DNA of 64,000 nucleotides. Origin: Janthinobacterium sp. TB1-E2. GTDB lineage: Bacteria; Pseudomonadota; Gammaproteobacteria; Burkholderiales; Burkholderiaceae_D. Location of the stretch: the NCBI RefSeq assembly GCF_036885605.1, contig NZ_CP142523.1, positions 4,030,001 through 4,094,000 of the forward strand, read 5' to 3'. Below, piece after piece: positions 1 to 64,000 of this stretch; positions within the stretch are counted from its first letter, which is position 1, and each line of letters starts with the position of its first letter. The notes under the pieces were generated by a model. That model saw only the letters and a list, made by a program, of their open reading frames with translations. It did not search any database and had not been told where the DNA came from. Position numbers and translations under genes: made by a program.

Positions 1-730
1 ACTGGGGAATGGCGCGCTGATCGCCCACCACCAGCGCCACGATCACGCCCGCATACTGCTTGCCTTCCAGGCTGCGGGCGATGCGCGCGCGCAGGGCTGC
101 GCGGCTGGCCTCCACCACGTTGCCGAAGCCGGGCACGAAGGCAGCCAGGCGCAGGTTCGGCATGTCCGCGCGCGGCTGCGGCCGCACATAACCGGTGGCG
201 CGCACGCCCTGCTCCAGCAGCCACGCCTCGTAATCGAAACCCATGGGATTCGCATTGCCGTGCGGACGCTGCAGCCGCACCGTGAGGCGCCAGCGCTCGC
301 CCGGCTGCACGTCGCCCACGGCGTTCGTCACTGCATCGCGAAAACCCGCGTACCAGGACAGGGCGATCAAGGGCGGCACCTTCGCCCCAACCGCCTTTTC
401 TACGGCAAAGTTGAAGCGCACGCCCTGCTCGAAGCGGTAGGGCAAGCTGGCGATGGTGCCCGTAACAACAATGTCCTGCCCTTCGTCAGCCAGCGCCAGT
501 TGCGGCGCCATGGCCGCCTGGGCCAGCCACGCGGCCCAGTAAAAGCCGAGGCCTACGCCAGCGGCGAGCGCAACAACGCAGCGCCAGCGCGCGTAGCGAC
601 GCAGCGCCAGACTAGCCGTCAACCCTGCACCAGCAATTACCCACAGCAGCGCGCCCGCCTGCGCAGGCAAGCTTGCCTGCGTCTGCAACCAGGCGGCGCC
701 AGCGGCAAAGCCGAGTATCAGGGTGCGCAT
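1..730 (-). CDS. comEC: ComEC/Rec2 DNA-uptake channel, N-terminal part (cut by window edge)
   Basis: About 243 residues read leftwards from ATG at 730 and run off the left edge without a stop. Two hydrophobic helices near the N-terminus are followed by an OB-like region and the stretch RPHGNANPMGFDYEAW, then GVRATGYVR. These are highly typical of the DUF4131 domain at the start of ComEC proteins. The family forms the inner-membrane pore that passes single-stranded DNA into the cytoplasm in natural transformation. The competence and metallo-beta-lactamase domains would lie outside the window. The next gene is divergent, so both promoters should lie in 731-933. Confidence 0.88.
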   Translation of the reverse strand, partial: MRTLILGFAAGAAWLQTQASLPAQAGALLWVIAGAGLTASLALRRYARWRCVVALAAGVGLGFYWAAWLAQAAMAPQLALADEGQDIVVTGTIASLPYRFEQGVRFNFAVEKAVGAKVPPLIALSWYAGFRDAVTNAVGDVQPGERWRLTVRLQRPHGNANPMGFDYEAWLLEQGVRATGYVRPQPRADMPNLRLAAFVPGFGNVVEASRAALRARIARSLEGKQYAGVIVALVVGDQRAIPQ

Positions 731-933
731 AGGGAGGCAGAATCAAGGCAGAATCAGCTCGTTGCGAAAAGGGCTCAGCTACTGTGATCGCTTTCGACTG
801 TTTGCCGTCTGATCTGGCGCAATGATGCCAAGGATAGAAGTTCAGCACACCATCCGGCACCACCGCAGGCGAAACTTCCCCCATGCTAAGATGGCCATCC
901 GGCGCCTGGGCGCCACGACTTAGCGGACCTGGC

Positions 934-1767
934 ATGACCCCACTGACAGCGGCCGAAACCTATTTGCAAGACTTTCACCAAAGACAAGTCGGCGCGACCA
1001 GCGCCGCGTTTGCCCATCTGCCGGCCAGTTCGCCTGTCGGGAGTTGGGCTTCGTCCTACGAAGTGTTGACCAGCCTGATACCGGCCGTGGACACGCCCTT
1101 GACCGTACTCGACCTGGCCTGCGGCGATGGCCATCTGCTGGGTTTGCTGGCAGCCAGGCGGCAGCCCCGGCTGCAACTGCTCGGCGTCGACATGAGCCAG
1201 GGTGAACTGGCTGCCGCGCGCGCCGCCCTGCCGGCCTCCGTGCGGCTGCTGCATGGCCGCGGCCAGGCGCTGGAACTGCCATCGGCCAGCGTCGATTATC
1301 TCGTCTCGCACATGGCGCTGATGCTGATGGACGACATCGAACGAGTCGTGCGCGAAATGCGCCGCGTGCTGCGTCCCGATGGTCACTTTGCGGCCATCGT
1401 CGGCCGCACTTTCCTGCTGGGCGAAGTCAACGACGTTTTCATGCGCGTGTTCAAGCCCATCGCCAGCACCGAGCTGCCGCCGCTGCGCTTTGGTGACCGC
1501 CGCACAGGGTCCGAAGCGGGCTGGCGCGGGCTGCTCGATGGCGCGTTTGCGGACGTCGAATTCGACGACATCGACGTACCATGGACGCCCACGCCGAGCG
1601 AACTGTGGACGGCCCTGCTGGACACCTACGATATCGACCGCCTGGACGACGGCGCCAGGCAACGCCTGCGCAACGCGTTCCTGGATGCCGTGGCGCCGCT
1701 GCAAACCGGTGACGGATTGATCGCCACCGGCTGGGGGCTACGCGCCGTACGCGCTCGGGCGGCCTGA
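934..1767 (+). CDS. Class I SAM-dependent methyltransferase
   Basis: The product is 277 residues if started at ATG 934 (MTPLTAAETY). An upstream in-frame ATG at 883 would add a low-complexity leader that looks non-coding. Motif I, VLDLACGDGHLLGLL, lies near residues 55-70, followed by an acidic strand end (LLGVDMSQ) and the post-motif region DYLVSHMALMLMDD, the layout of Methyltransf_11 family enzymes. The substrate cannot be read from the sequence. It is divergent from comEC, and the downstream small gene is on the other strand, so it appears monocistronic. Confidence 0.8.
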   Translation: MTPLTAAETYLQDFHQRQVGATSAAFAHLPASSPVGSWASSYEVLTSLIPAVDTPLTVLDLACGDGHLLGLLAARRQPRLQLLGVDMSQGELAAARAALPASVRLLHGRGQALELPSASVDYLVSHMALMLMDDIERVVREMRRVLRPDGHFAAIVGRTFLLGEVNDVFMRVFKPIASTELPPLRFGDRRTGSEAGWRGLLDGAFADVEFDDIDVPWTPTPSELWTALLDTYDIDRLDDGARQRLRNAFLDAVAPLQTGDGLIATGWGLRAVRARAA

Positions 1768-1843
1768 ACTGCCATCGTCGCCAGTGACTGCCGGCATCAC
1801 CGGCAACAGGCCGCGATAGTGGCTGCCACTGCGCGCAGCACTG

Positions 1844-2032
1844 CTACTGTCCATTGCAGGTTTGCTGGCAGGCGGACCGTTCGGCGTTGCACTCTGCTTG
1901 AGCGGTACCGCCAGCAATGCAAGCACGCCATTCGGCAGCACAGGCGCTAGCGCAGCTTGCAAAGGCTGGCGTCGCGGTCACCGCCAAACCAAGGCCGGAC
2001 GCAAAAAGAAATGCAGCGAGCTTTTTATTCAT
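1844..2032 (-). CDS. Small secreted six-cysteine peptide, predicted disulfide-zipped helical hairpin
   Basis: This 62-residue product starts at ATG 2032, preceded by GGAGAACACC as a good ribosome-binding site. Residues 1-25 form a clear Sec signal peptide ending ATPAFA. The mature 37 residues contain six cysteines with mirror-symmetric spacing CX3CX6CX9CX6CX3C. In a helix, positions i, i+4 and i+11 lie on one face, so the two halves could form antiparallel helices joined by three nested disulfides across a Gly-Gly turn. That arrangement is inference. I do not recognise the family and cannot assign a function. It was missed at full length because an in-frame upstream ATG extends the frame to 2104. 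Confidence 0.7.
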   Translation of the reverse strand: MNKKLAAFLFASGLGLAVTATPAFASCASACAAEWRACIAGGTAQAECNAERSACQQTCNGQ

Positions 2033-2829
2033 GGTGTTCTCCAAAGTTGGATGGCTGATGAATCCCTGCGCGCGCCATCGACTGGCGCAGGGCCACATAC
2101 ACAAGTATGTCGGGTGTCATCGCAAGCTGGCCGTGCGTCAGCGCGAAGTGAAAAGTCCTGCGGCCGCCAGCGGATACTGGAGCACCGCCAAATCAAAGCC
2201 GTTCATATAAACGCGGCGCGTCCCGGCCGATAGCCAGACCAGCATCCATAATAATGCCGCGCATCGCCGTCAATTTCCGATATGTTGAAAACATGCGAAA
2301 ATTCTCCTCGCGAAATCTGAGGTCATGATCAGCCCGCCATTATTAATTGTCAAGACAATTCAATTCATTTCGTACTATCGAATAATTTCTCGCGCAATGA
2401 AAAATACGGTCGCAATAAAATCGATAGAATGGGAAGGTTCGCTCAGTCATGCCGGCTGCTGCTGGCGCATGGGAGCGCGACGACAACGACTCACTGCCTG
2501 GCAGACGCAAGAAAACAATCTGCACGTGATACGAATATCATCACCATGGATATCAATAGAAACTTACTCTTTGTCATTATCGGCAGTTAAATTTTAATAA
2601 TAAAATTCACAGAATAAAACAAACTTAATAAAAATACATTCACTAAATTCCGGACGAATAAAATTCAGAGAAAAGAAAATGATAAAACACGAAGCACCAG
2701 ATATCGCACTCCGTGTTCAAGCAAATTGAATTCGACACAATGGAAGCGCCGCGCTGAATGCCTGCCAGTTTTTTATCCGGGCCGGGGAATCAGCACTTTA
2801 AGAATCAGCGCTCCTGCCACAGCCACTCC
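2033..2829. other. Gene-poor, partly AT-rich intergenic region
   Basis: No convincing gene is visible in about 800 bases. Roughly 2230-2760 is strikingly AT-rich compared with the surrounding GC-rich DNA and has no codon bias in any frame. A perfect 7-bp inverted repeat, AATTGTC-AA-GACAATT, lies at 2345-2360. The region may hold regulatory DNA, a small RNA or the remains of inserted DNA; the sequence alone does not decide. Confidence 0.5.
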
Positions 2830-2868
2830 GTGCGCCGCAAAAAATCTTTGCCCGGCGCACGGTATAAT
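2830..2868 (+). promoter_or_regulatory. Putative promoter with inverted repeat upstream of the SUV3-like helicase
   Basis: TATAAT at 2863-2868 lies about 32 bases before the helicase ATG. Directly upstream is an inverted repeat, GTGCGCCG (2830-2837) and CGGCGCAC (2853-2860), which covers the -35 area. No good -35 hexamer is visible, so the repeat may be an operator or activator site. The -10 call is moderate; the role of the repeat is inference. Confidence 0.45.
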
Positions 2869-2900
2869 CGGCCTCGCTTACTTCAACACCCAGGCACGAC

Positions 2901-4886
2901 ATGACTTCCTCCCCGCTTCCTCCCGATACATCCACCGACATCTCCGACAGCAGCGACGACAATAACGACGCTACCCTCGTCGCGGAACTGGGGGAGCTGG
3001 CCGAGCATATCCGCCTCGTCAAGATGGAAGGCCGCGTCTTCGTGCGCTTTTCCGGCGTAGTCAAGGCGGCCCATCTGGTGGTGCCGTATGCGCTGGTGCC
3101 GGCACAGGGCGTGCTGGCGCGACCGGCCAAGTGGCGCAAAATGGACCGCGAGGCCAAGCTGGCCCTTGTGCGCGAACGGGCCGGCGCGGCCGTGTTCGAG
3201 GAGCTGCGCCAGCATGTGATCGACTTCGTCGCCGATATCGCAGGCCTGAGCGAGGACGTGGACACGGACCCGATGGTTTTCCTGCACACCTTGGCCGACA
3301 TGCAGACGTCGGAGCCGGCGGGCATGGTGTTCGACCGCATCCGCCAGCGCTTCAATCACGCCATCGAGCGCCAGCAGGAAGAACAGCACGCGGCGCGCAC
3401 GCGCCAGAGCATCAACCTGGCCGAGTATCCGGCCTCGTTCGAGATGGCGCGCCGCCTGCCGCGCCGCTTCATCGCGCTGCTGGGTCCGACGAACTCCGGC
3501 AAGACGCACCGCGCCATGGAAGCGCTGGTCAAGGCAAAGAGCGGCATCTACCTGGCGCCCTTGCGATTGCTGGCCCTGGAAAACTACGAGCGCTTGCAGG
3601 AAGCCGCGCCGCACGGCAAACCGCTGGCAGTGAGCCTGATCACGGGCGAGGAACGCCGGGTCGTCGACGGCGCCACGCACGTGGCCAGCACGGTGGAAAT
3701 GCTGGACACGAAAACCGTCGTCGAAGTAGCCGTCATCGATGAAATCCAGATGCTGGCCGACCCTGATCGGGGTGCCGCGTGGACGGCGGCCGTGTGCGGC
3801 GCGCCGGCCCACACCGTGTATCTGGTAGGAGCCCCCGAAGCGCGGCGCGCGATCGAGGCGCTGGCCGAGCGCCTCGAATGCCCGCTGGAAGTGCACGTAT
3901 TAAAACGCATGGCGCCCTTGTCGATGGAGCCTACGGCCGTACGCAAGGTGCGCAACCTGCGCCGCGGCGACGCCGTCATCGCCTTTTCGCGCCGCGAAGT
4001 GCTGATGTGGCGCGACATGATCACGGAAACGGGGCTGTCGGTGGCCACCGTCTACGGCAACCTGTCGCCCGAAGTGCGGCGCGCGCAGGCGCAGCGCTTC
4101 CGCGACGGCACGGCCGATATCGTTGTCGGCACGGATGCGCTGGCGATGGGACTGAACATGCCGATCGCGCGCATCGTGATGACCACCTGCGTCAAATACA
4201 ATGGCCGCGAAGAGGAAGAGATTTCGGCCGCGCTGGCGCGCCAGATCGCCGGGCGCGCGGGCCGCTATGGCGTGCATGAAGAGGGACTCGTGGCCGGCTA
4301 CGACAACGAGACGCATGAAGTAATGCGCGCCCTGCTCAAGGAAAAACTGCACCCGCTGAACACGAGCGGCTTTGCCGTGGCGCCGTCGCTCGAGCATCTG
4401 CACCGCATTTCATCGGTGACGGGCGAACTGTCGCTGTCAAAACTGCTGCGCCGCTTCATCCACAATATCGACGTGCCGGACGGCTTCTTCTTCCCCCGCA
4501 TTACGGAAGACCAGAAGGAACGCGCCGTCTGGCTCGATACCCTGCCCCTGTCCGTGGCCGACAAGTTTACCTTGTCGCTGGTACCGATATCGAGCAAGGT
4601 GCCGTCCTTGCAAACGGCGTGGGAACACTGGGCGAAGAATCTGTCGCAGGGAAAAGTCAGCACCCTGCGCCAGCATGCGTACGGCGGAGGGACGCAGAAT
4701 CTGCAGCAGGTGGAAGACACTTGCCGCTACTACTCGGCGTATGCGTGGCTCAGCTACCGCCTGCCCGAATTCTTCCCCGATATCGACGTGGCGCAAAACC
4801 TGTCGCGCGATGCGTCGGAGCGGGTCGATTCCATCCTGCGCGCGCACAATGCGGCCTCGCGCGGACGCTCGAAGAAATTCAGGTAA
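2901..4886 (+). CDS. SUV3-like DExH RNA helicase
   Basis: The 661-residue protein carries GPTNSGKT near residue 195, the unusual Walker A motif typical of the SUV3 helicase family. A DEIQ Walker B follows near 278 and a motif VI with QIAGRAGRYG near 447. The N-terminal 190 residues are acidic then helical, and the C-terminal part resembles the SUV3 C-terminal region. Eukaryotic SUV3 unwinds RNA in the mitochondrial degradosome with a 3'-5' exonuclease; a role in RNA turnover here is inferred. It is flanked by a convergent Tae4-like gene ending 3 bases from its stop. Confidence 0.8.
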   Translation: MTSSPLPPDTSTDISDSSDDNNDATLVAELGELAEHIRLVKMEGRVFVRFSGVVKAAHLVVPYALVPAQGVLARPAKWRKMDREAKLALVRERAGAAVFEELRQHVIDFVADIAGLSEDVDTDPMVFLHTLADMQTSEPAGMVFDRIRQRFNHAIERQQEEQHAARTRQSINLAEYPASFEMARRLPRRFIALLGPTNSGKTHRAMEALVKAKSGIYLAPLRLLALENYERLQEAAPHGKPLAVSLITGEERRVVDGATHVASTVEMLDTKTVVEVAVIDEIQMLADPDRGAAWTAAVCGAPAHTVYLVGAPEARRAIEALAERLECPLEVHVLKRMAPLSMEPTAVRKVRNLRRGDAVIAFSRREVLMWRDMITETGLSVATVYGNLSPEVRRAQAQRFRDGTADIVVGTDALAMGLNMPIARIVMTTCVKYNGREEEEISAALARQIAGRAGRYGVHEEGLVAGYDNETHEVMRALLKEKLHPLNTSGFAVAPSLEHLHRISSVTGELSLSKLLRRFIHNIDVPDGFFFPRITEDQKERAVWLDTLPLSVADKFTLSLVPISSKVPSLQTAWEHWAKNLSQGKVSTLRQHAYGGGTQNLQQVEDTCRYYSAYAWLSYRLPEFFPDIDVAQNLSRDASERVDSILRAHNAASRGRSKKFR

Positions 4887-4889
4887 ACG

Positions 4890-5363
4890 TCAACGGATTG
4901 GCCAGAACCAGACCTCGCCACAATCCCAGTAGCATTCGGTGCCGCAGATCTTCACGTCGATGGAGGGCAACAGGATGTCGATATGCCCACCGGCACCACC
5001 CAGGTAGCCGGGAATGCGGAAGAAGGCGACGATGCCCTGGCGCTGGCCGATGCCTTCGATGGCCGCATCGGCAGCGAATTTTTCGGGTGCGCCAAACATC
5101 GACGGGCTGGCCAGCATGTGCGCCAGCTTGGCCTGCCCCGGCTCGATCAGCGCGCCCTTGAACGGTCCCTTGCGGATGGCCATGCGGCCCTTGACCTGGA
5201 CGCCGGCCTTGATCAGGGCCAGGCTGACGCGGATGGCGCAGGTGTTGGCAAAGCTGTCCTTGCCGATCAAGTCTTCCCAGCCGATTTCGCGGAACAGGGC
5301 CGCCTGGTCGACGGCGTCCACGCTCGAGTAATTTTCATGCAGATTGATGAATGCAGGTTTCAC
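4890..5363 (-). CDS. tae4: Tae4-family type VI secretion amidase effector
   Basis: The 157-residue protein matches Tae4 in length and layout. It opens MKPAFINLHENYSS, has the catalytic-cysteine block NTCAIRVSLAL with Cys42, the histidine block GGHIDIL with His127, a Cys140/Cys144 pair, and the C-terminal signature EVWFWPI. Tae4 enzymes are type VI secretion effectors that cut the D-Glu to meso-DAP peptide bond of peptidoglycan in rival cells. There is no signal peptide, as expected for a T6SS cargo. No Tai4 immunity gene or T6SS gene lies nearby: the next gene is a sugar dehydrogenase on the same strand, and the helicase converges. It is therefore an orphan within this window. Confidence 0.87.
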   Translation of the reverse strand: MKPAFINLHENYSSVDAVDQAALFREIGWEDLIGKDSFANTCAIRVSLALIKAGVQVKGRMAIRKGPFKGALIEPGQAKLAHMLASPSMFGAPEKFAADAAIEGIGQRQGIVAFFRIPGYLGGAGGHIDILLPSIDVKICGTECYWDCGEVWFWPIR

Positions 5364-5480
5364 GCCAGCCTCCCGTCGTCCCTGGTCGACAGGAACATCA
5401 GGCCGATTGTAGGACGATACGGCCGCCCTGCACTGAGCGAGGTCAAGCGTAAGCCGACAACACCTGTAACGCCAACAATG

Positions 5481-5522
5481 ATGTCGGATTACGCGCGGCC
5501 TTGCCCCGCTAATCCGACCTAC
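5481..5522. repeat. REP-like palindromic repeat
   Basis: The arms GTCGGATTA (5483-5491) and TAATCCGAC (5510-5518) enclose a GC-rich core with CGCG/CCCCGC pairing, giving a stable hairpin in the spacer between the sugar dehydrogenase and tae4. From memory, very similar palindromes occur many times in Oxalobacteraceae and other GC-rich genomes. It could also end transcription or stabilise mRNA 3' ends of the leftward unit. Confidence 0.7.
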
Positions 5523-5542
5523 ACGTACGAGACCGGTGAAAG

Positions 5543-6775
5543 TTATGGTTTGCCCGGCGCCGTATAATGCAATTTCAGCACCAGCCCATTATGGTCGTCA
5601 GCCATATAAATATCGCCGTCCTGCCCCAGCTTCACGTCGACGGGCGCGCCCCTGCCCTGCTTGCCCTTGCGCTCCCAGTTGCTGATCAACTCGACGGACT
5701 TGCCCAGCGGCGCACCGGCCTTGTCGGGCAGCAGGGCCACCAGGCGGTGGCCATTGCTGCGGTAGCCGTGGTAGCCGATGATCAGGCTATTCTTGTACAG
5801 CGCCGGGAAGCGGCTGGCCGTGTAAAAGGTCATACCCAGCGGCGCGGCGTGGCCTGGCAGCAGGCGCTCGGGCGCCGCATATTGGGCGTCGCAAGCCGTC
5901 TTCGGATATTCGGGACTGGCGACATTGTCGTCATAGCAGTACGGCCAGCCGTAGTGCCGGTCGGACTTGATCAGGTTGAGTTCCTCGTGCGGCAGGTTCT
6001 CGTCGCTTTTCAACTGCGGCATGGCGGCCTGGATGGCGTCGCGCGAGTTTTCCGCCTGCCACAGCTCGCCCGTCGCAGGGTGAAAAGCCAGTGCCATCGA
6101 ATTGCGCAAGCCGCGCGCATGCGTGCGCCAGCTTGTCACCGTGCCAGCCGGCCAGGCCATCGTGTATTCGCGGATGGCGCCCAGCGCTTCCAGTCCCTCC
6201 GCCGAAGGACAGGCTTTGGTTGGATCGGGCGCCTTGCCGTCGTTCTCGCAATGGTCGGTGCTCGAGCCCACGTTCACGTACAGGTCGCCCTTGGGGCTGA
6301 AGCGCATATTCGTCAGCAGGTGCAAACCGAGGCCCGGCAGGCGCGGCGTCTTGGCCGTGCCGCCGATCACGTCGGTGAGCTTGCGGGTGGTGTCGCGCAG
6401 GTCGAAGCGGAAGATGCGCCCTACTTCGCCCACGTAGACCATGCCGTCCGGTCCCTGCACGATGCCGTTCGGGCGATCGAGCTTGTCGAGCAGCAGCTTG
6501 CGCTCGTAGCCGCCACCGGCCGCCTTGGGCTGCAACAGCCACAATTTACCCTGCTTCGGCGCCCATCCCGTCATGTCGGTGACGAGGATATCGCCATTCG
6601 TCAGCGGCAGCACGCCGCGGGGGAATTTCAGGCCGTCGGCCAGCACGGCCACGCAAAAGCCGGCCGGCGTGGTCACGTCGAGGCGCGGCAAGCCATCGCA
6701 CTGGGCGCCGGTCGCCGCCATAACGGGAGCGAACGCACCGGACAGGCAGGCGGCCAGGATGATCTTGTTATTCAT
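5543..6775 (-). CDS. PQQ-type sorbosone/glucose dehydrogenase family beta-propeller protein, exported
   Basis: The 410-residue product starts with a Sec signal peptide (MNNKIILAACLSGAFAPVMA). The body has the repeats of the glucose/sorbosone dehydrogenase beta-propeller: FPRGVLPLTNGDILVTDM, RPNGIVQGPDGMVYVGEV, GLRNSMALAFHPATGELW and GYHGYRSNGHR. The family uses PQQ in the periplasm to oxidise sugars or aldoses; the substrate here is not predictable. Its start lies 7 bases after the tatD stop, so it probably ends a lolC-lolE-lolD-tatD operon. Confidence 0.8.
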   Translation of the reverse strand: MNNKIILAACLSGAFAPVMAATGAQCDGLPRLDVTTPAGFCVAVLADGLKFPRGVLPLTNGDILVTDMTGWAPKQGKLWLLQPKAAGGGYERKLLLDKLDRPNGIVQGPDGMVYVGEVGRIFRFDLRDTTRKLTDVIGGTAKTPRLPGLGLHLLTNMRFSPKGDLYVNVGSSTDHCENDGKAPDPTKACPSAEGLEALGAIREYTMAWPAGTVTSWRTHARGLRNSMALAFHPATGELWQAENSRDAIQAAMPQLKSDENLPHEELNLIKSDRHYGWPYCYDDNVASPEYPKTACDAQYAAPERLLPGHAAPLGMTFYTASRFPALYKNSLIIGYHGYRSNGHRLVALLPDKAGAPLGKSVELISNWERKGKQGRGAPVDVKLGQDGDIYMADDHNGLVLKLHYTAPGKP

Positions 6776-6782
6776 TGTGGTC

Positions 6783-7583
6783 TCATTCCATCAAAGGTAG
6801 TCGGGGCATGACGGCGCGCGCATTGGCGCTGGTGGCAACGGCCACGTCGGCCAATGCCAGGCCGCGCAGCTCGGCCAGCACGGCGCCGATGCGCGGCAAT
6901 TCTTCGGGGCTGTTGCGGCCAGGGTGTATCCAGGCCGGGGAAATATCGGGCGCGTCCGTCTCCAGCACGATGGCGTCCAGTGGCAATTCCGTGGCCATGC
7001 GGCGTATCTGCAGCGCCCGGGTAAAGGTCATGGCGCCGCCAAACCCCAGCTTGAAACCGAGGTCGATATAGCCCTGCGCCTGCTGGAAGCTACCATTGAA
7101 CGCATGGGCGATGCCGCCGTTCGGACGGATCTGGCGCGCGTGCTTGAGGACGATATCCTGCGAGCGGCGCACGTGGGTGAGCACGGGCAGGTCGAAGTCG
7201 CGGGCGATTCTCAGCTGCTCGCGCAGGAAGTGTTCCTGCTTGGCGCGCATGGCCGGTTCGCACAGCATGGGAATGAAGAAATCGAGGCCGATTTCGCCGA
7301 TGGCGACAAAACGCGGGTCATTCATGGCCAGCGCCACGGCCTCGCGCAGCGCGATCAAATCGTCATCCGTAGCGTGCGGCACGTAGATCGGGTGGATGCC
7401 AAGCGCATAGCAGGCGTTGGGCGCCGCTACCGCCAAGTCGCGCACGATGGCGAAATTGGCCCGTTCGACGGCGGGAATGACGATCATGCCCACGCCCTGC
7501 TGCTGGGCGCGCGCCGCCACCTGCAGCGATTCGCTGCCGAATTCATGCGCGTCGAGGTGGCAGTGCGTGTCGATCCACAGCAT
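6783..7583 (-). CDS. tatD: TatD-family metal-dependent deoxyribonuclease/hydrolase
   Basis: The 266-residue protein starts IDTHCHLD, giving the His-x-His metal motif, and later has VAIGEIGLDFF, a histidine in THVRRSQD, and ETDAPDISP with the final metal-binding Asp. This is the complete TatD/YcfH signature. Family members are TIM-barrel nucleases with 3'-5' DNA exonuclease or phosphoesterase activity. It lies 9 bases downstream of lolD and 7 bases upstream of the dehydrogenase gene, suggesting one transcript. Confidence 0.9.
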   Translation of the reverse strand: MLWIDTHCHLDAHEFGSESLQVAARAQQQGVGMIVIPAVERANFAIVRDLAVAAPNACYALGIHPIYVPHATDDDLIALREAVALAMNDPRFVAIGEIGLDFFIPMLCEPAMRAKQEHFLREQLRIARDFDLPVLTHVRRSQDIVLKHARQIRPNGGIAHAFNGSFQQAQGYIDLGFKLGFGGAMTFTRALQIRRMATELPLDAIVLETDAPDISPAWIHPGRNSPEELPRIGAVLAELRGLALADVAVATSANARAVMPRLPLME

Positions 7584-7592
7584 GGCGGCTCC

Positions 7593-8342
7593 TTAGTATT
7601 GGTACGGTTGCAGCCCTTCGTCCGTCAGACGCAGCACGCGGTCGCAGCGCTTGGCCAGTTCGATATCGTGCGTGACGATGACGAAGGCCGTGCCCAGGGT
7701 ACGCGACAGTTCCAGCATCAGGTCGAAAATCTGTTCGGCCGTGGCGTGATCGAGATTGCCCGTCGGTTCATCGGCCAGCACGCAGGCCGGCTGCGTGACG
7801 AGGGCGCGGGCCAGGGCCACGCGCTGGCGCTCGCCGCCCGACAATTCACCGGGCGTGTGCGTGACCCGCTTGGCCAGGTTGACGCGCGTGAGGATCTGCT
7901 GCGCCAGCTCGGTGGCGGGTGCGCGCTTCATGCGCCGTATCATCAGTGGCATGGCGACGTTGTCGAGCGCGGAAAACTCGGGCAGCAGGTGGTGGAACTG
8001 GTACACAAAACCCAGCGAGGCGTTGCGCAAGTCGCCGCGCGCCTTTTCGCTCAGATTGGCGAAGTCCTTGCCCAGCAAGGTGACCTTGCCGCTGGTGGGC
8101 GTATCGAGGCCGCCCAGCAAGTGCAGCAGGGTCGATTTGCCGGAACCGGAGGCGCCGACGATGGCGACGCGTTCGCCACGGTGAACGTCGATATCGATGC
8201 CGGCCAGCACCTGCACCTTATAGCTGCCCTGCGTGAAAGTCTTGCCCAGGCCGCGGCAGGAAAGGACGGCGGAATCGGCGGAAGCGCCGTTGGAGGCAGG
8301 TTTGTTCAGATCGGTCATGGTCGTAGTCAGTGGTTTATTCAT
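7593..8342 (-). CDS. lolD: LolD, ATPase of the lipoprotein-releasing ABC system
   Basis: The 249-residue ABC ATPase has Walker [10 protein letters not shown], signature [15 protein letters not shown] and Walker [12 protein letters not shown]. It is closest to the LolD/MacB group ([20 protein letters not shown]). LolD powers transfer of outer-membrane lipoproteins from the inner membrane to LolA. The ATG at 8342 overlaps the stop of the upstream lolC/E gene by 8 bases, consistent with translational coupling. An internal ATG at 8318 lacks a better ribosome-binding site. Confidence 0.92.
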
Positions 8343-9600
8343 AGCGCAGGGCTTCCGCAGGTTTCACGCGGGCAGCCCACCAGCTTGGGTACAGGGTCGC
8401 CAAAAAGGCGAGGATCACGGCCAGCACGCCGATCTTGGTGACGTCGGGCCAGCGCAGGTCGGACGGCACGGTGCTGATGAAATAGATGTCCTTCGAGAGG
8501 AACTGCACGCCCAGCAGATGCTCGATGAAGGGCACGATGACGTCGATGTTCATGGCCACCAGCACGCCGCCGCCCACGCCCAGGATCGTGCCCAGGATGC
8601 CCACCAGCGCGCCCTGGATCATGAAGATCTTCATGATGGAACGGGGCGACGCGCCCAGGGTGCGCAGAATCGCGATATCGGCCTGCTTGTCCGTCACCGT
8701 CATCACCAGGGTCGAGACGAGGTTGAAGGCGGCCACCGCGATGATCAGGGTCAGGATGATGAACATCATGCGCTTTTCCGTCTGCACGGCGGCAAACCAG
8801 TTGGCGTTCAGCTTGGACCAGTCGCGCAGCCACAGGTCGCCCGGCATGGTTTTTTTCAGCTCCGCCGCCACTTGCGGCGCCTGGTTCATGTCGGCCAGGC
8901 GCAGACGCAGGCCCGACGGGCCGTCAAGGCGCAGCAAGCGCTGGCCGTCTTCGATATTGATGAAGGCCAGGCCCGCATCGAATTCATTGTGGCCCGCCTG
9001 GAAGATGCCGCTGACGGTAAAGCTGCGCATGCGCGGCAGCACGCCGGCCGGCGTGACCTGGCCCTGAGCCAGCATCAAGGTGACTTTTTCGCCAAGGTTG
9101 ACGCGCAAAGCGCGCGCCAGCTCGATGCCCAGCACGATATTGAAGGTGCCCGGCTGCAGCGCCTTGAAGCTGCCCATGCGCGTCTGGCCAGCCACGTCGG
9201 AAACGTTCGGTTCTTCCTCGGGCAGCACGCCGCGCACGATGGCGGGGCGCAGCGCATCGTCGCGCAGCAGCATGCCCTGCGTTTCCACGAACGGCGCGGC
9301 GCCCTTCACGGCCGGATTCTTGAACGCTTGCGCAGCTTCCGCGCGCCAGTCCGGCATGCTGCCGCTGTTGTCGAACACTTCCACGTGGGCCAGCACGGAC
9401 AGCATGCGGTCCGTCACTTCCTTCTGGAAGCCGTTCATCACGGACAGCACGACGATCAGCGCCGCCACGCCCAGGCCGATGCCGGCCATGGAAATGAGCG
9501 AGATAAAGGAGATAAAACTGTTGCGGCCACTGCGCTTGCCAGCCCGCGTGTAGCGCAGGCCGACCAGCCATTCGAAGGGAAGATTTTTTAACATGCTCAT
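8335..9600 (-). CDS. lolE: LolC/LolE-family lipoprotein-releasing permease, copy 2
   Basis: This is a 421-residue FtsX-type permease with an N-terminal membrane helix, a large periplasmic domain (residues about 45-270), three C-terminal helices and the ending [12 protein letters not shown]. It acts with LolD to extract mature lipoproteins from the inner membrane. It is strongly similar along its whole length to the gene directly upstream, with [19 protein letters not shown] and [17 protein letters not shown] shared. The choice between the names lolC and lolE is arbitrary here. Confidence 0.88.
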
Positions 9601-9617
9601 TGATTCGTTAATTCTCA

Positions 9618-9644
9618 GGGGTCTGACCCGCCGGGTCTGACCCC
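9618..9644. repeat. Tandem GGGTCTGACCC palindrome repeat
   Basis: Two copies of the 11-base palindrome GGGTCTGACCC, at 9619-9629 and 9633-9643, sit in the 65-base spacer between the two lolC/E paralogues. From memory, related GGGTCAGACCC units are scattered through Oxalobacteraceae genomes. The repeat could form a hairpin that separates the two reading units. Confidence 0.6.
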
Positions 9645-9665
9645 GGCAGTTTGTTGATCAGCCAA

Positions 9666-10943
9666 TTACTCATACCGCAGCGCCTCGGCCGGCTTGACAC
9701 GCGCGGCGCGCCAGCTCGGGTAGATGGTCGCCACCAGCGCCAGGCCAAAGGCGATCAGGCCGATCTGCGCCACGTCCAGCCAGTGCACGTCCGACGGCAC
9801 GGCGCTGATCTGGTAGATTTCCTTCGAGATGAAGTGCAGGCCGAAGATGCCTTCGATGAAAGGCACGATGACGCCCACGTTCAGCGCCAGCACGACGCCG
9901 CCGATCACGCCCAGGGCACTGCCCAGCAAGCCGACCAGCGCGCCCTGGATCATGAAAATCTTCATGATGGAGAATGGCGAGGCGCCCAGGGTGCGCAAAA
10001 TCGCGATATCGGCCTGCTTGTCAGTGACCGACATCACCAGGGTCGAGACGAGGTTGAACGCGGCCACGGCGATGATCATGCTGAGGATGATGAACATCAT
10101 GTTCTTCTGGCTTTGCACCAGCGCATACCAGCTGGCACTGGCGCGCGACCAGTCGCGCATCCACAGCTGGCCGGGCATCGACGCTTTGAGTTCACGCGCC
10201 ACCTGCGGCGCCTTGTTCATGTCATGCAGGCGCAAACGCAGGCCGGACGGGCCGTCGAGCTGCAGCAGCTGCTCCGCATCCTGCATGTTGACGAAGGCCA
10301 GGCTGCCATCGAGTTCATTGTGGCCCGCCTCGAAGATGCCGGCGACCTTGAGCGCGCGCATGCGCGGCATGACGATGCCATTGGCCGGATCGCCCGCCCT
10401 CGGCTCGCGTTCCAGCATCAGGGTGACGTTCTGCCCCACTTTCACATCGAGCGCCTTGGCCAGGTCGATGCCCAGCACGATGTTGTACGAACCTGGCGTC
10501 AGATCGTTGAAACTGCCCTGCTTCATCTGGCTCGCCACGCTCGAGACGGTGGCTTCCTGCTGCGGCAGCACCCCGCGCACGACGGACGGGCGCATGGTTT
10601 CGTCGTTGAGCAGCATGCCCTGGGTTTCCACGAACGGCGACACGGCCTTGACTTGCGGGTTGGCGTAGGCGGCGCGCTCCTGCGCCTGCCAGTTCGGCAT
10701 GGAGCCGCTGGTATCGAACACCTCGACGTGGGCCAGCACCGACATCAGGCGGTCCGTGACCTCCTTCTGGAACCCGTTCATGACGGACAGCACGACGATC
10801 AGGGCGGCCACGCCCAGGCCGATGCCGGCCACGGAAATGAGGGAGATGAAGGAAATGAAGCTGTTGCGGCCACTGCGTTTCCCGGCGCGCGTATAGCGCA
10901 CGCCGACCTGCCACTCGAAGGGAAATTGTTTGATGATGCTCAT
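9666..10943 (-). CDS. lolC: LolC/LolE-family lipoprotein-releasing permease, copy 1
   Basis: The product is 425 residues from ATG 10943 (MSIIKQFPFEW); a longer frame from 11003 adds an unrelated leader and is rejected. It has the same architecture as the downstream copy: [19 protein letters not shown] before the first helix, a periplasmic domain, then three C-terminal helices and the ending [13 protein letters not shown]. With the second copy it should form the membrane heterodimer served by LolD. It is the first gene of the leftward lol unit. Confidence 0.88.
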   Translation of the reverse strand: MSIIKQFPFEWQVGVRYTRAGKRSGRNSFISFISLISVAGIGLGVAALIVVLSVMNGFQKEVTDRLMSVLAHVEVFDTSGSMPNWQAQERAAYANPQVKAVSPFVETQGMLLNDETMRPSVVRGVLPQQEATVSSVASQMKQGSFNDLTPGSYNIVLGIDLAKALDVKVGQNVTLMLEREPRAGDPANGIVMPRMRALKVAGIFEAGHNELDGSLAFVNMQDAEQLLQLDGPSGLRLRLHDMNKAPQVARELKASMPGQLWMRDWSRASASWYALVQSQKNMMFIILSMIIAVAAFNLVSTLVMSVTDKQADIAILRTLGASPFSIMKIFMIQGALVGLLGSALGVIGGVVLALNVGVIVPFIEGIFGLHFISKEIYQISAVPSDVHWLDVAQIGLIAFGLALVATIYPSWRAARVKPAEALRYE

Positions 10944-11048
10944 GCGCTCCCGCGACAACGATGATATGCGAGCGCGCAGTGTGCCACATAATGGGCATTT
11001 CATGCATCAAGTCTGCGTGATCCATGTGTGAAACCGCGCACGCCGGCC

Positions 11049-12344
11049 CTATTTTGCCTCCTGCGCCAGGCCGAACGCGTCCAGCAGCCGCCCCGCCAGC
11101 GCGTACTGGCGCATCTGCGCCACGGTCAGACGGTGCAGCTGGTCGCTGCGCCGCTGCTGTATCGTGAAATAGCTGTCGCGCGTCTGGATGACCTGCTGCA
11201 GGTTGCGCCGGCCTGCCTCATATTGGATGGTCCCGCCGCGCACGACGAAGGCCATCTTTCTTTCCTGCTCGTCGAGCAGGGCCAGGGTGCGCTGCGCATT
11301 GGCGATGCGCGGCAGCATGCTGGCCAGGTCGGCGCGCGTGCCCTGCTCGGCGCGCGCCACGTCCGCCTCGGCCGCCTGGGCGCGGCTGATGCTCTCGTCG
11401 CGCTGCGCCAGGCTGCCCCCGCCCAGCGGGAATTCCCAGGAGACGCCCACCGACCAGCCCCGCTGCTGGATGGTCGACGGCGGCGGCGTGGTCTTGTTAT
11501 TCAACAGGTGGCTGACATTCAGGTCCACTTTTGGCGCCAGGGTGGCCGCCACGCTGCGCACGCGCAGCTGGGCCGCCGCCGCCCGCTCGCGCGCGGCGCG
11601 CAATTGCGCGTGCTGCGTATCAGCATTCTCCAAAGCCTGCGCCGGCAGCGGCGCGAAGGCGAAATCGGCAAACTGCGCCACCGGCTCGAAGGCCAGCGCT
11701 TCGAGCTTGATGCGCGCCGCCTGCTGGTCCGTCAGCAAGCCGTCGTGCACCAGTTCCGCGTCCAGCTGCGAGCTTTGCGCCAGTTCGCGGTCCACTTCCG
11801 ACGCTTTGCCCAGCTCCGCCTGGCGCGTCACCTGCAGCACCAGTTGCGTCACGTCGCGCAGCCGTTCCTGCGACTGCTGCAGGCTGCGATCCAGGCGTTG
11901 CATGTCGAAATACGCTTCGGCCAGCTTTTCCGCGCTGTCCGCGCGTGCGCGCTCCACGTCGAAGGCGGCACCCGCCATCTCGCGCTCGGCCGCATCGAGT
12001 TCGGCGCGGTCGGCGCCGCCGTTGTAGACATTCCAGCGCACGCTCGCTTCCACCTGGTGCGTGCGGCGTTCCACGTCCAGGGTGCCGTCGAGGTCGTTGC
12101 TGCGCCCCCGCGTGGCCTGCAGCGCCGCCGTCGGGAACAAACGCGAGCGGGCCTGCTTGTAGCGCGCTTCGGCGGTGGCCAGCGCCGCCTGCGCCGCGAT
12201 CACCTGCGGATCGCGCGGCACGGCGCGGGCCAGCAAGGCCGGCAAGCCGCGCACGGACTGCGCCTGGAAAGCGGCCGGTGGCGCTGGTTGGGCGGCCGCG
12301 TTTGCGCAGGCGAATGCCATGAAAAGTAAAAAAGCACGCATCAC
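11049..12344 (-). CDS. TolC-family outer-membrane channel of a type I secretion system
   Basis: The 431-residue product has a signal peptide (residues 1-18, MMRAFLLFMAFACANAAAQ) and two related helical halves rich in Ala, Gln and Arg, as in outer-membrane efflux proteins. WNVYNGGADRAELDAAE is the usual barrel/helix junction motif. It should form the trimeric outer-membrane duct for the exporter encoded upstream. Its ATG overlaps the adaptor gene stop by 4 bases. It is the last gene of the secretion locus. Confidence 0.85.
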   Translation of the reverse strand: MMRAFLLFMAFACANAAAQPAPPAAFQAQSVRGLPALLARAVPRDPQVIAAQAALATAEARYKQARSRLFPTAALQATRGRSNDLDGTLDVERRTHQVEASVRWNVYNGGADRAELDAAEREMAGAAFDVERARADSAEKLAEAYFDMQRLDRSLQQSQERLRDVTQLVLQVTRQAELGKASEVDRELAQSSQLDAELVHDGLLTDQQAARIKLEALAFEPVAQFADFAFAPLPAQALENADTQHAQLRAARERAAAAQLRVRSVAATLAPKVDLNVSHLLNNKTTPPPSTIQQRGWSVGVSWEFPLGGGSLAQRDESISRAQAAEADVARAEQGTRADLASMLPRIANAQRTLALLDEQERKMAFVVRGGTIQYEAGRRNLQQVIQTRDSYFTIQQRRSDQLHRLTVAQMRQYALAGRLLDAFGLAQEAK

Positions 12345-13654
12345 CGCTCCTGCAGGGAAGACTGCAAGCCGCGCAGCACGGGCTTGAACACATATTGCAG
12401 CACCGAGCGGCGCCCCGTCAGGATGCCCACGTCGACGGGCATGCCGGGCGTAATCGGCAGCACCTTGCCGTGCGCCGTCAACTGGCTGCGGTCGGTACTC
12501 AGCTGCACCTCGAAATACGGCTCGTTGCGTTCATCGGGAATCGCATCGGCGCCCACGCGCACCACCTGCGCCTGCATGCGTCCATACGTGGTGGCGTCAT
12601 ACGCCAGCACATTGGCCGATGCACGCTGCCCCACGTGGATAAAACCGATGTCCGACGGCTTGACGCGCACGGAGATCAGCATTTCCGAATCGGCGGGCAC
12701 GATTTCCAGGATAGGTTTGGCCGGCTGTGCCACGCCGCCGACGGTCGCCACCAGCACGCGGTTGACGACGCCGTCGACGGGCGCCGTCACGTCGCGTCGG
12801 CTCACCTGGTCTTGCTGCCCCTTGACGGTGCTGGCCAGGGCGCCGGCCTTGGTTTCGTATTCGCTGCGCTGGGCGCCCCACTGGCCGCGCATGCGCGCTT
12901 CCACTTCGCCGGCCTGCGCCTGCGCCTCGGCCAGGGTGGCCGCCAGGCGTGGCACGGACGCGCGCAGGCCGTCGAGTTCCGTGCGCTGCTGCTGCACGCG
13001 CTGCTGCGCGTTCAGATAATCGCCGCGCGAACCGGCGCCCTCCTTGAACAGGCGCTCTTCGATCGACAGGCTTTCCAGCGCAATCTTGAGGCCCGTGTCG
13101 AGTTGCGCGATGCGGCCGTGCGCCTCGGCCAGCTCGCCGCGCCGGCGCGTCACGCCTTCGCGCGCGGCCGCCGTGGCCGATGCGAACTCGCGCTGGCCAT
13201 CGCGCCACAACTGCGTTTCCTTGGCGATCAGCTCGGGCGCTTCCTGCTGCCATTCCGGCGCAAACCGGGGCGTGCCGCCGGACAGCAACGCGTCGAGGCG
13301 CGCCCTGCCCGCCAGCGCGGCCAGGCGGTTTTGCACGCTGGCGCCCAGATTGGCCTCGTACTGGGCCGTGTCCAGGCGCAGCAACAAGTCGCCGCGGCGC
13401 ACGCGCTGGCCCGGTTTCACGAGCATTTCACGCACGATGCCCCCTTCCAGGCTTTGCACTTCCTGCAAATGCGATGGCGGCGTAATGGCGCCACGGCCAT
13501 TCACGGACACGTCGAGCTGGGCGAAGGTGGCCCAGGCCAGGATCAACACCAGCAGCACGGCGATCAGGGCCAGCATGCAAAGAACAATGCGCTGCGGTTC
13601 GCGTTCCGGGTCCGGGTGGGCCGCCGGCAAAGGACGGGCGTTCAGGGCGCTCAT
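12341..13654 (-). CDS. HlyD-family membrane fusion protein of a type I secretion system
   Basis: The 437-residue product has a short cytoplasmic N-terminus, one membrane helix (about residues 24-46), a lipoyl-like half (GAITPPSHLQEVQSLEGGIVREMLVKPGQRV), a long coiled coil, a second lipoyl half with VTAPVDGVVNRVLV, and the C-terminal beta domain ending GRRSVLQYVFKP. This matches HlyD/LapC adaptors that bridge the ABC exporter and TolC. It overlaps both neighbours by 4 bases, indicating a tightly coupled exporter operon. Confidence 0.9.
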   Translation of the reverse strand: MSALNARPLPAAHPDPEREPQRIVLCMLALIAVLLVLILAWATFAQLDVSVNGRGAITPPSHLQEVQSLEGGIVREMLVKPGQRVRRGDLLLRLDTAQYEANLGASVQNRLAALAGRARLDALLSGGTPRFAPEWQQEAPELIAKETQLWRDGQREFASATAAAREGVTRRRGELAEAHGRIAQLDTGLKIALESLSIEERLFKEGAGSRGDYLNAQQRVQQQRTELDGLRASVPRLAATLAEAQAQAGEVEARMRGQWGAQRSEYETKAGALASTVKGQQDQVSRRDVTAPVDGVVNRVLVATVGGVAQPAKPILEIVPADSEMLISVRVKPSDIGFIHVGQRASANVLAYDATTYGRMQAQVVRVGADAIPDERNEPYFEVQLSTDRSQLTAHGKVLPITPGMPVDVGILTGRRSVLQYVFKPVLRGLQSSLQER

Positions 13655-15804
13655 GCCGCCACTCCCTGTTCCGCCGCAGGCCTGGCCGCCTGGCTGTTCA
13701 ACACGCGCATGACCTCATCGCGCGGGCCGTCGGCCACGATGCGCCCCTTGTCGAAGACGATCAGACGGTCCACCAGCGCCAGCATGGCCATGCGGTGGGT
13801 GACCAGCACGATGGTCGTGTCTTTCAATGACCGCAGGCGACCGATCAGGCGCTGCTCGGTCGCCGGGTCGAACATGCTGCTCGGCTCATCGAGCAGCAGC
13901 ATGGTCGGTTTCGCGAGCAAGGCGCGAGCCATGGCCACAGCTTGCCGCTGGCCGCCGGACAGGCGTTCGCCCCGCTCGCCCACTTCCGTCGCCACGCCGT
14001 TGGGCAGCTGGGTGATGATGTCGTCGAGGCAGGCCAGGCGGATGGCGTCGAGCAGACTGGCGTCGTCGGGCTGGCTGCGTCCCAGTTCGATGTTTTCGCG
14101 CAGGGTGCCGTGGAACAGGGTCACGTCCTGCGGTACGTAGCCGATCTGGCGGCGCAGGCTCAAAGGTTCGAGCTGGGTGCTGGCCAGGTCGTCGAACAGC
14201 ACGCTGCCGCTTTGCGGGCCGTACTGGTTCAGCAGCAAGCGCAGCAAGGTGCTCTTGCCGGAACCGAGCTTGCCGATCACGCCGACCCGTTCGCCGGGGC
14301 GGATGTGCAGGTTGAGTTTATCGAGCAGCGGCGGCGAATTCGGGTAGGCAAAGCCCACGTCGCGAAACTCGATGCGCCCGGACAGGGGCGGCGCCTGCAG
14401 GCTGGCCGCGTCGTCATCGGTCGGCGCTTCCATGATTTTATTCAGAGCGTGGTAGGACAATTTGGTCTGCTCCCAGCGCATGATCAGGCCCGCGATCTGG
14501 CTCACGGGCGCCAGCGCGCGGCCTGTCAGCATGCTCACGGCGATGATCTGGCCCAGGGTCAGCAGGTGTTCGCCCATCAGCAAGGCGCCCGTGGCCACCA
14601 CGGCCACGCCGGACAGGGCCAGCACGGCCGTGTTGATGTAATTGACGCGGCTGACGATTTCGCGCGTCTCGACGCTGTTGGCGGCGATGGCCACCGTCAG
14701 GCTCTCCCATTTGCGCCGGCTCCACGCTTCGGCGCCCAGCGCCTTGATGGTGTCGAGGCCATTCATGGTTTCAAACAGGTGCGCCGTGCGCTGCGCGCTT
14801 TCCTGCATCGAGGCGGCCACGTGGCGCGCCAGGGCCGCGCGCGAAGCAAAGGCCACCAGCAGCAAAATCGGGATGACGGCCAGGGGCACGAGCACGAGCC
14901 AGCCGCCCACCAGGGCGATCACCAGCAGGAACAGCAGCAGGAACGGCAAGTCGCCCAGGGTCGTCAGGGTGGTCGAGGCAAAGAATTCGCGCACGGATTC
15001 GAAATCGCGCACGGTATTGGCCAGGGTGCCGCCGGAAGCGGGCCGGCTGGCCGCGCGCAGGCGCAAACACTGGGCAAAGATGTTCGACGACAACGCCACG
15101 TCCATGCGGCGCGACGCCGTTTCCACCAGTTCGCCGCGCAGCAGGCGCAGGGCCAGCTCGAAGCCCGTCAGCACCACGACGGCGATCGTCAGCACCCACA
15201 GGCTGGACGTGGCATTGTTCGGGATCACGCGGTCATACACGGCCATCGCATAGAACGGCACCAGCGCGCCGATGATATTGAGCACCAGGGTGCCCAGCAA
15301 GGCCCAGCGGAAGACCCAGCGGCTGCGGTTGAAGACATCCCAGAACCAGCGCCCCGCCACCGGCATGCTGTAGAGCAGGCTGCGCTGGTCGAAAAACAGT
15401 ACGGGCCGCACGGCCACCCAGCGTCCGTCGGGCACTTCCCGCGCCAGCGCGGCCGCGTCCAGCCAGGCGCTGCCTTCGATGCCGGGCACGTGGCATTCGT
15501 ATTTGCCGTCAGCAATAGTCAACACCACCAGCGCCTGCCCTTCCCCATTGAGCAGCAAGGCCGGCATTTCCGTCGGGCGACGCGGCGTGCCTGCTGGCAA
15601 CGCGGTGCCGGCCAGGGTGGCTTGCGCCAGCGCCTGGTCGAGGAAATCGGCGGCGGCCGGGCTGGTCTGGGCCGCCACGCTGGCGCGCAGGCGCTCGGCC
15701 TGCACGGCCACGCCGAAAAAGCGCGCGAGGAAGACGATGGCATCGGCGATGGCATCGGTGGACGCGCCGGCGGAAGCGGTGGAAGTATCGGGGGGTGGGG
15801 TCAT
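13651..15804 (-). CDS. Type I secretion ABC exporter with degenerate C39 domain
   Basis: The 717-residue protein has a C39-peptidase-like N-terminal domain (about 1-150), six membrane helices (about 160-450) and an ATPase domain with Walker A GKLGSGKST near 511, signature LSGGQRQAVAMARAL and Walker B MLLLDEPSSMFD. No catalytic cysteine lies at the expected start of the C39-like domain, so it should bind substrate without cutting it, as in LapB/RtxB-type exporters. The likely cargo is the SdrD_B protein encoded at the head of the locus. Confidence 0.9.
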   Translation of the reverse strand: MTPPPDTSTASAGASTDAIADAIVFLARFFGVAVQAERLRASVAAQTSPAAADFLDQALAQATLAGTALPAGTPRRPTEMPALLLNGEGQALVVLTIADGKYECHVPGIEGSAWLDAAALAREVPDGRWVAVRPVLFFDQRSLLYSMPVAGRWFWDVFNRSRWVFRWALLGTLVLNIIGALVPFYAMAVYDRVIPNNATSSLWVLTIAVVVLTGFELALRLLRGELVETASRRMDVALSSNIFAQCLRLRAASRPASGGTLANTVRDFESVREFFASTTLTTLGDLPFLLLFLLVIALVGGWLVLVPLAVIPILLLVAFASRAALARHVAASMQESAQRTAHLFETMNGLDTIKALGAEAWSRRKWESLTVAIAANSVETREIVSRVNYINTAVLALSGVAVVATGALLMGEHLLTLGQIIAVSMLTGRALAPVSQIAGLIMRWEQTKLSYHALNKIMEAPTDDDAASLQAPPLSGRIEFRDVGFAYPNSPPLLDKLNLHIRPGERVGVIGKLGSGKSTLLRLLLNQYGPQSGSVLFDDLASTQLEPLSLRRQIGYVPQDVTLFHGTLRENIELGRSQPDDASLLDAIRLACLDDIITQLPNGVATEVGERGERLSGGQRQAVAMARALLAKPTMLLLDEPSSMFDPATEQRLIGRLRSLKDTTIVLVTHRMAMLALVDRLIVFDKGRIVADGPRDEVMRVLNSQAARPAAEQGVAA

Positions 15805-15907
15805 AATGGATTCACAATAAAACGCTGCGGCGCACCGGTCGGGCGCGCCGCAGCGGGAACGCTATCGCTTGCGCGATGAGCGATAAGCAATAATTAATGA
15901 GCAATAA

Positions 15908-16579
15908 TTAAATCAGCGCGGAAGCGCCCTTGCGGCGGCGCGCCATGAAGCCCAGCAGGCCCAGGCCCGCGACCAGCATGGCCCAAGTCTGCGCTTCCGG
16001 CACCGGCGACACAGCCAGCAAGGTTTGCGAAGCCGGGTTGACGCTGCTCAAGCTCGTGTAGTTGTACAGGTTCTGGATGGCGCCATTGCCCGTGGCCACG
16101 CCCAGCATGGTGTTGGCCTGGCTGACGACGGCATTGCTCAGGCTTTTGAAGCGCAGGTCGCCCGTCAGCAGGTTCGTGTTGTCGTTATTCAATTCCCACA
16201 GGGCCAACTGGAAGGCGGCGGCGCTGTTGGCGCTGGTCGACACACTGGCGACGGACGAGGCGTAATAGCCTTCATACAAGCGCTTGACGGAATCGCTGGC
16301 GGCGAAGGCGCCGCTGCTGTAGCTGTTCGAATTGTTGCTCAGTGCGACATGGGGATCGAGGCAAAACGCCAGGAAGGTGTTGCTGTCGTATTTGACTTCC
16401 CACAAGGTTGGCGAGATGGCGCTGCCCGAGCCGAAGGCGCCGCCGGTAGCCGTAAACAGGCTGACGCTGTGCGAATCGACGACTTGCAGGTTGGAGGCGG
16501 CCAGGGCGCTGCCGCTGGCCAGGGCGAACGTGGCGGCGGCGATGGCGCCGCGGACGAACAGGTGCATGGATTGTTTCAT
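15908..16579 (-). CDS. PEP-CTERM surface protein with thioester-domain-like Cys and Gln motifs
   Basis: The 223-residue protein starts at ATG 16579 (MKQSMHLFVR), following a GGGAAACC ribosome-binding site; the long upstream extension to 16828 is rejected. It has a Sec signal peptide (residues 1-28). A C-terminal PEP-CTERM tail, VPEAQTWAMLVAGLGLLG followed by Arg-Arg-Arg, indicates exosortase-dependent surface sorting. Between them, FCLDP at about residue 73 and FQLALWE with Gln at about 124 resemble the Cys and Gln motifs of thioester domains, which in Gram-positive adhesins form an internal Cys-Gln bond that attaches covalently to targets. The thioester reading is inference. The gene sits between the type I adhesin and its exporter. 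Confidence 0.75.
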   Translation of the reverse strand: MKQSMHLFVRGAIAAATFALASGSALAASNLQVVDSHSVSLFTATGGAFGSGSAISPTLWEVKYDSNTFLAFCLDPHVALSNNSNSYSSGAFAASDSVKRLYEGYYASSVASVSTSANSAAAFQLALWELNNDNTNLLTGDLRFKSLSNAVVSQANTMLGVATGNGAIQNLYNYTSLSSVNPASQTLLAVSPVPEAQTWAMLVAGLGLLGFMARRRKGASALI

Positions 16580-16694
16580 ATTGGTTTCCCTATTTCTATT
16601 ATCAAGTGTGGAAAAAGCGTGGAAAGCGCCGGCGCCCCGTGACGGGTGCGCCGGTGCGGCATTGCCGGGCAGGATTACGGGCCGGCAAGGGACA

Positions 16695-19600
16695 TCAGGC
16701 AGCCATTTCCTGGGGCTGGGTATTTGCGTGGGCCATGGCGCGGCGCAAGAGGTCGGCCATCTCGCACTGGGCATGGGCTTCGGCAGCCGGGGCAGCCTGG
16801 GCGGCAGCGACCGTGTTGACCGTGCCATCCTGGCCCAGCACCACGTCGAGCGTGCTGTCGTCGCGCAGCAGGTCGGCCATGCTTGGCAAGGTCACGCCGG
16901 CGGCGGCCGCATCCTTGGCATCGACGTTGAAATACACGTCCGTCATGTCGACCGTCTTGCCGTCGGCCAGGGTGGCGCTGCTGCGCTCGAGGTGCAAATT
17001 GCTGTTGGCGTCGAGGAACGGCAGTTCCGTGTAGCTGACCGTCAGGCTGGCCACGCCGGCGTCGTGTAAGGACATCAATTCGCCGTCGTCCGTCACGCCG
17101 TTGCTGTTGGCGTCGCGCCAGATGCGCAGTTCCGCGAACTTGTCATCGTGGGCATCGACCACGCCGTCGCCGTTCGAGTCATAGCTCGACAGCTTGGCAA
17201 AGCCCGTGCCCTTCTCGTTGCCGCCGAACAGTTCGGAGATGTTATCGATCTTGCCATTGCCATTGCCGTCGATGGCCAGCAAGCCGTCCTGGGCCGAGAC
17301 CCAGCCCGTCTGGATGGCGCTGCCCGTGCCCAGCAAGTCGAAGCTGCCGTGGAAGTCGGCGCGGGCGATCGTGTGCACGCCGTCACCGTTGAGGTCGATG
17401 ACGATGGGCGTGATGGCCGCATCCCAGCTCATGTCGTTCTGGCCCGACGCCAGTTTCAGGATGTCCGTGTAGACCACGTTGCCCGTCGTGCCATTGCTGT
17501 TGACGTCAGAATCGATGTTGTCGTTCGTGCCCACGTTCTTCGCGCCCCAGCGCCATGTATCCATGGCGTAGCCCGCGTGATACACGCCCGACTTGTCGAA
17601 TTTGAGCGAATAGCTGCCCGGATCGAGGTTGCTGAACAGGTAGTTGCCGTAGGCATTCGTGTAGGTGGTGGCCAGCAGCACGCCACTGCCCGAGTACAGC
17701 TGCACCTTGATGTTGGCGATGCCCGCCTCGTTGTAGTCCTGCACGCCATCATGGTCGGCGTCGCGCCACACCTTGTCGCCCAGGCTGGCCTTGCGGTAGA
17801 TGCCCGCATCCCAGCTCATGTCGTTCTGGCCTGCGGCCAGGTTGATCAGGCCCGAGCGCCCCGTGCTGACATCGACGTCGGAATCGGCCGTGTCAACACC
17901 CACATTGGCCTTGGTGTAATAGAAGCCCGATGGACGGATGACTTCCACCTTGTAGCCGCCGGCCGCCAGTTCGCTGAACAGGTAATTGCCGCTGGCATTC
18001 GTCGTCGTCGTGGCGATGACCTGGTTGTACGCGTTGAGCAGATTGACTTTCACGCCCGCCACGCCCAGTTCGCCCGCCTCCTGCACGCCGTTGTAGTTCC
18101 TGTCTTCCCACACGCGGTCGCCGATGGAAGCCGTGTTCAGTTTCACCAGGCCCGCATCCCAGTCCAGCTGTACGTCGCCCGACTTCAGGGTGGTCCACGT
18201 GGTGGTGAAGCCGGTGGCCGGATTGACGTCCGAATCGGTGGCGTAACCGCCGATGTCCGCCTTGGTGAAGCCGTAGCCGGCCGGCGGCACGAAGCCCAGG
18301 TAGTAATTGCCGGGAACCAGGTTGCTGAACAGATAATTGCCGCTGGCATCCGTGGTGGCGCTGGCCACGACGGCACCTTGCGCGTTGTACAGGTTGACTT
18401 TCACGCCACAGACGCCCGTCTCGCCCGCATCCTGCGTGCCGTTGCCGTTCGCATCGAACCACACGCGGTCGCCGATGGACGCCGTCTTGTACAGGCCGGC
18501 ATCGAGATCCCTGTAGTTCTGGCCGGCAGCCACCGTCACCTGGCCGCTGTTGCCCAGCGTATTGATGTCGCTGTCGAGCGCATCGTTGCCGCCCGCATCC
18601 TTGACCGTCGTCAGATAGCCGGCGGGGGCGACGACGGCGATCGAATACGTGCCGGGGTCGACATTGAAGTTGTAATAGCCGGTGGCGTCCGTCAAGGTCG
18701 AACCGATCACGCTGCCGGCCGCGTTTTTCAGCTGCACGGTGACGCCGACTATGCCCGCTTCGCCCGCATCCTGCACGCCATTCATGTTGCTGTCATGCCA
18801 GACCCGGTCGCCCAGGGTGGCTGGCAAGGCGACGATGCCGGCGTCCACGCTGTGGTTGCTGTCGCCCGAGGCCAGCAGCACTTGCGCCGTGCGGCCGTCG
18901 GCATTGGCGTCCGAGTCGCGCTGGTCATCGCCGCCCTGGTCCTGGCCCGTGAAGGCGTAGCCGGCTGGCAAGGTGGTTTTATCGAACTGCACGCTGTAGG
19001 CGCCCGGTTTCAGGTTCGTGAACAGGTAGTTGCCGTTCGCATCCGTCAGCAGCGGGCTGCCGATGGCGTTGCCCGATGCATCGAGCAAGGTCACTTTCAC
19101 GCCTGCGGCGCCCGCTTCACCCGCGTCCTGCACGCCATTCCTGTTCGTATCGAACCAGACCCGGTCGCCCAGCTCGGCCGTGCGGTACAGGCCCGCATCA
19201 AGGCTCAAATTGGTTTCGCCCGGCGCCAGGGTGACGGACGCCATCTTGCCGGCCGCATCGATATTGCTGTCCTTGGCCGTGTCGCCGCCCTGGTTCGCTG
19301 CCGTCGGCACGTAGCCGGCGGGCGCCACCACGGTCACCGAATAGGTGCCCGGATTGACATCGAAGTGGTAGCCGCCGCTGGCGTCCGTCGTGGTGGAGGC
19401 CACCACATTGCCGGCCGTATCCTTCAATTGCACGACAACATTGGCGATGCCCGCCTCGCCCGCGTCCTGCACGCCGTTGGCGTTCTTGTCTTCCCACACG
19501 AAATCGCCGAGGTGGGCCATCGGCACCTTGAAGGTCAGGTAATGGGGCGCCAGGCTCAGGTCTTGCGCATTGCAGCCTTCCGTGCCGCCATCATCGCGCA

Positions 19601-20198
19601 CCTTGAAACCGAGGTCGAAGTCGCCGGCCACGGTCTGGCTGGGCACGAAGACCAGGTGACCCGCGCGGATATCGTCGATGGAGACTTCCGTGCCCACCGC
19701 CACGGCCACGCCGTTGAGCAAGACCTGGCCCGCCGTGGTGGTATTGGTGATGACGATGGACTTGAAGCCGTCGTGCTCGACGTCGTCGTGGAAGCCGAAA
19801 TCGCTTTCGCTCAGCACGACGCTGGCACCGTCGACCAGAGTGAAGGTCTTGTCGGCCGCATCGGGCGCATCATTGACGGGATCGATAATGACTTGCAGGC
19901 TCAGCTGGACGATGTCGCCATTACCCTTGTCGATCGTCACCTGGATGGTCGAGAAGCTGCCATTGTAGTTGGCGGCCCAGTCGCCGGGACGCACGTACAC
20001 GGTGTCCGCGTCCTGCATGCCGAACAGCGGCGTGTTTTCCGTCGATTCCGTATCGTCCGGCAACAAAACCGTGAAATTCTTGATATTCAGTTCGCCTTGC
20101 ACCGAGTAGCCGGCCTGGATCAGCAGGTCGCGGATATCGAAATTCTTGTTGATGTCTTCGCAGACGTGGACCGTGGTCGACAGGTTGTAGGTAGTCAT
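16695..20198 (-). CDS. Large SdrD_B-repeat adhesin, probable type I secretion substrate
   Basis: The product is 1167 residues from ATG 20198, which has GGAGG five bases upstream. There is no signal peptide. Residues 1-225 form a cadherin-like region containing DPVNDAPDAADKTF. Six SdrD_B (Cna-B-like) domains follow, each about 115 residues and opening with variants of LGDRVWxDxNxNGVQDAGE, at about 227, 339, 457, 571, 688 and 803. The C-terminal part (about 930-1167) has Ca-binding-like loops such as DLNGDGVHT, DGNGNGKID and DSNGDGVVD. A leaderless, Ca-binding, repetitive giant next to a type I exporter is the expected cargo, probably an adhesin for surfaces or biofilm. Classical RTX nonapeptides are absent. 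Confidence 0.82.
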   Translation of the reverse strand: MTTYNLSTTVHVCEDINKNFDIRDLLIQAGYSVQGELNIKNFTVLLPDDTESTENTPLFGMQDADTVYVRPGDWAANYNGSFSTIQVTIDKGNGDIVQLSLQVIIDPVNDAPDAADKTFTLVDGASVVLSESDFGFHDDVEHDGFKSIVITNTTTAGQVLLNGVAVAVGTEVSIDDIRAGHLVFVPSQTVAGDFDLGFKVRDDGGTEGCNAQDLSLAPHYLTFKVPMAHLGDFVWEDKNANGVQDAGEAGIANVVVQLKDTAGNVVASTTTDASGGYHFDVNPGTYSVTVVAPAGYVPTAANQGGDTAKDSNIDAAGKMASVTLAPGETNLSLDAGLYRTAELGDRVWFDTNRNGVQDAGEAGAAGVKVTLLDASGNAIGSPLLTDANGNYLFTNLKPGAYSVQFDKTTLPAGYAFTGQDQGGDDQRDSDANADGRTAQVLLASGDSNHSVDAGIVALPATLGDRVWHDSNMNGVQDAGEAGIVGVTVQLKNAAGSVIGSTLTDATGYYNFNVDPGTYSIAVVAPAGYLTTVKDAGGNDALDSDINTLGNSGQVTVAAGQNYRDLDAGLYKTASIGDRVWFDANGNGTQDAGETGVCGVKVNLYNAQGAVVASATTDASGNYLFSNLVPGNYYLGFVPPAGYGFTKADIGGYATDSDVNPATGFTTTWTTLKSGDVQLDWDAGLVKLNTASIGDRVWEDRNYNGVQEAGELGVAGVKVNLLNAYNQVIATTTTNASGNYLFSELAAGGYKVEVIRPSGFYYTKANVGVDTADSDVDVSTGRSGLINLAAGQNDMSWDAGIYRKASLGDKVWRDADHDGVQDYNEAGIANIKVQLYSGSGVLLATTYTNAYGNYLFSNLDPGSYSLKFDKSGVYHAGYAMDTWRWGAKNVGTNDNIDSDVNSNGTTGNVVYTDILKLASGQNDMSWDAAITPIVIDLNGDGVHTIARADFHGSFDLLGTGSAIQTGWVSAQDGLLAIDGNGNGKIDNISELFGGNEKGTGFAKLSSYDSNGDGVVDAHDDKFAELRIWRDANSNGVTDDGELMSLHDAGVASLTVSYTELPFLDANSNLHLERSSATLADGKTVDMTDVYFNVDAKDAAAAGVTLPSMADLLRDDSTLDVVLGQDGTVNTVAAAQAAPAAEAHAQCEMADLLRRAMAHANTQPQEMAA

Positions 20199-20431
20199 GC
20201 GGCCTCCTGACGGCATGCCACGGCGGCGGCAGGAGCGGAAATACGGAGGGCCAGGGCGCGATCAGCCTGGCCGTGCAAAGCGGCGAATGTATACATAGGT
20301 GGGCTTCCAAGAAGGGACTTGTTTAAAAATGAAGCCGGCAGATCTTGTATACAGTTTCGAGGGACACAGGAGCCAGACGACGCAACCACGCAGCAGGGGG
20401 TGATTGTCTTTCTAATATTTAAGTTGTCGCA

Positions 20432-20459
20432 ATTATATCCAGTATCTTTTCAAAAGCAA
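20432..20459 (-). promoter_or_regulatory. Predicted promoter of the adhesin/type I secretion operon
   Basis: On the minus strand, TTGCTT (20459-20454) and TATAAT (20437-20432) are separated by 16 bases, a good sigma-70 match in an AT-rich spacer. Transcription would start near 20425, giving a 5' leader of over 220 bases before the adhesin ATG. The rest of the spacer 20199-20589 shows no gene. Confidence 0.6.
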
Positions 20460-20577
20460 ATTAATTTCCATCAATATCAATAAAATTTTTATAATTTTTT
20501 CGCATACCCGGCGCGGGCGGTGTTGCCATCGGGGGCCTGAAAATAGATGCACCTTCTCGGCCCCCACCACAATCGCC

Positions 20578-20583
20578 TACAAT
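20578..20583 (+). promoter_or_regulatory. Predicted -10 box immediately before the recJ operon (possible leaderless start)
   Basis: TACAAT ends only 6 bases before the ATG at 20590, and no Shine-Dalgarno sequence is visible between them. If this is the true -10 element, transcription would begin at or next to the start codon, giving a leaderless mRNA. No clear -35 was identified; a GGGGGCC/GGCCCCC inverted repeat (20531-20537, 20559-20565) lies just upstream. Confidence 0.4.
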
Positions 20584-20589
20584 CTCGGG

Positions 20590-21654
20590 ATGAATCAACT
20601 TACCCTCGTCCTGCCCTTCGCCTTGCCCAATGCCGAACTGGCTGCCGACCTGCTCAAGGTCTTGCAGGCGCCCGCGCTGGCGGCGCTGCTGTCGCGCACC
20701 TCCACTTGCAATTTGGAAATTTTTGACAACACCAACCGCCTGCTGCCGCACGAAGCGTGGCTGGCGCACGCCTTGAGCCTGTCGCCCGCGCCCAACGGCG
20801 AGGCGGCGCAATCGGCCTTTGCCGCCCAGGCCATGCGCGGCTACGGCCTCGTGCCGGAACCGGGCGCGCGCTACTTCATGCTGCATCCGGCCCACCTGGC
20901 CATCGCCCGCAGCCATATCAGCCTGGAAGACTTGCGCCAGCTCAAGCTGAGCGAGGCCGATGGCCGCGCCCTGTTCGACATTGCGGCTCCGTATTTCGAC
21001 GAGATCGGCCAGCCCCTCGCGTATGGCGACGCGGGCACCTGGTTCATGCGCGCCGACGCCTGGTCCGACTTGCAGTGCGCCACGCCGGACGCCGCCACCA
21101 CGCAAGACCTGTCCGTGTGGATGCCGGAAGGCGAGCATGCGCGCGCCGCGCGCCGCCTGCAAAACGAAGTGCAGATGCTGTGGCATGAACATCCGGTCAA
21201 TGCGGCGCGCGAAGAGCGGGGCTTGAAAGCCATCAATTCCTTCTGGATCTGGGGCGGGAGCCTGGCCACGGCCACGGCCGCACCTGCATCGGCGCGCTGC
21301 GCGGCCAGCCTGCTTACGAAGGACGCACCGGGCTGGCTGGCCGCGCTGGCGGAACCGGCGCAGCGCGATGCCAGTCCAAACAGTGTGCTGGCAAGCGAAC
21401 AGGACGCGATCGTCGTGCTGGGCGGCCTGACCGAAGCGGCGCAGGCGCAGGAATGGGGCATGTGGCTGCAGCAGTTGCAAGCGCTGGAAGCGGACTGGTT
21501 CGCGCCCCTGCTGGCGGCCCTCAAGGATGGCCGTCTGGGCCAGCTGCGCCTGGTGCTGAGCCACCGCGACGCCTGGCTGGACTGCACCACCAGCAAGAAT
21601 GCGCAGCGCAAATTCTGGCGCGCGATTACCCTGAACAAGTTGAAAGCATCATGA
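20590..21654 (+). CDS. Conserved protein encoded upstream of recJ (phosphoglycerate-mutase-like/RpfE type)
   Basis: The 354-residue cytoplasmic protein begins MNQLTLVLPFALPNAELAADL. It has no signal peptide and no membrane helices, and contains LRQLKLSEADGRALFDI, DLSVWMPEG and INSFWIWGGG-like segments (INSFWIWGGS). Homologues next to recJ in betaproteobacteria are, as I recall, annotated loosely as phosphoglycerate-mutase-like or RpfE-type regulatory proteins; no catalytic motif is recognisable here. Its stop overlaps the recJ start (ATGA), so the two are probably translationally coupled. Confidence 0.7.
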   Translation: MNQLTLVLPFALPNAELAADLLKVLQAPALAALLSRTSTCNLEIFDNTNRLLPHEAWLAHALSLSPAPNGEAAQSAFAAQAMRGYGLVPEPGARYFMLHPAHLAIARSHISLEDLRQLKLSEADGRALFDIAAPYFDEIGQPLAYGDAGTWFMRADAWSDLQCATPDAATTQDLSVWMPEGEHARAARRLQNEVQMLWHEHPVNAAREERGLKAINSFWIWGGSLATATAAPASARCAASLLTKDAPGWLAALAEPAQRDASPNSVLASEQDAIVVLGGLTEAAQAQEWGMWLQQLQALEADWFAPLLAALKDGRLGQLRLVLSHRDAWLDCTTSKNAQRKFWRAITLNKLKAS

Positions 21655-23351
21655 CCCGTACCCGCATCACCACCCGTCCCTGCCCCTACCGCGAATCCGA
21701 ATTGCTGCGCCAGGGCGGCATCCATCCCGTGCTGGCCCGCTTGTACGCGTCGCGCGGCCTGTCCGACGCGAAAGAACTCTCGATCGAGCCGAAAGACTTG
21801 ATACCGCCGTCCGGCTTGCTGCACATTGGCGCGGCCGGTGTCTTCCTGGCCGACGCGATTGCCGCCAAGAAACGCATGGTCATCGTGGCCGACTACGATT
21901 GCGACGGCGCCACCGCCTGCGCCGTGGCCATACGCGGCTTGCGCGCCATGGGCGCCGACGTCGATTTCATCGTGCCCAACCGCTTTGAATACGGCTATGG
22001 CCTGACGCCGGAAATCGTCGAACTGACGGCGCGCGAAAAGTCGCCCGACATCATCATCACCGTCGACAACGGCATCGCCAGCATCGATGGCGTGGCCGAA
22101 GCGAACCGGCGCGGCATCCAGGTGGTCGTCACCGACCACCATTTGCCGGCCGACACCCTGCCCGACGCAGCCGTCATCGTCAACCCGAACCAGCCCGCCT
22201 GCGGTTTCCCCAGTAAACATCTGGCGGGCGTGGGCGTCGTGTTCTACGTCTTGCTGGCCCTGCGCGCGGAAATGCGCCGGCGCGGCCTCTTTGATGCGCA
22301 AACGCAACCGAAGCTCGACAACCTGCTCGACCTGGTGGCGCTGGGCACGGTGGCCGACGTCGTGCGCCTCGATACCAACAACCGCATCCTCGTCGCACAA
22401 GGCCTCAAACGCATGCGCAAGGGCCATATGCACGCGGGTGTGGCGGCCCTGTTCCGCGTGGCGGGCCGCGAAGCGCGCAGCGCCACGCCGTTCGACCTGG
22501 GCTTTGCCCTGGGACCGCGCCTGAATGCGGCCGGCCGCTTGCAAGACATGTCGCTGGGCATCGAATGCCTGGTCACGGACGACGAAGGCCGCGCCTGGGC
22601 GCTGGCGCAGCAATTGAACGACATCAATCTGAAGCGCCGCGAGATCGAAGCGGAAATGCAGGATACGGCCCTGCTGCACCTCGACGCTTTCGAGCCGGCC
22701 AACAGCAGCACCATCAGCGTCTTCGATGAATCGTGGCACCAGGGCGTGATCGGCATCGTGGCCTCGCGCCTGAAGGAAAAATTCTACCGCCCGACCATCA
22801 CGTTTGCGCCCGGCGCTGACGGCTGGATCAAGGGCTCCGGACGCTCGATCCCCGGCTTCCACTTGCGCGACGCGCTCGACCTCGTGTCGAAACGGGCACC
22901 TAGCCTGATCGACAAGTTCGGCGGCCACGCCATGGCGGCAGGCTTGACCATCCGCGCCGACGCCTTCGATGCGTTTTCCAAGGCCTTCGAAGCCGTGGGC
23001 CAGGCCTGGCTCAGCCAGCAACAGCTGGAACGGGTCGTGGAAACGGACGGCCCGCTGGAAGACGCCTATTACACGACGGCCTTCATCGAGCTGATGGATG
23101 GCCAAGTGTGGGGCCAGGGCTTCGCCCCGCCCGTCTTCTGCGACGAGTTCCGCGTCGTCAGCCAGCGCATCCTCAAAGAGCGCCACTTGAAACTGCTGCT
23201 GGAAAAGAACGGCGTGCGCTTCGACGCCATCTGGTTCGGGCATACGGATGCCTTGGGCGAACGCACGAGGGTCGCGTTCAGACTGGATGCGAATGAATAC
23301 AATGGCACGACAAAAGTACAGCTCATGGTGGAGCACGCCGAACCTGTGTAG
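21651..23351 (+). CDS. recJ: RecJ single-strand-specific 5'-3' exonuclease
   Basis: The product is 566 residues from ATG 21651, overlapping the upstream stop. It has the DHH-family motifs VADYDCDGATA near residue 80, ITVDNGIA near 140 and VTDHHLP near 160. The DHHA1 region carries GHAMAAGLTI, and a C-terminal OB domain follows. RecJ trims 5' single-stranded DNA in recombination and mismatch/base-excision repair. In E. coli recJ is followed by prfB and lysS; here those lie 15.6 kb downstream. Confidence 0.95.
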   Translation: MTRTRITTRPCPYRESELLRQGGIHPVLARLYASRGLSDAKELSIEPKDLIPPSGLLHIGAAGVFLADAIAAKKRMVIVADYDCDGATACAVAIRGLRAMGADVDFIVPNRFEYGYGLTPEIVELTAREKSPDIIITVDNGIASIDGVAEANRRGIQVVVTDHHLPADTLPDAAVIVNPNQPACGFPSKHLAGVGVVFYVLLALRAEMRRRGLFDAQTQPKLDNLLDLVALGTVADVVRLDTNNRILVAQGLKRMRKGHMHAGVAALFRVAGREARSATPFDLGFALGPRLNAAGRLQDMSLGIECLVTDDEGRAWALAQQLNDINLKRREIEAEMQDTALLHLDAFEPANSSTISVFDESWHQGVIGIVASRLKEKFYRPTITFAPGADGWIKGSGRSIPGFHLRDALDLVSKRAPSLIDKFGGHAMAAGLTIRADAFDAFSKAFEAVGQAWLSQQQLERVVETDGPLEDAYYTTAFIELMDGQVWGQGFAPPVFCDEFRVVSQRILKERHLKLLLEKNGVRFDAIWFGHTDALGERTRVAFRLDANEYNGTTKVQLMVEHAEPV

Positions 23352-23353
23352 TG

Positions 23354-23472
23354 ACACCTGACAGTACCTACTGCGCGTCGGTATAGGCGGCCTGCGATGC
23401 TCACCGTACTAGAAGTACGGTTGCGCTTCTCGGCCACCTCTCCCTTCCGCTCGCTACGGTACTGTCAGGTGT
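23354..23472. repeat. 119-bp imperfect palindrome with 15-bp perfect terminal inverted repeats
   Basis: ACACCTGACAGTACC (23354-23368) is exactly complementary to GGTACTGTCAGGTGT (23458-23472). Inside is a central hairpin CCGTACT-AGA-AGTACGG, flanked by further imperfect complementarity. The unit begins 3 bases after the recJ stop and has no coding capacity. It has the form of a MITE or large REP-type element and could also act as a terminator. No target-site duplication was found by eye. Confidence 0.65.
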
Positions 23473-23549
23473 TGCAACGTTTGTGATCTTATTCTTGCTA
23501 GGTACAACGATGGCTGGAACACCCCGAAACACCACCTGAAAGCAGCACC

Positions 23550-23966
23550 ATGCTGACCGGCCTGAACCACCTCACCCTGTCCGTGCGCGACCTGGCGCGC
23601 AGCGTCGCCTTTTACCGCAACACCTTGGGCCTGCGTCTGCATGCGCGCTGGGACAGGGGCGCGTATCTGTCGGCCGGGGAGCTGTGGCTATGCCTGTCGC
23701 TTGACGCGCAAGACACGCCTGTGCTGGCCAGCCCCGGCTACACGCATTACGCGTTCTCCATCGCGTCCGCCGACTTCGCCCCGTTTGCCGCCCGCCTGCG
23801 CGCCGCCGGCGTGCCCGAATGGCAGCAAAACCGCAGCGACGGCGATTCCCTGTATTTTCTCGATCCCGACGGCCATCAGCTGGAAGCCCATGCGGGCAGC
23901 CTGGCGCAGCGGCTGGCAGCCTGCCGGGCGGCGCCCTATGCTGGCATGCAATTCTTTGACGGCTAA
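23550..23966 (+). CDS. fosA: FosA-family fosfomycin-inactivating glutathione transferase
   Basis: The 138-residue VOC-fold protein is close to FosA along its full length: [15 protein letters not shown], then [44 protein letters not shown], and the ending [10 protein letters not shown]. Candidate metal ligands are His7, His66 and Glu112, matching the FosA triad; the SDGDS loop and Thr9 match fosfomycin and K+ binding sites. FosA adds glutathione to fosfomycin in the cytosol. It stands alone between the recJ-associated palindrome and a toxin-antitoxin pair. Confidence 0.9.
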
Positions 23967-24014
23967 GGGTATAGGCGCGCACATTTGGACGAGGACAGCA
24001 CAAATTCCCGAAAA

Positions 24015-24030
24015 GGAGTAATATTATTCC
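24015..24030. promoter_or_regulatory. Candidate autoregulatory operator of the Xre/RES module
   Basis: GGAGTAATATTATTCC is a 16-base palindrome with a single mismatched pair, ending 4 bases before the Shine-Dalgarno AAAGGAG of the antitoxin gene. Antitoxins of this family bind palindromes over their own promoters, so this is a plausible operator. Binding itself is inference. Confidence 0.5.
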
Positions 24031-24046
24031 ATAAAAGGAGTTCATC

Positions 24047-24484
24047 ATGAATCTTGCCTACGCCTACCCCAAGAGCCGCTTCGAACCGGCCGTGCTCGTC
24101 GACCTGAATGCCAAAGCCGAACGCGAGCGATTGTCGCAGGCGGCCTTGAAAGGCTTTTTCAAACTGGCCGCCGCCTGGAAACTGCGCGACGACGATGCGC
24201 GCGAATTGCTGGGCGGCCTTTCCAGCAGCGCCTATTACGAGTGGAAAAAACATCCGGACCGCGTGCTGGAAGTGGACCGCATCACGCGCATTTCCTACTT
24301 GCTGGGCATTTATAAAGCCCTGCACATCCTGTATGGCGACAAGCTGGCCGACGAATGGGTCAGCTTGCCCAACAAGAATCCCGTGTTTGGCGGCCGCACG
24401 CCCCTGTCGCAGATGCTGGCCGGCGGCTTGCTGGCCATGCAGACGGTGCGCAAGCTGCTCGACGCGCGCCGCGGAGGACTGTAA
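24047..24484 (+). CDS. Xre/MbcA/ParS-type antitoxin (DUF2384)
   Basis: The 145-residue protein has a helical N-terminal DNA-binding half (LSQAALKGFFKLAAAWKLRDDDARELLGG) and the C-terminal toxin-binding domain typical of DUF2384: RITRISYLLGIYKALHILYG, then WVSLPNKNPVFGGRTPLSQML. The latter NxxFGGxxPL-type segment normally reaches into the RES toxin active site. The toxin gene starts 3 bases after this stop. A palindromic operator lies at the promoter. Confidence 0.88.
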   Translation: MNLAYAYPKSRFEPAVLVDLNAKAERERLSQAALKGFFKLAAAWKLRDDDARELLGGLSSSAYYEWKKHPDRVLEVDRITRISYLLGIYKALHILYGDKLADEWVSLPNKNPVFGGRTPLSQMLAGGLLAMQTVRKLLDARRGGL

Positions 24485-24486
24485 TC

Positions 24487-25194
24487 GTGCCTGCAGCCCC
24501 GAATACCCACCTGCCGCCGCTGGCCGCGCTGCGCCAGATCGACACTTGCCGGTTGATTCCATCGCGCTTCGCCGACATGGAAGACTCCGTGCTGGCGCCC
24601 CTGGCCGAGGATGACGATCACCTGCGCGAGCTGTTCGAACTCGATAACGCGACGAACGCCCGCCTGGTGGCCGAGTATGGCGGCGCGCCAGGAATTGGCG
24701 TGGACGAACTGGTTTTTGGCGTGCCGCACTTTCGCATCATCAACGCCGCGTACACCTATGCCCGGCCGGAAGGAGCGCGCTTCAACGATGGCGAACGGGG
24801 CGCTTGGTATTGCGCCTTCGACATGAAAACGGCGCTGGCCGAGATCATTTTCCACAAGACCGTGGAATACCAGGAAATCGACTATTTCGCCGACAGCGTC
24901 AGCTACCAGTCGCTGCTGGCCGATTTCTCCGCCAGCTTCCACGACTTGCGCGGCCAGGAGCGCTATGCGGCCTGTCTCGACCCGGCCAGCTACATCGCTT
25001 CGCAAGACCTGGCCGCCATCCTGCTCGAGGCCGGTTCCATGGGCATCATCTTCCCCAGCACGCGGCTGGCGGGCGGCACCAACCTGGCCTGCTTCCGCCC
25101 TGCTCTGGTCGGCAATGTTCGCAAAGGCACCGCCTATCGGTTAACATGGCGGGGTACGCCGATACCGCACGTGGAAGCCCTCCCAGGCAAATAA
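24487..25194 (+). CDS. RES-domain toxin (NAD+-degrading type)
   Basis: The 235-residue product begins at GTG 24487, with GGAGG 9 bases upstream inside the end of the antitoxin gene; there is no ATG in a suitable place. RES signatures are visible: RPEGARFNDGERGAWYCA with the conserved Arg, TALAEIIFH with the conserved Glu, and IIFPSTRLAGGTNLACFRP near the C-terminus with the conserved Ser. Characterised relatives such as MbcT and ParT deplete NAD+ or modify PRPP synthetase; the exact chemistry here is not known. Confidence 0.87.
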   Translation: MPAAPNTHLPPLAALRQIDTCRLIPSRFADMEDSVLAPLAEDDDHLRELFELDNATNARLVAEYGGAPGIGVDELVFGVPHFRIINAAYTYARPEGARFNDGERGAWYCAFDMKTALAEIIFHKTVEYQEIDYFADSVSYQSLLADFSASFHDLRGQERYAACLDPASYIASQDLAAILLEAGSMGIIFPSTRLAGGTNLACFRPALVGNVRKGTAYRLTWRGTPIPHVEALPGK

Positions 25195-25236
25195 ACCGCG
25201 CGCATCGGCACCCGACTCACCGCAACCTGATCTCAC

Positions 25237-25557
25237 ATGCAAACCAATCCTGAAAAAGACACCGAACTGCGCCTCAAAGTCAACAGCGAAACGGCCCGCC
25301 TGGCCTGGAGCGAACTGGAAAAGCACTTCGCCCAAGGCAACGTTGTCTGGGTCGCCAACGAGCTGGACCTGGTCGAAGTCGCCGTGCGCATCTCGCACGA
25401 CGACAAGGCCACCATCACGCAATGGATGGCCGATGGCAAGGTAGCCAAAGTCTCCGACCAGCAGGCGCTGGACTGGCAGGCGGCCGACGCGGCGCTATGG
25501 GCCGTCGTCGTCAGCCCGTTTATTCTGGTGCAGCAGGAAAAGCCGACGAAACACTGA
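25237..25557 (+). CDS. DUF2288 family protein
   Basis: The 106-residue acidic cytoplasmic protein contains LRLKVNSETARLAWSELEKHFAQG, ELDLVEVAVRISHDD, and ALWAVVVSPFILVQ, which fit the DUF2288 family. No function is established that I know of. It stands between two toxin-antitoxin modules, 42 bases after the RES gene, and might be cotranscribed with it. Confidence 0.75.
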   Translation: MQTNPEKDTELRLKVNSETARLAWSELEKHFAQGNVVWVANELDLVEVAVRISHDDKATITQWMADGKVAKVSDQQALDWQAADAALWAVVVSPFILVQQEKPTKH

Positions 25558-25664
25558 CGCTGACAGGCTGCGCCAGAAACAAGGAAAATATGCGACCAAC
25601 TAAATTCAGTACTTAATTTGATCATCCGGAGCTATCATCGGCCTGCCAACTTATGGAGGGAAGT

Positions 25665-25937
25665 ATGAATTTTCTAAACATTCAGCCAATTAGTTACTTG
25701 AAGACCAACACCAGCGACGTGGTCAAACAGGTACTGGAGACTCATGACCCGGTAGCCATCACGGTAAATGGCAGAGTTCAGGCAGTTGTGCTAGACCCCG
25801 TTAGCTATCAAAAGACCCAAGATCAGCTTGCCATGCTCCGCATCCTTGCTCTCGGCCGCAAGCAGATTGAGCAAGGTAAAGTCATCGGTCATGATGACGT
25901 TGTGGCCCTTCTGGAAGCTGAAGACGACGACAACTGA
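25665..25937 (+). CDS. Phd/YefM-family antitoxin
   Basis: The 90-residue product starts at ATG 25665 after GGAGGG; an ATG at 25653 overlaps that Shine-Dalgarno sequence and is less likely. The N-terminus INxxxISYLKTNTSDVVKQVLETHDPVAITVNGRVQAVVLDPVSY is the DNA-binding Phd fold, and the acidic C-terminus (LLEAEDDDN) should wrap the toxin. It precedes a RelE/ParE toxin by 8 bases. The pair is less GC-rich than its surroundings, suggesting transfer. Confidence 0.9.
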   Translation: MNFLNIQPISYLKTNTSDVVKQVLETHDPVAITVNGRVQAVVLDPVSYQKTQDQLAMLRILALGRKQIEQGKVIGHDDVVALLEAEDDDN

Positions 25938-25945
25938 TTACGCAA

Positions 25946-26269
25946 ATGAAAATCATTTGGACTCAATACGCCCTGAACGATTTACAGGACATTCGCTCCT
26001 ATCTGAAGCAGAGCGAATCCCTTGCTTTTGCCAGGAAGGTGACGCAAGAGATTCTGGCTGAAGTCAGTTCTCTCAAAGATTGGAACATTAAAGATAGCTT
26101 TGTTCCTGAACTTGAAGACCTTCACTTGACGACTCACCGCCAACTGTTGGCCGGCCAGAATCGTATCATCATCGAGTACGGACATAACGATATCGTCCAT
26201 GTTCATATGATTGCCCATACCAGCCGTGACCTGGAAGCATTGATTCGCCATCGTCTGCTCAATTCGTAG
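25946..26269 (+). CDS. RelE/ParE-superfamily toxin
   Basis: The 107-residue product begins MKIIWTQYALNDLQDIRSYL, the ParE/RelE opening. It ends with the strand NRIIIEYGHNDIVHVHMIAHTSRDLEAL, typical of the toxin core. ParE members poison gyrase and RelE members cut ribosomal mRNA; the sequence does not separate the two clearly. It forms a type II module with the Phd-like gene just upstream. Confidence 0.88.
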   Translation: MKIIWTQYALNDLQDIRSYLKQSESLAFARKVTQEILAEVSSLKDWNIKDSFVPELEDLHLTTHRQLLAGQNRIIIEYGHNDIVHVHMIAHTSRDLEALIRHRLLNS

Positions 26270-26306
26270 CCGGCAAGTCCTGCCAGGCACACGGCTGTAT
26301 TGGATT

Positions 26307-26333
26307 TGACAATGCGCAGCAAGCGCATTGTCA
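26307..26333. terminator. Hairpin terminator between the ParE toxin and livF
   Basis: TGACAATGCGC (26307-26317) and GCGCATTGTCA (26323-26333) form a perfect 11-bp stem with an AGCAA loop, placed between two convergent genes. There is no strong T-run, so terminator function is likely but not certain; it could serve both strands. Confidence 0.6.
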
Positions 26334-26341
26334 GGCCATCA

Positions 26342-27064
26342 TCAATGCCCTCCCCCCAAATACGCCGCGATCACCTTCGGATCGGTTTTCAGGCTTTCCG
26401 CCGGGCCGTGCACGGAAATGCTGCCGTTTTCCAGCACATAGCCGTAATCGGCCACGTTCAGGGCGGCGGCGGCGAATTGCTCGACCAGCAGCATGGTCAC
26501 GCCTTCGGCCTTTAAGCGCGTGATGATGCGGAAGACTTCTTCCACCAGAATCGGCGCCAGGCCCATCGACGGCTCGTCCAGCAGGATCACTTCCGGGTTC
26601 AGCATCACGGCGCGGGCCATGGCCAGCATCTGCTGCTCGCCGCCCGACAAGGTGCCGGCCAACTGGTCGCGCCGCTCCTTCAGGCGGGGGAACAGCTCCA
26701 GTGCCTTGTCCAGGTCGCGCTTGATATCGCCTTTCGGGCGCGCCCGTGTAAAGCGGGGAAAGGCGCCCAGCAGCAGGTTGTCCGTCACCGACATCGAAGC
26801 GAACACCCTCCGGCCTTCCGGCGAATGGGCCAGGCCCGCGCGCGCGATCTTGTGCGAATCGAGGCCCGTGACGTCCTTGCCGCCCAGGGTGACGGTGCCC
26901 GATTTCGGCTTCAGCATGCCGGAAATGGCGCGCATGGTGGTGGTCTTGCCAGCCCCGTTCGAGCCGATCAGCGTCACCAGCTTGCCCTTCGGGACGTCGA
27001 GCGAAATGCCGTGCAGGACTTCGACTTTGCCGTAGGCGGCGTGCAGATTACTAATGGTCAGCAT
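26342..27064 (-). CDS. livF: LivF, branched-chain amino acid ABC transporter ATPase
   Basis: The 240-residue ATPase has Walker A IGSNGAGKTT, signature LSGGEQQMLAMARAV, Walker B VILLDEPSMGLAP, and the LivF-type ending DPKVIAAYLGG. It energises uptake of leucine-type amino acids by the LivHM permease. It is the last gene of the leftward liv operon, 10 bases after the livM-livG fusion. Confidence 0.92.
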   Translation of the reverse strand: MLTISNLHAAYGKVEVLHGISLDVPKGKLVTLIGSNGAGKTTTMRAISGMLKPKSGTVTLGGKDVTGLDSHKIARAGLAHSPEGRRVFASMSVTDNLLLGAFPRFTRARPKGDIKRDLDKALELFPRLKERRDQLAGTLSGGEQQMLAMARAVMLNPEVILLDEPSMGLAPILVEEVFRIITRLKAEGVTMLLVEQFAAAALNVADYGYVLENGSISVHGPAESLKTDPKVIAAYLGGGH

Positions 27065-27074
27065 GGTCTTCCTC

Positions 27075-29018
27075 TCAGTGCGCCGCTGGCGCCAGGGTTT
27101 CGGCGCTGCCGCCCAGGTAGGCTTCGATCACTTTCGGGTCGCTCTGGACAAGCGCGGGTGCGCCTTCGGCGATCTTCTGGCCGAAGTCCAGCACCGTCAC
27201 CACGTCCGACAGTGCCATCACCACGTCCATGTGGTGCTCGATCAGGATGATGGTGATGCCGTGCTCGCGGATCTTGCGGATGATGGCCATCAGCTCCTTG
27301 ATGTCGGGCGCCGTCAAGCCGGCCGCCGGTTCATCGAGCAGAAGCAAACGCGGGTTGAGGCCCAGCGCGCGGCCGATTTCCAGCAGCCGCTGCTTGCCAT
27401 ACGGCAGATTGCGCGCCTCTTCGTTGGCCAGGTCGGCCAGGCCCACGAATTCGAGGATGCTGGCGGCCCGCTCGCGCGCGGCCGTCTCTTCGCGCTTGTA
27501 GCGCGGCGTATGCAGCATCACGTCCAGCACGTTCGACTTGAAGGTGTTGTGCAGGCCCACCAGCACGTTCTCGGTGGCCGTCATCTCGCCGAACAGCTGC
27601 ACGTTCTGGAAGGTGCGCGCCACGCCGCCCAAGGCGATCTCGGATGGCGTGCGCCCGGAGATCACGGCGCCGGCAAATTCCACCTTGCCCGCCGTCGGCT
27701 TGTAGATCCCCGTGAGCACGTTCATCATCGTGCTCTTGCCCGAGCCGTTCGGCCCGATCAAGCCGTGCACGGAACCTTGCGTGACGTTCAGATCCACCTG
27801 GTTCAGCGCTTTCAGGCCGCCGAACTGCATCAGGGCCTGATCCACGCGCAGCAGGGTCGCGCCCTGCTGCCCGCCTTGTGCGTGGTCGAACGGCGCCACA
27901 CCGTGGGAAGCGACGGCCTGCACATGGCGCCGGCCCTTGCCGATAAAGCTCATCAAGAAACCCACGATGCCGTCCTGCAGGTAGTACACGACGAACAGGG
28001 TCATCAAACCGAAGATGGTCAAACGCCAGTCGACCATGTTTTCCAGCTTGTAGGAAAACGCGGCCAGGCCGATGGTGGCCACCAGAGGCACGATCACGCC
28101 GCGCAAGGTGGAGCGCTTTTTCGCCAGCATGAAGGCGGAACCGATCACGCCCAGCACGGCGGCGCCGACGGCGATCTTGCGGAACAATTCGATGTCCGAC
28201 AAGAGGCTGGGCAGCATGACGACGATCAGAGCGCCGATCAGCGCGCCCGAACGGGTCTTGCGTCCGCCCATGATGACGGCCAGCAGGAACAATATGGTCA
28301 GCTCGAAGTTGTAGGTATTGGGCGAAATATACTCTTCCGAATACGCATACAGGCTGCCGGCCAGGCCCGCGAAACCGGCGCTGATGACGAAGGCGTACAC
28401 CTTGTAGCGGTACACGGACACGCCCATGCAGTCCGAGGCGATGGGGCTGTCGCGCAAGGCTTCGAACGCGCGGCCCAGGTTTGATTTCAAGATGCGGTGC
28501 ACCACCACCAGCGAGATCACCAGCAGCGCGGCGACCATGTAGTAGTACTCCACTTCCGTCAGTTTGTGGCCGAACAGGACGGGCTTGTGGATCTTGATGC
28601 CCATCGGCCCTTCCGTCAGGAAGCTCATTTCATTGATCAGGATTTGCACGATGGTGCCAAAAGCCAGCGTCACCATGGCCAGGTAGGGGCCCGTCACGCG
28701 CAGGGCCGGCAAGGCCAGGATGGCGCCAAACACGGCCGCGCCCAGGATGCTGGCGGGGATGGCCAGCCAGAACGACACGCCCAGCTTGAACACCAGCACG
28801 CCCGTGACGTAGGAGCCGATGCCGAACAGGCCTGCGTGGCCCAGCGACACCTGCCCCGTGTAGCCGACGACGATATCGAGGCCGAACAGCAGGATGGCGT
28901 AGATCAGAATGGTCTCGGCCAGGTGGATGTAATACGGGTTCGGGATGACGATGGGGAACAGCGCGAGCGCGGCCAGTCCCGCCGCGCTCAGCGCCAGCAT
29001 GGTGATTTTCTTGTTCAT
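27075..29018 (-). CDS. livMG: LivM-LivG fusion: permease and ATPase of the branched-chain amino acid transporter
   Basis: The single 647-residue frame combines a LivM-type permease (about 1-360, with LLFGLDIVVGYTGQVSLGHAGLFGIGSY) and a LivG-type ATPase (about 395-647, Walker A GPNGSGKST near 428, signature NLPYGKQRLLEIGRAL, Walker B LLLLDEPAAGLT). An extra short hydrophobic stretch (MVDWRLTIFGLMTLFVVYYLQDGIVGF) precedes a linker of about 30 residues. Such fusions occur in Burkholderiales. It is 7 bases downstream of livH. Confidence 0.92.
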   Translation of the reverse strand: MNKKITMLALSAAGLAALALFPIVIPNPYYIHLAETILIYAILLFGLDIVVGYTGQVSLGHAGLFGIGSYVTGVLVFKLGVSFWLAIPASILGAAVFGAILALPALRVTGPYLAMVTLAFGTIVQILINEMSFLTEGPMGIKIHKPVLFGHKLTEVEYYYMVAALLVISLVVVHRILKSNLGRAFEALRDSPIASDCMGVSVYRYKVYAFVISAGFAGLAGSLYAYSEEYISPNTYNFELTILFLLAVIMGGRKTRSGALIGALIVVMLPSLLSDIELFRKIAVGAAVLGVIGSAFMLAKKRSTLRGVIVPLVATIGLAAFSYKLENMVDWRLTIFGLMTLFVVYYLQDGIVGFLMSFIGKGRRHVQAVASHGVAPFDHAQGGQQGATLLRVDQALMQFGGLKALNQVDLNVTQGSVHGLIGPNGSGKSTMMNVLTGIYKPTAGKVEFAGAVISGRTPSEIALGGVARTFQNVQLFGEMTATENVLVGLHNTFKSNVLDVMLHTPRYKREETAARERAASILEFVGLADLANEEARNLPYGKQRLLEIGRALGLNPRLLLLDEPAAGLTAPDIKELMAIIRKIREHGITIILIEHHMDVVMALSDVVTVLDFGQKIAEGAPALVQSDPKVIEAYLGGSAETLAPAAH

Positions 29019-29025
29019 GTCGTCC

Positions 29026-29916
29026 TCAGACTTTCTTGATCGCGGCTTTGCCGAACAGGCCGGACGGCTTGACGGCCAGCACCAGCAGCAACAGCAGCAG
29101 GCCTGGCACTTCCTTGTAGCCGGTGGAGATGTAGTAGCCGGTGGTCGTTTCCGCGATGCCCAGGATCAGGCCGCCGACGATGGCACCCACGCCCGAGGTC
29201 AGGCCGCCGATGATGGCCACGGCAAACGCTTTCAAGCCCAGCGACGCGCCCATGGTGGCGCCCGTCAAGGTCAGCGGCGCCACCAGCACGCCCGCAAAGG
29301 CGGCCGTGGCCGACGACAGCGCGTAGGAAAACGTGATGACCATGCCCGTGTTGATGCCCATCAGGCCGGCCGCGTCGCGGTCGTTGGCTGTCGCCACGAC
29401 GGCCTTGCCGTAGATCGATTTGCGGTTGAACACTTCGACGGCCAGCATAATGGCCAGCGCGCCGACGATGACGGCCACCTGCATCTGCTGCACGTTGGCG
29501 CCAAACACCTGGAACGGCGCGGCCGACAGCGGCGACGGGAACATCAGGTCGTCCTTGCCCCAGATGTTTTCCGCCACGTTCTTGAAAATGATGGCCAGCG
29601 CGATGGTCGACATGATCCAGCCGAATTCGGACTTGATCTTGATGGCGGGCCGCACGCCTATCCATTCGACGAACACGCCCTGCAAGGCGCCGAAGACGAT
29701 GACGATGGGGATCATCAACAGATAGCTCATGTACGGGCCGCCGTGGATGGTGCCCACCAGGGAAAGGCCCACGAGCGCGCCCAGCATCAGGGATTCGCCC
29801 TGGCCGAAATTGAGGGTGCCGGAAGTGGCAAAGGTCAGCTGGTAGCCGAAGGCGATGACGGCATAGATCATGCCCAGCGCGATGCCGCTGAAGACGAGCT
29901 GCAGGAAGATTTCCAT
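29026..29916 (-). CDS. livH: LivH, branched-chain amino acid ABC permease
   Basis: The 296-residue membrane protein has about eight hydrophobic helices and LivH hallmarks: SGIALGMIYAVIAFGYQLTF, TSGTLNFGQGESLMLGA, and ATANDRDAAGLMGINTGMV. It pairs with the LivM half of the next gene to form the transmembrane pore. The ATG is 85 bases beyond the livK stop, across a terminator-like hairpin. Confidence 0.92.
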   Translation of the reverse strand: MEIFLQLVFSGIALGMIYAVIAFGYQLTFATSGTLNFGQGESLMLGALVGLSLVGTIHGGPYMSYLLMIPIVIVFGALQGVFVEWIGVRPAIKIKSEFGWIMSTIALAIIFKNVAENIWGKDDLMFPSPLSAAPFQVFGANVQQMQVAVIVGALAIMLAVEVFNRKSIYGKAVVATANDRDAAGLMGINTGMVITFSYALSSATAAFAGVLVAPLTLTGATMGASLGLKAFAVAIIGGLTSGVGAIVGGLILGIAETTTGYYISTGYKEVPGLLLLLLVLAVKPSGLFGKAAIKKV

Positions 29917-29942
29917 GGTATTCCCCGGAAGACGAACGATGA

Positions 29943-29976
29943 AAAAATGGCCAGTCCTGATTCCTCAAGGCTGGCC
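29943..29976 (-). terminator. Attenuator-like hairpin between livK and livH
   Basis: Reading the minus strand, GGCCAG and CTGGCC close a stem extended by CCT/AGG with a one-base bulge, followed directly by ATTTTTTC. It looks like a partial intrinsic terminator, the usual way to make more binding protein than permease. Readthrough is required, since livH has no other obvious promoter. Confidence 0.55.
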
Positions 29977-30001
29977 ACTGCGCGGCGAATGTCTGCCAGG
30001 C

Positions 30002-31159
30002 TTATTTCGCGAGGACGACTTTGCCGTCCTTGACTTCACCGAAGACTGTCAGCTCGGCCGTGATCGCTTCATGGTTGGTCTTGCTGAACGGTTTGCTGTA
30101 GGTGGTGACGGCGCCTTCCACCTTCTCATTCAGGTTTTCCAGCGCGGCGCGCACTTTCGGGCCATCCGTGCCGCCTGCCTGCTTGAAGGCGGCTGCCAGC
30201 AGGTAGATGGAATCGTAGCCTTGCGCGGCCGAGACGGCCGATGGCATGCGTCCGCCCGATGGCTTGTAGGCGGCCACGTAGGCGTCGATGAAGGCCTTGC
30301 GTTTAGGCGTGCTGGCATCCTGGATGAAGGTTTGCGGCATGCGCGTGCCATTGCCGTTCTTGCCCGCGTTGTCGATGAAGTTACCCATGGCCAGGGTCCA
30401 GCTGCCGATCAGCGGCACTTTCCAGCCCAGTTTTTCCATGCCGTTGGCAATCTGCGCCAGTTCCGGGCCGATGCCGTAGGTCAGCACGACTTCCGCACCC
30501 GCCTGCTTGGCTTTCAGCAGCTGGGCCGTCATGTCGACGTCCTTGATGTTGTATTTTTCAACGACGACGGGCTTGATGCCCTTCTTGTCGAGCGCCTTTT
30601 CCAGGTCTTCGCGGCCCAGCTGGCCGTAGTTGGTGGAGTCGGCCAGGATCGCTACTTTCTTGAACTTGCGGTTCTCGATCGCCTCATGCACGATCATGCC
30701 GGACTGGATGGTGTCATTGGCCGCATTGCGGAAGACGTAGTTTTCCGGCTGGTCGGCGAATTGCTTGGTGACGATGGAACCCGTCGCCACATTGTTCATG
30801 ACGGGAATTTTTGCTTCCTGATAGAAGCGCTGCGAGGCCAGGGCCACGCCCGTATTGATATAGCCGACGGTGGCGGCGACCTTTTCCTTGTTGATGAGCT
30901 CTTGGGCGATCTGCACGCCGCGTTCATTCTTCGCTTCGTCATCGCGCTCGATCAGCAGCAGCGAACGGCCCAGTACGCCACCCTTGGCATTGATTTCAGC
31001 GACGGCCAGCTTGACGCCGTCGCGCATCGACACGCCCATCGGCGCGGAACCGCCCGTGAACGGACCGGACACGCCGATCTTGATGGGGTCGGCTGCGACT
31101 GCCGCCTGCGAGAAACCCAAAACCAAACTTGCTACAAGCAATTTCTGTTTCAAATTCAT
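30002..31159 (-). CDS. livK: Periplasmic branched-chain amino acid-binding protein
   Basis: The product is 385 residues from ATG 31159. The ATG at 31165 sits directly on the AGAGGAG ribosome-binding site and is less likely. A signal peptide (MNLKQKLLVASLVLGFSQAAVA) is followed by DPIKIGVSGPFTGGSAPMG and the peripla_BP_6 core (GVLGRSLLLIERDDEAKNERGV). It should deliver Leu/Ile/Val or a related compound to LivHMGF. It heads the operon. Confidence 0.9.
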   Translation of the reverse strand: MNLKQKLLVASLVLGFSQAAVAADPIKIGVSGPFTGGSAPMGVSMRDGVKLAVAEINAKGGVLGRSLLLIERDDEAKNERGVQIAQELINKEKVAATVGYINTGVALASQRFYQEAKIPVMNNVATGSIVTKQFADQPENYVFRNAANDTIQSGMIVHEAIENRKFKKVAILADSTNYGQLGREDLEKALDKKGIKPVVVEKYNIKDVDMTAQLLKAKQAGAEVVLTYGIGPELAQIANGMEKLGWKVPLIGSWTLAMGNFIDNAGKNGNGTRMPQTFIQDASTPKRKAFIDAYVAAYKPSGGRMPSAVSAAQGYDSIYLLAAAFKQAGGTDGPKVRAALENLNEKVEGAVTTYSKPFSKTNHEAITAELTVFGEVKDGKVVLAK

Positions 31160-31344
31160 TGTCATCTCCTCTGTTACAACGTTTTTAATGCCACTTATTT
31201 TTATTGTCGTACGCTGGATAACCGCCCCATCGATAAATCATTGTAGGTGAGTAAACATGCCCCAGCAACAACTACATATGACGCGTCGCAACATGCGAAA
31301 AAGACCAGATTGCGGGCCCGATGTCAGTCTTTTGTAAGGAAAAT

Positions 31345-31373
31345 ATGGCGCAAATTGGTGCACCTTGCGCCAT
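31345..31373. promoter_or_regulatory. Nested inverted repeat in the livK-lipoprotein intergenic region
   Basis: ATGGCGCAA (31345-31353) and TTGCGCCAT (31365-31373) form perfect 9-bp arms around GGTGCACC, itself a palindrome. It lies in the 377-base spacer between divergent livK and the lipoprotein gene and could be a regulator site or hairpin. Nothing else is recognisable in this spacer. Confidence 0.4.
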
Positions 31374-31536
31374 CGGGCAACACTGCTGTGGCAAAACGCG
31401 ACAGGAAAAAGGCGAGCTCGGCGATTCATCAGGACGCTGATCTGGCGCAATACTGGCACTGCCCAGCATGCTAACGTCGCCCTTGCCAGCGCGTACGCGC
31501 AGGTCCGATCAGCCACTCCCACCGCATGGAGGCGAT

Positions 31537-32445
31537 ATGCAGCGCCCGTCGAACTCGTCCATTTCTCCCCTGCTACTTGGCGCCATCGCCAGCCTGCTGC
31601 TGGGCGGCTGCGCCACCAACCTGGCGCCCGTGCGCACGTTTGCCGAACAGACGCAAAAGATGTCGGTCCAGTTCGAACCCATGCTGGCGGGCGGCGTCCA
31701 CAGCTGCATGGACAAGGCCATGCGCAAACGCCTGATCCTGGCCGAGCGTTTCGATGCGCAAGCGAGCGAACAGGCGGCGCGCACCGATTGCGCCGCCATC
31801 GCGCAAGCCAGCACCTCGATCGCCAGCCTGAACGACCTCCTGCTGCGCTATGCTCACACCATGGCAGCGCTGGCCGATGACAAGCTGCCCGTCTACAAGG
31901 AAGAGATTGCCGGACTCGGCGATGCGCTGGGCGGCCTGGCGCAGCCAGGTGGCGGCGCGCCCCTGCTCGATGCGGGCAAGCTGTCGAAGGTCGTCAAATT
32001 GAGCGAGCACCTGAGCCGCCTGGCCACGCAGCGCCTGCAGAAATCGGCCTTGCGCGAATTGCTCGACGAGCAGGAGGCCGTCGACATCGTCAGCAATGCG
32101 CTCAAGGAGTATGCACAGCGCAGCTACCGCGCCGGTTTGCAGGATGAATTGCGCGACCTGGACCTGTTGCGCGGCGCCGTCGACAAGGCCGCGCCACGCG
32201 AACCGCTGGCCGCCAACTACATCCGCACTCGATTGCACCTGGAAGGCCGGCAATTGCAAGAAAGGGAAAAGATCGTCGCCGCATATGTCGCCGCCGTCGA
32301 CGCGCTGCAAGCGAGCGTGGCCGCGCTGCGGGCCAATTTCGACCACCTGCAGGCACCCGAACTGGAACGGCAACTGGCGCAGTTTTCACGCGGCGTCGAA
32401 GCGCTGCAGCGGCAAGCGGCGTTCTATGCCCCCGCCCGCTGGTAA
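31537..32445 (+). CDS. Helical lipoprotein of unknown function
   Basis: The 302-residue product starts at ATG 31537 after GGAGGCGAT. The lipobox LLLGGC places the lipidated cysteine near residue 25. The remaining sequence is almost entirely helical and rich in Ala, Leu and charged residues, with heptad-like stretches in LSKVVKLSEHLSRLATQRLQ and the last 90 residues. Two further cysteines (HSCMDKAM, RTDCAAI) could pair in the periplasm. I do not recognise the family. It is followed 24 bases later by a small helical protein that looks like an operon partner. Confidence 0.65.
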   Translation: MQRPSNSSISPLLLGAIASLLLGGCATNLAPVRTFAEQTQKMSVQFEPMLAGGVHSCMDKAMRKRLILAERFDAQASEQAARTDCAAIAQASTSIASLNDLLLRYAHTMAALADDKLPVYKEEIAGLGDALGGLAQPGGGAPLLDAGKLSKVVKLSEHLSRLATQRLQKSALRELLDEQEAVDIVSNALKEYAQRSYRAGLQDELRDLDLLRGAVDKAAPREPLAANYIRTRLHLEGRQLQEREKIVAAYVAAVDALQASVAALRANFDHLQAPELERQLAQFSRGVEALQRQAAFYAPARW

Positions 32446-32469
32446 ACGGCGCGCACACAGGAGTATCTC

Positions 32470-32883
32470 ATGGCCCAACTGACCGAACTGACAAAAGACC
32501 AAAGCTACGCCATCGCCGACAGCCTGGCGCAGGCTTCGAGCCTGGTGCTGGAATTGCGCATCCGCGAACGGGAGGCTCTGGCGCCGGACGAGCGCGCACT
32601 GCTGGAACAATACGAAAATCACCTGGACCAGATGGTGTCCCTGTTTCGCGCGTATGGCATTTACCTGACGGCCGAAGGCGCGGAGCAGGCACGCGGCGAT
32701 ATCGAGGGCGCCATCGTCAAGGGCAAGCTGCAGCTCAAGCGCATCGCCGACATAAAGGCCGCCATCGGTGCGGCGGCCAAACTGGTCGACCTGGGCGCCG
32801 CCATTTTGTCGCGCGACCCGTTCGCTATCGGCGAGGCGGCGGCCAGCCTGCGGGTCAAGCCTAAAAAAGACGATCAGGCTTGA
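32470..32883 (+). CDS. Small helical protein, partner of the upstream lipoprotein
   Basis: The 137-residue protein has no signal peptide. It has a helical body (QASSLVLELRIREREALAPDERALLEQYENHLDQM) and a mildly hydrophobic C-terminal third (AAIGAAAKLVDLGAAIL) that might associate with a membrane. No motif is recognised. It starts 24 bases after the lipoprotein stop, with AGGAGT as ribosome-binding site. It is followed by a convergent heparinase-like gene. Confidence 0.6.
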   Translation: MAQLTELTKDQSYAIADSLAQASSLVLELRIREREALAPDERALLEQYENHLDQMVSLFRAYGIYLTAEGAEQARGDIEGAIVKGKLQLKRIADIKAAIGAAAKLVDLGAAILSRDPFAIGEAAASLRVKPKKDDQA

Positions 32884-32904
32884 CCCAGCCGGCAGACAAG
32901 CGGC

Positions 32905-35900
32905 TTACTCGATACTGAGCACGCCCTGGTCGGAACTCAGATGCGTGCCTGTCCCTTCCTGCGTTTCAACCAGGCTCCTGGCAAAGGCGCTACCCGCCGC
33001 TGCCGACGTCAACGCATAATGGACGCCCGGTTTCAGGCCCGTGGCCAGGATGGCGCCGGCGGCCAACGGCGAAGTCCAGTCCATGCGGGCAGCTGGCGCC
33101 ACGTCGCGGTTGAACAGCACCTGCAGCTGACTGCCCAGCAACAGCGCCTCGGTGTTGGCCGCGGCCGCCAGGCGCCGCGTATCGGGCGGCTGCGCTGTGC
33201 CTGTGGAACCATCGTTGTTGGCGACAAACAGCGTGTGCAGGAAATATTCGGGGCCATTCACGGCGAGCGCGGTAGGCGATGTGACTTCCAGACGCCAGAC
33301 ACCCACATCCTCATTGGTGGTCTTTTGCTCGCTCTTTTGTGGTGGGTGGTTGAACCACAGGTCGCTGCCATCGGCCTGGCGACGGCGCACCATGAAGCGG
33401 CAATCGCCGCTGCTGGGCATCGACTGGTTCGCCGTGACCGGACTCATCTGCCTACACACGGTGCCATCATGATCAAGGCCACCAACTTTATGCACGACAG
33501 CATTTTCTGGCAGTACGGTTTGCACGATCAGCATGCCCTCGCCGTTGCGCACGGTGGCGATGCGCCGCTGTCCCGCGCTGTAGCCGAGCTTGTAGCGGCC
33601 ATCCCCCAGATTGCTGGTACTGGCGGTATTGGCCGCCGGATCGTGCGCCGTATGCAGCAAGAACGTGGCCGGCAAGCCGCGTTTGCTGCGCACGCTATCG
33701 AAGATCACCGTCACCGGCTTGCTCCAGAATGCCGGCTGGCGCAGGAACAGCACTTGACGCACGAAACCATTGTTGCGATCCAGCCGCGTTGCCGAATAGG
33801 CTTTGCTGGCATTGCCACTGGTATAGGTATATTCCGGCGTATTTTCATAGCGCACGATGCCATCGAGGGCATTGACGCCACCGGGCTGTATCTCGTCTAT
33901 CGTCGGATAGTTCTGTTGCAGCGCTTGCATCCACTGTCCGCCATCGCGGCTCAGGCCGCTCGTCCCCGTCATGAGACGCTCAGTCTGATCGTCCGCCGTA
34001 TCGTAGACCGTGATCGTGTTGTGCGCCACGCTGCGTGTGTAGTAATTCCACCAGTGCACGCTTTCATAGCTATCGTACAAGCCCGTATCGAGCAGCAATG
34101 GCGCCTTGTAATACAGCGCAAAACTGTTCTGGTCGGCGTGCTGGTGATTCTGTGCCGCGAACGAGGAGGATTTGAAGTCCAGCAAAGTGGCATTCGCATA
34201 CTCCCACGTGTCGCGCATCACTACCTGGCCCGACACGCGAAAATGGCGCGCCAAGGGCAAGCTTGCTATCGGCACGGCCGCCACTTCCGCTGGCCAGAAC
34301 AAACGCTCCAGGATCTCGTCGTTCCAGTAAGTACGCTTGCCCACTTGCTCGCGGTAAAAAGACCAGGCCACGCCGTCATCGCCAGCACTGGCCACGCCAC
34401 GCGACAATTGTCCGAGCAGTGGATTACCTACACGCAAATCATAATTGTCTCCGCTGGCAGGAAAAAGACTGTCGCTACGCAAACCGTAGATATACGGATA
34501 GAGCAGCTGCGCCTGCCAATCCGCCTGCAACAGCGGCGTACCATTTGAATTATCGAGCGCCGTACGCCACAGCAACAAGCGCTCGGGGATGCTCGACACG
34601 CCATAGGCAAAGCCCATCTGATGGCCGCCATCGGCCGAAATGGCGGCGCGCGCGGCCATGAAGCCCTTGTCGAAATGCGCATACGCCGTGTCAATCATCG
34701 GCACGACTTCGGGATACTCTTCCGCGATGGCCAGCAATCCCACCGCCATGTTTGTCACGGCACTGAAGGCGTGGCCACTGACATAGTATTGGGCTACTGA
34801 GGGTCCATCAGTGCGGTTCCAGTGTTCATATATGGGTTTCTGCTCGCAATCGAAGACTGTACTCGTGTCGCGCAAGTGCTGCTTGCTGCCACACATGGAT
34901 GCCACGAGATGGTCGCCCACAACTGCCGTATTTTCAGCAGCAATCGTGTCCTTGATCCTCTGCGCCAATGCGGACCGGTAAGACCCGGTACCCAGTGCGG
35001 CAGGCACATTCTCACTGCCCATCAGATCAAACAGCCAGTCATAGACGAGGCCCATGGCGGCCACCCTGCCGCCCATCGACCATTCATTACCAGCGGGAAG
35101 CGGGCTCGCCAGCAACATGTCGACATACGTCAGCAGGCCCTGCTTGTATTTGTCCTGCTCCGTTAGCAGCCATGCCATGGACAGCAATTGCGCGCTTTCA
35201 TAAATCGTTCCACGATGTCCGGTCGCCACCTTGCATGGTTTCGGGTAGTCGGACGACGTCGGTGCGATCGTGGCACAGCTGCGGATGTCCGCCAGGCGGA
35301 TGTCGGCGGCATCACGGTAATCGGTCCAGGACTTTCTCAGACCGGTATCGAGCGATGCATGCTGCATCAATTCCTGTCCCTGGCCGTCGCGCAAGATGAA
35401 ATTACTCATGACTTCATTGCGCCGCGCACCGACATCGAATATCTGTTCGTTCGCCGTCCAGTCGGTGAACGGAGCGTCGGCCTTGCCCCAAAATGCACGC
35501 ACCGGGAGGCCATTAACCTTGATATCGATCGCATGCAGCTGGGCGTCCCACGCCACCCTGATCTCGGTCCACGCGTCCGCCTTAAGATGAACGACGGTCG
35601 ACGACATCGTTGTCGTGGTCGACGGAGATGTCGGCTTGCCGATAAACATAATTTGCAGACTGATCGTCCCGGGCGTGTCCAGGTGATCCACATGACGGAC
35701 GAGGATGGTGTTATTCGTGCCGCGGTACTGTCCAAAAATGGCTTGATCACCGCCATCCTGGCTATCCTTGTGCTTTGCCAGCAAACTGAATTGTATGCTG
35801 CCTTTAACTGCAGGAAATTTAGCGGATGGATAGTATGGCAATTGCCGTTTCAGTCCATCAATTCCCGCCTGCGTCAGGAACAACTTGGGATGCCCGGCTT

Positions 35901-36042
35901 TGAGCGGCGCCGGCAGTTGCGCCACGGCCGACGATGCCATCGCCACCAGCAGCAGGCCCAGGCCCGCATGCCGCCATTTCTTCGCCAGCGCCCTCCGACT
36001 CACGAGGGGGAAAGATTGCCTTGCCTTTGCCCGGAATGCCAT
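32905..36042 (-). CDS. Large exported heparinase II/III-like protein (putative polysaccharide lyase)
   Basis: The 1045-residue product starts at ATG 36042 after AGAGGAA. A long signal peptide ends near SSAVAQ (residue 42). Residues about 80-230 look like a lectin-type beta-sandwich (concanavalin-like), about 250-580 an alpha/alpha toroid, and about 600-900 the heparinase II/III-type beta-sandwich, with NHQHADQNSFALYYKAP and SVAHNTITVYD. These hold the conserved His residues of the family. The expected activity is cleavage of an acidic or amino polysaccharide in the periplasm or outside the cell. The GC content appears lower than in flanking genes. A paralogue lies at the right edge of the window. 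Confidence 0.75.
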   Translation of the reverse strand: MAFRAKARQSFPLVSRRALAKKWRHAGLGLLLVAMASSAVAQLPAPLKAGHPKLFLTQAGIDGLKRQLPYYPSAKFPAVKGSIQFSLLAKHKDSQDGGDQAIFGQYRGTNNTILVRHVDHLDTPGTISLQIMFIGKPTSPSTTTTMSSTVVHLKADAWTEIRVAWDAQLHAIDIKVNGLPVRAFWGKADAPFTDWTANEQIFDVGARRNEVMSNFILRDGQGQELMQHASLDTGLRKSWTDYRDAADIRLADIRSCATIAPTSSDYPKPCKVATGHRGTIYESAQLLSMAWLLTEQDKYKQGLLTYVDMLLASPLPAGNEWSMGGRVAAMGLVYDWLFDLMGSENVPAALGTGSYRSALAQRIKDTIAAENTAVVGDHLVASMCGSKQHLRDTSTVFDCEQKPIYEHWNRTDGPSVAQYYVSGHAFSAVTNMAVGLLAIAEEYPEVVPMIDTAYAHFDKGFMAARAAISADGGHQMGFAYGVSSIPERLLLWRTALDNSNGTPLLQADWQAQLLYPYIYGLRSDSLFPASGDNYDLRVGNPLLGQLSRGVASAGDDGVAWSFYREQVGKRTYWNDEILERLFWPAEVAAVPIASLPLARHFRVSGQVVMRDTWEYANATLLDFKSSSFAAQNHQHADQNSFALYYKAPLLLDTGLYDSYESVHWWNYYTRSVAHNTITVYDTADDQTERLMTGTSGLSRDGGQWMQALQQNYPTIDEIQPGGVNALDGIVRYENTPEYTYTSGNASKAYSATRLDRNNGFVRQVLFLRQPAFWSKPVTVIFDSVRSKRGLPATFLLHTAHDPAANTASTSNLGDGRYKLGYSAGQRRIATVRNGEGMLIVQTVLPENAVVHKVGGLDHDGTVCRQMSPVTANQSMPSSGDCRFMVRRRQADGSDLWFNHPPQKSEQKTTNEDVGVWRLEVTSPTALAVNGPEYFLHTLFVANNDGSTGTAQPPDTRRLAAAANTEALLLGSQLQVLFNRDVAPAARMDWTSPLAAGAILATGLKPGVHYALTSAAAGSAFARSLVETQEGTGTHLSSDQGVLSIE

Positions 36043-36209
36043 GCGCTTCCTCTATTCAATATTATCAAAAAGATATCTACAGTATAATGCCATGAATATT
36101 CCTTGATTGATAATAAATTTACAATGAAGAGAAATAAAATATAAGGAAGGACGCTATTTAAGAAAATTAATATTTCTTGAGAAAAATAAGCAATTCCCCA
36201 GCCGCATCA
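36043..36209. other. AT-rich spacer before the heparinase-like gene
   Basis: This short spacer is markedly AT-rich and presumably holds the heparinase promoter. No convincing gene or matched -35/-10 pair could be fixed by eye. Confidence 0.4.
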
Positions 36210-36698
36210 TTACGGCTCGGCGGACCGGTGCCCCATCGCATGCGTCGCCATCTTCAGATACAGGAACGACTGCTCCTCGTTGTGCGCATAACCCATCTGC
36301 CCCTCGGCCAGGGCCACGGATTTCTGCTGCAGCGCTTCCGGGTAGTCGAGGTCGCAGGCGGCGTCTAGCCAGTAACGCGCCCGCACCTCATCGCTGTCCA
36401 GCAGCATGTTCGCCACGATGAACATGGCTGGCGCCACGCCGCGTTGCGCGGCCAGTTCCAGCCAGCGCAGCGCGGCGGCGCCGTCCTGCGGGCCGCCCAT
36501 GCCGTTCTTGTGCATCAGGCCCAGGTAATATGCGGCCGGGCCGCTGCCCTGCCCCGCGGCCTGCTCGAACAGGGCGCGTGCCTGCGGCTGGGTCGATTCT
36601 CCCGCGCGCATCAGGACCTTGGCCCGGGCCGTGAGATCGGGCGCGGCCACAACGGGCGACGCCAACGCGGCGGCCAGCAGCAAGTTTGCCAGCATCAT
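36210..36698 (-). CDS. Sel1-repeat (TPR-like) exported protein
   Basis: The 162-residue product has a signal peptide (MMLANLLLAAALASPVVAA) and two to three Sel1-like repeats: ARALFEQAAGQGSGPAAYYLGLMHKNGMG, and GAAALRWLELAAQRGVAPAMF. These form helical pairs used for protein binding in the periplasm. Its ATG overlaps the cpdB-like stop by 4 bases, so the two are coupled. The partner is unknown. Confidence 0.8.
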   Translation of the reverse strand: MMLANLLLAAALASPVVAAPDLTARAKVLMRAGESTQPQARALFEQAAGQGSGPAAYYLGLMHKNGMGGPQDGAAALRWLELAAQRGVAPAMFIVANMLLDSDEVRARYWLDAACDLDYPEALQQKSVALAEGQMGYAHNEEQSFLYLKMATHAMGHRSAEP

Positions 36699-38725
36699 TT
36701 CGACAGGTCGAGCTGGTACAGCGCAAAGCCCTTGCCAGCGCCGTCGTCAGCCTTCAGCTGAGTGACGTTGTCGATGCCGGCCGCTTTCGCCAGGTCGATC
36801 ACGTTTGGCGCCGAGTGGAAAACCACGGGGCCTTTCGTAGCCACCTTGGCGAAGCGCCAGCTGCGCGCCGAGCCGTTTTTCGCGCGTGTCAGGTTTTTCT
36901 GCTGCGTGACGTAAGCGATCAGCAGTTCGCGGTTGTTGTCGGGCGAAGCCACCACCGTCTTGCTGCCGTCGAGGCCAGGGAAATTGCCGCCGCCGCTGGC
37001 GCGGTAGTTATTCGTCGCGATCAAAAATTCCTGGCTGGCGTCCACCGGCTTGCCCTTGTACGTGAGGCCCTTGAGGCGCTGGCCCGGCAGCTGCGTGACG
37101 TCGATCTGGTAGCACACGTCCGCGCTCGTGATCGCGTCGAAGTTGTAGCTCGGATGGGCCGTATTGACCAATTCCTGCGCTTCCAGCTTGTTCGGGTCGA
37201 TGGTATTGAAACGCTGCGCCGACTGTTCCAGCCAGGCTTTCAGGTCCGCGCCATTCATCTTCACGCCGTACAGCGCATTCGGATACAAATACAGATCGGC
37301 CGCGTTATTCAGCGCCACATTTCCCGCCTTGACGTCCGTGTAGTCGGACACGCCGGCCGAACCGCTCTTGAACGGCGACGACATCGACAGCACGGGCAAG
37401 TGCGCAAACTGCGGCAAGTTCGCCTTCACATACGCGGCCAGATAGCCCGCTTGCGCCTGATTCACCACCTCGATGGCGCTGACGTCGCCCACGTCGGCAA
37501 AATACGTCGACATGCGGAAGTCCGTCTTGCCCACGGGCGTCTGCACGTAGGCAATCGTCGCCGCATGTTCCTCGGCCACCAGTCTGGCGATGGCAGGATC
37601 GGGCTGCACGTAACTCTTGTCCGCGTTCTGGATGCCGCGCGCTTCCACCGTCGTGGCGCTCTTGTCGACGACCCACTGCTTGCCGTCGTGGCGCAGGCGC
37701 AGGCCGATCACGCCCAGGTGCTTGCCCCACAGATTGGCCATCACCGTGGGTACGCCATTGACCAATCCCTTGACCTTGTCGACGCCGGGCAAATTAAATT
37801 GCGGCACCGTGCTGGCGGCGTTCGGGAACAGCTGGTGCGAGTGGCCGATCAGCATGGCGTCCACGCCCGGCACTTGCGACAGGTAGTAATTACCGTTTTC
37901 CATGCTCGGCGAATACGGGCTGTCATCGAGGCCGCCGTGCGAGATCGCCACCACCAGTTCGGCGCCCTTGGCGCGCATCTCGGGGATGAATTTTTCCGCC
38001 GTCTCGCGCACGCCCTGCGTGTAAACGCGGCCTTCGAGCCAGCGCTTGTCCCAGGCCATGATGGTGGGCGGCGCAAAGCTGATGATGCCCACCTTCACGC
38101 TGCTCGTAACGGGCTTGCCATCGGGGCCGGTTGCCGTGATCTGCTTGGCTATGATGTGGTATGGCGCAAACAGGGGCTGGCCCGTCTTGACGCTGTAGAC
38201 GTTGGCCAGCACTTGCGGGAACGTGGGGCCAGCGCAGCGCGGTTTGCCGGCGTCGACGCTGTCGACGTCGAAGCGGTTGCCCGTCACCTGGCTCAGGAAC
38301 GCCAGGCCATAGTTGAATTCGTGGTTGCCGATGCCGCCGCCGTCCACTTTCAACAGGTTCATAGCCTTGTAGATGGCCAGGGTCTGGTCGCAGGCCAGCG
38401 GTTTCACGAGGGCCTGATAGTCGGCCAGCGCCGTGCCCTGGATGGTGTCGCCGTTGTCGAGTAAAAGGTTGTTCGGGAACTGCGCGCGCGCCTGGGCGAT
38501 CAGGGCCGCCGTGCGTTCCAGGCCGATCGACGGCTCCGCCTGCAGCTTGTAGTAATCATAACTGAGCACATTCGCGTGCAAGTCCGTCGTCTCGAGCAGG
38601 GCCAGGGTGGCGCTGCTGCCGGCCGGCGCGGCCAGCGGCTGGACCGGTCCGGTGGCGGCGGGCGGCAAGGTGCCGCAGCCGGCCAGCAGCAACGGTAACA
38701 GGGCAAGACGGGGAGATTGAAGCAT
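36695..38725 (-). CDS. cpdB: 2',3'-cyclic-nucleotide phosphodiesterase/3'-nucleotidase (CpdB-like lipoprotein)
   Basis: The product is 676 residues from ATG 38725 (MLQSPRLALLPLLLAGC); a longer frame to 38806 is rejected. The lipobox LLAGC suggests lipid anchoring, unusual for CpdB, which is normally soluble in the periplasm. Metallophosphatase motifs are LLETTDLHANV, GNHEFNYGLAFL, ISHGGLDDS and IGHSHQLFP. The C-terminal 5'-nucleotidase domain (from about residue 400) includes LYLYPNALYGVKMNGADLKAWLE and NNYRASGGGNFPG. It should salvage nucleosides from extracellular or periplasmic nucleotides. Confidence 0.9.
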   Translation of the reverse strand: MLQSPRLALLPLLLAGCGTLPPAATGPVQPLAAPAGSSATLALLETTDLHANVLSYDYYKLQAEPSIGLERTAALIAQARAQFPNNLLLDNGDTIQGTALADYQALVKPLACDQTLAIYKAMNLLKVDGGGIGNHEFNYGLAFLSQVTGNRFDVDSVDAGKPRCAGPTFPQVLANVYSVKTGQPLFAPYHIIAKQITATGPDGKPVTSSVKVGIISFAPPTIMAWDKRWLEGRVYTQGVRETAEKFIPEMRAKGAELVVAISHGGLDDSPYSPSMENGNYYLSQVPGVDAMLIGHSHQLFPNAASTVPQFNLPGVDKVKGLVNGVPTVMANLWGKHLGVIGLRLRHDGKQWVVDKSATTVEARGIQNADKSYVQPDPAIARLVAEEHAATIAYVQTPVGKTDFRMSTYFADVGDVSAIEVVNQAQAGYLAAYVKANLPQFAHLPVLSMSSPFKSGSAGVSDYTDVKAGNVALNNAADLYLYPNALYGVKMNGADLKAWLEQSAQRFNTIDPNKLEAQELVNTAHPSYNFDAITSADVCYQIDVTQLPGQRLKGLTYKGKPVDASQEFLIATNNYRASGGGNFPGLDGSKTVVASPDNNRELLIAYVTQQKNLTRAKNGSARSWRFAKVATKGPVVFHSAPNVIDLAKAAGIDNVTQLKADDGAGKGFALYQLDLSK

Positions 38726-38885
38726 GATGTATTCCTGTGGAAAGACAATATCGCCAGCATCATACGCAGCACGGCAGCCCCTATCAAGGCAAAAATATTG
38801 TCGCAAATACAGCGAAATGATGATTTTATTGCCCTGTGCGGCATCGATTCGGCACCGCCGGCATCAGAAACGCGCCGCGCTCGCG

Positions 38886-38891
38886 TATAAT
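38886..38891 (+). promoter_or_regulatory. Predicted -10 box of prfB
   Basis: TATAAT in the context GCGTATAAT lies 36 bases before the prfB ATG. No strong -35 hexamer is visible at 16-18 bases upstream. Confidence 0.45.
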
Positions 38892-38927
38892 TCAGGGTTT
38901 GATTTCACCATAGAAGACCAGAACATT

Positions 38928-40032
38928 ATGGAAGCCGAACGCATCAATATCATCTCCGCCCTGCTCAACGACCTGACGGTCCGCGAAGCCGAACTTCGGA
39001 GGTATCTTTGACTTCACTGTCAAGTCGGAGAAACTAGAGCAAGTCAACGAAGAACTGGAAGATCCTACCGTCTGGAACGATCCCAAACGCGCCCAGGACC
39101 TCGGTAAAGAGAAGAAGGCGCTGGAAGCCATCGTCTTCACCCTGGCCAAGGCCGATGCCGATCTGCGCGACACCCGCGACCTGTTCGACATGGCCCGCGA
39201 AGAAGGCGACGACGACACGCTCGAAGCGATCGAGCAGGACGTGCAGGAAATCCGCAAGGTCATCGAAAGCATGGAATTCCGCCGGATGTTCAACAATCCG
39301 ATGGACCCGAACAACTGCTTCATCGACATCCAGGCCGGCGCCGGCGGTACGGAAGCCCAGGACTGGGCTTCGATGCTGCTGCGCCAGTACCTGCGCTATT
39401 GCGAACGCAAGGGCTTCAAGGTCGAAATCCTCGAGCAGTCCGACGGCGAGGTCGCCGGCATCAAGACGGCCACCCTGAAGGTCGAGGGCGATCACGCCTA
39501 CGGCTTCCTGCGCACGGAAACGGGCGTGCACCGCCTGGTGCGCAAGTCGCCGTTCGACTCGGCCAACGGCCGCCATACGTCGTTTACGTCGCTGTTCGTG
39601 TATCCGGAAGTCGACGATTCGATCGAGATCGACGTCAACCCGGCCGACATCCGCGTCGATACCTACCGCGCGTCGGGCGCCGGCGGTCAGCACATCAACA
39701 AGACCGACTCCGCCGTCCGCATGACCCATGCGCCGACCGGTATCGTGGTGCAGTGCCAGAACGACCGTTCGCAGCACCGCAACCGCGCCGAAGCGATGGA
39801 AATGCTGAAAGCGAAGCTGTACGAGCATGAACTGCGCAAGCGCATGAGCGAACAGCAAAAGCTGGAAGACTCGAAGACGGACGTGGGCTGGGGTCACCAG
39901 ATCCGCTCCTACGTGCTGGACCAGTCCCGCATCAAGGACTTGCGCACCGGTTTCGAGACGGGCAATACCAAGGGCGTGCTCGATGGCGACATCGACGACT
40001 TCATTTCCGCCTCGCTCAAGCAAGGCGTATAA
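38928..40032 (+). CDS. prfB: Peptide chain release factor 2, with programmed +1 frameshift
   Basis: The protein is encoded as join(38928..39008, 39010..40032), 367 residues. The first 27 codons end in CTT followed by an in-frame TGA at 39009-39011. The context CGGAGGTATCTTTGAC is the conserved RF2 recoding site, with a Shine-Dalgarno-like AGG and slippery CTT-T. When RF2 is scarce, ribosomes shift +1 and continue as [11 protein letters not shown]. The remainder has the SPF anticodon motif ([11 protein letters not shown]) and GGQ ([12 protein letters not shown]). It recognises UGA and UAA. The HAD gene starts 2 bases after the stop. Confidence 0.97.
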
Positions 40033-40034
40033 GG

Positions 40035-40730
40035 ATGAACGCACCCGCTCCAGCGCAGCGCGCCTTCCTGTTCGACATGGATGGCACGATCGTCGACAAC
40101 ATGGCCTTCCACACGACATCGTGGCTGGCGTTCTTTGAACGCCACGGCCATGCGCTGGATGCGGACGCCTTTTTCCGCGACACGGCAGGACGGCAGGGAC
40201 ATGAAATCATCGCCAAATACCTGGGCGAAGATGCCGACCACGTCACCCTGCTGGCTGAAAAGGAAATCGTCTACCGCGAACTGTATGGCCCGCACCTGGC
40301 GACAGTCGCCGGTTTCGACCGGCTGATCGCCAGCGCGCGGCAGGCTGGCGTGGGGCTGGTGGTCGGGACGGCAGCACCGGCCGAGAACATCGCGTTCACG
40401 CTCGACGGCCTGGACCTGCGCCACCGCTTCGACGCCATCGTCGGCGCCGCCGACGTGGAACGGGGCAAGCCGCACCCGGACGTTTTCCTGAAAGGCGCGC
40501 TGCTGGCCGGCGCGCTGCCGCACAACTGCATCGTCTTTGAAGACGCGCCACTGGGCGTGGAAGCGGCGCGCCGTGCCGGCATGCGCGTCGTGGTACTCAC
40601 CACCACCCTGCCGGCCGAGGCATTTGCCGCCTTCGACAACGTCATTGCCATCGTGCCGGATTTCTCCTCGCTCGACGTCGACGCACTGTTTGCCAGCGTG
40701 GCGCCAGCGCTGGCACCACATCATCAATAA
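40035..40730 (+). CDS. HAD-superfamily phosphatase (beta-phosphoglucomutase-like subgroup)
   Basis: The 231-residue protein has motif I FLFDMDGTIVDN, a helical cap, motif II VVGTAAPAENI, the Lys in ERGKPHPDVFL, and motif IV IVFEDAPLGVEAARRAGM. This is a complete subfamily I HAD hydrolase. The substrate is not predictable; small sugar phosphates are usual for the group. It sits between prfB and lysS, 2 and 18 bases from its neighbours, so the three form an operon. Confidence 0.87.
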   Translation: MNAPAPAQRAFLFDMDGTIVDNMAFHTTSWLAFFERHGHALDADAFFRDTAGRQGHEIIAKYLGEDADHVTLLAEKEIVYRELYGPHLATVAGFDRLIASARQAGVGLVVGTAAPAENIAFTLDGLDLRHRFDAIVGAADVERGKPHPDVFLKGALLAGALPHNCIVFEDAPLGVEAARRAGMRVVVLTTTLPAEAFAAFDNVIAIVPDFSSLDVDALFASVAPALAPHHQ

Positions 40731-40748
40731 TCACCAACGAAGAACACC

Positions 40749-42278
40749 ATGACTACGGATATCCAAGAACAAGCCGCCGCCCCCGATGAAAACAAGATCA
40801 TCGCCGAGCGCCGCGTCAAGCTGGCAGCACTGCGCGAACAAGGTGTCGCCTTCCCGAACGATTTCCGCCCTGAGCACAAGGCGGCCGATCTGCACGCGCA
40901 ATACGGCGGCAAGACGCGCGAAGAGCTGGAAGAAAACCCCGTACACGTGGTGCTGGCCGGCCGCATGATGCTCAAGCGCGAAGCTGGCAAGAAAGCCGCC
41001 TTCGCCACCCTGCAAGACGCATCCGGCCCGAAAGCCGATGGCCGCATCCAGATCTACGCCACCTTGGACCTCACCGGCGAAGCGGCCATGGCCGCCCTGC
41101 ACCATTATGACCTGGGCGATATCCTGGGCGTGCAAGGCACCCTGTTCAAGACCAAGACGGACGAGCTGACCATCAAGGTCACGGAACTGCGTCTGATCAC
41201 CAAGTCGCTGCGCCCGCTGCCGGACAAATTCCACGGCTTGGCCGACCAGGAAACGAAGTACCGCCAGCGCTACGTCGACCTGATCATGAACGAAGAGACG
41301 CGCCGCACCTTCAAGGCGCGTACCGCCGCCATCTCGTCGATCCGCCGCTTCATGGAAAAGAACGAATTCATGGAAGTGGAAACGCCGATGCTGCACACCA
41401 TTCCTGGCGGCGCGGCGGCCAAGCCGTTCATCACGCACCACAATGCGCTCGACATGCAGATGTTCCTGCGCATCGCGCCCGAGCTGTACCTGAAGCGCCT
41501 GGTCGTGGGCGGCTTCGACCGCGTGTTCGAGATCAACCGCAACTTCCGCAACGAAGGCGTGTCGATCCGTCACAATCCTGAATTCACGATGATGGAATTC
41601 TACGCGGCCTACACCGACTACAAATGGCTGATGGATTTCACGGAAGCCGTCATCCGCCAGGCCGCCATCGACGCGCACGGCACCGCCACCCTGACCTACG
41701 GCGGCCGCGAGCTGGACCTGGCAAAACCGTTCCACCGCCTGACTATCGTCGAAGCGATCAACAAGTACGCGCCGGGCTACACGCCGGAGCAGCTGAACGA
41801 TGCGGACTTCATCAAGGAAGAGCTGAAGAAATTCGGCGTCAAGCCGTTCGCCACGGCCGGTCTGGGCGCGCTGCAACTGGCGCTGTTCGAAGAAACGGCT
41901 GAAGCGCAGCTGTGGGAACCGACCTACATCATCGACTACCCGGTCGAAGTGTCGCCACTGGCGCGCGCGTCCGACACGGTGGCCGGCATCACCGAACGCT
42001 TCGAGCTGTTCATGGTCGGCCGCGAGATCGCCAACGGATTCTCCGAGTTGAACGATGCGGAAGACCAGTCGGCCCGCTTCCTGGCACAAGTGGCCGCCAA
42101 GGACGCCGGCGATGAAGAGGCGATGTTCTACGACGCCGACTACATCCGCGCGCTGGAATACGGCATGCCGCCAGCCGGCGGCTGCGGCATCGGCATCGAC
42201 CGCCTGATGATGATCATCACGGATTCGCCGAACATCCGCGACGTCCTTCTGTTCCCTCATCTGCGCCGCGAAGAGTAA
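40749..42278 (+). CDS. lysS: Lysyl-tRNA synthetase, class II
   Basis: The 509-residue protein has an N-terminal OB anticodon-binding domain (about 60-180) and the class II core: motif 1 around [16 protein letters not shown], motif 2 [21 protein letters not shown], and motif 3 [14 protein letters not shown]. It charges tRNA-Lys. It closes the prfB-HAD-lysS unit and is followed by a clear terminator. Confidence 0.97.
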
Positions 42279-42300
42279 TCACGGACGCAAGCCGATAAAA

Positions 42301-42334
42301 AGCCGCCTGATTTTGCGATCAGGCGGCTCTTTTA
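42301..42334 (+). terminator. Intrinsic terminator after lysS
   Basis: AGCCGCCTGAT (42301-42311) and ATCAGGCGGCT (42318-42328) form a perfect 11-bp stem with a TTTGCG loop, followed by CTTTTA. AAAA on the other side suggests it also ends the convergent leftward operon. Confidence 0.9.
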
Positions 42335-42348
42335 CGTCTGCGGCCGTG

Positions 42349-43350
42349 TCAGCCGGCCAGGGTCACGCGCTGGTGGCTGCGGCTGGCCTGCTGCGCCGCC
42401 AATGCCGTGGCCAGCGCGCGCATGCCGTCGTCACCGGTGGCGGCCGGCTGTCCTTCGCCGCGCATGGCGCGCTGGAAGGCGCGCACCGAGCGCACGTACA
42501 GGTTTTCATGCTCGACGGGGATATCGATGCTGCCGCCGTCGCGCGTCAGGCTGATGGTGCCGACGGGGCGCTGCGTCATCACGCCGGTGGCGAAGATGGT
42601 GCCCTTGGTGCCGATGATTTCCACTCCGGACAGCGAATGCGGCGCGTTGAACGCGTCGTGCACCTGCACCAGGGCGCCGTTGTCGAACTCGATGACGGCC
42701 ATCAGCCCCTCTTCCAGCCCGGCCACCGTCATGCCGCCGCTGGTGGCGCAAGCCGTGACGTGGCGCGGTTCCGCGTCGAGCAGGAAGCGCAAGGTATCGA
42801 CATCGTGCACGAACATGTCGAGCGTGACGCCGCCCGACTCGGGCGCGTCCAGGCGCCAGCCGCGCAAATGCTGCGGCAGGTTGTTCGCGTGCAGCACGCG
42901 GCCATACAGGGGCTGGCCGATCTCGCCGGCGCGTATCAGCTCGCGCACCTTGCCGTGGCTGGCCGCGTTGCGCAGGTGATGGTTAATCCCCAGCACCACG
43001 CCCGCTTCGGCGCAGCCGTCCACCATGCGGCGCGCGTCTTCCAGGCTCAGCGCCAGCGGCTTTTCGCACAGCACGTGCTTGCCCGCGCGCGCCGCCTGCA
43101 AGGTCTGCGCCATGTGCAGCTCGTTGGTGGTGCTGATGTACACCGCGTCCGCCCCCGGATGCGCGAGCGCCGCATCGAGGTCCGTGTAGCTGGCGGCGAT
43201 GCCGAACTGTTCGGCAAAGGCGGCGCCGCGCGCGGCATCGCGGCTGACCACGGCCAGCACTTCGGCGTCGCCCTGCTGGCGGATCGCGTCGACCATCCAT
43301 TCGCGCGCCACGGTGCTGGCGCCGACCAGTATCCATCCGGTTTTCTTCAT
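42349..43350 (-). CDS. Gfo/Idh/MocA-family NAD(P)-dependent oxidoreductase
   Basis: The 333-residue protein has an N-terminal Rossmann fold (GWILVGASTVAREWMVDAI), the family motif HVLCEKPLALS with the catalytic Lys, and GVTLDMFVHDVDTLRFLL with the conserved Asp/His. Family members oxidise or reduce sugars, sugar acids or inositols. It is the last gene of the leftward operon interpreted as 2-ketogluconate catabolism, but it is not part of the classical kgu set, so it may feed a different aldonate or sugar into the pathway. Confidence 0.85.
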   Translation of the reverse strand: MKKTGWILVGASTVAREWMVDAIRQQGDAEVLAVVSRDAARGAAFAEQFGIAASYTDLDAALAHPGADAVYISTTNELHMAQTLQAARAGKHVLCEKPLALSLEDARRMVDGCAEAGVVLGINHHLRNAASHGKVRELIRAGEIGQPLYGRVLHANNLPQHLRGWRLDAPESGGVTLDMFVHDVDTLRFLLDAEPRHVTACATSGGMTVAGLEEGLMAVIEFDNGALVQVHDAFNAPHSLSGVEIIGTKGTIFATGVMTQRPVGTISLTRDGGSIDIPVEHENLYVRSVRAFQRAMRGEGQPAATGDDGMRALATALAAQQASRSHQRVTLAG

Positions 43351-43362
43351 TCGATTCTCCCC

Positions 43363-44385
43363 TTAAAAAGTGTGGCGCAGGCCGAGGTTCCAGGCCTGGT
43401 TGCCGGTGCCGTTGTCGGTGGCGTTGCCCACCACATAGGCGGCGCCGTTGCGGTTGTCGATGTGCGCGTAGGCCGCATACAAGGTGCTGCGTTTCGACAG
43501 CGCATAGGTGTAGCCGATGCCGATCTGGGTAGCGTCACCGTTGGCGGCGCGCCTGTCGTCGCGCCGCACGTAGGAGAACAGGACTCTGTGCGGCCCGACA
43601 GGCACCGTGGCGCCCAGCATCAGGTCCGCGCTGTCGACCGTGGTGGCGGCGCCCGCCGTGCTCTTGCTGACGGCAACGGCGCCATGCGCCTTGACCACGC
43701 CGAAGTCCCAGGTGGCGCCCAGCACCGTGTTCCTCGCCCTGCCCGCCACCAGCGCGGTCGACAGCGTATTGGCGTCCTGGTGCGCCATGCGCACATACAG
43801 CGGCCCGCTGGCATAGGTGGCCGCCGCGCCCGCGTAGCGTTTGGCCGAGGCGTCGCCCGGCACTTCGCCGAAGCCGTACGCCAGTTCGCCGGAAAGGCCG
43901 CCGCGCACGGGCGAGCTGTAGGTGATGCTGTTGTCGACCCGGCTGATGTAGCCGGCCGTGAAGACATTGCTTATCCTGCCCGCGAAACCCAGGTAAAACG
44001 GGTCCAGCGCCCCGAGGCTGCTGTCGATGAACGTGTACTGGCGGCCCAGCCGCAGCGTACCCGCCGCGCTGCTCAAGCCGACGAAAGCCTGGCGTCCGAA
44101 CAGCAGGCCGCCCTGGGCCGATGCGCCCGTGTCGGCCAGGATGCCCGCATCGAAGGTAAATATCGCCGTCGTGCCGCCGCCCAGGTCTTCACTGCCCTTG
44201 AAACCGAGCCGCGAACCGTTGGCGATGCCGCTCGTCACCTTGAGTACCCTGCCGCCGGGGCCACCGTTCTCGGACACCACGCCCAGGTCCGCGATGCCAT
44301 ACATGGTCACGTTCGACTGCGCGCTACACAGGCCGCCGCAAGCGCCTGCGCCGATGATCATTGCCCTTGCTACCTTGTTCTTCAT
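43363..44385 (-). CDS. Gram-negative general porin, operon-encoded
   Basis: The 340-residue product has a signal peptide (residues 1-22) and a mature start NVTMYGIADLGVV. Other porin_4 hallmarks are GSRLGFKGSEDLGGGTTAIFTFDAGI and LRLGRQYTF, and it ends in Phe (GLRHTF), the BAM recognition signal. It is a trimeric outer-membrane beta-barrel typical of betaproteobacteria. Its position inside a catabolic operon suggests that it admits the operon's substrate. Confidence 0.9.
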   Translation of the reverse strand: MKNKVARAMIIGAGACGGLCSAQSNVTMYGIADLGVVSENGGPGGRVLKVTSGIANGSRLGFKGSEDLGGGTTAIFTFDAGILADTGASAQGGLLFGRQAFVGLSSAAGTLRLGRQYTFIDSSLGALDPFYLGFAGRISNVFTAGYISRVDNSITYSSPVRGGLSGELAYGFGEVPGDASAKRYAGAAATYASGPLYVRMAHQDANTLSTALVAGRARNTVLGATWDFGVVKAHGAVAVSKSTAGAATTVDSADLMLGATVPVGPHRVLFSYVRRDDRRAANGDATQIGIGYTYALSKRSTLYAAYAHIDNRNGAAYVVGNATDNGTGNQAWNLGLRHTF

Positions 44386-44419
44386 TTCTTTCCCTGTCTA
44401 TTTTTTATTGATACTGCTC

Positions 44420-45379
44420 TTAGCCGACCAGGTAGCGCGGACGCTCGCCGCGCAGGCCGGCCAGCAGGTTGTCCACGGCTTGCTGCGCCATGGCGTAGCG
44501 CGTTTCATGCGTGGCCGAGCCGATATGCGGCAGCGCCACCACGTTGGCCATGCCCGGCAGCGGATTGTCCGGCGCCAGCGGTTCGCGCTCGAACACGTCC
44601 AGACCGGCGCCGTGGATGGTGCCCTGCCGCAGCGCCTCGATCAGCGCCGCCTCGTCGACGATGCGCCCGCGCGAGCCGTTGATGAAGATGGCGCCGGGGC
44701 GCATCAGCGCGAACTCGCGCCGGCCCATCATGCGTTCCGTCTGCGCCGTCAGCGGCAGCACGACGCAGACGAAATCGGAGCCGGCCAGCAAGTCGTCAAG
44801 CGCCACCTGTCGCGCGCCCAGCGACGCCTCCACCTCGGGCACAGCTTCGCCATTCACGTACAGCACTTGCATGCCGAAGCCCAGCGCGGCCCGGCGGGCG
44901 ACGGCGCGGCCGATGCGGCCCATGCCCAGCATGCCGATGGTCTTGCCGTGCACGTTGACGCCGTACTGGCTCTCGCCCACGCTGCGCGTCCAGCGTCCGG
45001 CCTTGACGAATTCAGCCAGTTCGACGACGCGCCGCGCGCTGGCAAGGATCAGCGCAAAGATCGTGTCGGCAGTCGTTTCCGTCAGCACGTCCGGCGTATT
45101 GGCCAGCAAGATGCCCCGTTCGCGCAGGTAATCGACGTCGAACTGGTCGACGCCCACGGAAATGGTGGAAATGATGCGCAGATTGGCGGCCGGGTCCAGC
45201 AGTTCGCGGTCCAGGCGCACGCTGGCGCCCAGCAAACCGTGCGCACCGCGGATGGCGGCGGCAAATGCGGCGCGGTTGCCCGCGTCGATCGCTTCGAAGT
45301 ACGTCACCTCGCATTCGGCCCGCAGGCGCGCCAGCAGCGGCTCGGCCAGCTTTTTATAGACAACCACATGTTTTTTCAC
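44420..45379 (-). CDS. kguD: D-2-hydroxyacid dehydrogenase, probable 2-ketogluconate(-6-P) reductase
   Basis: The product is 319 residues from GTG 45379, preceded by AGGGGAAAC; a much longer in-frame extension upstream overlaps the kinase gene and is rejected. It has the NAD(P) motif GMLGMGRIGRAVARRA and the catalytic set Arg (NGSRGRIVDEAAL), Glu (DVFEREPL) and His (LPHIGSAT). It is close to the GhrB/2-ketogluconate reductase group. With the adjacent PfkB kinase and TIM-barrel protein it reproduces the kguE-kguK-kguD set, in which KguD reduces 2-keto-6-phosphogluconate to 6-phosphogluconate. The symbol is inferred from context. Confidence 0.75.
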   Translation of the reverse strand: MKKHVVVYKKLAEPLLARLRAECEVTYFEAIDAGNRAAFAAAIRGAHGLLGASVRLDRELLDPAANLRIISTISVGVDQFDVDYLRERGILLANTPDVLTETTADTIFALILASARRVVELAEFVKAGRWTRSVGESQYGVNVHGKTIGMLGMGRIGRAVARRAALGFGMQVLYVNGEAVPEVEASLGARQVALDDLLAGSDFVCVVLPLTAQTERMMGRREFALMRPGAIFINGSRGRIVDEAALIEALRQGTIHGAGLDVFEREPLAPDNPLPGMANVVALPHIGSATHETRYAMAQQAVDNLLAGLRGERPRYLVG

Positions 45380-45399
45380 GAGTGTTTCCCCTGTTCGGT

Positions 45400-46347
45400 T
45401 CAAGATGGGACCAGCGCGTCGAGCTGGGCGCGGGTCGGCAAGCCTTCCATGTCGCCGGCCACCTGGATGGCGAAGGCGCCGACCCGGTTGCCGCGCCCTA
45501 CCGCCTGCGCCAGCGGCAAGCCTTCCAGCAAGGCGCTGACCAGGCCGGCCGCGAAGCCGTCGCCGGCGCCCACCGTGTCGACCACGTTGGCCACGCGCTC
45601 GCCCGGCACCATGCCGCTGTCGCCCTCGGCCGTGCGGTAATAGGCGCCCTCGGCGCCCAGCTTGATGACCACGAGACGCGCGCCCTGCTGCAGATAAAAG
45701 CCGGCGACGTCGTGCGGCAAGTCGTGGCCGGTGAGAATTTTTCCCTCCCCCAGGCCGGGCAGCACCCAGTCCGCCTTGGCGGCAAGACGGTTGATCTGTT
45801 CCACCATGACGGCTTGCGACGGCCACAGCGAGGGCCGCAAGTTCGGGTCGAACGACACGGTGCGGCCGTTGGCGCGCATGAAGTCAAGCGCCTGGCCGGC
45901 GAACGCCAGGCTGGTCTCGGACAGCGCCGCAGCCACGCCCGTGGCGTGCAAGTGGCGCGCTGACAGGAAATAGGCGGGGTCGAAGTGTTCGGGCGCCAGC
46001 CGGCTGGCGGCGGAACCCTTGCGGAAGTATTCGACCAGCGGATCGGCGCCGTTCTCGGCCTTTTCCTTGAGCAGGAAACCGCTGGACTGGCCGGCGACGG
46101 CAACGACGCGGCTGCAATCGACGCCCTCGGCCTGCACGCTGGCGCGGATGAAGCGGCCGAACGAGTCGTCGCCCACGCGGCTCAGCCAGCCGACTTTCAA
46201 ACCCAGGCGCGCCAGGCCGATGGCGACATTCGTCTCGGCGCCGGCCAGGCGGCGCGTAAAGTGCGCCACGGTCGCCAGATCGCCCGTTTGCTCGGCAACG
46301 AACATCGCCATCGCCTCGCCGTAGGTAACAACGTCAAGCTTCATCAT
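45400..46347 (-). CDS. kguK: PfkB-family sugar kinase, probable 2-ketogluconate kinase
   Basis: The 315-residue protein has the PfkB signatures GAETNVAIGLARLG near the N-terminus and DTVGAGDGFAAGL near the C-terminus, the latter holding the catalytic Asp. It is nearest the KdgK/KguK group (VVTYGEAMAMFV, FDPNLRPSLWP). The reading as 2-ketogluconate kinase rests on the neighbours and operators; 2-keto-3-deoxygluconate is the alternative substrate. ATG 46347 overlaps the upstream stop by 4 bases, and ATG 46344 is also possible. Confidence 0.75.
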   Translation of the reverse strand: MMKLDVVTYGEAMAMFVAEQTGDLATVAHFTRRLAGAETNVAIGLARLGLKVGWLSRVGDDSFGRFIRASVQAEGVDCSRVVAVAGQSSGFLLKEKAENGADPLVEYFRKGSAASRLAPEHFDPAYFLSARHLHATGVAAALSETSLAFAGQALDFMRANGRTVSFDPNLRPSLWPSQAVMVEQINRLAAKADWVLPGLGEGKILTGHDLPHDVAGFYLQQGARLVVIKLGAEGAYYRTAEGDSGMVPGERVANVVDTVGAGDGFAAGLVSALLEGLPLAQAVGRGNRVGAFAIQVAGDMEGLPTRAQLDALVPS

Positions 46348-47090
46348 GCAGCCTCCAGTATCTGAATATAGCGGCCCGTTTCGGCCACCAGGTCGGCGCC
46401 CTCGAGCGGGAATTCGATGGCCCGCTGCACGCCCGGCGTAAAGTGCGCGAAGACGGTGCGCCAGGCCGGATCGGCGTCGGAAACGGCGCAGGCGGACAGC
46501 CGCCCCCCGTCGTCCAGGACGGCCTTGCAGTGCACATAGCGCACGTACGGCGCCAGCAGGCGCGCCGCCTGCTGCGCGTCCTCGCCCACCCAGCGCCAGT
46601 TGCCGATGTCGAAGGTCAGCCCCACGGGCAGCCCGATGTCGTGCGCCGCCGCCAGAAAGCGCGCCATCGTCGCCAGTTTGCCGCCATGCGCCGTCTGGTC
46701 GTTTTCCACCAGCAGCGCCACGGGCGCGGCCTCCAGCTGGGCCTTCAAGTCCGGCAAGTCAGGCGCGGCCGGGTAATGGCCCAGCGACACCTTCAGGTAG
46801 CGCGCGCCCAGGCGCGCCGCCTCGTCCAGCATCTGCCGCAGCAGTTCGTGCTGCAACCGCCCGTCCGCATCCCACAATTCGATGGGCGTGGAATACACGC
46901 AGTACAGGCCGCGCGCAGCCACCGCCGCGCCCATGCGCGCCAGGTCCGGCAAGTCGGACGTGAACAGTTCGCGGCGGATCTCGATGCCGGCGCCGCCCGC
47001 ATCGGCCACCACGTCGATGAAATGGCTCTGCCCCAGCTGCCTTACCCTGCTTGCGCCGTAGGCCGACGCCGCCACCAGGACGGGGCTCAC
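46344..47090 (-). CDS. kguE: TIM-barrel sugar phosphate isomerase/epimerase-like protein, KguE-like
   Basis: The product is 248 residues from GTG 47090, which overlaps the ATPase stop (GTGA); the longer frame to 47174 runs back into the ATPase gene. It has the AP_endonuc_2/xylose isomerase-like barrel features GIEIRRELF, VALLVENDQT, LTFDIGNWRW and YVHCKAVLDD, with candidate metal ligands Glu, Asp and His. KguE is the matching member of Pseudomonas kgu operons; its reaction is not firmly established. It lies between the transport and kinase genes. Confidence 0.72.
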   Translation of the reverse strand: MSPVLVAASAYGASRVRQLGQSHFIDVVADAGGAGIEIRRELFTSDLPDLARMGAAVAARGLYCVYSTPIELWDADGRLQHELLRQMLDEAARLGARYLKVSLGHYPAAPDLPDLKAQLEAAPVALLVENDQTAHGGKLATMARFLAAAHDIGLPVGLTFDIGNWRWVGEDAQQAARLLAPYVRYVHCKAVLDDGGRLSACAVSDADPAWRTVFAHFTPGVQRAIEFPLEGADLVAETGRYIQILEAA

Positions 47091-47821
47091 TTGATCGCTC
47101 CCGCGCCGACGAACTGGCGCGCTTCGGGCGTTTGCGGGTTGCTGAAGAAGGCTTCCGACGGCCCGCTTTCCCACACCAATCCCTGGTGCATGAAGACGGT
47201 GACGTCGGCCATGCGCCGGGCGAACTCCATCTCGTGCGTCACCAGGAGCATCGTCATACCCGCCTGCGCCAGCTCTTCCATCACCTTCAGTACTTCCTGC
47301 GTCAGTTCCGGGTCGAGCGCCGACGTCACTTCGTCGAACAGCATCACTTGCGGCTCCATCGCCAGCGAACGGGCGATCGCCACGCGCTGCTGCTGGCCGC
47401 CCGACAGCTGCTCGGGATAGGCTTCGCGCTTGTGATCCAGGCCCACCTGCTTGAGCACGCGCAGCGCCGTGGCGCGGCCCTGCGCATCGGGCACCTTCTT
47501 GACGATGCGCGGCGCCAGCATGACGTTTTCTTCCACGGTCAGATGCGGGAACAGGTTGTAGCTCTGGAAGACCATGCCGACATCCTTGCGCAAGTCGAGC
47601 AGGTGTTCCTGGCGCGCCGTCAGCGTGTGGCCGGCCACGACGATGCTGCCGCTGTCGATGGTTTCCAGGCCGTTGATACAGCGCAGCATGGTGCTCTTGC
47701 CGGAGCCGCTGCGGCCGATCACGGCGATCACCTGGCCCCGCTCGACGGCGAACGACACGCCCTTGAGCACGTGGTTGGCGCCGAAGCTCTTGCTGATATT
47801 GTCGATTTCAACGATGGGCAT
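47087..47821 (-). CDS. Polar amino acid-type ABC transporter ATPase
   Basis: The 244-residue ATPase has Walker A GRSGSGKST, signature LSGGQQQRVAIARSL and Walker B VMLFDEVTSALDPEL, the GlnQ/HisP pattern. It overlaps the permease gene by 14 bases and the TIM-barrel gene by 4, so it is firmly part of the operon. It energises the two permeases upstream. The family normally imports polar amino acids; here a sugar acid is suggested by context. Confidence 0.9.
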   Translation of the reverse strand: MPIVEIDNISKSFGANHVLKGVSFAVERGQVIAVIGRSGSGKSTMLRCINGLETIDSGSIVVAGHTLTARQEHLLDLRKDVGMVFQSYNLFPHLTVEENVMLAPRIVKKVPDAQGRATALRVLKQVGLDHKREAYPEQLSGGQQQRVAIARSLAMEPQVMLFDEVTSALDPELTQEVLKVMEELAQAGMTMLLVTHEMEFARRMADVTVFMHQGLVWESGPSEAFFSNPQTPEARQFVGAGAIK

Positions 47822-48458
47822 GGAATTTCCTTTCCAGTGAATGGCTGTAGCGCGACAGCGGATAGCACATCGCGAAGTAGATCAGGGCGACGATGGGGAA
47901 GACGATGAACGGCAGGAAGGTCGCATTGCTGACCAGTTGCCCTGCCCGCGTCAGTTCCACCACGCCGATGATCGAGGTGATCGACGTGTTCTTGATGATC
48001 TGCACCATGAAGCCCACGGTCGGCGGCAGCGAATGGCGCAGCGCCTGCGGCAGGATGACGTAGCGCAGCTGCTGGTAGCGGTTCAGCGCCAGCGCGGCCG
48101 ATGCTTCCCACTGCTGCCGCTGCACGCCTTCGATGCAGCCGCGCCAGATCTCGCCCAGGTAGGCGCTGGCAAAGATCGTCATCGCCGCACCGGCCGCGAT
48201 GACCGGCGACAGCTTGTAGCCGAACAGGGCCAGCCCGTAATAGGTCAGGAACAGCACGATCAGCACGGGCGTGCCCTGGACCAGCTGGATGTACAGGGCG
48301 CTGATGAAACGCAGGAAGGGGCTGCGCGCCGTGCGCAGCAGCGCCACCGCGAAGCCGGCGATGCCGCCCGTGATGAAGACGATCAGCGACAGGCCGATGG
48401 TCCAGCGCGTGGCCTCGAGCAGGAATTGCAGGTTATCCCAGGAAAAATCACTGATCAT
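47808..48458 (-). CDS. ABC permease, polar amino acid (HisM) type, second subunit
   Basis: The 216-residue membrane protein has about five helices and the EAA loop region with SAALALNRYQQLRYVILPQALRHSLPPTVGF. LVQGTPVLIVLFLTYYGLALFG is the family N-terminal motif. It starts 1 base beyond the preceding permease stop. It pairs with that permease to form the membrane channel. Confidence 0.9.
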   Translation of the reverse strand: MISDFSWDNLQFLLEATRWTIGLSLIVFITGGIAGFAVALLRTARSPFLRFISALYIQLVQGTPVLIVLFLTYYGLALFGYKLSPVIAAGAAMTIFASAYLGEIWRGCIEGVQRQQWEASAALALNRYQQLRYVILPQALRHSLPPTVGFMVQIIKNTSITSIIGVVELTRAGQLVSNATFLPFIVFPIVALIYFAMCYPLSRYSHSLERKFHAHR

Positions 48459-48459
48459 G

Positions 48460-49158
48460 TCATGCTCCCATGCGCACCGCGCCCAGACGGCGGCGGCGTT
48501 TGAAAACGATCTGGCCCAGCACCCAGAAGCTGAAGCGGAACAGCAGGGCCAGCACGATGTACAGCACCATCACGACGATGTAGATCTCGAAGCTGCGGAA
48601 GGTTTCCGAGTCGAGCAGGTGCGCGGCGGCAGTCAGCTCTTCGGCGGAAATGGCCGACACGACGCTCGAGGCCAGCATCATCAGGGTGAACTGGCTGGCC
48701 AGCGCCGGATACACTTTTTCCAGCGCCGGCAGCAGCACCACGTGACGCATCACCTGCCAGCGCGTCATGCCCAAGGCTTGGGCCGCCTCGAGCTGTGACG
48801 GATGCACGGCGCCAATGCCGGCCCGCACGATTTCCGCCGCATAGGCGCCCAGGTTGACCGTCATGGCGACGAGCGCGGCGCCGTTCGCGTCGAGCTGCAG
48901 GCCCAGCGACGGCAAGCCGAAGTAGATGATGAACAGCTGCACCAGGAACGGCGTGCTGCGGATGATCTCGACATAGGCGCGCACCACCGCGCGGGCATAG
49001 GCGGGACCGTTCTTCAGGATGACGGCGGCGCACACGCCCACCGCCAGCCCCAGCACCATGGACAGGGCGCTCAGGCGTATCGTCAGCGCCGCGCCCCACA
49101 ACAGGCGGTCCAGCGATTGCATGACGAGTTCGAAATGAAATTCATACGGCATACTCAA
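48460..49158 (-). CDS. ABC permease, polar amino acid (HisQ) type, first subunit
   Basis: The 232-residue membrane protein begins MSMPYEFHFELVMQSLDRLLWGAALTIRLS and contains IIRSTPFLVQLFIIYFGLPSLG and the EAA loop AAQALGMTRWQVMRHVVLLPAL. It is a typical PAAT-family permease. It is separated from the binding-protein gene by 84 bases containing a GC-rich hairpin (about 49184-49207), which may balance expression. Confidence 0.9.
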   Translation of the reverse strand: MSMPYEFHFELVMQSLDRLLWGAALTIRLSALSMVLGLAVGVCAAVILKNGPAYARAVVRAYVEIIRSTPFLVQLFIIYFGLPSLGLQLDANGAALVAMTVNLGAYAAEIVRAGIGAVHPSQLEAAQALGMTRWQVMRHVVLLPALEKVYPALASQFTLMMLASSVVSAISAEELTAAAHLLDSETFRSFEIYIVVMVLYIVLALLFRFSFWVLGQIVFKRRRRLGAVRMGA

Positions 49159-49242
49159 CTCCTTTCTACGTGCGCGTCCCCGGCCGCGCCACCATGGCGG
49201 CGCGCCGTGCGGACGAGCACTATCGCTGTGCGGGTTGCGGTA

Positions 49243-50049
49243 TCAGAAGGTCGGCAGCGCCGGCAGCGGCGCGCCGCTCCACTTGCGCGCGATGGCATCG
49301 AGTTCGCCGTTCAGCTTGACGTAGTAGATGAAGTTGTTGAGCCACTGGTGCAGCTCGAAGTCGCCGCGGCGCACGGCCATCGAGTTCGGTTGCAGCGAGT
49401 ACGAGAAGCGGACCTCGATCTTGCCCGCGCCGCGCGTCTTGATGATGTCGAGCGCCATTGTGCTGGGAATCGAGACGGCGTCGACCTGCTTGCTGAGCAA
49501 GGCCTGGGTGACGGTGGCGTCATCCTCGAAACGCACGATGCTGGTGCCGGCCGGCGCCATGCGGCTCAGCGCCGTGTCATTCGTGGTGCCGCGCGTCACG
49601 CCCACCTTCTTGCCCTTCAAGTCGGCCAGGGCCTTGAATTTTCCGCCGACCGGGGCGACGATGGCCAGCTCGAACGCGCTGTAGGGCATGGTGAACATCA
49701 GGGTCTTGGCCCGTTCCGGCGTGGGCGCCAGGGTCGCCACGAGGAAGTCGACCTTGCCAGATTCCAGCGACGGCACGCGCGACGGCGCCGTCAGCGGGAC
49801 GATTTCCACGGGCAGGTTCAGGTATTTGCCGATCAGGTTGGCGACGTCGACGTCATAGCCGACGGGCACGCCCTTGGCGTCGATGCTGCCAAACGGCGGC
49901 GTGCCGCTGACCACGCCGATGGTCAGCTTGCCTTTCTTGATCAGGTCGCCAAGCGTCTGGGCGCCGGCGTCGGCCGCCGCACCGAAGGCGCATGTTGCTG
50001 CCAGCGCGCAGGCCACGAATTTCGCGTAAAACAGTGTCGTCATCTTCAT
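49243..50049 (-). CDS. Periplasmic solute-binding protein, SBP_bac_3 family
   Basis: The 268-residue product has a signal peptide (about 1-30, ending DAGAQ) and the family-3 signature KGVPVGYDVDVANLIGKYL, with the usual ligand loops around FLVATLAPTPERA and VGVTRGTTND. The characteristic Arg that binds the amino acid carboxylate appears replaced or shifted in this region (LAPTPERAK), so a non-amino-acid ligand is conceivable. It heads the leftward operon, with the operator at 50220-50235 about 170 bases upstream and AGGAGA as ribosome-binding site. Confidence 0.88.
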   Translation of the reverse strand: MKMTTLFYAKFVACALAATCAFGAAADAGAQTLGDLIKKGKLTIGVVSGTPPFGSIDAKGVPVGYDVDVANLIGKYLNLPVEIVPLTAPSRVPSLESGKVDFLVATLAPTPERAKTLMFTMPYSAFELAIVAPVGGKFKALADLKGKKVGVTRGTTNDTALSRMAPAGTSIVRFEDDATVTQALLSKQVDAVSIPSTMALDIIKTRGAGKIEVRFSYSLQPNSMAVRRGDFELHQWLNNFIYYVKLNGELDAIARKWSGAPLPALPTF

Positions 50050-50219
50050 GCTTCAGTCTCCTGTGATCCCGGTACCGGCCTCGTCGAGGCACTTCCGGGA
50101 ATATTGTCAAATGGACGATTTATTTCGTCTCTTGCCGTGTCGTTTCAACTTATTTCAAGCTCCTGCCAACCATTGCCCTGCCTGTCTATCCATGCCCCTT
50201 TCCTGGCTGAATACAATCT

Positions 50220-50235
50220 ATGAAACCGGTTCCAT
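50220..50235. promoter_or_regulatory. LacI/PtxS-type operator upstream of the transport/kgu operon
   Basis: ATGAAACCGGTTCCAT is a 16-base palindrome with one mismatched pair, built on the core GAAACCGGTT. The Pseudomonas PtxS operator is, as I recall, TGAAACCGGTTTCA, which differs at one position. It lies between the binding-protein gene and the regulator gene and resembles the site at 51361, so both probably bind the same LacI-type repressor. Confidence 0.72.
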
Positions 50236-50272
50236 AACCTTCCCAAAAAAAAGGGCAAGGCCCTCTTCCCCG

Positions 50273-51322
50273 TCAGTCGCCGCCCCGGGTGGAGTTGCGC
50301 ACAATCAGCTTGCCCGGCAACAGCACCTCACGCGGCGGGCACTGCTCGCCCTGCAGGCGCGACAGCATGCACGTCATCGCCGAAAACCCGATCTCGTATG
50401 TCTGCTGCTCGATCGTGCTCAGGCCCGCCAGCGGCGACCATGGCAATTCGTCAAAGCCCAGCAAGCCCACGTCCTGCGGCATGCGCAATGCGAGGCGCTG
50501 CAGCATCAGTGCCAGTTCCAGCGCCACCATGCCGTTCGAGGCCAGCAGCGCCACCCGGCGGCCGCGCCATTGCGCCAGGCATAGACGCACCTGCGCATCG
50601 ATGGAGGGCCGGTCGTCCAGGTCCACCGCCAGTACTTCGCCCACGCAGCCCGGATGCTCGGCCATCACGGACTGGAAACCGTCGGCGCGCATCAGGCGCG
50701 AACTGACGCCAGTCAAGGGCGGCGCAACGAAGGCGATGGCGTCGAAACCCTGCTCGATCAGGTGCGCCGTGGCCAGCCGGCCCGCCTGCACATTGTCCAG
50801 GCCCACCAGGTCGAAATCGGCGCCCTCGATGCGGCGGTCGACGAGCACGATGGGCATGCCCGCCTGCTGCAAGTCGGACGACTCGATATTGCGTCCCTGC
50901 GTGTTGACGATCAGCCCTTCCACGCTGTACGAGCGCAGCGCGGCAAGCGACTGGCGTTCGCGCTGTTCGTCATTGCCGGTATTACATAAAATCAAGGTAT
51001 AGCCATGCTGCTGGCAAGCCGCTTCCACGCCTTGCAGCACGGCCACCGTGTAGGGATTGAGCATGTCCGCCACGACCATGCCGATCAAACGCGTGCGTCC
51101 CCGCTTGAGGCCGCGCGCCATCTGGTTCGGCTGATAGCCGAGGCGCGCGATGGTGCTGGTGATCTGCTGGCGGATGTTCTCGGACAGCGCATCGAGTTCG
51201 CCGCCGAGAAAGCGCGACACGCTGGTCTTCGACACGCCCGCCTCGCGCGCCACCTGGGCGATGGTCACGGGCCGCGCCGGCTCGCCGGACACTGTTTTTT
51301 TATTGCCGTGTACTGAATCCAA
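50273..51322 (-). CDS. ptxS: LacI-family repressor, PtxS-like
   Basis: The 349-residue protein has an N-terminal helix-turn-helix (VTIAQVAREAGVSKTSVSRFL), hinge helix YQPNQMARGLKRGRTRLIG, and a periplasmic-binding-protein-like effector domain from about residue 75. It is encoded next to the sugar-acid operon and lies between two copies of a GAAACCGGTT operator, which matches the known PtxS sequence, so 2-ketogluconate is the likely inducer. The palindrome upstream of its own start implies autoregulation. Confidence 0.75.
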   Translation of the reverse strand: MDSVHGNKKTVSGEPARPVTIAQVAREAGVSKTSVSRFLGGELDALSENIRQQITSTIARLGYQPNQMARGLKRGRTRLIGMVVADMLNPYTVAVLQGVEAACQQHGYTLILCNTGNDEQRERQSLAALRSYSVEGLIVNTQGRNIESSDLQQAGMPIVLVDRRIEGADFDLVGLDNVQAGRLATAHLIEQGFDAIAFVAPPLTGVSSRLMRADGFQSVMAEHPGCVGEVLAVDLDDRPSIDAQVRLCLAQWRGRRVALLASNGMVALELALMLQRLALRMPQDVGLLGFDELPWSPLAGLSTIEQQTYEIGFSAMTCMLSRLQGEQCPPREVLLPGKLIVRNSTRGGD

Positions 51323-51360
51323 GCTTGTTCTCCACTACCTGTTGACTTGCATATTTTTAT

Positions 51361-51378
51361 TTTGGAACCGGTTCCAAA
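51361..51378. promoter_or_regulatory. Perfect LacI/PtxS-type operator upstream of the regulator gene
   Basis: TTTGGAACCGGTTCCAAA is an exact 18-base palindrome, 39 bases before the repressor start codon. It shares AACCGGTTCC with the operator at 50220, indicating autoregulation and a common regulon. Confidence 0.8.
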
Positions 51379-51516
51379 GATAGCACCCACGAATCGATGA
51401 CGCAAGCGATTTGATTGCCTGTGGCGGCGAAGGAACAAGATGGGGGCATCAATGTAAAGGCGCCGCCCGCCCCTTGCAAACGCAGGGGACGGGCGGCGCG
51501 GTGGTTTCAAGACTGT

Positions 51517-52887
51517 TTACTGGACCACGGTGTAGCACGGCACGTAAGCCGTACCCGCCAGTTTCATGCGGTGCTGCGCCACGAATGAAGCGAGCAGCGC
51601 ATCCATGGGGCCGGCGATGGATTTGTCGCCGTGGATCTCGAAGTTGCCGTACTTTTCGATCGAGCGGATGCCGTCATCCTTGACGTTGCCCGCCACCACG
51701 CCCGAAAACGCGCGGCGCAGCTGGGCTGCAAGCAAGTGCGTGGGCTGGTTCTTGTGCAGGCTCAGGTTGCGCATGTTTTCATGCGTGGGCTGGAACGGTT
51801 TCTGGAACTCGTGGTCTATCTTCAACAGCCAATTGAAGTAATACGCGTCGCTGTGCGCCTTGCGGAATTCGCGCACCTGGCGGATGCCTTCGAGCATTTC
51901 GCGCGCCACCAGTTCCGGGTCGTCGATGATGATCTTGTAGCGCTGCTGCGCTTCCGGGCCCAGGGTGTCGTGGATGAACTGGTTGATTTGCACGAAGTAT
52001 TCGCGCGACGTTTCCGGGCCCGTGAAGATCAGCGGGAAAGGAATCTCGGCATTGTCCGGATGCAGCAGGATGCCGAGGATATACAGAATCTCTTCGGCCG
52101 TGCCCGCGCCGCCGGGGAACACCACGATGCCGTGGCCGGCGCGCACGAACGCTTCCAGGCGCTTTTCGATGTCCGGCATGATGACGAGGTCATTGACGAT
52201 GGGGTTCGGCGACTCGGCCGCGATGATGCCCGGCTCGGTGATGCCCAGGTAGCGGCCATTGTGCAGGCGCTGCTTGGCGTGGCCGATGGTGGCGCCCTTC
52301 ATGGGGCCCTTCATGGCGCCGGGGCCGCAGCCGGTACAGATGTCGAGGCCGCGCAAGCCCAGCTGGTAGCCCACTTCCTTCGAATAGTTGTATTCGGCGC
52401 GGTTGATCGAGTGCCCGCCCCAGCACACGACCAGGTTCGGGTTGAGCTGGGTTTGCAGCACGTTGGCGTTGCGCAGGATGTGGAAGACGGCGTCCGTCAC
52501 GCCTTCCGTGCTCTGCAAGTCGAATTTCGGGTTGCCCGTCACTTCATCGCTGACGAAGATGATGTCGCGCAGCACGGCAAACAGGTGCTCGTGGATGCCC
52601 TTGATCATCTTGCCGTCGACAAAGGCGATGGCCGGCGCGCCCTTGATGTCGAGCTTGATGCCGCGCTCGCGCTGGATGATCGAGATTTCAAACGACTGGT
52701 AGCGCTCCAGCAGGGCGCGGCCATCGTCGATGGTGCTGCCGCAATTCAAGACCGCCAGCGCGCAGCGGCGGAAGGTGTTGTACAGGCCCCCCTGGCTGGT
52801 GTCGAGCAGTTTGTTGACTTCAGTCTTGGAGAGCACGTCCAGGCGGCCTTCCGGTGAAACCAGAGTATCGATAACGTCGTGTTCCAT
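51517..52887 (-). CDS. ppnN: PpnN-type pyrimidine/purine nucleotide 5'-monophosphate nucleosidase
   Basis: The product is 456 residues from ATG 52887 (MEHDVIDTLVSPEG). The longer frame to 53004 is not supported. It has the central LOG/Rossmann-like domain motifs GLDICTGCGPGAMKGPMKGA and VVFPGGAGTAEEILYIL, with N- and C-terminal extensions as in E. coli PpnN (YgdH). The enzyme releases nucleobases from NMPs and in E. coli is stimulated by (p)ppGpp. It is monocistronic and divergent from the peptide transporter. Confidence 0.92.
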   Translation of the reverse strand: MEHDVIDTLVSPEGRLDVLSKTEVNKLLDTSQGGLYNTFRRCALAVLNCGSTIDDGRALLERYQSFEISIIQRERGIKLDIKGAPAIAFVDGKMIKGIHEHLFAVLRDIIFVSDEVTGNPKFDLQSTEGVTDAVFHILRNANVLQTQLNPNLVVCWGGHSINRAEYNYSKEVGYQLGLRGLDICTGCGPGAMKGPMKGATIGHAKQRLHNGRYLGITEPGIIAAESPNPIVNDLVIMPDIEKRLEAFVRAGHGIVVFPGGAGTAEEILYILGILLHPDNAEIPFPLIFTGPETSREYFVQINQFIHDTLGPEAQQRYKIIIDDPELVAREMLEGIRQVREFRKAHSDAYYFNWLLKIDHEFQKPFQPTHENMRNLSLHKNQPTHLLAAQLRRAFSGVVAGNVKDDGIRSIEKYGNFEIHGDKSIAGPMDALLASFVAQHRMKLAGTAYVPCYTVVQ

Positions 52888-53198
52888 AATGCGAAAAATC
52901 CCTTTAAAAATCGATGCTCGAAGGTCTTGCAGCCTTAATATACGACAAGTCAGGCAAGTTGTGCTGTGCCGCCGCAAAATCGCCGGGCCCGCCCTTGCCT
53001 GCAAACCGGTTTGACTAATATGAAACAGTCATTCTTGCTAATGCGAATCGAAACCTTCGCTCAGCGCAATTTGTAGATTAGAATGCCAGCCTATTGGAAT
53101 TCCCGTGCGTGAGGTTCTTCATGAGAGTCCCCGCCGCCCGCAGACTTCCATAAGTTTGTTGTATCGATTGACTATAATAATTTTTCAGGAGGAACCGC
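52888..53198. promoter_or_regulatory. Divergent promoter region of ppnN and the peptide transporter
   Basis: This 311-base spacer has no gene. On the plus strand TATAAT at 53173-53178 lies 20 bases before the transporter ATG, which is preceded by AGGAGG, so the 5' leader would be very short. The -35 match is poor. No reliable ppnN promoter could be fixed. Confidence 0.45.
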
Positions 53199-54704
53199 AT
53201 GAGCGGTGCGACTACGCCCAACAAGGAAGCCGTTATTCCCGAGTTCAAGCAGATTATGGGCCATCCAAGCCCATTGTGGATGTTGTTCATGACTGAATTC
53301 TGGGAACGCTTCGCGTTCTACGGAGTTCGCTGGGCGCTGGTCCTGTACATCGTGGCCCAGTTCCACGCTGGCGACGGTTCGGGACAGGCAGCGGCCAACC
53401 TTACCTACGGTTCCTTCCTCGCGCTGGTGTACGCCGGCGCCCTGTTCGGCGGCTACATCGCCGACCGTGTCATCGGTTACCAGCGCTCGATCCTGCTGGG
53501 CGCCGTCTTCATGGCTGCCGGCCTGTTCTGCATCTCGGTACCAAACCAGGACATCTTCAACCTGGGCCTGGCCACCATGATCGTCGGTAACGGCATGTTC
53601 AAGCCGAACATCTCGACCATGGTCGGCAAGCTGTACACGACAGCCGATCCGCGCCGCGACAGCGGCTTCACGATCTTCTACATGGGTATCAACATGGGCG
53701 CCATGGTTGCCCCTGTCTTCACCCAGTGGCTGGCCGAGTCGATCTTCGGCACCAGCGCCATGCCGTCGTACAAGATGGTCTTCATGGCCTCCGGTTTCGG
53801 CATGCTGATTAGCCTGGTATGGTTCGCCATCGGCCGCCGCGCCCTGAAAGGCATCGGCGCTCCGGAAGCCGGTTCCGGCAACCCGATGCGCGTCGTCTGG
53901 GTGGCCGTCGGTTCCCTGTGCGTGATCCCGCTGATGTACTTCCTGCTGACCGTCGGCGCTGAAAAGCTGCAAATCGTCCTGACCGTGCTGTTCGTCGGCC
54001 TGGCCGTGATGCTGATGATCGAAGGCATACGCAACGGTAAAGTTGCGCGTGACCGCGTCATCGCCATGCTGCTGATCTTTGTCTTCAACATCCTGTTCTG
54101 GATGTTCTTCGAACAGGCAGGCAGCTCGTTTACCTTCCTGGCCGACAAGATCGTCAACCGCGACCTGGGCTTCTGGATCTTCCCGACCGCCTACTTCCAG
54201 ACCGTCAATTCGGTCGCCATCATCGTCTTCGCGCCGATCATCGCCGCCATCTGGGTTTTCCTGGCGCGCCACAACGTCAATCCTTCGATTCCGCGCAAAT
54301 TCGGCCTGGGCTTGCTGGGCAATGCGCTGGCCTTCGGCCTGCTGATCTTCGCTCTGTCGAGCCTGGTTGGCGCCGATAACAAGATCCCGTTCTGGACCCT
54401 GACCACCGTGTACGTGCTGCAATCGATCGGCGAGCTGTGCCTGTCGCCTATCGGCCTGTCGATGGTCACCAAGCTGGCGCCAGTGCGCCTGGTCGGCCTG
54501 GGCATGGGCGGCTGGTTCCTGTCGACCGGTATCGGCAACAACCTGTCGGGCATCTTCGCCAGCCACGTCAGCGGCACCAGCGGCATGTCGGTGCAGTCGG
54601 CCCTGTCCGGCTACACCTTCGGCTTCTGGTCCCTGCTGGGCGCCGGTGTCGTGCTGTTCCTGATCGCACCGCTGATCAACAAACTGATGCACGGCGTGAA
54701 GTAA
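53199..54704 (+). CDS. POT/PTR-family proton-coupled peptide transporter
   Basis: The 501-residue membrane protein has about 12-14 helices. The hallmark ExxER motif is in TEFWERFAFYGVRWAL, and a second signature lies in FWMFFEQAGSSF. This is the DtpA/YdgR family, which imports di- and tripeptides with protons. An optimal ribosome-binding site (AGGAGG, 7 bases) and strongly biased codons suggest high expression. It is followed by a strong terminator. Confidence 0.93.
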   Translation: MSGATTPNKEAVIPEFKQIMGHPSPLWMLFMTEFWERFAFYGVRWALVLYIVAQFHAGDGSGQAAANLTYGSFLALVYAGALFGGYIADRVIGYQRSILLGAVFMAAGLFCISVPNQDIFNLGLATMIVGNGMFKPNISTMVGKLYTTADPRRDSGFTIFYMGINMGAMVAPVFTQWLAESIFGTSAMPSYKMVFMASGFGMLISLVWFAIGRRALKGIGAPEAGSGNPMRVVWVAVGSLCVIPLMYFLLTVGAEKLQIVLTVLFVGLAVMLMIEGIRNGKVARDRVIAMLLIFVFNILFWMFFEQAGSSFTFLADKIVNRDLGFWIFPTAYFQTVNSVAIIVFAPIIAAIWVFLARHNVNPSIPRKFGLGLLGNALAFGLLIFALSSLVGADNKIPFWTLTTVYVLQSIGELCLSPIGLSMVTKLAPVRLVGLGMGGWFLSTGIGNNLSGIFASHVSGTSGMSVQSALSGYTFGFWSLLGAGVVLFLIAPLINKLMHGVK

Positions 54705-54722
54705 GCTACTGCCTTAGCTGAC

Positions 54723-54750
54723 AACGGCGGCCTGCGGGCCGCCGTTTTTC
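54723..54750 (+). terminator. Intrinsic terminator after the peptide transporter
   Basis: AACGGCGGCC (54723-54732) and GGCCGCCGTT (54737-54746) form a perfect 10-bp stem with a TGCG loop, followed by a T-run (TTTC). Confidence 0.92.
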
Positions 54751-54834
54751 ATTCCAGCGCCGGTTTTTGCCCGGCCGGGCGGTACAATACGGCCAGGGCC
54801 GCCGGCCACTCCACCCACATCACCAAAGAATATT

Positions 54835-55512
54835 ATGTCCAGCATCTCCACCACCACGCCCCTCTCCGACGACGAATACGCCGAACTCGACACCCTGCTG
54901 GCCGCGCCTGCGCTGGAAAACCGCGCCATGGATGTATCGATGCTGGAAGGTTTTCTCACGGCCGTCGCCCTGAGCCCGAAACAGATCGCGCCGGAACAGT
55001 GGCTGCCGTGGGTGTGGGACAAGGCGACCGGCAGCGTCTTGCCAGCACAGGACGAGGCCAGCGAACGGGCGGCCAGCCTGGCGCAGCGCCACCACGCCTA
55101 CATGGTCGAATGGCTGGCAAAGGACCCGGACAGCTTCGAGCCCATCTATGTGTGCGGCCCCGAATGGAGCGTGCCCGCCTGGTGCGCCGGTTTTGTGCTT
55201 GGCACGAGCCTGGACAAGCCCCAGTGGGCGGCCCTGGCCGTCAGCCATCCGCAATACCTGGCGCCGTTCCAGCACCTGGCCACGGCCAGCGAACTCGATG
55301 ACGATGCGGCTGAAACAGCCATGGATGGCGTGATTCCCGCCGTCATCGCCATCAACGCGGCCTGGGCGCGCCAGCGCCACCTGAAACAAAGCCAGCCCGG
55401 CGCCACGGTCTTGCGCGAACTGCCGAAGACGGGCCGCAACGACCCGTGCCACTGCGGCAGCGGCAAGAAGTACAAAAAATGCTGCGCCGACGCCGATAGC
55501 GCGGCCGCCTAA
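54835..55512 (+). CDS. YecA/UPF0149 family protein with C-terminal SEC-C zinc motif
   Basis: The 225-residue protein has a UPF0149 domain (about 15-180, with [17 protein letters not shown] and WCAGFVLG) and a C-terminal SEC-C metal motif [18 protein letters not shown], identical in type to the SecA tail. E. coli YecA binds ribosomes and metal through this motif. The role here is presumably related to translation or protein targeting. The gene follows the peptide transporter terminator. Confidence 0.88.
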
Positions 55513-55524
55513 GACGGTATCTCC

Positions 55525-57219
55525 TTGCGCCAGCTGCTGACGGCTATCCTGCGCTTCCTGCTGCGCCACGCGCTGCAGTTCGCGCTGTTCATCGTCATCC
55601 TGCTGGCCGGACGCATGCTGCTGGCCGAATGGCGCGCCTACAGCGCCGGCAGCGAGGCCATGGCCGCACTGAGGCTGGCCGCCGATGGCGCCGATAGCCA
55701 CACCGCCGGCCTGGCCGCTGCCGCCACGGCCCGTGTCAACGCCTTGCAAAAGGCCTCGCAAGCGGCCATCGCCACGCGCCTGGCCCAAGTGCAGGCGCAA
55801 CTGACCACCTTGCGCGCGCGGCAGCAACCGTCGCTGTTTACGCTTCCCCTGCCCGACACGCACACCCTGGCCCTGCACGCGCAGGAAGAAGCCACGCGGC
55901 GCGTGGAGATCGAAGTACTGGCGCAGGAAGCCCGCTATCTGACGGCCCTGCAAGCGGCGGTCAACGGCGAAGATGCGCGGCAGACGCTGGCGCGCCTGCA
56001 CGCGGAACATGTGCGCGCGTATGCCGCGCTGCAAGCCAATCTGCGCCAGCGCCGGGAACTGGAAGCGCGGCACCCGCTGGCGGCGCGCCTGCCCGGCAGC
56101 GACGCCTATGCGCAGCTGTCGCAGCTTGAAGCGCAAGGCCAGCGCTTGCGCGAGATCAACCTGCAAGCCTACCAGGCCTGGGTAACGCAGCACGGACGTA
56201 CCGGCAACGCCGCCCGTCCGGTGCCATTTGCCATCGACGAGCAAGCCTTGGCCGGTGCGCTGGCGCCCGTGCAACAGGCCATCGCGGCCGGCGAAACGCA
56301 ACTGGCGCGCAACTGGATCGCCCGCTGGCGCGCACCCGTCATGGACGTGGCGCCCACGGCCGCCCTGCTGGTGCTGTCGGCCATCTTGCTGCCCGTGGCG
56401 ATCAAGGCCTTCTTTTACTTCGTGCTGGCGCCCATTGCTGCCCGTTTGCCGCCGCTGTCGATCGCGCGCGAGCTGCAGATCAATGGCACCTCCCTGCCCC
56501 TGCCGCCGCAGGGCGAATCGCGCATTTCCGCCGTCTCGCAAGCATTGCTGCTGCAGCCTGGCCAGCGGATGCTGATCCATCCCGAATACCTGCAATCGTC
56601 GCCCGTCAGCAGCACCAAGCGCACGCAATGGCTGCTGGACTGGCGCTTCCCGTTCACCAGCCTGGCCGCCGGCATGGTGGCGCTGACCCGGCTGGAAAGC
56701 AGCGAGCCGGCATCCGTGACGATATCCGCCAGCGACGACCCGCTGCTGGAAGTGGCGATCCTCCACCTGCCGGCCGGCAGCGCATTGGTATTCCAGCCGC
56801 GGGGCCTGGTCGGATTGATTGCCGATGCGGGTCAGCCTTTGGCGATCAGCAGCCACTGGCGCCTGGGCAGCCTGCACGCCTGGCTCACCCTGCAGCTGCG
56901 CTTCATCGTCTTTCGCGGCCCCGTCACCCTGATCGTGCGCGGCTGCCGCGGCGTGCGCCTGGAACGGGCCGGCCAGGGACGCTCCATCAGCCAGTCCGCC
57001 ACTCTGGGTTTCAGCACCGACGTGCTGTACTCGACCCTGCGCAGCGAAACCTTCATCCCCTATCTGCGCGGCCAGCAGGCGCTGCTCAACGACCGCTTCG
57101 ATGGCGGCAACGGCGTCTACCTGTACGAAGAAACCCCGCGCCATGGCAAGCAGCCGGGCAAGGTGGGCAGCTGGTTCGAGGGTGTTACGGACGCGATATT
57201 GAAAGTGTTCGGCATCTAG
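55525..57219 (+). CDS. Membrane-anchored protein of unknown function
   Basis: The product is about 564 residues from TTG 55525, 12 bases after yecA; no ATG or GTG with a better ribosome-binding site was found, so the start is uncertain. There is one N-terminal helix (about 8-30), a long periplasmic Ala/Gln/Arg-rich coiled coil (about 40-270), a second helix (about 283-307), and a beta-rich C-terminal domain (about 315-530) with LPAGSALVFQPRGLVGLI and LQLRFIVFRGPVTLIVRG, faintly like the AIM24 fold. I do not recognise the family. It is probably cotranscribed with yecA. Confidence 0.65.
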   Translation: MRQLLTAILRFLLRHALQFALFIVILLAGRMLLAEWRAYSAGSEAMAALRLAADGADSHTAGLAAAATARVNALQKASQAAIATRLAQVQAQLTTLRARQQPSLFTLPLPDTHTLALHAQEEATRRVEIEVLAQEARYLTALQAAVNGEDARQTLARLHAEHVRAYAALQANLRQRRELEARHPLAARLPGSDAYAQLSQLEAQGQRLREINLQAYQAWVTQHGRTGNAARPVPFAIDEQALAGALAPVQQAIAAGETQLARNWIARWRAPVMDVAPTAALLVLSAILLPVAIKAFFYFVLAPIAARLPPLSIARELQINGTSLPLPPQGESRISAVSQALLLQPGQRMLIHPEYLQSSPVSSTKRTQWLLDWRFPFTSLAAGMVALTRLESSEPASVTISASDDPLLEVAILHLPAGSALVFQPRGLVGLIADAGQPLAISSHWRLGSLHAWLTLQLRFIVFRGPVTLIVRGCRGVRLERAGQGRSISQSATLGFSTDVLYSTLRSETFIPYLRGQQALLNDRFDGGNGVYLYEETPRHGKQPGKVGSWFEGVTDAILKVFGI

Positions 57220-57479
57220 CCGGCCAGCCATTCCATGACGGCAATCCCATCGTCAACCTGGCGGACAGAAACGCCGACAAGGCGGCGCGCATCGTGCAGC
57301 AATGCCCGCGTGAATTCGGCCACGGCTACACGAGCTTCGAGCAAGCCATCGAACTGGCCGTCGGCGATGACCACCGCCCGGCGCGGGAAAAGATCATCGT
57401 GCTGACCTTGACGCAGGCAACGGCGCGGAGGGCCGAGGATGAGCTGCGGGTGTGGTTTGCCCCAGCCCCACCCACCTGA
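57220..57479 (+). pseudogene. Possible C-terminal gene remnant
   Basis: A frame without its own start codon (57240 onward) reads PIVNLADRNADKAARIV and REKIIVLTLTQATARRAEDE, and stops at 57477-57479. Third codon positions are almost all G or C, as in the real genes here, although it begins in a different frame from the preceding gene. This looks like the tail of a decayed or truncated gene. The product family is not recognised. Confidence 0.4.
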
Positions 57480-57660
57480 GGCAATAACGAAAAAATGACT
57501 CGACAATGAATCAATCGAGGTAAGCAAGAATGTAAAAGTCATCGGTCCGTGTGGCCATATACTGTGCATTGCTGCTATCGCTACGGCCTGACTCGGGCAG
57601 TAGTAGAAAAATCAAGCCTTGGTGGTATCGGCAGGTCATTCAGACTTAAAATAGAAGCAA

Positions 57661-57966
57661 CTAGCGACTTTTGCAGCGCAAAGCTTCAGCAGTGACTGCT
57701 ACGCCATCCAAACCGCTCGTTCCCGTCGAAACCAAAAATATCGCATTCCCACCCCGTCGTGCAACTTCATTAATTGCCTTATTCATCGAATTGGACGCTT
57801 TATTGAGTCCAAGTTGTTGATCTGTACTAACGATGCCCAACGATTCACAATACTCTTTTTGAGTAGCCGTTACTATACGTACTTTTTCCGCACCAACATC
57901 TAACTGCGTCGCGCAGCCGGATAACGCGGCCAACAAGGAAAAAGAGACAAAAACAGATTTCTTCAT
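57661..57966 (-). CDS. Small DUF4156-like lipoprotein
   Basis: The product is 101 residues from ATG 57966 (MKKSVFVSFSLLAALSGC), with lipobox LSGC. The mature part has VRIVTATQKEYCESLGIV and NEVARRGGNAIFLV, which resemble DUF4156 proteins such as E. coli YjeI. Base composition is far more AT-rich than the window average. A second AT-rich lipoprotein gene lies just upstream, suggesting a small acquired pair. Confidence 0.7.
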   Translation of the reverse strand: MKKSVFVSFSLLAALSGCATQLDVGAEKVRIVTATQKEYCESLGIVSTDQQLGLNKASNSMNKAINEVARRGGNAIFLVSTGTSGLDGVAVTAEALRCKSR

Positions 57967-57998
57967 ACCAAACAATATCCCATTGAGTTTATTTTTAA

Positions 57999-58283
57999 TT
58001 ACGTACACGAAAATATAACGGTAGCCTTCGGGTAATTCCCGAAGACATAAGGCCCGGGGTTTTCAACGATCGATAACAATTTCATTGCTTTCCCGACAGT
58101 CGCACATTTGGCATTTGCCTCTACAAGGGCTTCTGCCAGAAGTGGCTCCCTTCCACTCGGAAATGCGCCAGCTTGACGAGAAACAACAAAGGTATCAGGC
58201 CCAGCTGCAACTGGTCCGGTACTGGAGGTCGCACATCCAACAATTGCCGACATTAACATTAAGACAGAAAGGATACGTATCAT
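57999..58283 (-). CDS. Small lipoprotein of unknown function
   Basis: The 94-residue product starts at ATG 58283 after AAAGGAATAA. The signal peptide ends in lipobox IVGC near residue 17. The mature part ALVEANAKCATVGKAMKLLSIVENPGP has one conserved-looking cysteine and suits a small helix-plus-strand fold seen in several unannotated lipoproteins. It is AT-rich like its downstream neighbour. Function unknown. Confidence 0.7.
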   Translation of the reverse strand: MIRILSVLMLMSAIVGCATSSTGPVAAGPDTFVVSRQAGAFPSGREPLLAEALVEANAKCATVGKAMKLLSIVENPGPYVFGNYPKATVIFSCT

Positions 58284-58439
58284 TTATTCCTTTAAATATC
58301 GGACAATTACATTCAACAATTTTTCTTCACATGCTCTCTTATCGATCATCCATTTTATTACAGACGCTAACCTTATATCCACTCTATTTTACGTGGGAAA
58401 TGATTAACGCTCTCGCAATTTTACAATTTGGAAGCGCCA

Positions 58440-59006
58440 TTAAATAGGCAACGCTGCGCCTTCCGACACAAAGTCCGGCTGCAGCAAACCAAAGACATGC
58501 AGGTCGACAAATACGCCATTTAACAGTTCTCCCTGCCGCAGCACGCCTTCATGCGCAAATCCCAGCCGCTCGGCCAGCGCGATGCTGGCGTGATTGCCGG
58601 CCGCGCACTCCAATTCGATGCGGTGCAACTGCAGCGCGCCAAACGCATGCGCGAGGACGGCGCGCACCGCGGCGCTGGCGATGCCCCGGCCCTGGAACTG
58701 GTGTCCGAGGTAGTAGCCAATTTTCGCTTTCCGGTCCACTGTGTCGATGTCTTTCAGGCGGATGCTGCCGCACAAGGCCGTGCCGGAGAAAACATGCCAT
58801 TCCAGGACTTCGCCGCTGGCCACGCGCGCGGCAGCGGCCTGCAGATAGGCCTGCGCCTCGCCGAACGAGTCCAGCTGCACCACGGCGGGCAGATAAGCTT
58901 GCAGGGGCTCACGGTTTTGCGCCACCAAGGCGGCCAGCGCTTCGGCGTGTTCAGGCAAGGTTGGAACAATGAAAATATCAGGAAATGCTGAAAGAGTCAG
59001 ATGCAT
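58440..59006 (-). CDS. RimJ/RimL-type GNAT N-acetyltransferase
   Basis: The product is 188 residues from ATG 59006 (MHLTLSAFPDIF); the frame to 59066 overlaps the neighbouring gene. The acetyl-CoA loop is in HQFQGRGIASAAVRAVL, and the RimJ/RimL-style segments are GSIRLKDIDTVDRKAKIGYYL and LQLHRIELECAAGNHASIALAERLGF. Relatives acetylate the N-termini of ribosomal proteins or small molecules; the target is not readable. Confidence 0.85.
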   Translation of the reverse strand: MHLTLSAFPDIFIVPTLPEHAEALAALVAQNREPLQAYLPAVVQLDSFGEAQAYLQAAAARVASGEVLEWHVFSGTALCGSIRLKDIDTVDRKAKIGYYLGHQFQGRGIASAAVRAVLAHAFGALQLHRIELECAAGNHASIALAERLGFAHEGVLRQGELLNGVFVDLHVFGLLQPDFVSEGAALPI

Positions 59007-59055
59007 AGGTCCCTGGCAGGCCGGTAAAGTTAAAGTAAAAACACACAGCGTATCG

Positions 59056-59283
59056 CTACGCCGCAATCGAATGCGACACCGTCAGCCACTCGCCCGGCCG
59101 AAGATTTTCCGCCGCCTCGCGCGTGGCCAGCACGCTGTCGGGGTCCAGGTCCGAGCGTTTCAGCTTGTAGGAATAGGCGAAATCATCGGCATCGAATGCT
59201 TGCCCCGCCTTGACGTAATACTTGAAGCCGACAAAGGAATCGGGATTGGTGACGATCGAGTACTCAAGCGTGACATTGTTCAT
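59056..59283 (-). CDS. Small conserved-looking hypothetical protein
   Basis: The product is 75 residues from ATG 59283 (MNNVTLEYSIVTNPDSFVGF), with a GAGG-type ribosome-binding site. It is acidic, with no signal peptide or motif I recognise. The codon usage looks coding. It ends 49 bases before the start of the GNAT gene, and the two may be cotranscribed. Confidence 0.55.
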   Translation of the reverse strand: MNNVTLEYSIVTNPDSFVGFKYYVKAGQAFDADDFAYSYKLKRSDLDPDSVLATREAAENLRPGEWLTVSHSIAA

Positions 59284-59429
59284 GGCGGGCCTCGTCAACG
59301 GTGGTGAGGCGTCCATTATGCGTCAATTCCGGCGGCGGCGATGCGGCGGCTGATCCTTGCGGCAAGTCAATAGCCGTGCCGGCTGCCGGCGCTACAGTAG
59401 CCGGAGCCCACCACTACGCCGTCACTGCC

Positions 59430-60611
59430 ATGCGCACCTTGCTCACGAAAATACGGAACACACTGGCGCCGCAGGCAAGCCTGCCGGCCGCGGCGCGCAT
59501 GGAGCGGCTGTCGGACCGGCGCGGCCTGCCCGCCCTTGACCCCGGGCCGCAAGCCATCGTCAAGGCTTGCACGGCCTGGCTGTGCGCGGCGCAAGACCAT
59601 TCCAGCTCAAAGGACGGCGGCGTCGCGCGCGACTACAGCCTGCTGACAGGCTGGTCGAGTTCCTACCCGGAGACCACCGGCTACATCATCCCCACGGTCA
59701 TCGCCCTGGCGCAGCGCACGGGCGACGATGCCCTTCACGGGCGGGCGCGCCGCATGCTCGATTGGTGCGTGGCCATCCAGTTCCCCGAAGGCGGTTTCCA
59801 GGGCGGCAAGATCGACTCCACGCCGCGCGTGCCCGTCACCTTCAACACGGGGCAGATTTTGCTGGGCCTGGCCGCCGGCGTGGCAGCGTACGGCGAAGCC
59901 TACCAGGACGCCATGCACCGCGCGGCAACGTGGCTGCGCGACAGCCAGGATGCCGACGGCTGCTGGCGCCGCCATCCGACGCCCTTCGCCAGCGCCGGCG
60001 ACAAGGCCTACGAAACGCACGTGGCGTGGGGCCTGTTTGAAGCGGACCGCGTCGCACCGGGCCACGGTTATGGCGCGGCCGGCCTGCGCCAGGTCGACTG
60101 GGCGTTGACCAAGCAGCGCCCCAACGGCTGGTTCGCCTCGAACTGCCTGGACAACCCGCTGCTGCCGCTGACCCATACCATCGGCTACGCCTTGCGCGGC
60201 CTGCTCGAAGCGCACCGCTTTTCGGCGCGCGCCGGCCTGCTGGACGCCGCCGCGCGCACCGGCACGAGCGTCGCCAAGGCCGTGAGGGACGACGGCTATC
60301 TGGCGGGTCGCCTCGGCCCGGACTTCCAGCCGGGGGCCGGCTACGCCTGCCTCACAGGTTCCGCGCAAAACGCCCATTGTCTGTTCCTGCTGTACCAGCT
60401 CACGGGCGAGCGGCGCTACCTCGACGCAGGGCGCCGCCTGAACCGTTTCGTGCGGCGCTCCATCAGCATCGACGGTCCCGCGCATGCGCGCGGCGGCGTC
60501 AAGGGCTCGTTTCCCGTCGATGGCGACTACGGGACATGGGCTTACCTGAACTGGGCGGCCAAGTTCTGCATCGATGCCAACCTGCTGGAAATGGAAATCG
60601 GAGATGCTTGA
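59430..60611 (+). CDS. Alpha/alpha-toroid protein, prenyltransferase/glycosidase-like, polysaccharide-associated
   Basis: The product is 393 residues from ATG 59430 (MRTLLTKIRNTL). Repeated helical-hairpin motifs include GWSSSYPETTGYIIPTVIALAQ, DWCVAIQFPEGGFQGGKID, WLRDSQDADGCWRR and QNAHCLFLLYQLTGERRYLDAG, characteristic of six-hairpin toroids (squalene-cyclase-like or glycosidase-like). A catalytic assignment is not possible. The stop overlaps the AAC(3)-like start by 8 bases, and a heparinase-like gene converges, so a role in making or trimming a surface polysaccharide is likely. Confidence 0.65.
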   Translation: MRTLLTKIRNTLAPQASLPAAARMERLSDRRGLPALDPGPQAIVKACTAWLCAAQDHSSSKDGGVARDYSLLTGWSSSYPETTGYIIPTVIALAQRTGDDALHGRARRMLDWCVAIQFPEGGFQGGKIDSTPRVPVTFNTGQILLGLAAGVAAYGEAYQDAMHRAATWLRDSQDADGCWRRHPTPFASAGDKAYETHVAWGLFEADRVAPGHGYGAAGLRQVDWALTKQRPNGWFASNCLDNPLLPLTHTIGYALRGLLEAHRFSARAGLLDAAARTGTSVAKAVRDDGYLAGRLGPDFQPGAGYACLTGSAQNAHCLFLLYQLTGERRYLDAGRRLNRFVRRSISIDGPAHARGGVKGSFPVDGDYGTWAYLNWAAKFCIDANLLEMEIGDA

Positions 60612-61530
60612 CGAGGCCAAGCGCGCCGCCAGGGCCGCACTGGAAGCATGGCGCCGCGCCGCCAGCGCCCGGCGCGTGCGCCACAGTGCGCCCCACGTGA
60701 CGCGTGCCGGATTGGCCGCCGATCTGGCGCGGCTGGGCATCGCGCACGGAGATACGCTGTTCATCCATTCTTCGCTGAAAAGCCTCGGCTACGTGGAAGG
60801 CGGCGCACCGGCCGTCGTACATGCCCTGCAGGACGCCGTCGGCCCGCAAGGCACCCTGCTGCTGCCCACCTATTATCTGCCCGGCGGCACGGTGCGCGCC
60901 ACCTGCGCCATGTCCGACTATGTGTTCGACCCGCGCCGCCATGGCACGCACATGGGCCGCCTGCCCGAAGCCTTCCTGGCCAGCGCCGGTGTCCGGCGCA
61001 GCATCCACCCTACTCACTCCGTGTCCGCGTGGGGCCGCCATGCCGTTCACCTTACCGAGGCACACCACCACGCGCCCTCGATCTTCGGCATGGACTCGCC
61101 CTGGCAGCGCTTCATCGGCTGCGATCAGGCGAAGGTGCTGGGCCTCGGCATTTCCATGGGACCGGTGACGTTCTATCACGCGCTGGAAGACGCCATGGGC
61201 GACACCTTTCCCGTGCGCGTATGGGAAGACGATACACAGCTGCTGGCCTGCCTGGACCATGACGGCCGACGCTGGGACGTGCCCGTGCGCCCGTTCGATT
61301 CGGCAGTCGCCCAGCGCCGCATCGACCATCCCGGCCGCGCCGACCTGCGCGACTACTTTCACCGGGAATTCGACGCGGCCGGCCTGCGCGTCAACGGGAT
61401 AGTGGGCGACGCGGCGTCGTGGCTGATACCGGCGCTGGCGTTTTATGCGCACCTGGGCCGGCTCGCGTTCGACGACGTGACGATCTACGCCACAGCGGCA
61501 CAGCTGGCGGCACGGCCGGTGAGGCAGTGA
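60604..61530 (+). CDS. AAC(3)-family acetyltransferase, probably acting on a polysaccharide sugar
   Basis: The product is 308 residues from ATG 60604, inside the end of the upstream gene. Family motifs are LFIHSSLKSLGYVEGGAPAVV, GTLLLPTYYLPGG and HPTHSVSAWGRHA, which carry the active-site His and surrounding residues of AAC(3) enzymes. Although named for aminoglycoside 3-N-acetylation, many members sit in polysaccharide loci and probably acetylate amino sugars. The coupling to a toroid protein and proximity to a heparinase-like gene favour that reading over antibiotic resistance. Confidence 0.8.
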   Translation: MLDEAKRAARAALEAWRRAASARRVRHSAPHVTRAGLAADLARLGIAHGDTLFIHSSLKSLGYVEGGAPAVVHALQDAVGPQGTLLLPTYYLPGGTVRATCAMSDYVFDPRRHGTHMGRLPEAFLASAGVRRSIHPTHSVSAWGRHAVHLTEAHHHAPSIFGMDSPWQRFIGCDQAKVLGLGISMGPVTFYHALEDAMGDTFPVRVWEDDTQLLACLDHDGRRWDVPVRPFDSAVAQRRIDHPGRADLRDYFHREFDAAGLRVNGIVGDAASWLIPALAFYAHLGRLAFDDVTIYATAAQLAARPVRQ

Positions 61531-61541
61531 CACGCCAGCGA

Positions 61542-64000
61542 CTACTTGCGCTGCAGGTCGTACACACCGCCCCCATTCGCAACAAAATACAGGGTGCCGC
61601 CGCCGTCACTCACCTCATCTTCGATGGGGCCATCCGTGCCACGCTTGCTCACCGTCCAGCTTCCCGCCTGCAAATCCGCCACCAGCACCTGCATGGATGC
61701 GCTGTGCGCCGGCAACTCGACGGTGACGGTCCCGCCCAGCGGCAAGCCGCTTTTGGAAAACAGCACCACGCGGTCCTGGATTTTCACGCCAGCCAGCAGG
61801 GCCGAATCGATGGCCGTCGTCGGCAGCGCAGGCAGCGTGCTGCTGGCATCCATCACCTGCATCACGTTCAGGAACACATCCGTTTCGTTCCCGCCCGGCG
61901 GCGACACTTCCAGCCGCCACGCGCCTGCTTCCTCGGTCGAATAATCGGCTTCAGGCTGGATAGGATAGTTCGTGCCGCCGACGCTGAATTCATTGCCGCT
62001 GCCGCCGACCTTGGCCAGCAACGCATTCGCCGGCAGCAAGGTGCGGTTGATCAGCTTGCCGTTGTACTGCAAGGTGCTGTTGTAATCCCAGTCCGTGCGC
62101 TGGATAAGCACCGTGTCGCCGCTGATTTGCGGCTCAAACTGGCTGTGCAGCAGCCAGGTCTTCTTGAACCCCGCGTCGCTGGCGCTGACTTTGTCGAACA
62201 CGATCAGGGCCGCCGGGTGATCCGTATTCTTGAGATTCAAGAACACGAATGAGCGCTGGAACTGGCGCACCTTGCTGCTGTACGCGGCAGTCAGGTCGCC
62301 CTTGATGTAGCTGAAGTCGGGCGCCCCGGCCGCGCCGCCGACCTGCTGCTGGCGCAGGACAGTGGCCACCTTGTAGCCATTGGCCAGTTCCGCCACGGAT
62401 GACGGCTCGTCGCCCGGAAAGCGCTGCCCGCCATCATTGGCATAGCCGTCGAAATTCTCGTCCGGGTCATGCACCAGCATGGTGTTGTGCGCGATGCTGC
62501 GCTTGTGATAATTCATGTCGTGCGCACTGCCGTATTCCAGGGGGATGCTGGGATCGGCCACATCCCTGCCGCTATAAATACCGGAATCGATGGCCAGGCC
62601 GCCCTTGTAGTAAATCTGAAAATGCCCGGCGTCATAATGCTCGTGGTTGCCGAACCAGTCGCCGCCGAGCTTCATCGTCGCCACGACATTGCCTGACTCC
62701 ACATGTATGCCATCGGTCCACCCCGTGCGGGCGATCATCAGGCCGGCGGGATCCGGAAAATATTTGGTCAAGGGCAATGCCACCGGGCTCGGCGTGCTGC
62801 CCATGGCCGTATTGCCCAGCAGGATAGGCCAGATGCTGTCCTTCGGGTGGATAAAGCTGGTCGACGGCTGCAGCGACTGCTTCAAATACTCATGCTTCAA
62901 GGTGGGATTGTTGTAGTAGGTGGCGGGCAGCATGAAGGCCAGCGGTTCGCTCCAATACTCCCTGCTGTTGGTGTAGGAGGAGTGATAGACGTCGCCATCA
63001 CGCATCCATTGTCCGTCGGGGCGGCGCGTGTACAGCCAGTGATATGGCGTCATCTGCTGTACGGGATCGAACACGGGCGCGGCGCCCATGCGCCGGAATA
63101 TCCATGCGGCGTACATATCCGCCAGGAAACGCACCGTGCCATACGACGCACCCTGGTGATACGCTTGCGCCGCGTAGGCATAGTTACGCGGCGCGATATA
63201 GTCGGCAAAGAAGCGCCCGGCAACGATGTTGTAGACCAGCGGCGCCTCGTCATAAAAGGCGATGGCGGCCGACAGCTGGTCGCGCAGCAGCTGGTTGTCG
63301 CTGCCATGGCCGACGACGGGGCCTTGCCGCGATGGCGGAAAGCCGATTTCCATCGTGGCCGCCAGCTGCGTAAAACGCGCGACGACATACGCGCGCTGCT
63401 GCGCGCTCATCAGATGGAAGCACCAGTCATACACCATGGCGCTGGCCAGGATGATATCGCCTTTCTCGTTCGGGTGATTGTAACCAGGCGCAAACTGCAC
63501 GGCCGCCAGGTAGTCGAGCAGCATCTGCACGGCTTCCCGGCCCCGCTGCGCCTGCGCCGCCGAACCGCCGCGTTCGTACAGCAGAGAGTACAGCGCCTTC
63601 GCCTTGATCGCGCTCACGGCATCGACCTGGTGATTGCTCCTGGCCGGGCCGCCAGGCACGAACACGGGCAACGCCACCACCGCCGGTGCCGCGACAAACC
63701 CGTTCAGGACAGCGCGATGCTGCACCATTTCCTGCGCGCCGGACTCGAAACGGCTACGTATCGCGGCCAGGTCCCCCACCCGGGCAAACACGCGCGGATG
63801 CTCGCCGGCGGGCGGCAGCACGGTGGGCAGCGGATACACGCCATAGCCTTGCGGGACAAAATCGGCCAGCGCCGTGACCAGCAAGCAATCGATCCCCAGG
63901 CCGCCCTCGCGGTACTGGAGTTTCAGTTCGCGCTCGCCCGCCGCGAGCCAGCGGGTGACGGGCAGCCAGGTCCACTTCGGTGGCTGGCCGGTGGTGAACG
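61542..64000 (-). CDS. Heparinase II/III-like protein with N-terminal carbohydrate-binding module (cut by window edge)
   Basis: At least 818 residues are encoded; the start lies beyond the right edge. The first residues seen, around WTWLPVTRWLAAGERELKL and REGGLGIDCLLVTALADFVP, resemble the end of a CBM-like beta-sandwich. A toroid domain follows (about 40-400), and then the heparinase II/III-type beta domain with GNHEHYDAGHFQIYYKGG and RSIAHNTMLVHDP, holding conserved His residues. It should depolymerise or edit a uronic-acid- or amino-sugar-containing polysaccharide. It ends 11 bases from the convergent AAC(3)-like gene and is related to the gene at 32905-36042. Confidence 0.75.
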   Translation of the reverse strand, partial: FTTGQPPKWTWLPVTRWLAAGERELKLQYREGGLGIDCLLVTALADFVPQGYGVYPLPTVLPPAGEHPRVFARVGDLAAIRSRFESGAQEMVQHRAVLNGFVAAPAVVALPVFVPGGPARSNHQVDAVSAIKAKALYSLLYERGGSAAQAQRGREAVQMLLDYLAAVQFAPGYNHPNEKGDIILASAMVYDWCFHLMSAQQRAYVVARFTQLAATMEIGFPPSRQGPVVGHGSDNQLLRDQLSAAIAFYDEAPLVYNIVAGRFFADYIAPRNYAYAAQAYHQGASYGTVRFLADMYAAWIFRRMGAAPVFDPVQQMTPYHWLYTRRPDGQWMRDGDVYHSSYTNSREYWSEPLAFMLPATYYNNPTLKHEYLKQSLQPSTSFIHPKDSIWPILLGNTAMGSTPSPVALPLTKYFPDPAGLMIARTGWTDGIHVESGNVVATMKLGGDWFGNHEHYDAGHFQIYYKGGLAIDSGIYSGRDVADPSIPLEYGSAHDMNYHKRSIAHNTMLVHDPDENFDGYANDGGQRFPGDEPSSVAELANGYKVATVLRQQQVGGAAGAPDFSYIKGDLTAAYSSKVRQFQRSFVFLNLKNTDHPAALIVFDKVSASDAGFKKTWLLHSQFEPQISGDTVLIQRTDWDYNSTLQYNGKLINRTLLPANALLAKVGGSGNEFSVGGTNYPIQPEADYSTEEAGAWRLEVSPPGGNETDVFLNVMQVMDASSTLPALPTTAIDSALLAGVKIQDRVVLFSKSGLPLGGTVTVELPAHSASMQVLVADLQAGSWTVSKRGTDGPIEDEVSDGGGTLYFVANGGGVYDLQRK

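What the first reader, a model, noticed from the sequence alone, without database searches (positions are those of the whole stretch)
1844..2032. Secreted peptide with mirror-symmetric cysteine spacing
The mature 37 residues have CX3CX6CX9CX6CX3C, the same forwards and backwards. Each half puts three cysteines on one helix face, so two helices could be closed by three nested disulfides. This looks like the alpha-hairpinin principle found in eukaryotic defence peptides. The gene has its own good ribosome-binding site and signal peptide. Such peptides may be toxins, inhibitors or signals.
Basis: partly seen in the sequence, partly recalled or inferred. Interest (0 to 1): 0.65.

Follow-up and report, generated by a model that had tools for sequence, protein, structure and literature searches.

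The report
Exported hairpin peptides with partner glutaredoxin
A soil bacterium carries a gene for a tiny exported peptide that probably folds into two helices stapled by three sulphur bridges; it belongs to an apparently undescribed bacterial family that often comes in highly varied clusters, usually next to a gene for a membrane-bound enzyme of the kind that makes or shuffles such bridges.

Summary
In detail: on the minus strand, 2032-1844 encodes a 62-residue precursor with CX3CX6CX9CX6CX3C. It is one member of a large family, not a lone oddity. I collected 135 distinct six-Cys members in 61 groups, mostly Janthinobacterium, Pseudoduganella and Massilia, with up to 21 tandem copies in one genome; in the mature part essentially only the cysteines are fixed. 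AlphaFold gives a confident two-helix hairpin (mean pLDDT 92.7), and natural four-Cys variants lose cysteines in the pairs that nested disulfides predict. No Pfam, NCBIfam or PDB family matches. New here: the peptides sit beside a membrane-anchored glutaredoxin. In 32 of 36 examined glutaredoxin loci a symmetric-Cys peptide lies 34-529 bases away, always on the same strand, across three families of the order. Upstream of the window gene lies a decayed relic of that glutaredoxin gene, so the window peptide is an orphaned member of such a pair. The peptides are acidic (121 of 135), orthologues are under purifying selection, and no immunity gene or exporter was found, so 'cationic antimicrobial' is unlikely. 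Likeliest: exported, glutaredoxin-matured effector or inhibitor peptides; the target is unknown.

The parts
1844..2032 (-). six-cysteine exported peptide gene (62 aa precursor)
1958..2032 (-). Sec-type signal peptide, residues 1-25 (KK, hydrophobic core, AFA cleavage site)
   Evidence: sequence; alignment; no signal predictor was run
1847..1957 (-). mature peptide, 37 residues, Cys gaps 3,6,9,6,3; predicted helices at mature residues 2-15 and 20-36
2039..2042 (-). ribosome-binding site GGAG, 6 bases from ATG
   Evidence: by inspection
2064..2092 (-). conserved hairpin in the leader (CCCTGCGC...GCGCAGGG)
   Evidence: 8 orthologous loci aligned
2095..2110 (-). palindrome ACATAC-N4-GTATGT about 78 bases before the ATG; also before the G206 peptide
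2141..2300 (-). relic of the membrane-anchored glutaredoxin gene: anchor part 2300-2196 and C-terminal tail 2224-2141, catalytic CxxC domain gone
2348..2353 (-). candidate -35 box TTGACA conserved in the 8 aligned loci (no promoter scan run)
   Evidence: by inspection
1770..2858 (.). islet of about 1.09 kb that carries the peptide; absent (about 42 bp instead) in 10 other genomes of the genus

Best explanation
The gene makes a Sec-exported peptide that folds outside the cytoplasm into an antiparallel two-helix hairpin closed by three nested disulfides (C1-C6, C2-C5, C3-C4). It is one of a strongly diversified bacterial peptide family in which a fixed signal peptide and Cys frame carry an almost free surface. 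The usual partner, a glutaredoxin anchored in the inner membrane and facing the periplasm, forms or reshuffles these disulfides. The finished peptides then act in the envelope or outside the cell by binding a protein or surface target, most likely as antagonistic effectors or inhibitors used against other organisms. Shown here: gene, family, spacing, arrays, glutaredoxin linkage, relic. Predicted: fold, pairing, topology of the glutaredoxin. Inferred: that the glutaredoxin acts on the peptides (about 0.7) and that the peptides are outward-acting effectors (about 0.4). The window copy is an orphan that has lost its own glutaredoxin and would depend on the one in the main array of this genome or on general Dsb enzymes.
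For: Homologues with the same Cys frame: 33 of 245 family genomes, 8 of 44 genera; arrays of up to 21 pattern-positive ORFs in one 20-kb locus; named hits in Janthinobacterium, Pseudoduganella and Massilia. Mature non-Cys identity between groups 11% against 6.3% expected at random, signal region 45%. Mature-only AlphaFold model pLDDT 92.7, helices 2-15 and 20-36. Cys lost in pairs: gaps (6,6,6) and (6,8,6) lack the outer pair, (3,13,3) and (3,14,3) lack the inner pair. Glutaredoxin: Pfam PF00462 E 3.3e-14; beside a symmetric-Cys peptide in 32 of 36 loci, 32 of 32 on the same strand, 0 of 13 loci of domain-only glutaredoxin hits; relic next to the window gene in all 8 orthologous loci. Precedents: gallocin A, disulfide-stapled helical hairpins whose neighbour BlpT (thioredoxin domain) is needed for activity (PMC10100652 passages); exported E. 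coli GrxC supports periplasmic disulfide formation (cited in PMC12453122).
Against: No experiment and no expression data. Coordinates of the models are not returned, so Cys-Cys distances were not measured. 121 of 135 members are net negative, unlike membrane-active antimicrobials. Within orthologue groups dN/dS is 0.02-0.63, so there is no sign of a running arms race at the level tested. No dedicated exporter through the outer membrane and no obvious immunity gene was seen next to the arrays, though only part of the neighbours was identified. Four glutaredoxin loci lack a detected neighbour peptide, and the G923 peptides outside the order lack the glutaredoxin in the one locus examined.
Confidence: 0.5

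Rival explanations
1. Periplasmic protective inhibitors: the hairpins stay in the envelope and each binds and blocks a particular incoming enzyme (protease, peptidoglycan or lipid hydrolase effector) of competitors; arrays are a shelf of different inhibitors.
For: Sec signal without a dedicated exporter, acidic surfaces, 11% identity between paralogue groups but conserved orthologues, no toxin-immunity layout seen.
Against: No effector or target linked; the inhibitor activity of some plant hairpinins is recalled, no call.
Confidence: 0.27
2. Thiol-disulfide or metal device: the peptides are small periplasmic redox or Cu(I)/Zn carriers and the glutaredoxin is their reductase.
For: CX3C motifs on helices also line copper storage proteins (PMC5171941 and PMC5519932, search listing with abstract starts only; the placing of CX3C in them is partly recalled); tight linkage to a glutaredoxin.
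Against: Near-random mature surfaces and many different paralogues per genome are odd for a carrier; mirror symmetry and paired Cys loss fit disulfides; no metal genes among the neighbours identified by Pfam; no Pfam match of 47 members above chance.
Confidence: 0.15
3. Precursor of a modified peptide (radical-SAM type Cys-Xaa-Xaa-Xaa target, TIGR04117 Syntroph_Cxxx).
For: Weak profile similarity, E 0.15 for the window peptide and best 0.035 among 47 members.
Against: 12.2 bits against a cut-off of 50; none of the neighbours identified by Pfam is a radical SAM enzyme (not all neighbours were identified); a Sec signal is present.
Confidence: 0.02
4. Chance ORF or decaying gene without function in this genome (relic of a lost glutaredoxin unit).
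For: The neighbouring glutaredoxin is a relic; the islet is absent in 10 other genomes of the genus.
Against: Orthologues in 8 genomes keep frame, near-equal length (60-62 aa) and all six Cys with dN/dS 0.36 mature and 0.00 signal; RBS and leader are conserved while the upstream relic drifts.
Confidence: 0.06

Closest known systems
Plant alpha-hairpinins (4C and 6C types, e.g. EcAMP1, Nigellin-1.1)
   Same: Small secreted helix-loop-helix peptides with mirror-symmetric Cys and disulfides between the helices, sometimes only the Cys conserved (PMC11591084 passages).
   Different: Published six-Cys motif is CX3CX3CX4-20CX3CX3C, here CX3CX6CX7-13CX6CX3C; bacterial; acidic; glutaredoxin partner. 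The four-Cys peptides beside the glutaredoxins of G251 and G263 do have CX3CX13-14CX3C.
Hairpin Loop Peptides (HLPs) of fungi and insects
   Same: Six Cys in mirror positions, two helices, three nested disulfides predicted (PMC13357843, text parts 1-3 and passages).
   Different: HLPs are about 62-64 aa when mature, hydrophobic and nearly uncharged, and their authors report none in bacteria by BLAST; ours are about 37 aa and charged.
Gallocin A type class IIb bacteriocins
   Same: Helical hairpins stapled by disulfide; neighbouring gene for a thioredoxin-fold protein needed for activity (PMC10100652 passages).
   Different: One disulfide per peptide, two-peptide system with a dedicated ABC exporter and immunity peptide in a Gram-positive; here three disulfides, Sec signal, no immunity gene seen.
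Copper storage proteins (Csp)
   Same: Cys-lined helices (search listing).
   Different: Csp are four-helix bundles with many more Cys; no sequence match; the predicted model here is a two-helix hairpin.
Conotoxin-like toxin families (analogy, recalled)
   Same: Conserved signal peptide and Cys frame with very variable mature residues; dedicated disulfide catalysis.
   Different: No homology; orthologues here evolve under purifying selection.

Membership tests
Plant alpha-hairpinins, 6C type | Cys motif CX3CX3CX4-20CX3CX3C | tested here: not met
   Window gaps 3,6,9,6,3; 107 of 139 collected ORFs 3,6,n,6,3; motif.
Plant alpha-hairpinins, 6C type | helix-loop-helix fold | tested here: met
   AlphaFold model, helices 2-15 and 20-36, pLDDT 92.7; prediction only.
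Plant alpha-hairpinins, 6C type | antimicrobial activity | not testable with these tools
   needs bench assay
Hairpin Loop Peptides (fungi, insects) | six mirror-symmetric Cys and signal peptide | tested here: met
Hairpin Loop Peptides (fungi, insects) | mature chain of about 62-64 aa, hydrophobic, 0-2 charged residues, GP start | tested here: not met
   37-residue mature chain starting with S, five charged residues; mean net charge -1.9 over 135 members
Gallocin A type bacteriocins | helical hairpin with intramolecular disulfide plus neighbouring thioredoxin-fold protein | tested here: inconclusive
   hairpin predicted, glutaredoxin neighbour in 32 of 36 loci, relic at the window; disulfides not measured
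Gallocin A type bacteriocins | double-glycine leader, ABC exporter and immunity gene | tested here: inconclusive
   signals look Sec-type by inspection; only some of the flanking ORFs listed were identified
TIGR04117 Cys-Xaa-Xaa-Xaa radical SAM target | profile score above cut-off 50 bits | tested here: not met
   12.2 bits
Copper storage protein | four-helix bundle with Cu(I)-binding Cys core | tested here: inconclusive
   monomer model is two helices, no Pfam match; oligomer and metal not tested
Lipoproteins | lipobox [LVI][ASTVI][GAS]C at the first Cys | tested here: not met
   4 of 135 members; the window member has FASC
Glutaredoxin (partner protein) | glutaredoxin domain with CxxC | tested here: met
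   PF00462, 53.3 bits against cut-off 22.9, CGYC
Glutaredoxin (partner protein) | membrane anchor with domain facing the periplasm | tested here: inconclusive
   hydrophobic N-terminal stretch after K/R-rich start in the listed sequences; no topology predictor run

The most novel reading that the evidence does not exclude
Burkholderiales bacteria keep a conotoxin-like arsenal: a single exported hairpin scaffold, stapled by three nested disulfides, duplicated into arrays of over 20 genes with almost freely varied surfaces, and served by its own membrane-anchored glutaredoxin as a private disulfide-forming enzyme. The window gene is a dispersed orphan of this system that carries the fossil of its enzyme.
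Probability: 0.35. Interest if true: 0.85.

Novelty: new variant of a known kind. Interest (0 to 1): 0.72.

Why it matters
Mirror-symmetric six-Cys hairpins were described in fungi and insects in 2026 with the statement that bacteria lack them (PMC13357843). Here is a bacterial counterpart, not homologous by sequence as far as tested, far more variable, in large arrays, and with a linked enzyme that points to how it is made. If right, it gives a natural library of disulfide-locked mini-scaffolds, a new role for an exported glutaredoxin, and a set of candidate effectors or inhibitors in genera known for interactions with fungi and amphibian skin (that ecology is recalled, no call).

Tried and rejected
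Known families: no Pfam hit for the window peptide; 47 members gave only sub-threshold scattered hits, best Pfam E 0.013; NCBIfam NF043072 (E 4.9e-5, 9 of 47) and NF033803 (9 of 47) appear in the member tally only (stretches not shown), and I take them for signal-peptide similarity, not shared mature parts; PADLOC none; PDB by sequence none real (chance hits to cannabinoid receptor 2, E 0.9-1.1; none). Fold searches: no match with E <= 0.001; the full-precursor model gave best E 2.7 and Z 3.6, the mature model matched the YehD receptor-binding domain (E 6.9; Z 4.6, rmsd 1.5, 36 residues), which I treat as a common two-helix arrangement. Alpha-hairpinin and copper-storage structures were not listed, which excludes nothing.

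Plasmid collection: no tblastn match. Rfam: nothing above gathering score at the locus. Lipoprotein reading rejected. Positive selection: not supported within orthologue groups. Wider spread: order search 3 of 399 genomes at 1e-4, class search 3 of 321, both counts including G000; only the best 15 or 19 first-look candidates per genome were scored, so these are lower bounds. Full-length anchored glutaredoxin: only domain-level hits besides G000 among 274 class genomes. Literature searches that returned nothing on this bacterial family: (open-access library only).

The Fisher test of co-occurrence (29 both, 4 peptide only, 7 glutaredoxin only, 205 neither, p 8e-27) was counted by me from the lists; related genomes are not independent, so the p-value is overstated. 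Three of the 7 'glutaredoxin only' genomes later showed a symmetric-Cys peptide beside a glutaredoxin: G195 and G235 with six Cys, G263 with four.

Full report
OBSERVATION. The peptide is real and on the minus strand. The plus-strand reading of the same coordinates is meaningless. The six Cys have gaps 3,6,9,6,3. The signal (KK, LAAFLFASGLGLAV, AFA) leaves a 37-residue mature chain. A GGAG stands 6 bases before the ATG.

FAMILY. In the window's own genome (6.31 Mb, one contig) the peptide retrieves a cluster at 1216597-1218342: five peptide genes, all on one strand, with a glutaredoxin gene between the first and second, plus a further member at 780566. In the genus, 18 of 40 genomes match at E <= 0.01, eight of them (G000 included) with the window orthologue at 90-100% identity. 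With a profile, 33 of 245 genomes of the family and 8 of 44 genera match at E <= 0.001. One G258 locus of 20 kb has 21 pattern-positive ORFs, G176 eight, G040 five. Named loci come from Janthinobacterium (13), Pseudoduganella violacea and Massilia sp. BJB1822 (members listed). In a 30-sequence alignment the only invariant positions besides M1 are the six Cys.

SEQUENCE CHARACTER. Of 139 distinct ORFs collected by a signal expression and at least 4 Cys, 107 have exactly 3,6,n,6,3 with n = 7-13, and 22 have 2,6,n,6,3 (at least one of the rest, from L030, looks spurious). 135 six-Cys members fall into 61 groups at 60% non-Cys identity. Between groups the mature non-Cys part is 11% identical and the signal 45%; random expectation from composition is 6.3%. 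Apart from the Cys, the commonest preference is an aromatic or Leu at C2+4 and Tyr at C4+4 (65 of 135). Net charge averages -1.9; 121 of 135 are negative, 9 positive. Within the 15 groups of three or more sequences, dN/dS of the mature part is 0.02-0.63 (window group 0.36) and of the signal 0-0.73. So each paralogue is conserved once formed, although paralogues differ almost completely.

FOLD. The full precursor gives mean pLDDT 69.9 with helices 27-40 and 45-59; the mature chain alone gives pLDDT 92.7, pTM 0.60, helices 2-15 and 20-36. All six Cys lie within these helices. Coordinates were not returned, so I did not measure sulphur distances. Comparative support for nesting comes from natural four-Cys relatives next to glutaredoxins: gaps 6,6,6 (twice in G247) and 6,8,6 (G478) have lost the outer pair, while 3,14,3 (G251) and 3,13,3 (G263) have lost the inner pair.

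GLUTAREDOXIN PARTNER. The array protein is a glutaredoxin by Pfam (E 3.3e-14) with a hydrophobic N-terminal anchor behind a K/R-rich start; by the positive-inside rule its domain should face the periplasm (inference). Searching it in the same 245 genomes gives 36 hits at 1e-20, 29 of them in peptide-positive genomes. I counted 38 full-length anchored copies. 36 were put through a uniform scan of about 1.5 kb on each side (L193-L195 somewhat more): 32 have a symmetric-Cys exported peptide, nearest gap 34-529 bases, 32 of 32 on the same strand. The misses are G010, G252, G244 (a peptide lies about 2.4 kb away) and G263:C10 (an irregular Cys peptide). The two copies not scanned lie in the G258 array (L071) and beside the peptide in L082. 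The linkage extends to two other families of the order (G497 and G362; G478). As control, 13 loci where only the glutaredoxin domain matches have none, and tiles of the window and three other loci give 2 of 28, one being the window peptide itself and the other a peptide that one search had already retrieved.

THE WINDOW LOCUS. The gene sits on an islet of about 1.09 kb (1770-2858) between a methyltransferase gene (883-1767) and a Suv3-type helicase gene (2901-4886). Eight genomes of the genus carry it; ten others join the two flanks with about 42 bp between. Upstream of the peptide the minus strand carries a relic of the glutaredoxin gene: the anchor part at 2300-2196 (54% identical to the G206 protein, E 9e-9) and the C-terminal tail at 2224-2141, out of frame with each other and without the catalytic part. 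The same relic is found at all eight loci, with internal stops in several. DNA similarity between the window and the intact G206 pair runs from the 3' end of the glutaredoxin gene through a palindrome ACATAC-N4-GTATGT into the peptide gene (119 of 163 bases, E 1e-19). The palindrome precedes 8 of 139 members: the seven distinct window-type sequences and the G206 peptide. So the window peptide descends from an ordinary glutaredoxin-peptide pair whose enzyme gene decayed while the peptide gene stayed under selection.

WHAT IT DOES. The peptides are exported, Cys-stapled and varied, with a linked thiol-disulfide enzyme. Gallocin A is the nearest worked-out logic: disulfide-stapled helical hairpins, with a neighbouring thioredoxin-domain protein needed for activity (PMC10100652, passages). 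An exported glutaredoxin can drive disulfide formation in the E. coli periplasm (statement and reference in PMC12453122, passages). I therefore favour glutaredoxin-assisted folding of outward-acting effector or inhibitor peptides. The charge, the absence of a recognised immunity gene and the lack of recent positive selection keep the periplasmic-inhibitor rival close, and a redox or metal role is not excluded.

NOVELTY. None of the family libraries, PDB searches or open-access literature searches used here (listed under Tried and rejected) names this family. The fungal HLP paper reports no bacterial members by BLAST. The kind, disulfide-nested helical hairpins, is known; the bacterial family, its arrays and its glutaredoxin partner appear new within these searches.

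Noticed in passing
L069:1501-1956 (G262), also L125: An exported protein that seems to join a knottin-like Cys stretch (CX6CX5CCX4CX8C, by eye) to a six-Cys hairpin domain; no Pfam match.
   Followed up: partly
L011:7404-7616 (window's own genome, 753427 region): A four-Cys exported peptide with gaps 6,8,6, like the outer-pair-less variants beside glutaredoxins.
   Followed up: no
L096, L098, L099 (G923, same class, other order): Three short exported peptides with similar six-Cys spacing; no glutaredoxin of this kind found in the 15-kb locus around one of them (L122).
   Followed up: partly
L071 (G258 array): A LysR regulator, a GDSL lipase, an M48 peptidase and two anchored glutaredoxins lie among the tandem peptide genes.
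   Followed up: partly
L086:2177-2476 (G206): A peptide with the normal six-Cys frame followed by an extra Cys-rich tail (CQEECCNPGSC).
   Followed up: no
window 2033-2345, minus strand: A long leader with two conserved stem-loops upstream of the peptide; the palindrome could be an operator or part of an RNA switch.
   Followed up: partly

Follow-up and report, generated by a model that had tools for sequence, protein, structure and literature searches.

Five collinear genes lie between recJ and lolE in the window, by which we mean the whole stretch of 64,000 nucleotides of Janthinobacterium sp. TB1-E2 that was analyzed. They are ordered as an SdrD_B adhesin, a 223-residue protein combining a predicted thioester domain (TED) with a PEP-CTERM sorting signal, and the LssB, HlyD and TolC components of a type I exporter (Table 1). 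Janthinobacterium is a Gram-negative genus of soil and water.

Table 1. Positions of the cassette genes and of the features within and around the TED/PEP-CTERM gene, numbered from the first nucleotide of the window.
Feature	Position	Strand	Basis
TED/PEP-CTERM gene (223 aa, P0002)	15908..16579	-	ORF and Pfam matches; orthologues at 52-97% identity
Putative signal peptide, residues 1-27, end ALA|AS	16499..16579	-	read off the sequence
Predicted thioester-domain fold, residues 28-191	16007..16498	-	AlphaFold2 pLDDT 79, pTM 0.80; PDB matches all TEDs
Cys73 codon, within FCLD (fits [YFL]C-Phi-zeta); predicted Cys of the thioester	16361..16363	-	
FQLALWE, residues 123-129, helical TQxxPhiW motif; Gln124 not the predicted thioester residue	16193..16213	-	
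Gln185 codon, within SQTLL; predicted Gln of the thioester	16025..16027	-	
PEP-CTERM sorting signal, residues 192-216	15932..16006	-	PF07589
SdrD_B adhesin, 1173 aa; partner gene, its product a presumed type I substrate	16695..20216	-	SdrD_B E 2e-203, 7 stretches
Type I secretion permease/ATPase, LssB type	13651..15804	-	TIGR03375 740 bits, cut-off 693
HlyD-type periplasmic adaptor	12341..13654	-	TIGR01843 347 bits, cut-off 209
TolC-family outer membrane protein	11049..12344	-	PF02321 E 6e-37
Promoter-like site TTTCCA-16-GATAAT, immediately 5' of the TED gene	16598..16625	-	consensus scan only
Terminator-like hairpin in the gap between TED gene and exporter	15823..15855	-	14-pair stem, 12 GC pairs, then TTTT

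The original prediction had placed the gene between a giant SdrD_B adhesin and a type I exporter, inside an operon. The position is borne out, with the adhesin upstream and, downstream, two exporter genes over the cut-offs of TIGR03375 and TIGR01843 and a TolC-family gene. The adhesin is indeed of the SdrD_B kind, but at 1173 residues it is large rather than giant; no anchor domain occurs among the Pfam families listed for it. As for the operon, all the genes are collinear, but a terminator-like hairpin (15855-15823) separates the TED gene from the exporter. With this strong hairpin behind the TED gene and a promoter-like site in front of it, the arrangement is better read as a gene cluster. 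An 828-aa ORF at 20871-23357 (-) was considered as a further upstream gene of the cassette and rejected; it is an antisense shadow of recJ (21453-23351, +) and has no family match.

The ORF at 15908-16579 contains everything the original prediction had read in it, namely a signal peptide, FCLDP with Cys73, the Gln124 motif FQLALWE, and a PEP-CTERM tail. Cys73, in FCLDP, is the sole cysteine of the 223 residues. The tail matches PF07589 at 30.2 bits against a cut-off of 20.7 and comprises the PEP motif, hydrophobic segment and basic tail of an exosortase substrate; with exosortase encoded in the genome, processing of the protein is predicted. Two exosortase genes exceed the cut-off of PF09721, and more than 20 other PEP-CTERM-like tails occur in the same genome. 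The NCBIfam PEP-CTERM families (FxDxF, MHFG and others) gave sub-cut-off matches only to the protein. The Pfam TED model (PF08341), proposed earlier as a check, matches residues 71-155 at 22.4 bits (E 1.7e-4), which passes the curated cut-off of 22 by a narrow margin. This is its one match in the 6.3-Mb genome. Since the model matched nothing in any of 14 control genomes, the match stands above chance. By Pfam, the chain consists of TED and PEP-CTERM alone, and thus differs from TIE proteins, in which a TED, an isopeptide or ester stalk and LPXTG are joined in one chain.

Structure prediction, the other check proposed earlier, likewise points to a TED. AlphaFold2 was given residues 28-196 with 15 sequences and returned a model of middling confidence (pLDDT 79.1, pTM 0.80; pLDDT 77-79 over the two models described here). 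The model consists of strands, three helices (69-83, 90-104 and 123-135, model numbering) and two terminal strands, and the Gln of FQLALW (Gln124) is located in helix 90-104. When it was compared with the PDB by Foldseek, the top 28 rows were all TED proteins (E 4.7e-5 to 0.022), and the following row had an E of 0.68. VIA-align ranked BaTIE best (Z 13.1, rmsd 3.1, 147 residues), with EfmTIE86 (Z 12.2), CpTIE (10.2) and SfbI (9.0) among the other TEDs; 13 entries reached Z >=7.8, every one a TED protein, and the best unrelated chain had Z 3.5. Identity to the known TEDs in these structural alignments is about 12-17%. When the PDB was searched by sequence, neither the protein itself nor a profile returned a TED; the TEDs were found by fold comparison alone. 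A second model, for a homologue from an uncultured betaproteobacterium (L037, 33% identical), again had TEDs as its sole matches. The beta barrel, three-helix bundle and terminal strands of the TED fold are seen in both models. The seven-stranded beta-sandwich that class II TEDs insert before the last strand is absent (helix 123-135 and strand 145-152 of the model are only about 10 residues apart), and helix alpha-0 of class I, between strand D and alpha-1, is not seen in this middling-confidence model.

Homologues were gathered with a profile (A2) built without the PEP-CTERM tail; a tailed profile collected mostly unrelated PEP-CTERM proteins. Genomes with an A2 match numbered 55 of 393 in the family sample, 19 of 250 in the order sample and 6 of 398 in the phylum sample; four of the last six lie outside the order. 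The Pfam TED model scored above its cut-off in none of 300 genomes of the order, so the family is mostly missed by it. At E <=1 it matches 12 of the 15 members of a further alignment (A3), the best at 1.3e-5. A search of a plasmid collection found no homologues. TED-like proteins with VPxPA-type C-terminal tails (L114, L115, L117 and L118) occur in a taxonomic family outside the order, probably one of the Alphaproteobacteria.

The equivalents of Cys73, Gln124 and Gln185 are all aligned in 80 of 87 unique homologues; the A2 members were chosen by a pattern with the Cys and Gln124, so that these two positions, unlike the terminal Gln, are partly favoured. In four of the 87 the terminal Gln only and in one the Cys only is unaligned, where the alignment ends or misplaces the residue, and the motif is readable in each. 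With these five truncated alignments read by eye, the Cys is kept in 86 of 87 and the terminal Gln likewise in 86 of 87. The exception to both is one protein (L034:5890-6639, also L225), in which the Cys has become Ser and the terminal Gln Ala, with FQLALW retained. Its identity to an intact homologue with a linked adhesin is 75%. No adhesin lies near this copy, and its genome carries a second TED that is adhesin-linked and intact. With one loss per position among 87, the two would coincide by chance in about 1/87; this is a single event. The co-loss is modest evidence on its own, yet agrees in direction with the structural register described below. Another homologue (L205:558-1343, -) carries Ala where the helix has Gln124, with the Cys and terminal Gln intact and an adhesin adjoining (L242).

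These sequences bear on the question of which Gln would pair with Cys73. In known TEDs, the thioester Gln belongs to a third, C-terminal motif, PhiQzetaPhiPhi, and the Gln of the TQxxPhiW helix was found dispensable for the bond by mutagenesis of one TED (PMC4450167, PMC6194298). The Cys motif is defined as [YFL]C-Phi-zeta (PMC4450167), which FCLD fits. FQLALW fits the helical motif with Phe in place of Thr, and SQTLL fits the terminal motif, described as weak, except for the Ser, not hydrophobic, at its first position. In the alignments with CpTIE, SfbI and PnTIE, model Gln158, which is Gln185 of the protein, precedes the last aligned residue by 8, 7 and 8 positions. These offsets, which give the register on the presumption that the last 7-8 residues are gap-free, are identical to those of the thioester residues Gln267 (CpTIE), Gln261 (SfbI) and Gln247 (PnTIE), as numbered in PMC4450167. 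In the second model the SfbI offset is off by one. The original prediction had instead joined Cys73 to Gln124. Both residues are strongly conserved, and Gln124 is expected close to the Cys, since the equivalent Gln of known TEDs hydrogen-bonds to the Cys backbone (PMC4450167). That pairing is nevertheless very improbable: besides the dispensability of the helix Gln in the characterized TED, the homologue without a helix Gln still has its Cys and terminal Gln, and the double-loss protein retains the helix Gln though the other two residues are gone. Gln124 is rather the Gln of the TQxxPhiW helix. On the basis of the register with three crystal structures, the 86/87 conservation, the natural double loss and the loss of Gln124 alone, the likely partner of Cys73 in the predicted bond is Gln185 of SQTLL.

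In 85 of the 87 homologues the aligned domain has a single Cys, which makes a disulphide within the domain unlikely. Alternatively, the TED fold could be present without a reactive bond; the surface protein would then have a structural role or bind a ligand, and the conservation of its Cys and Gln would have some other cause. The support for a bond consists of fold and conservation, and the Pfam score is barely above the cut-off. However, the Cys is lone and unpaired in nearly all members and was lost jointly with the Gln, whose register equals that of proven thioesters, and we consider a bondless domain unlikely.

The TED gene travels with its neighbours. Within the genus, 18 of 40 genomes have the TED and 18 of 40 the adhesin, and the two lists are identical. 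In 17 genomes lacking both, the recJ-lolE site could be read, and none of the five cassette genes lies between. recJ and lolE are 0.9-1.6 kb apart in the cassette-free genomes, with two at 6.5 kb, and 10.45 kb apart in the window. The five genes are gained or lost as one block. The recJ-lolE interval (9666-23351 in the window) is a variable site, and two genomes (L270 and L279) carry 6.5 kb of other DNA there. As far as the contigs extend, the adhesin-TED-LssB-HlyD-TolC order is unchanged in another 15 genomes of the genus and at loci of two other genera; in this comparison L033 is the same strain as L155. Among other genera of the family, Duganella-like relatives, the TED gene lies directly behind a same-strand SdrD_B gene at 33 of 37 loci, the four exceptions being the double-loss copy and three distant homologues. 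In Duganella-like genomes (as at L223:5721-7758), the adhesin-TED pair stands beside lol-like genes of the FtsX/MacB type and for an ABC ATPase, with no type I exporter directly downstream. In another Burkholderiales family (L254:1-10481) the same order recurs: a cadherin/Ig-type protein (1584 aa or more) is followed by a TED with PEP-CTERM, LssB and HlyD, and then by a 435-aa ORF. More distant relatives are mostly without such a neighbour. Many of them have no SdrD_B adhesin close by, so a link with this adhesin cannot account for the family as a whole.

Taken together, the sequence family, predicted fold, conserved residues, co-loss and gene linkage point, with good though not complete confidence, to a stand-alone, stalkless TED of a diderm that would be exported by Sec, sorted by exosortase, closed by a Cys73-Gln185 thioester and placed beside a separate, stalk-like adhesin. 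The bond itself, the exosortase processing, the type I export of the adhesin and the amine target are the predicted parts of this scheme. After Sec export the PEP-CTERM tail would be sorted by exosortase. During folding, Cys73 at the end of a beta-strand would attack Gln185 just before the last strand with loss of ammonia, leaving a thioester buried between the barrel and the three-helix bundle, and Gln124 and Trp128 of the central helix would support the Cys. If a lysine or another amine docked there, it would become covalently joined to Gln185. An internal thioester, its reaction with a lysine amine and an isopeptide bond to the TED Gln are established in Gram-positive TEDs (PMC4450167). The stalk-like partner would be the product of the SdrD_B gene immediately upstream, for which the neighbouring type I system is the presumed exporter. 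Because the mature protein barely exceeds the TED and Gln185 lies eight residues before the sorting motif, the reaction is expected close to the anchor.

The most likely role is covalent attachment, either of the cassette adhesin to cell surface or matrix, or of the cell to a surface. The linkage would be accounted for if the TED fixed the adhesin covalently, and it is the gene linkage that suggests the adhesin as target. A more specific possibility, on the doubtful side, is that the functions of a TIE protein are split in diderms between two proteins, a TED sent by Sec and exosortase and a repeat stalk sent by type I secretion, which the thioester joins covalently outside the cell, with the TED as the adhesin's anchor. 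Compatible with our general scheme, and with a chance not far from even, is a bond that is real but directed elsewhere, joining the cell to a host, to other cells or to an amine-bearing exopolysaccharide, a kind of polymer with which PEP-CTERM proteins are associated. In Gram-positive bacteria, TEDs attach to host fibrinogen or act in cell contact (PMC4450167, PMC8092201), many distant relatives lack the adhesin, and a thioester Gln beside the sorting signal may react near the anchor. Such a target accords less well with the strict co-presence, co-absence and order of the TED and adhesin genes in Oxalobacteraceae, and with the L254 locus, where a TED is paired with a different, cadherin/Ig-type adhesin and the same exporter.

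When TEDs were surveyed, they were found in Gram-positive bacteria only (PMC4450167), and in the literature searched no paper was found that brings together 'thioester domain' and 'PEP-CTERM'. Relative to the literature found, the architecture and the host are new. A TED-like protein with PEP-CTERM in a betaproteobacterium, adjoining a type I adhesin, is upheld as originally described; the accompanying idea of a new type of surface chemistry goes too far, as the kind of cell and the architecture would be new but the chemistry itself a known one. If the scheme is true, covalent adhesion chemistry would reach into the diderms through a family of TEDs in Burkholderiales and in more distant Pseudomonadota, and a set of otherwise unexplained PEP-CTERM proteins would gain a testable function. 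It would also hint at a way of holding type-I-secreted adhesins that have no obvious anchor.

The closest likeness is to the Gram-positive class I and II TEDs of TIE adhesins (SfbI, Cpa, CpTIE, PnTIE, BaTIE, SaTIE; PF08341), which share the predicted fold and the Cys, helical QxxPhiW and terminal Q-zeta-Phi-Phi motifs in the same order and register. In contrast to these, the 223-aa protein belongs to a diderm, bears PEP-CTERM instead of LPXTG, and is nearly all TED when mature, whereas theirs forms the tip of a stalk; it lacks the class II beta-sandwich and has no clear class I alpha-0, and the SdrD_B repeats reside on a separate neighbouring protein. The TIE protein of pLS20 from B. subtilis, whose role in conjugation is backed by C68S (PMC8092201), has a near-identical Cys motif (YCID there, FCLD here), and neither protein is sortase-anchored, but the pLS20 protein is large, multidomain and Gram-positive. 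With the PepA-like exosortase/PEP-CTERM proteins of floc-forming betaproteobacteria, the protein shares a signal peptide, a short exported domain and a PEP-CTERM tail; it scores 28.7 bits with the PepA model NF033554, below the 80 required, and no TED is reported for PepA in the literature found. Finally, the cassette resembles clusters of large type I secreted adhesins with LssB, HlyD and TolC in that an adhesin and its dedicated exporter lie together, and differs from them in the extra TED/PEP-CTERM gene, which lies between the two and travels with both.
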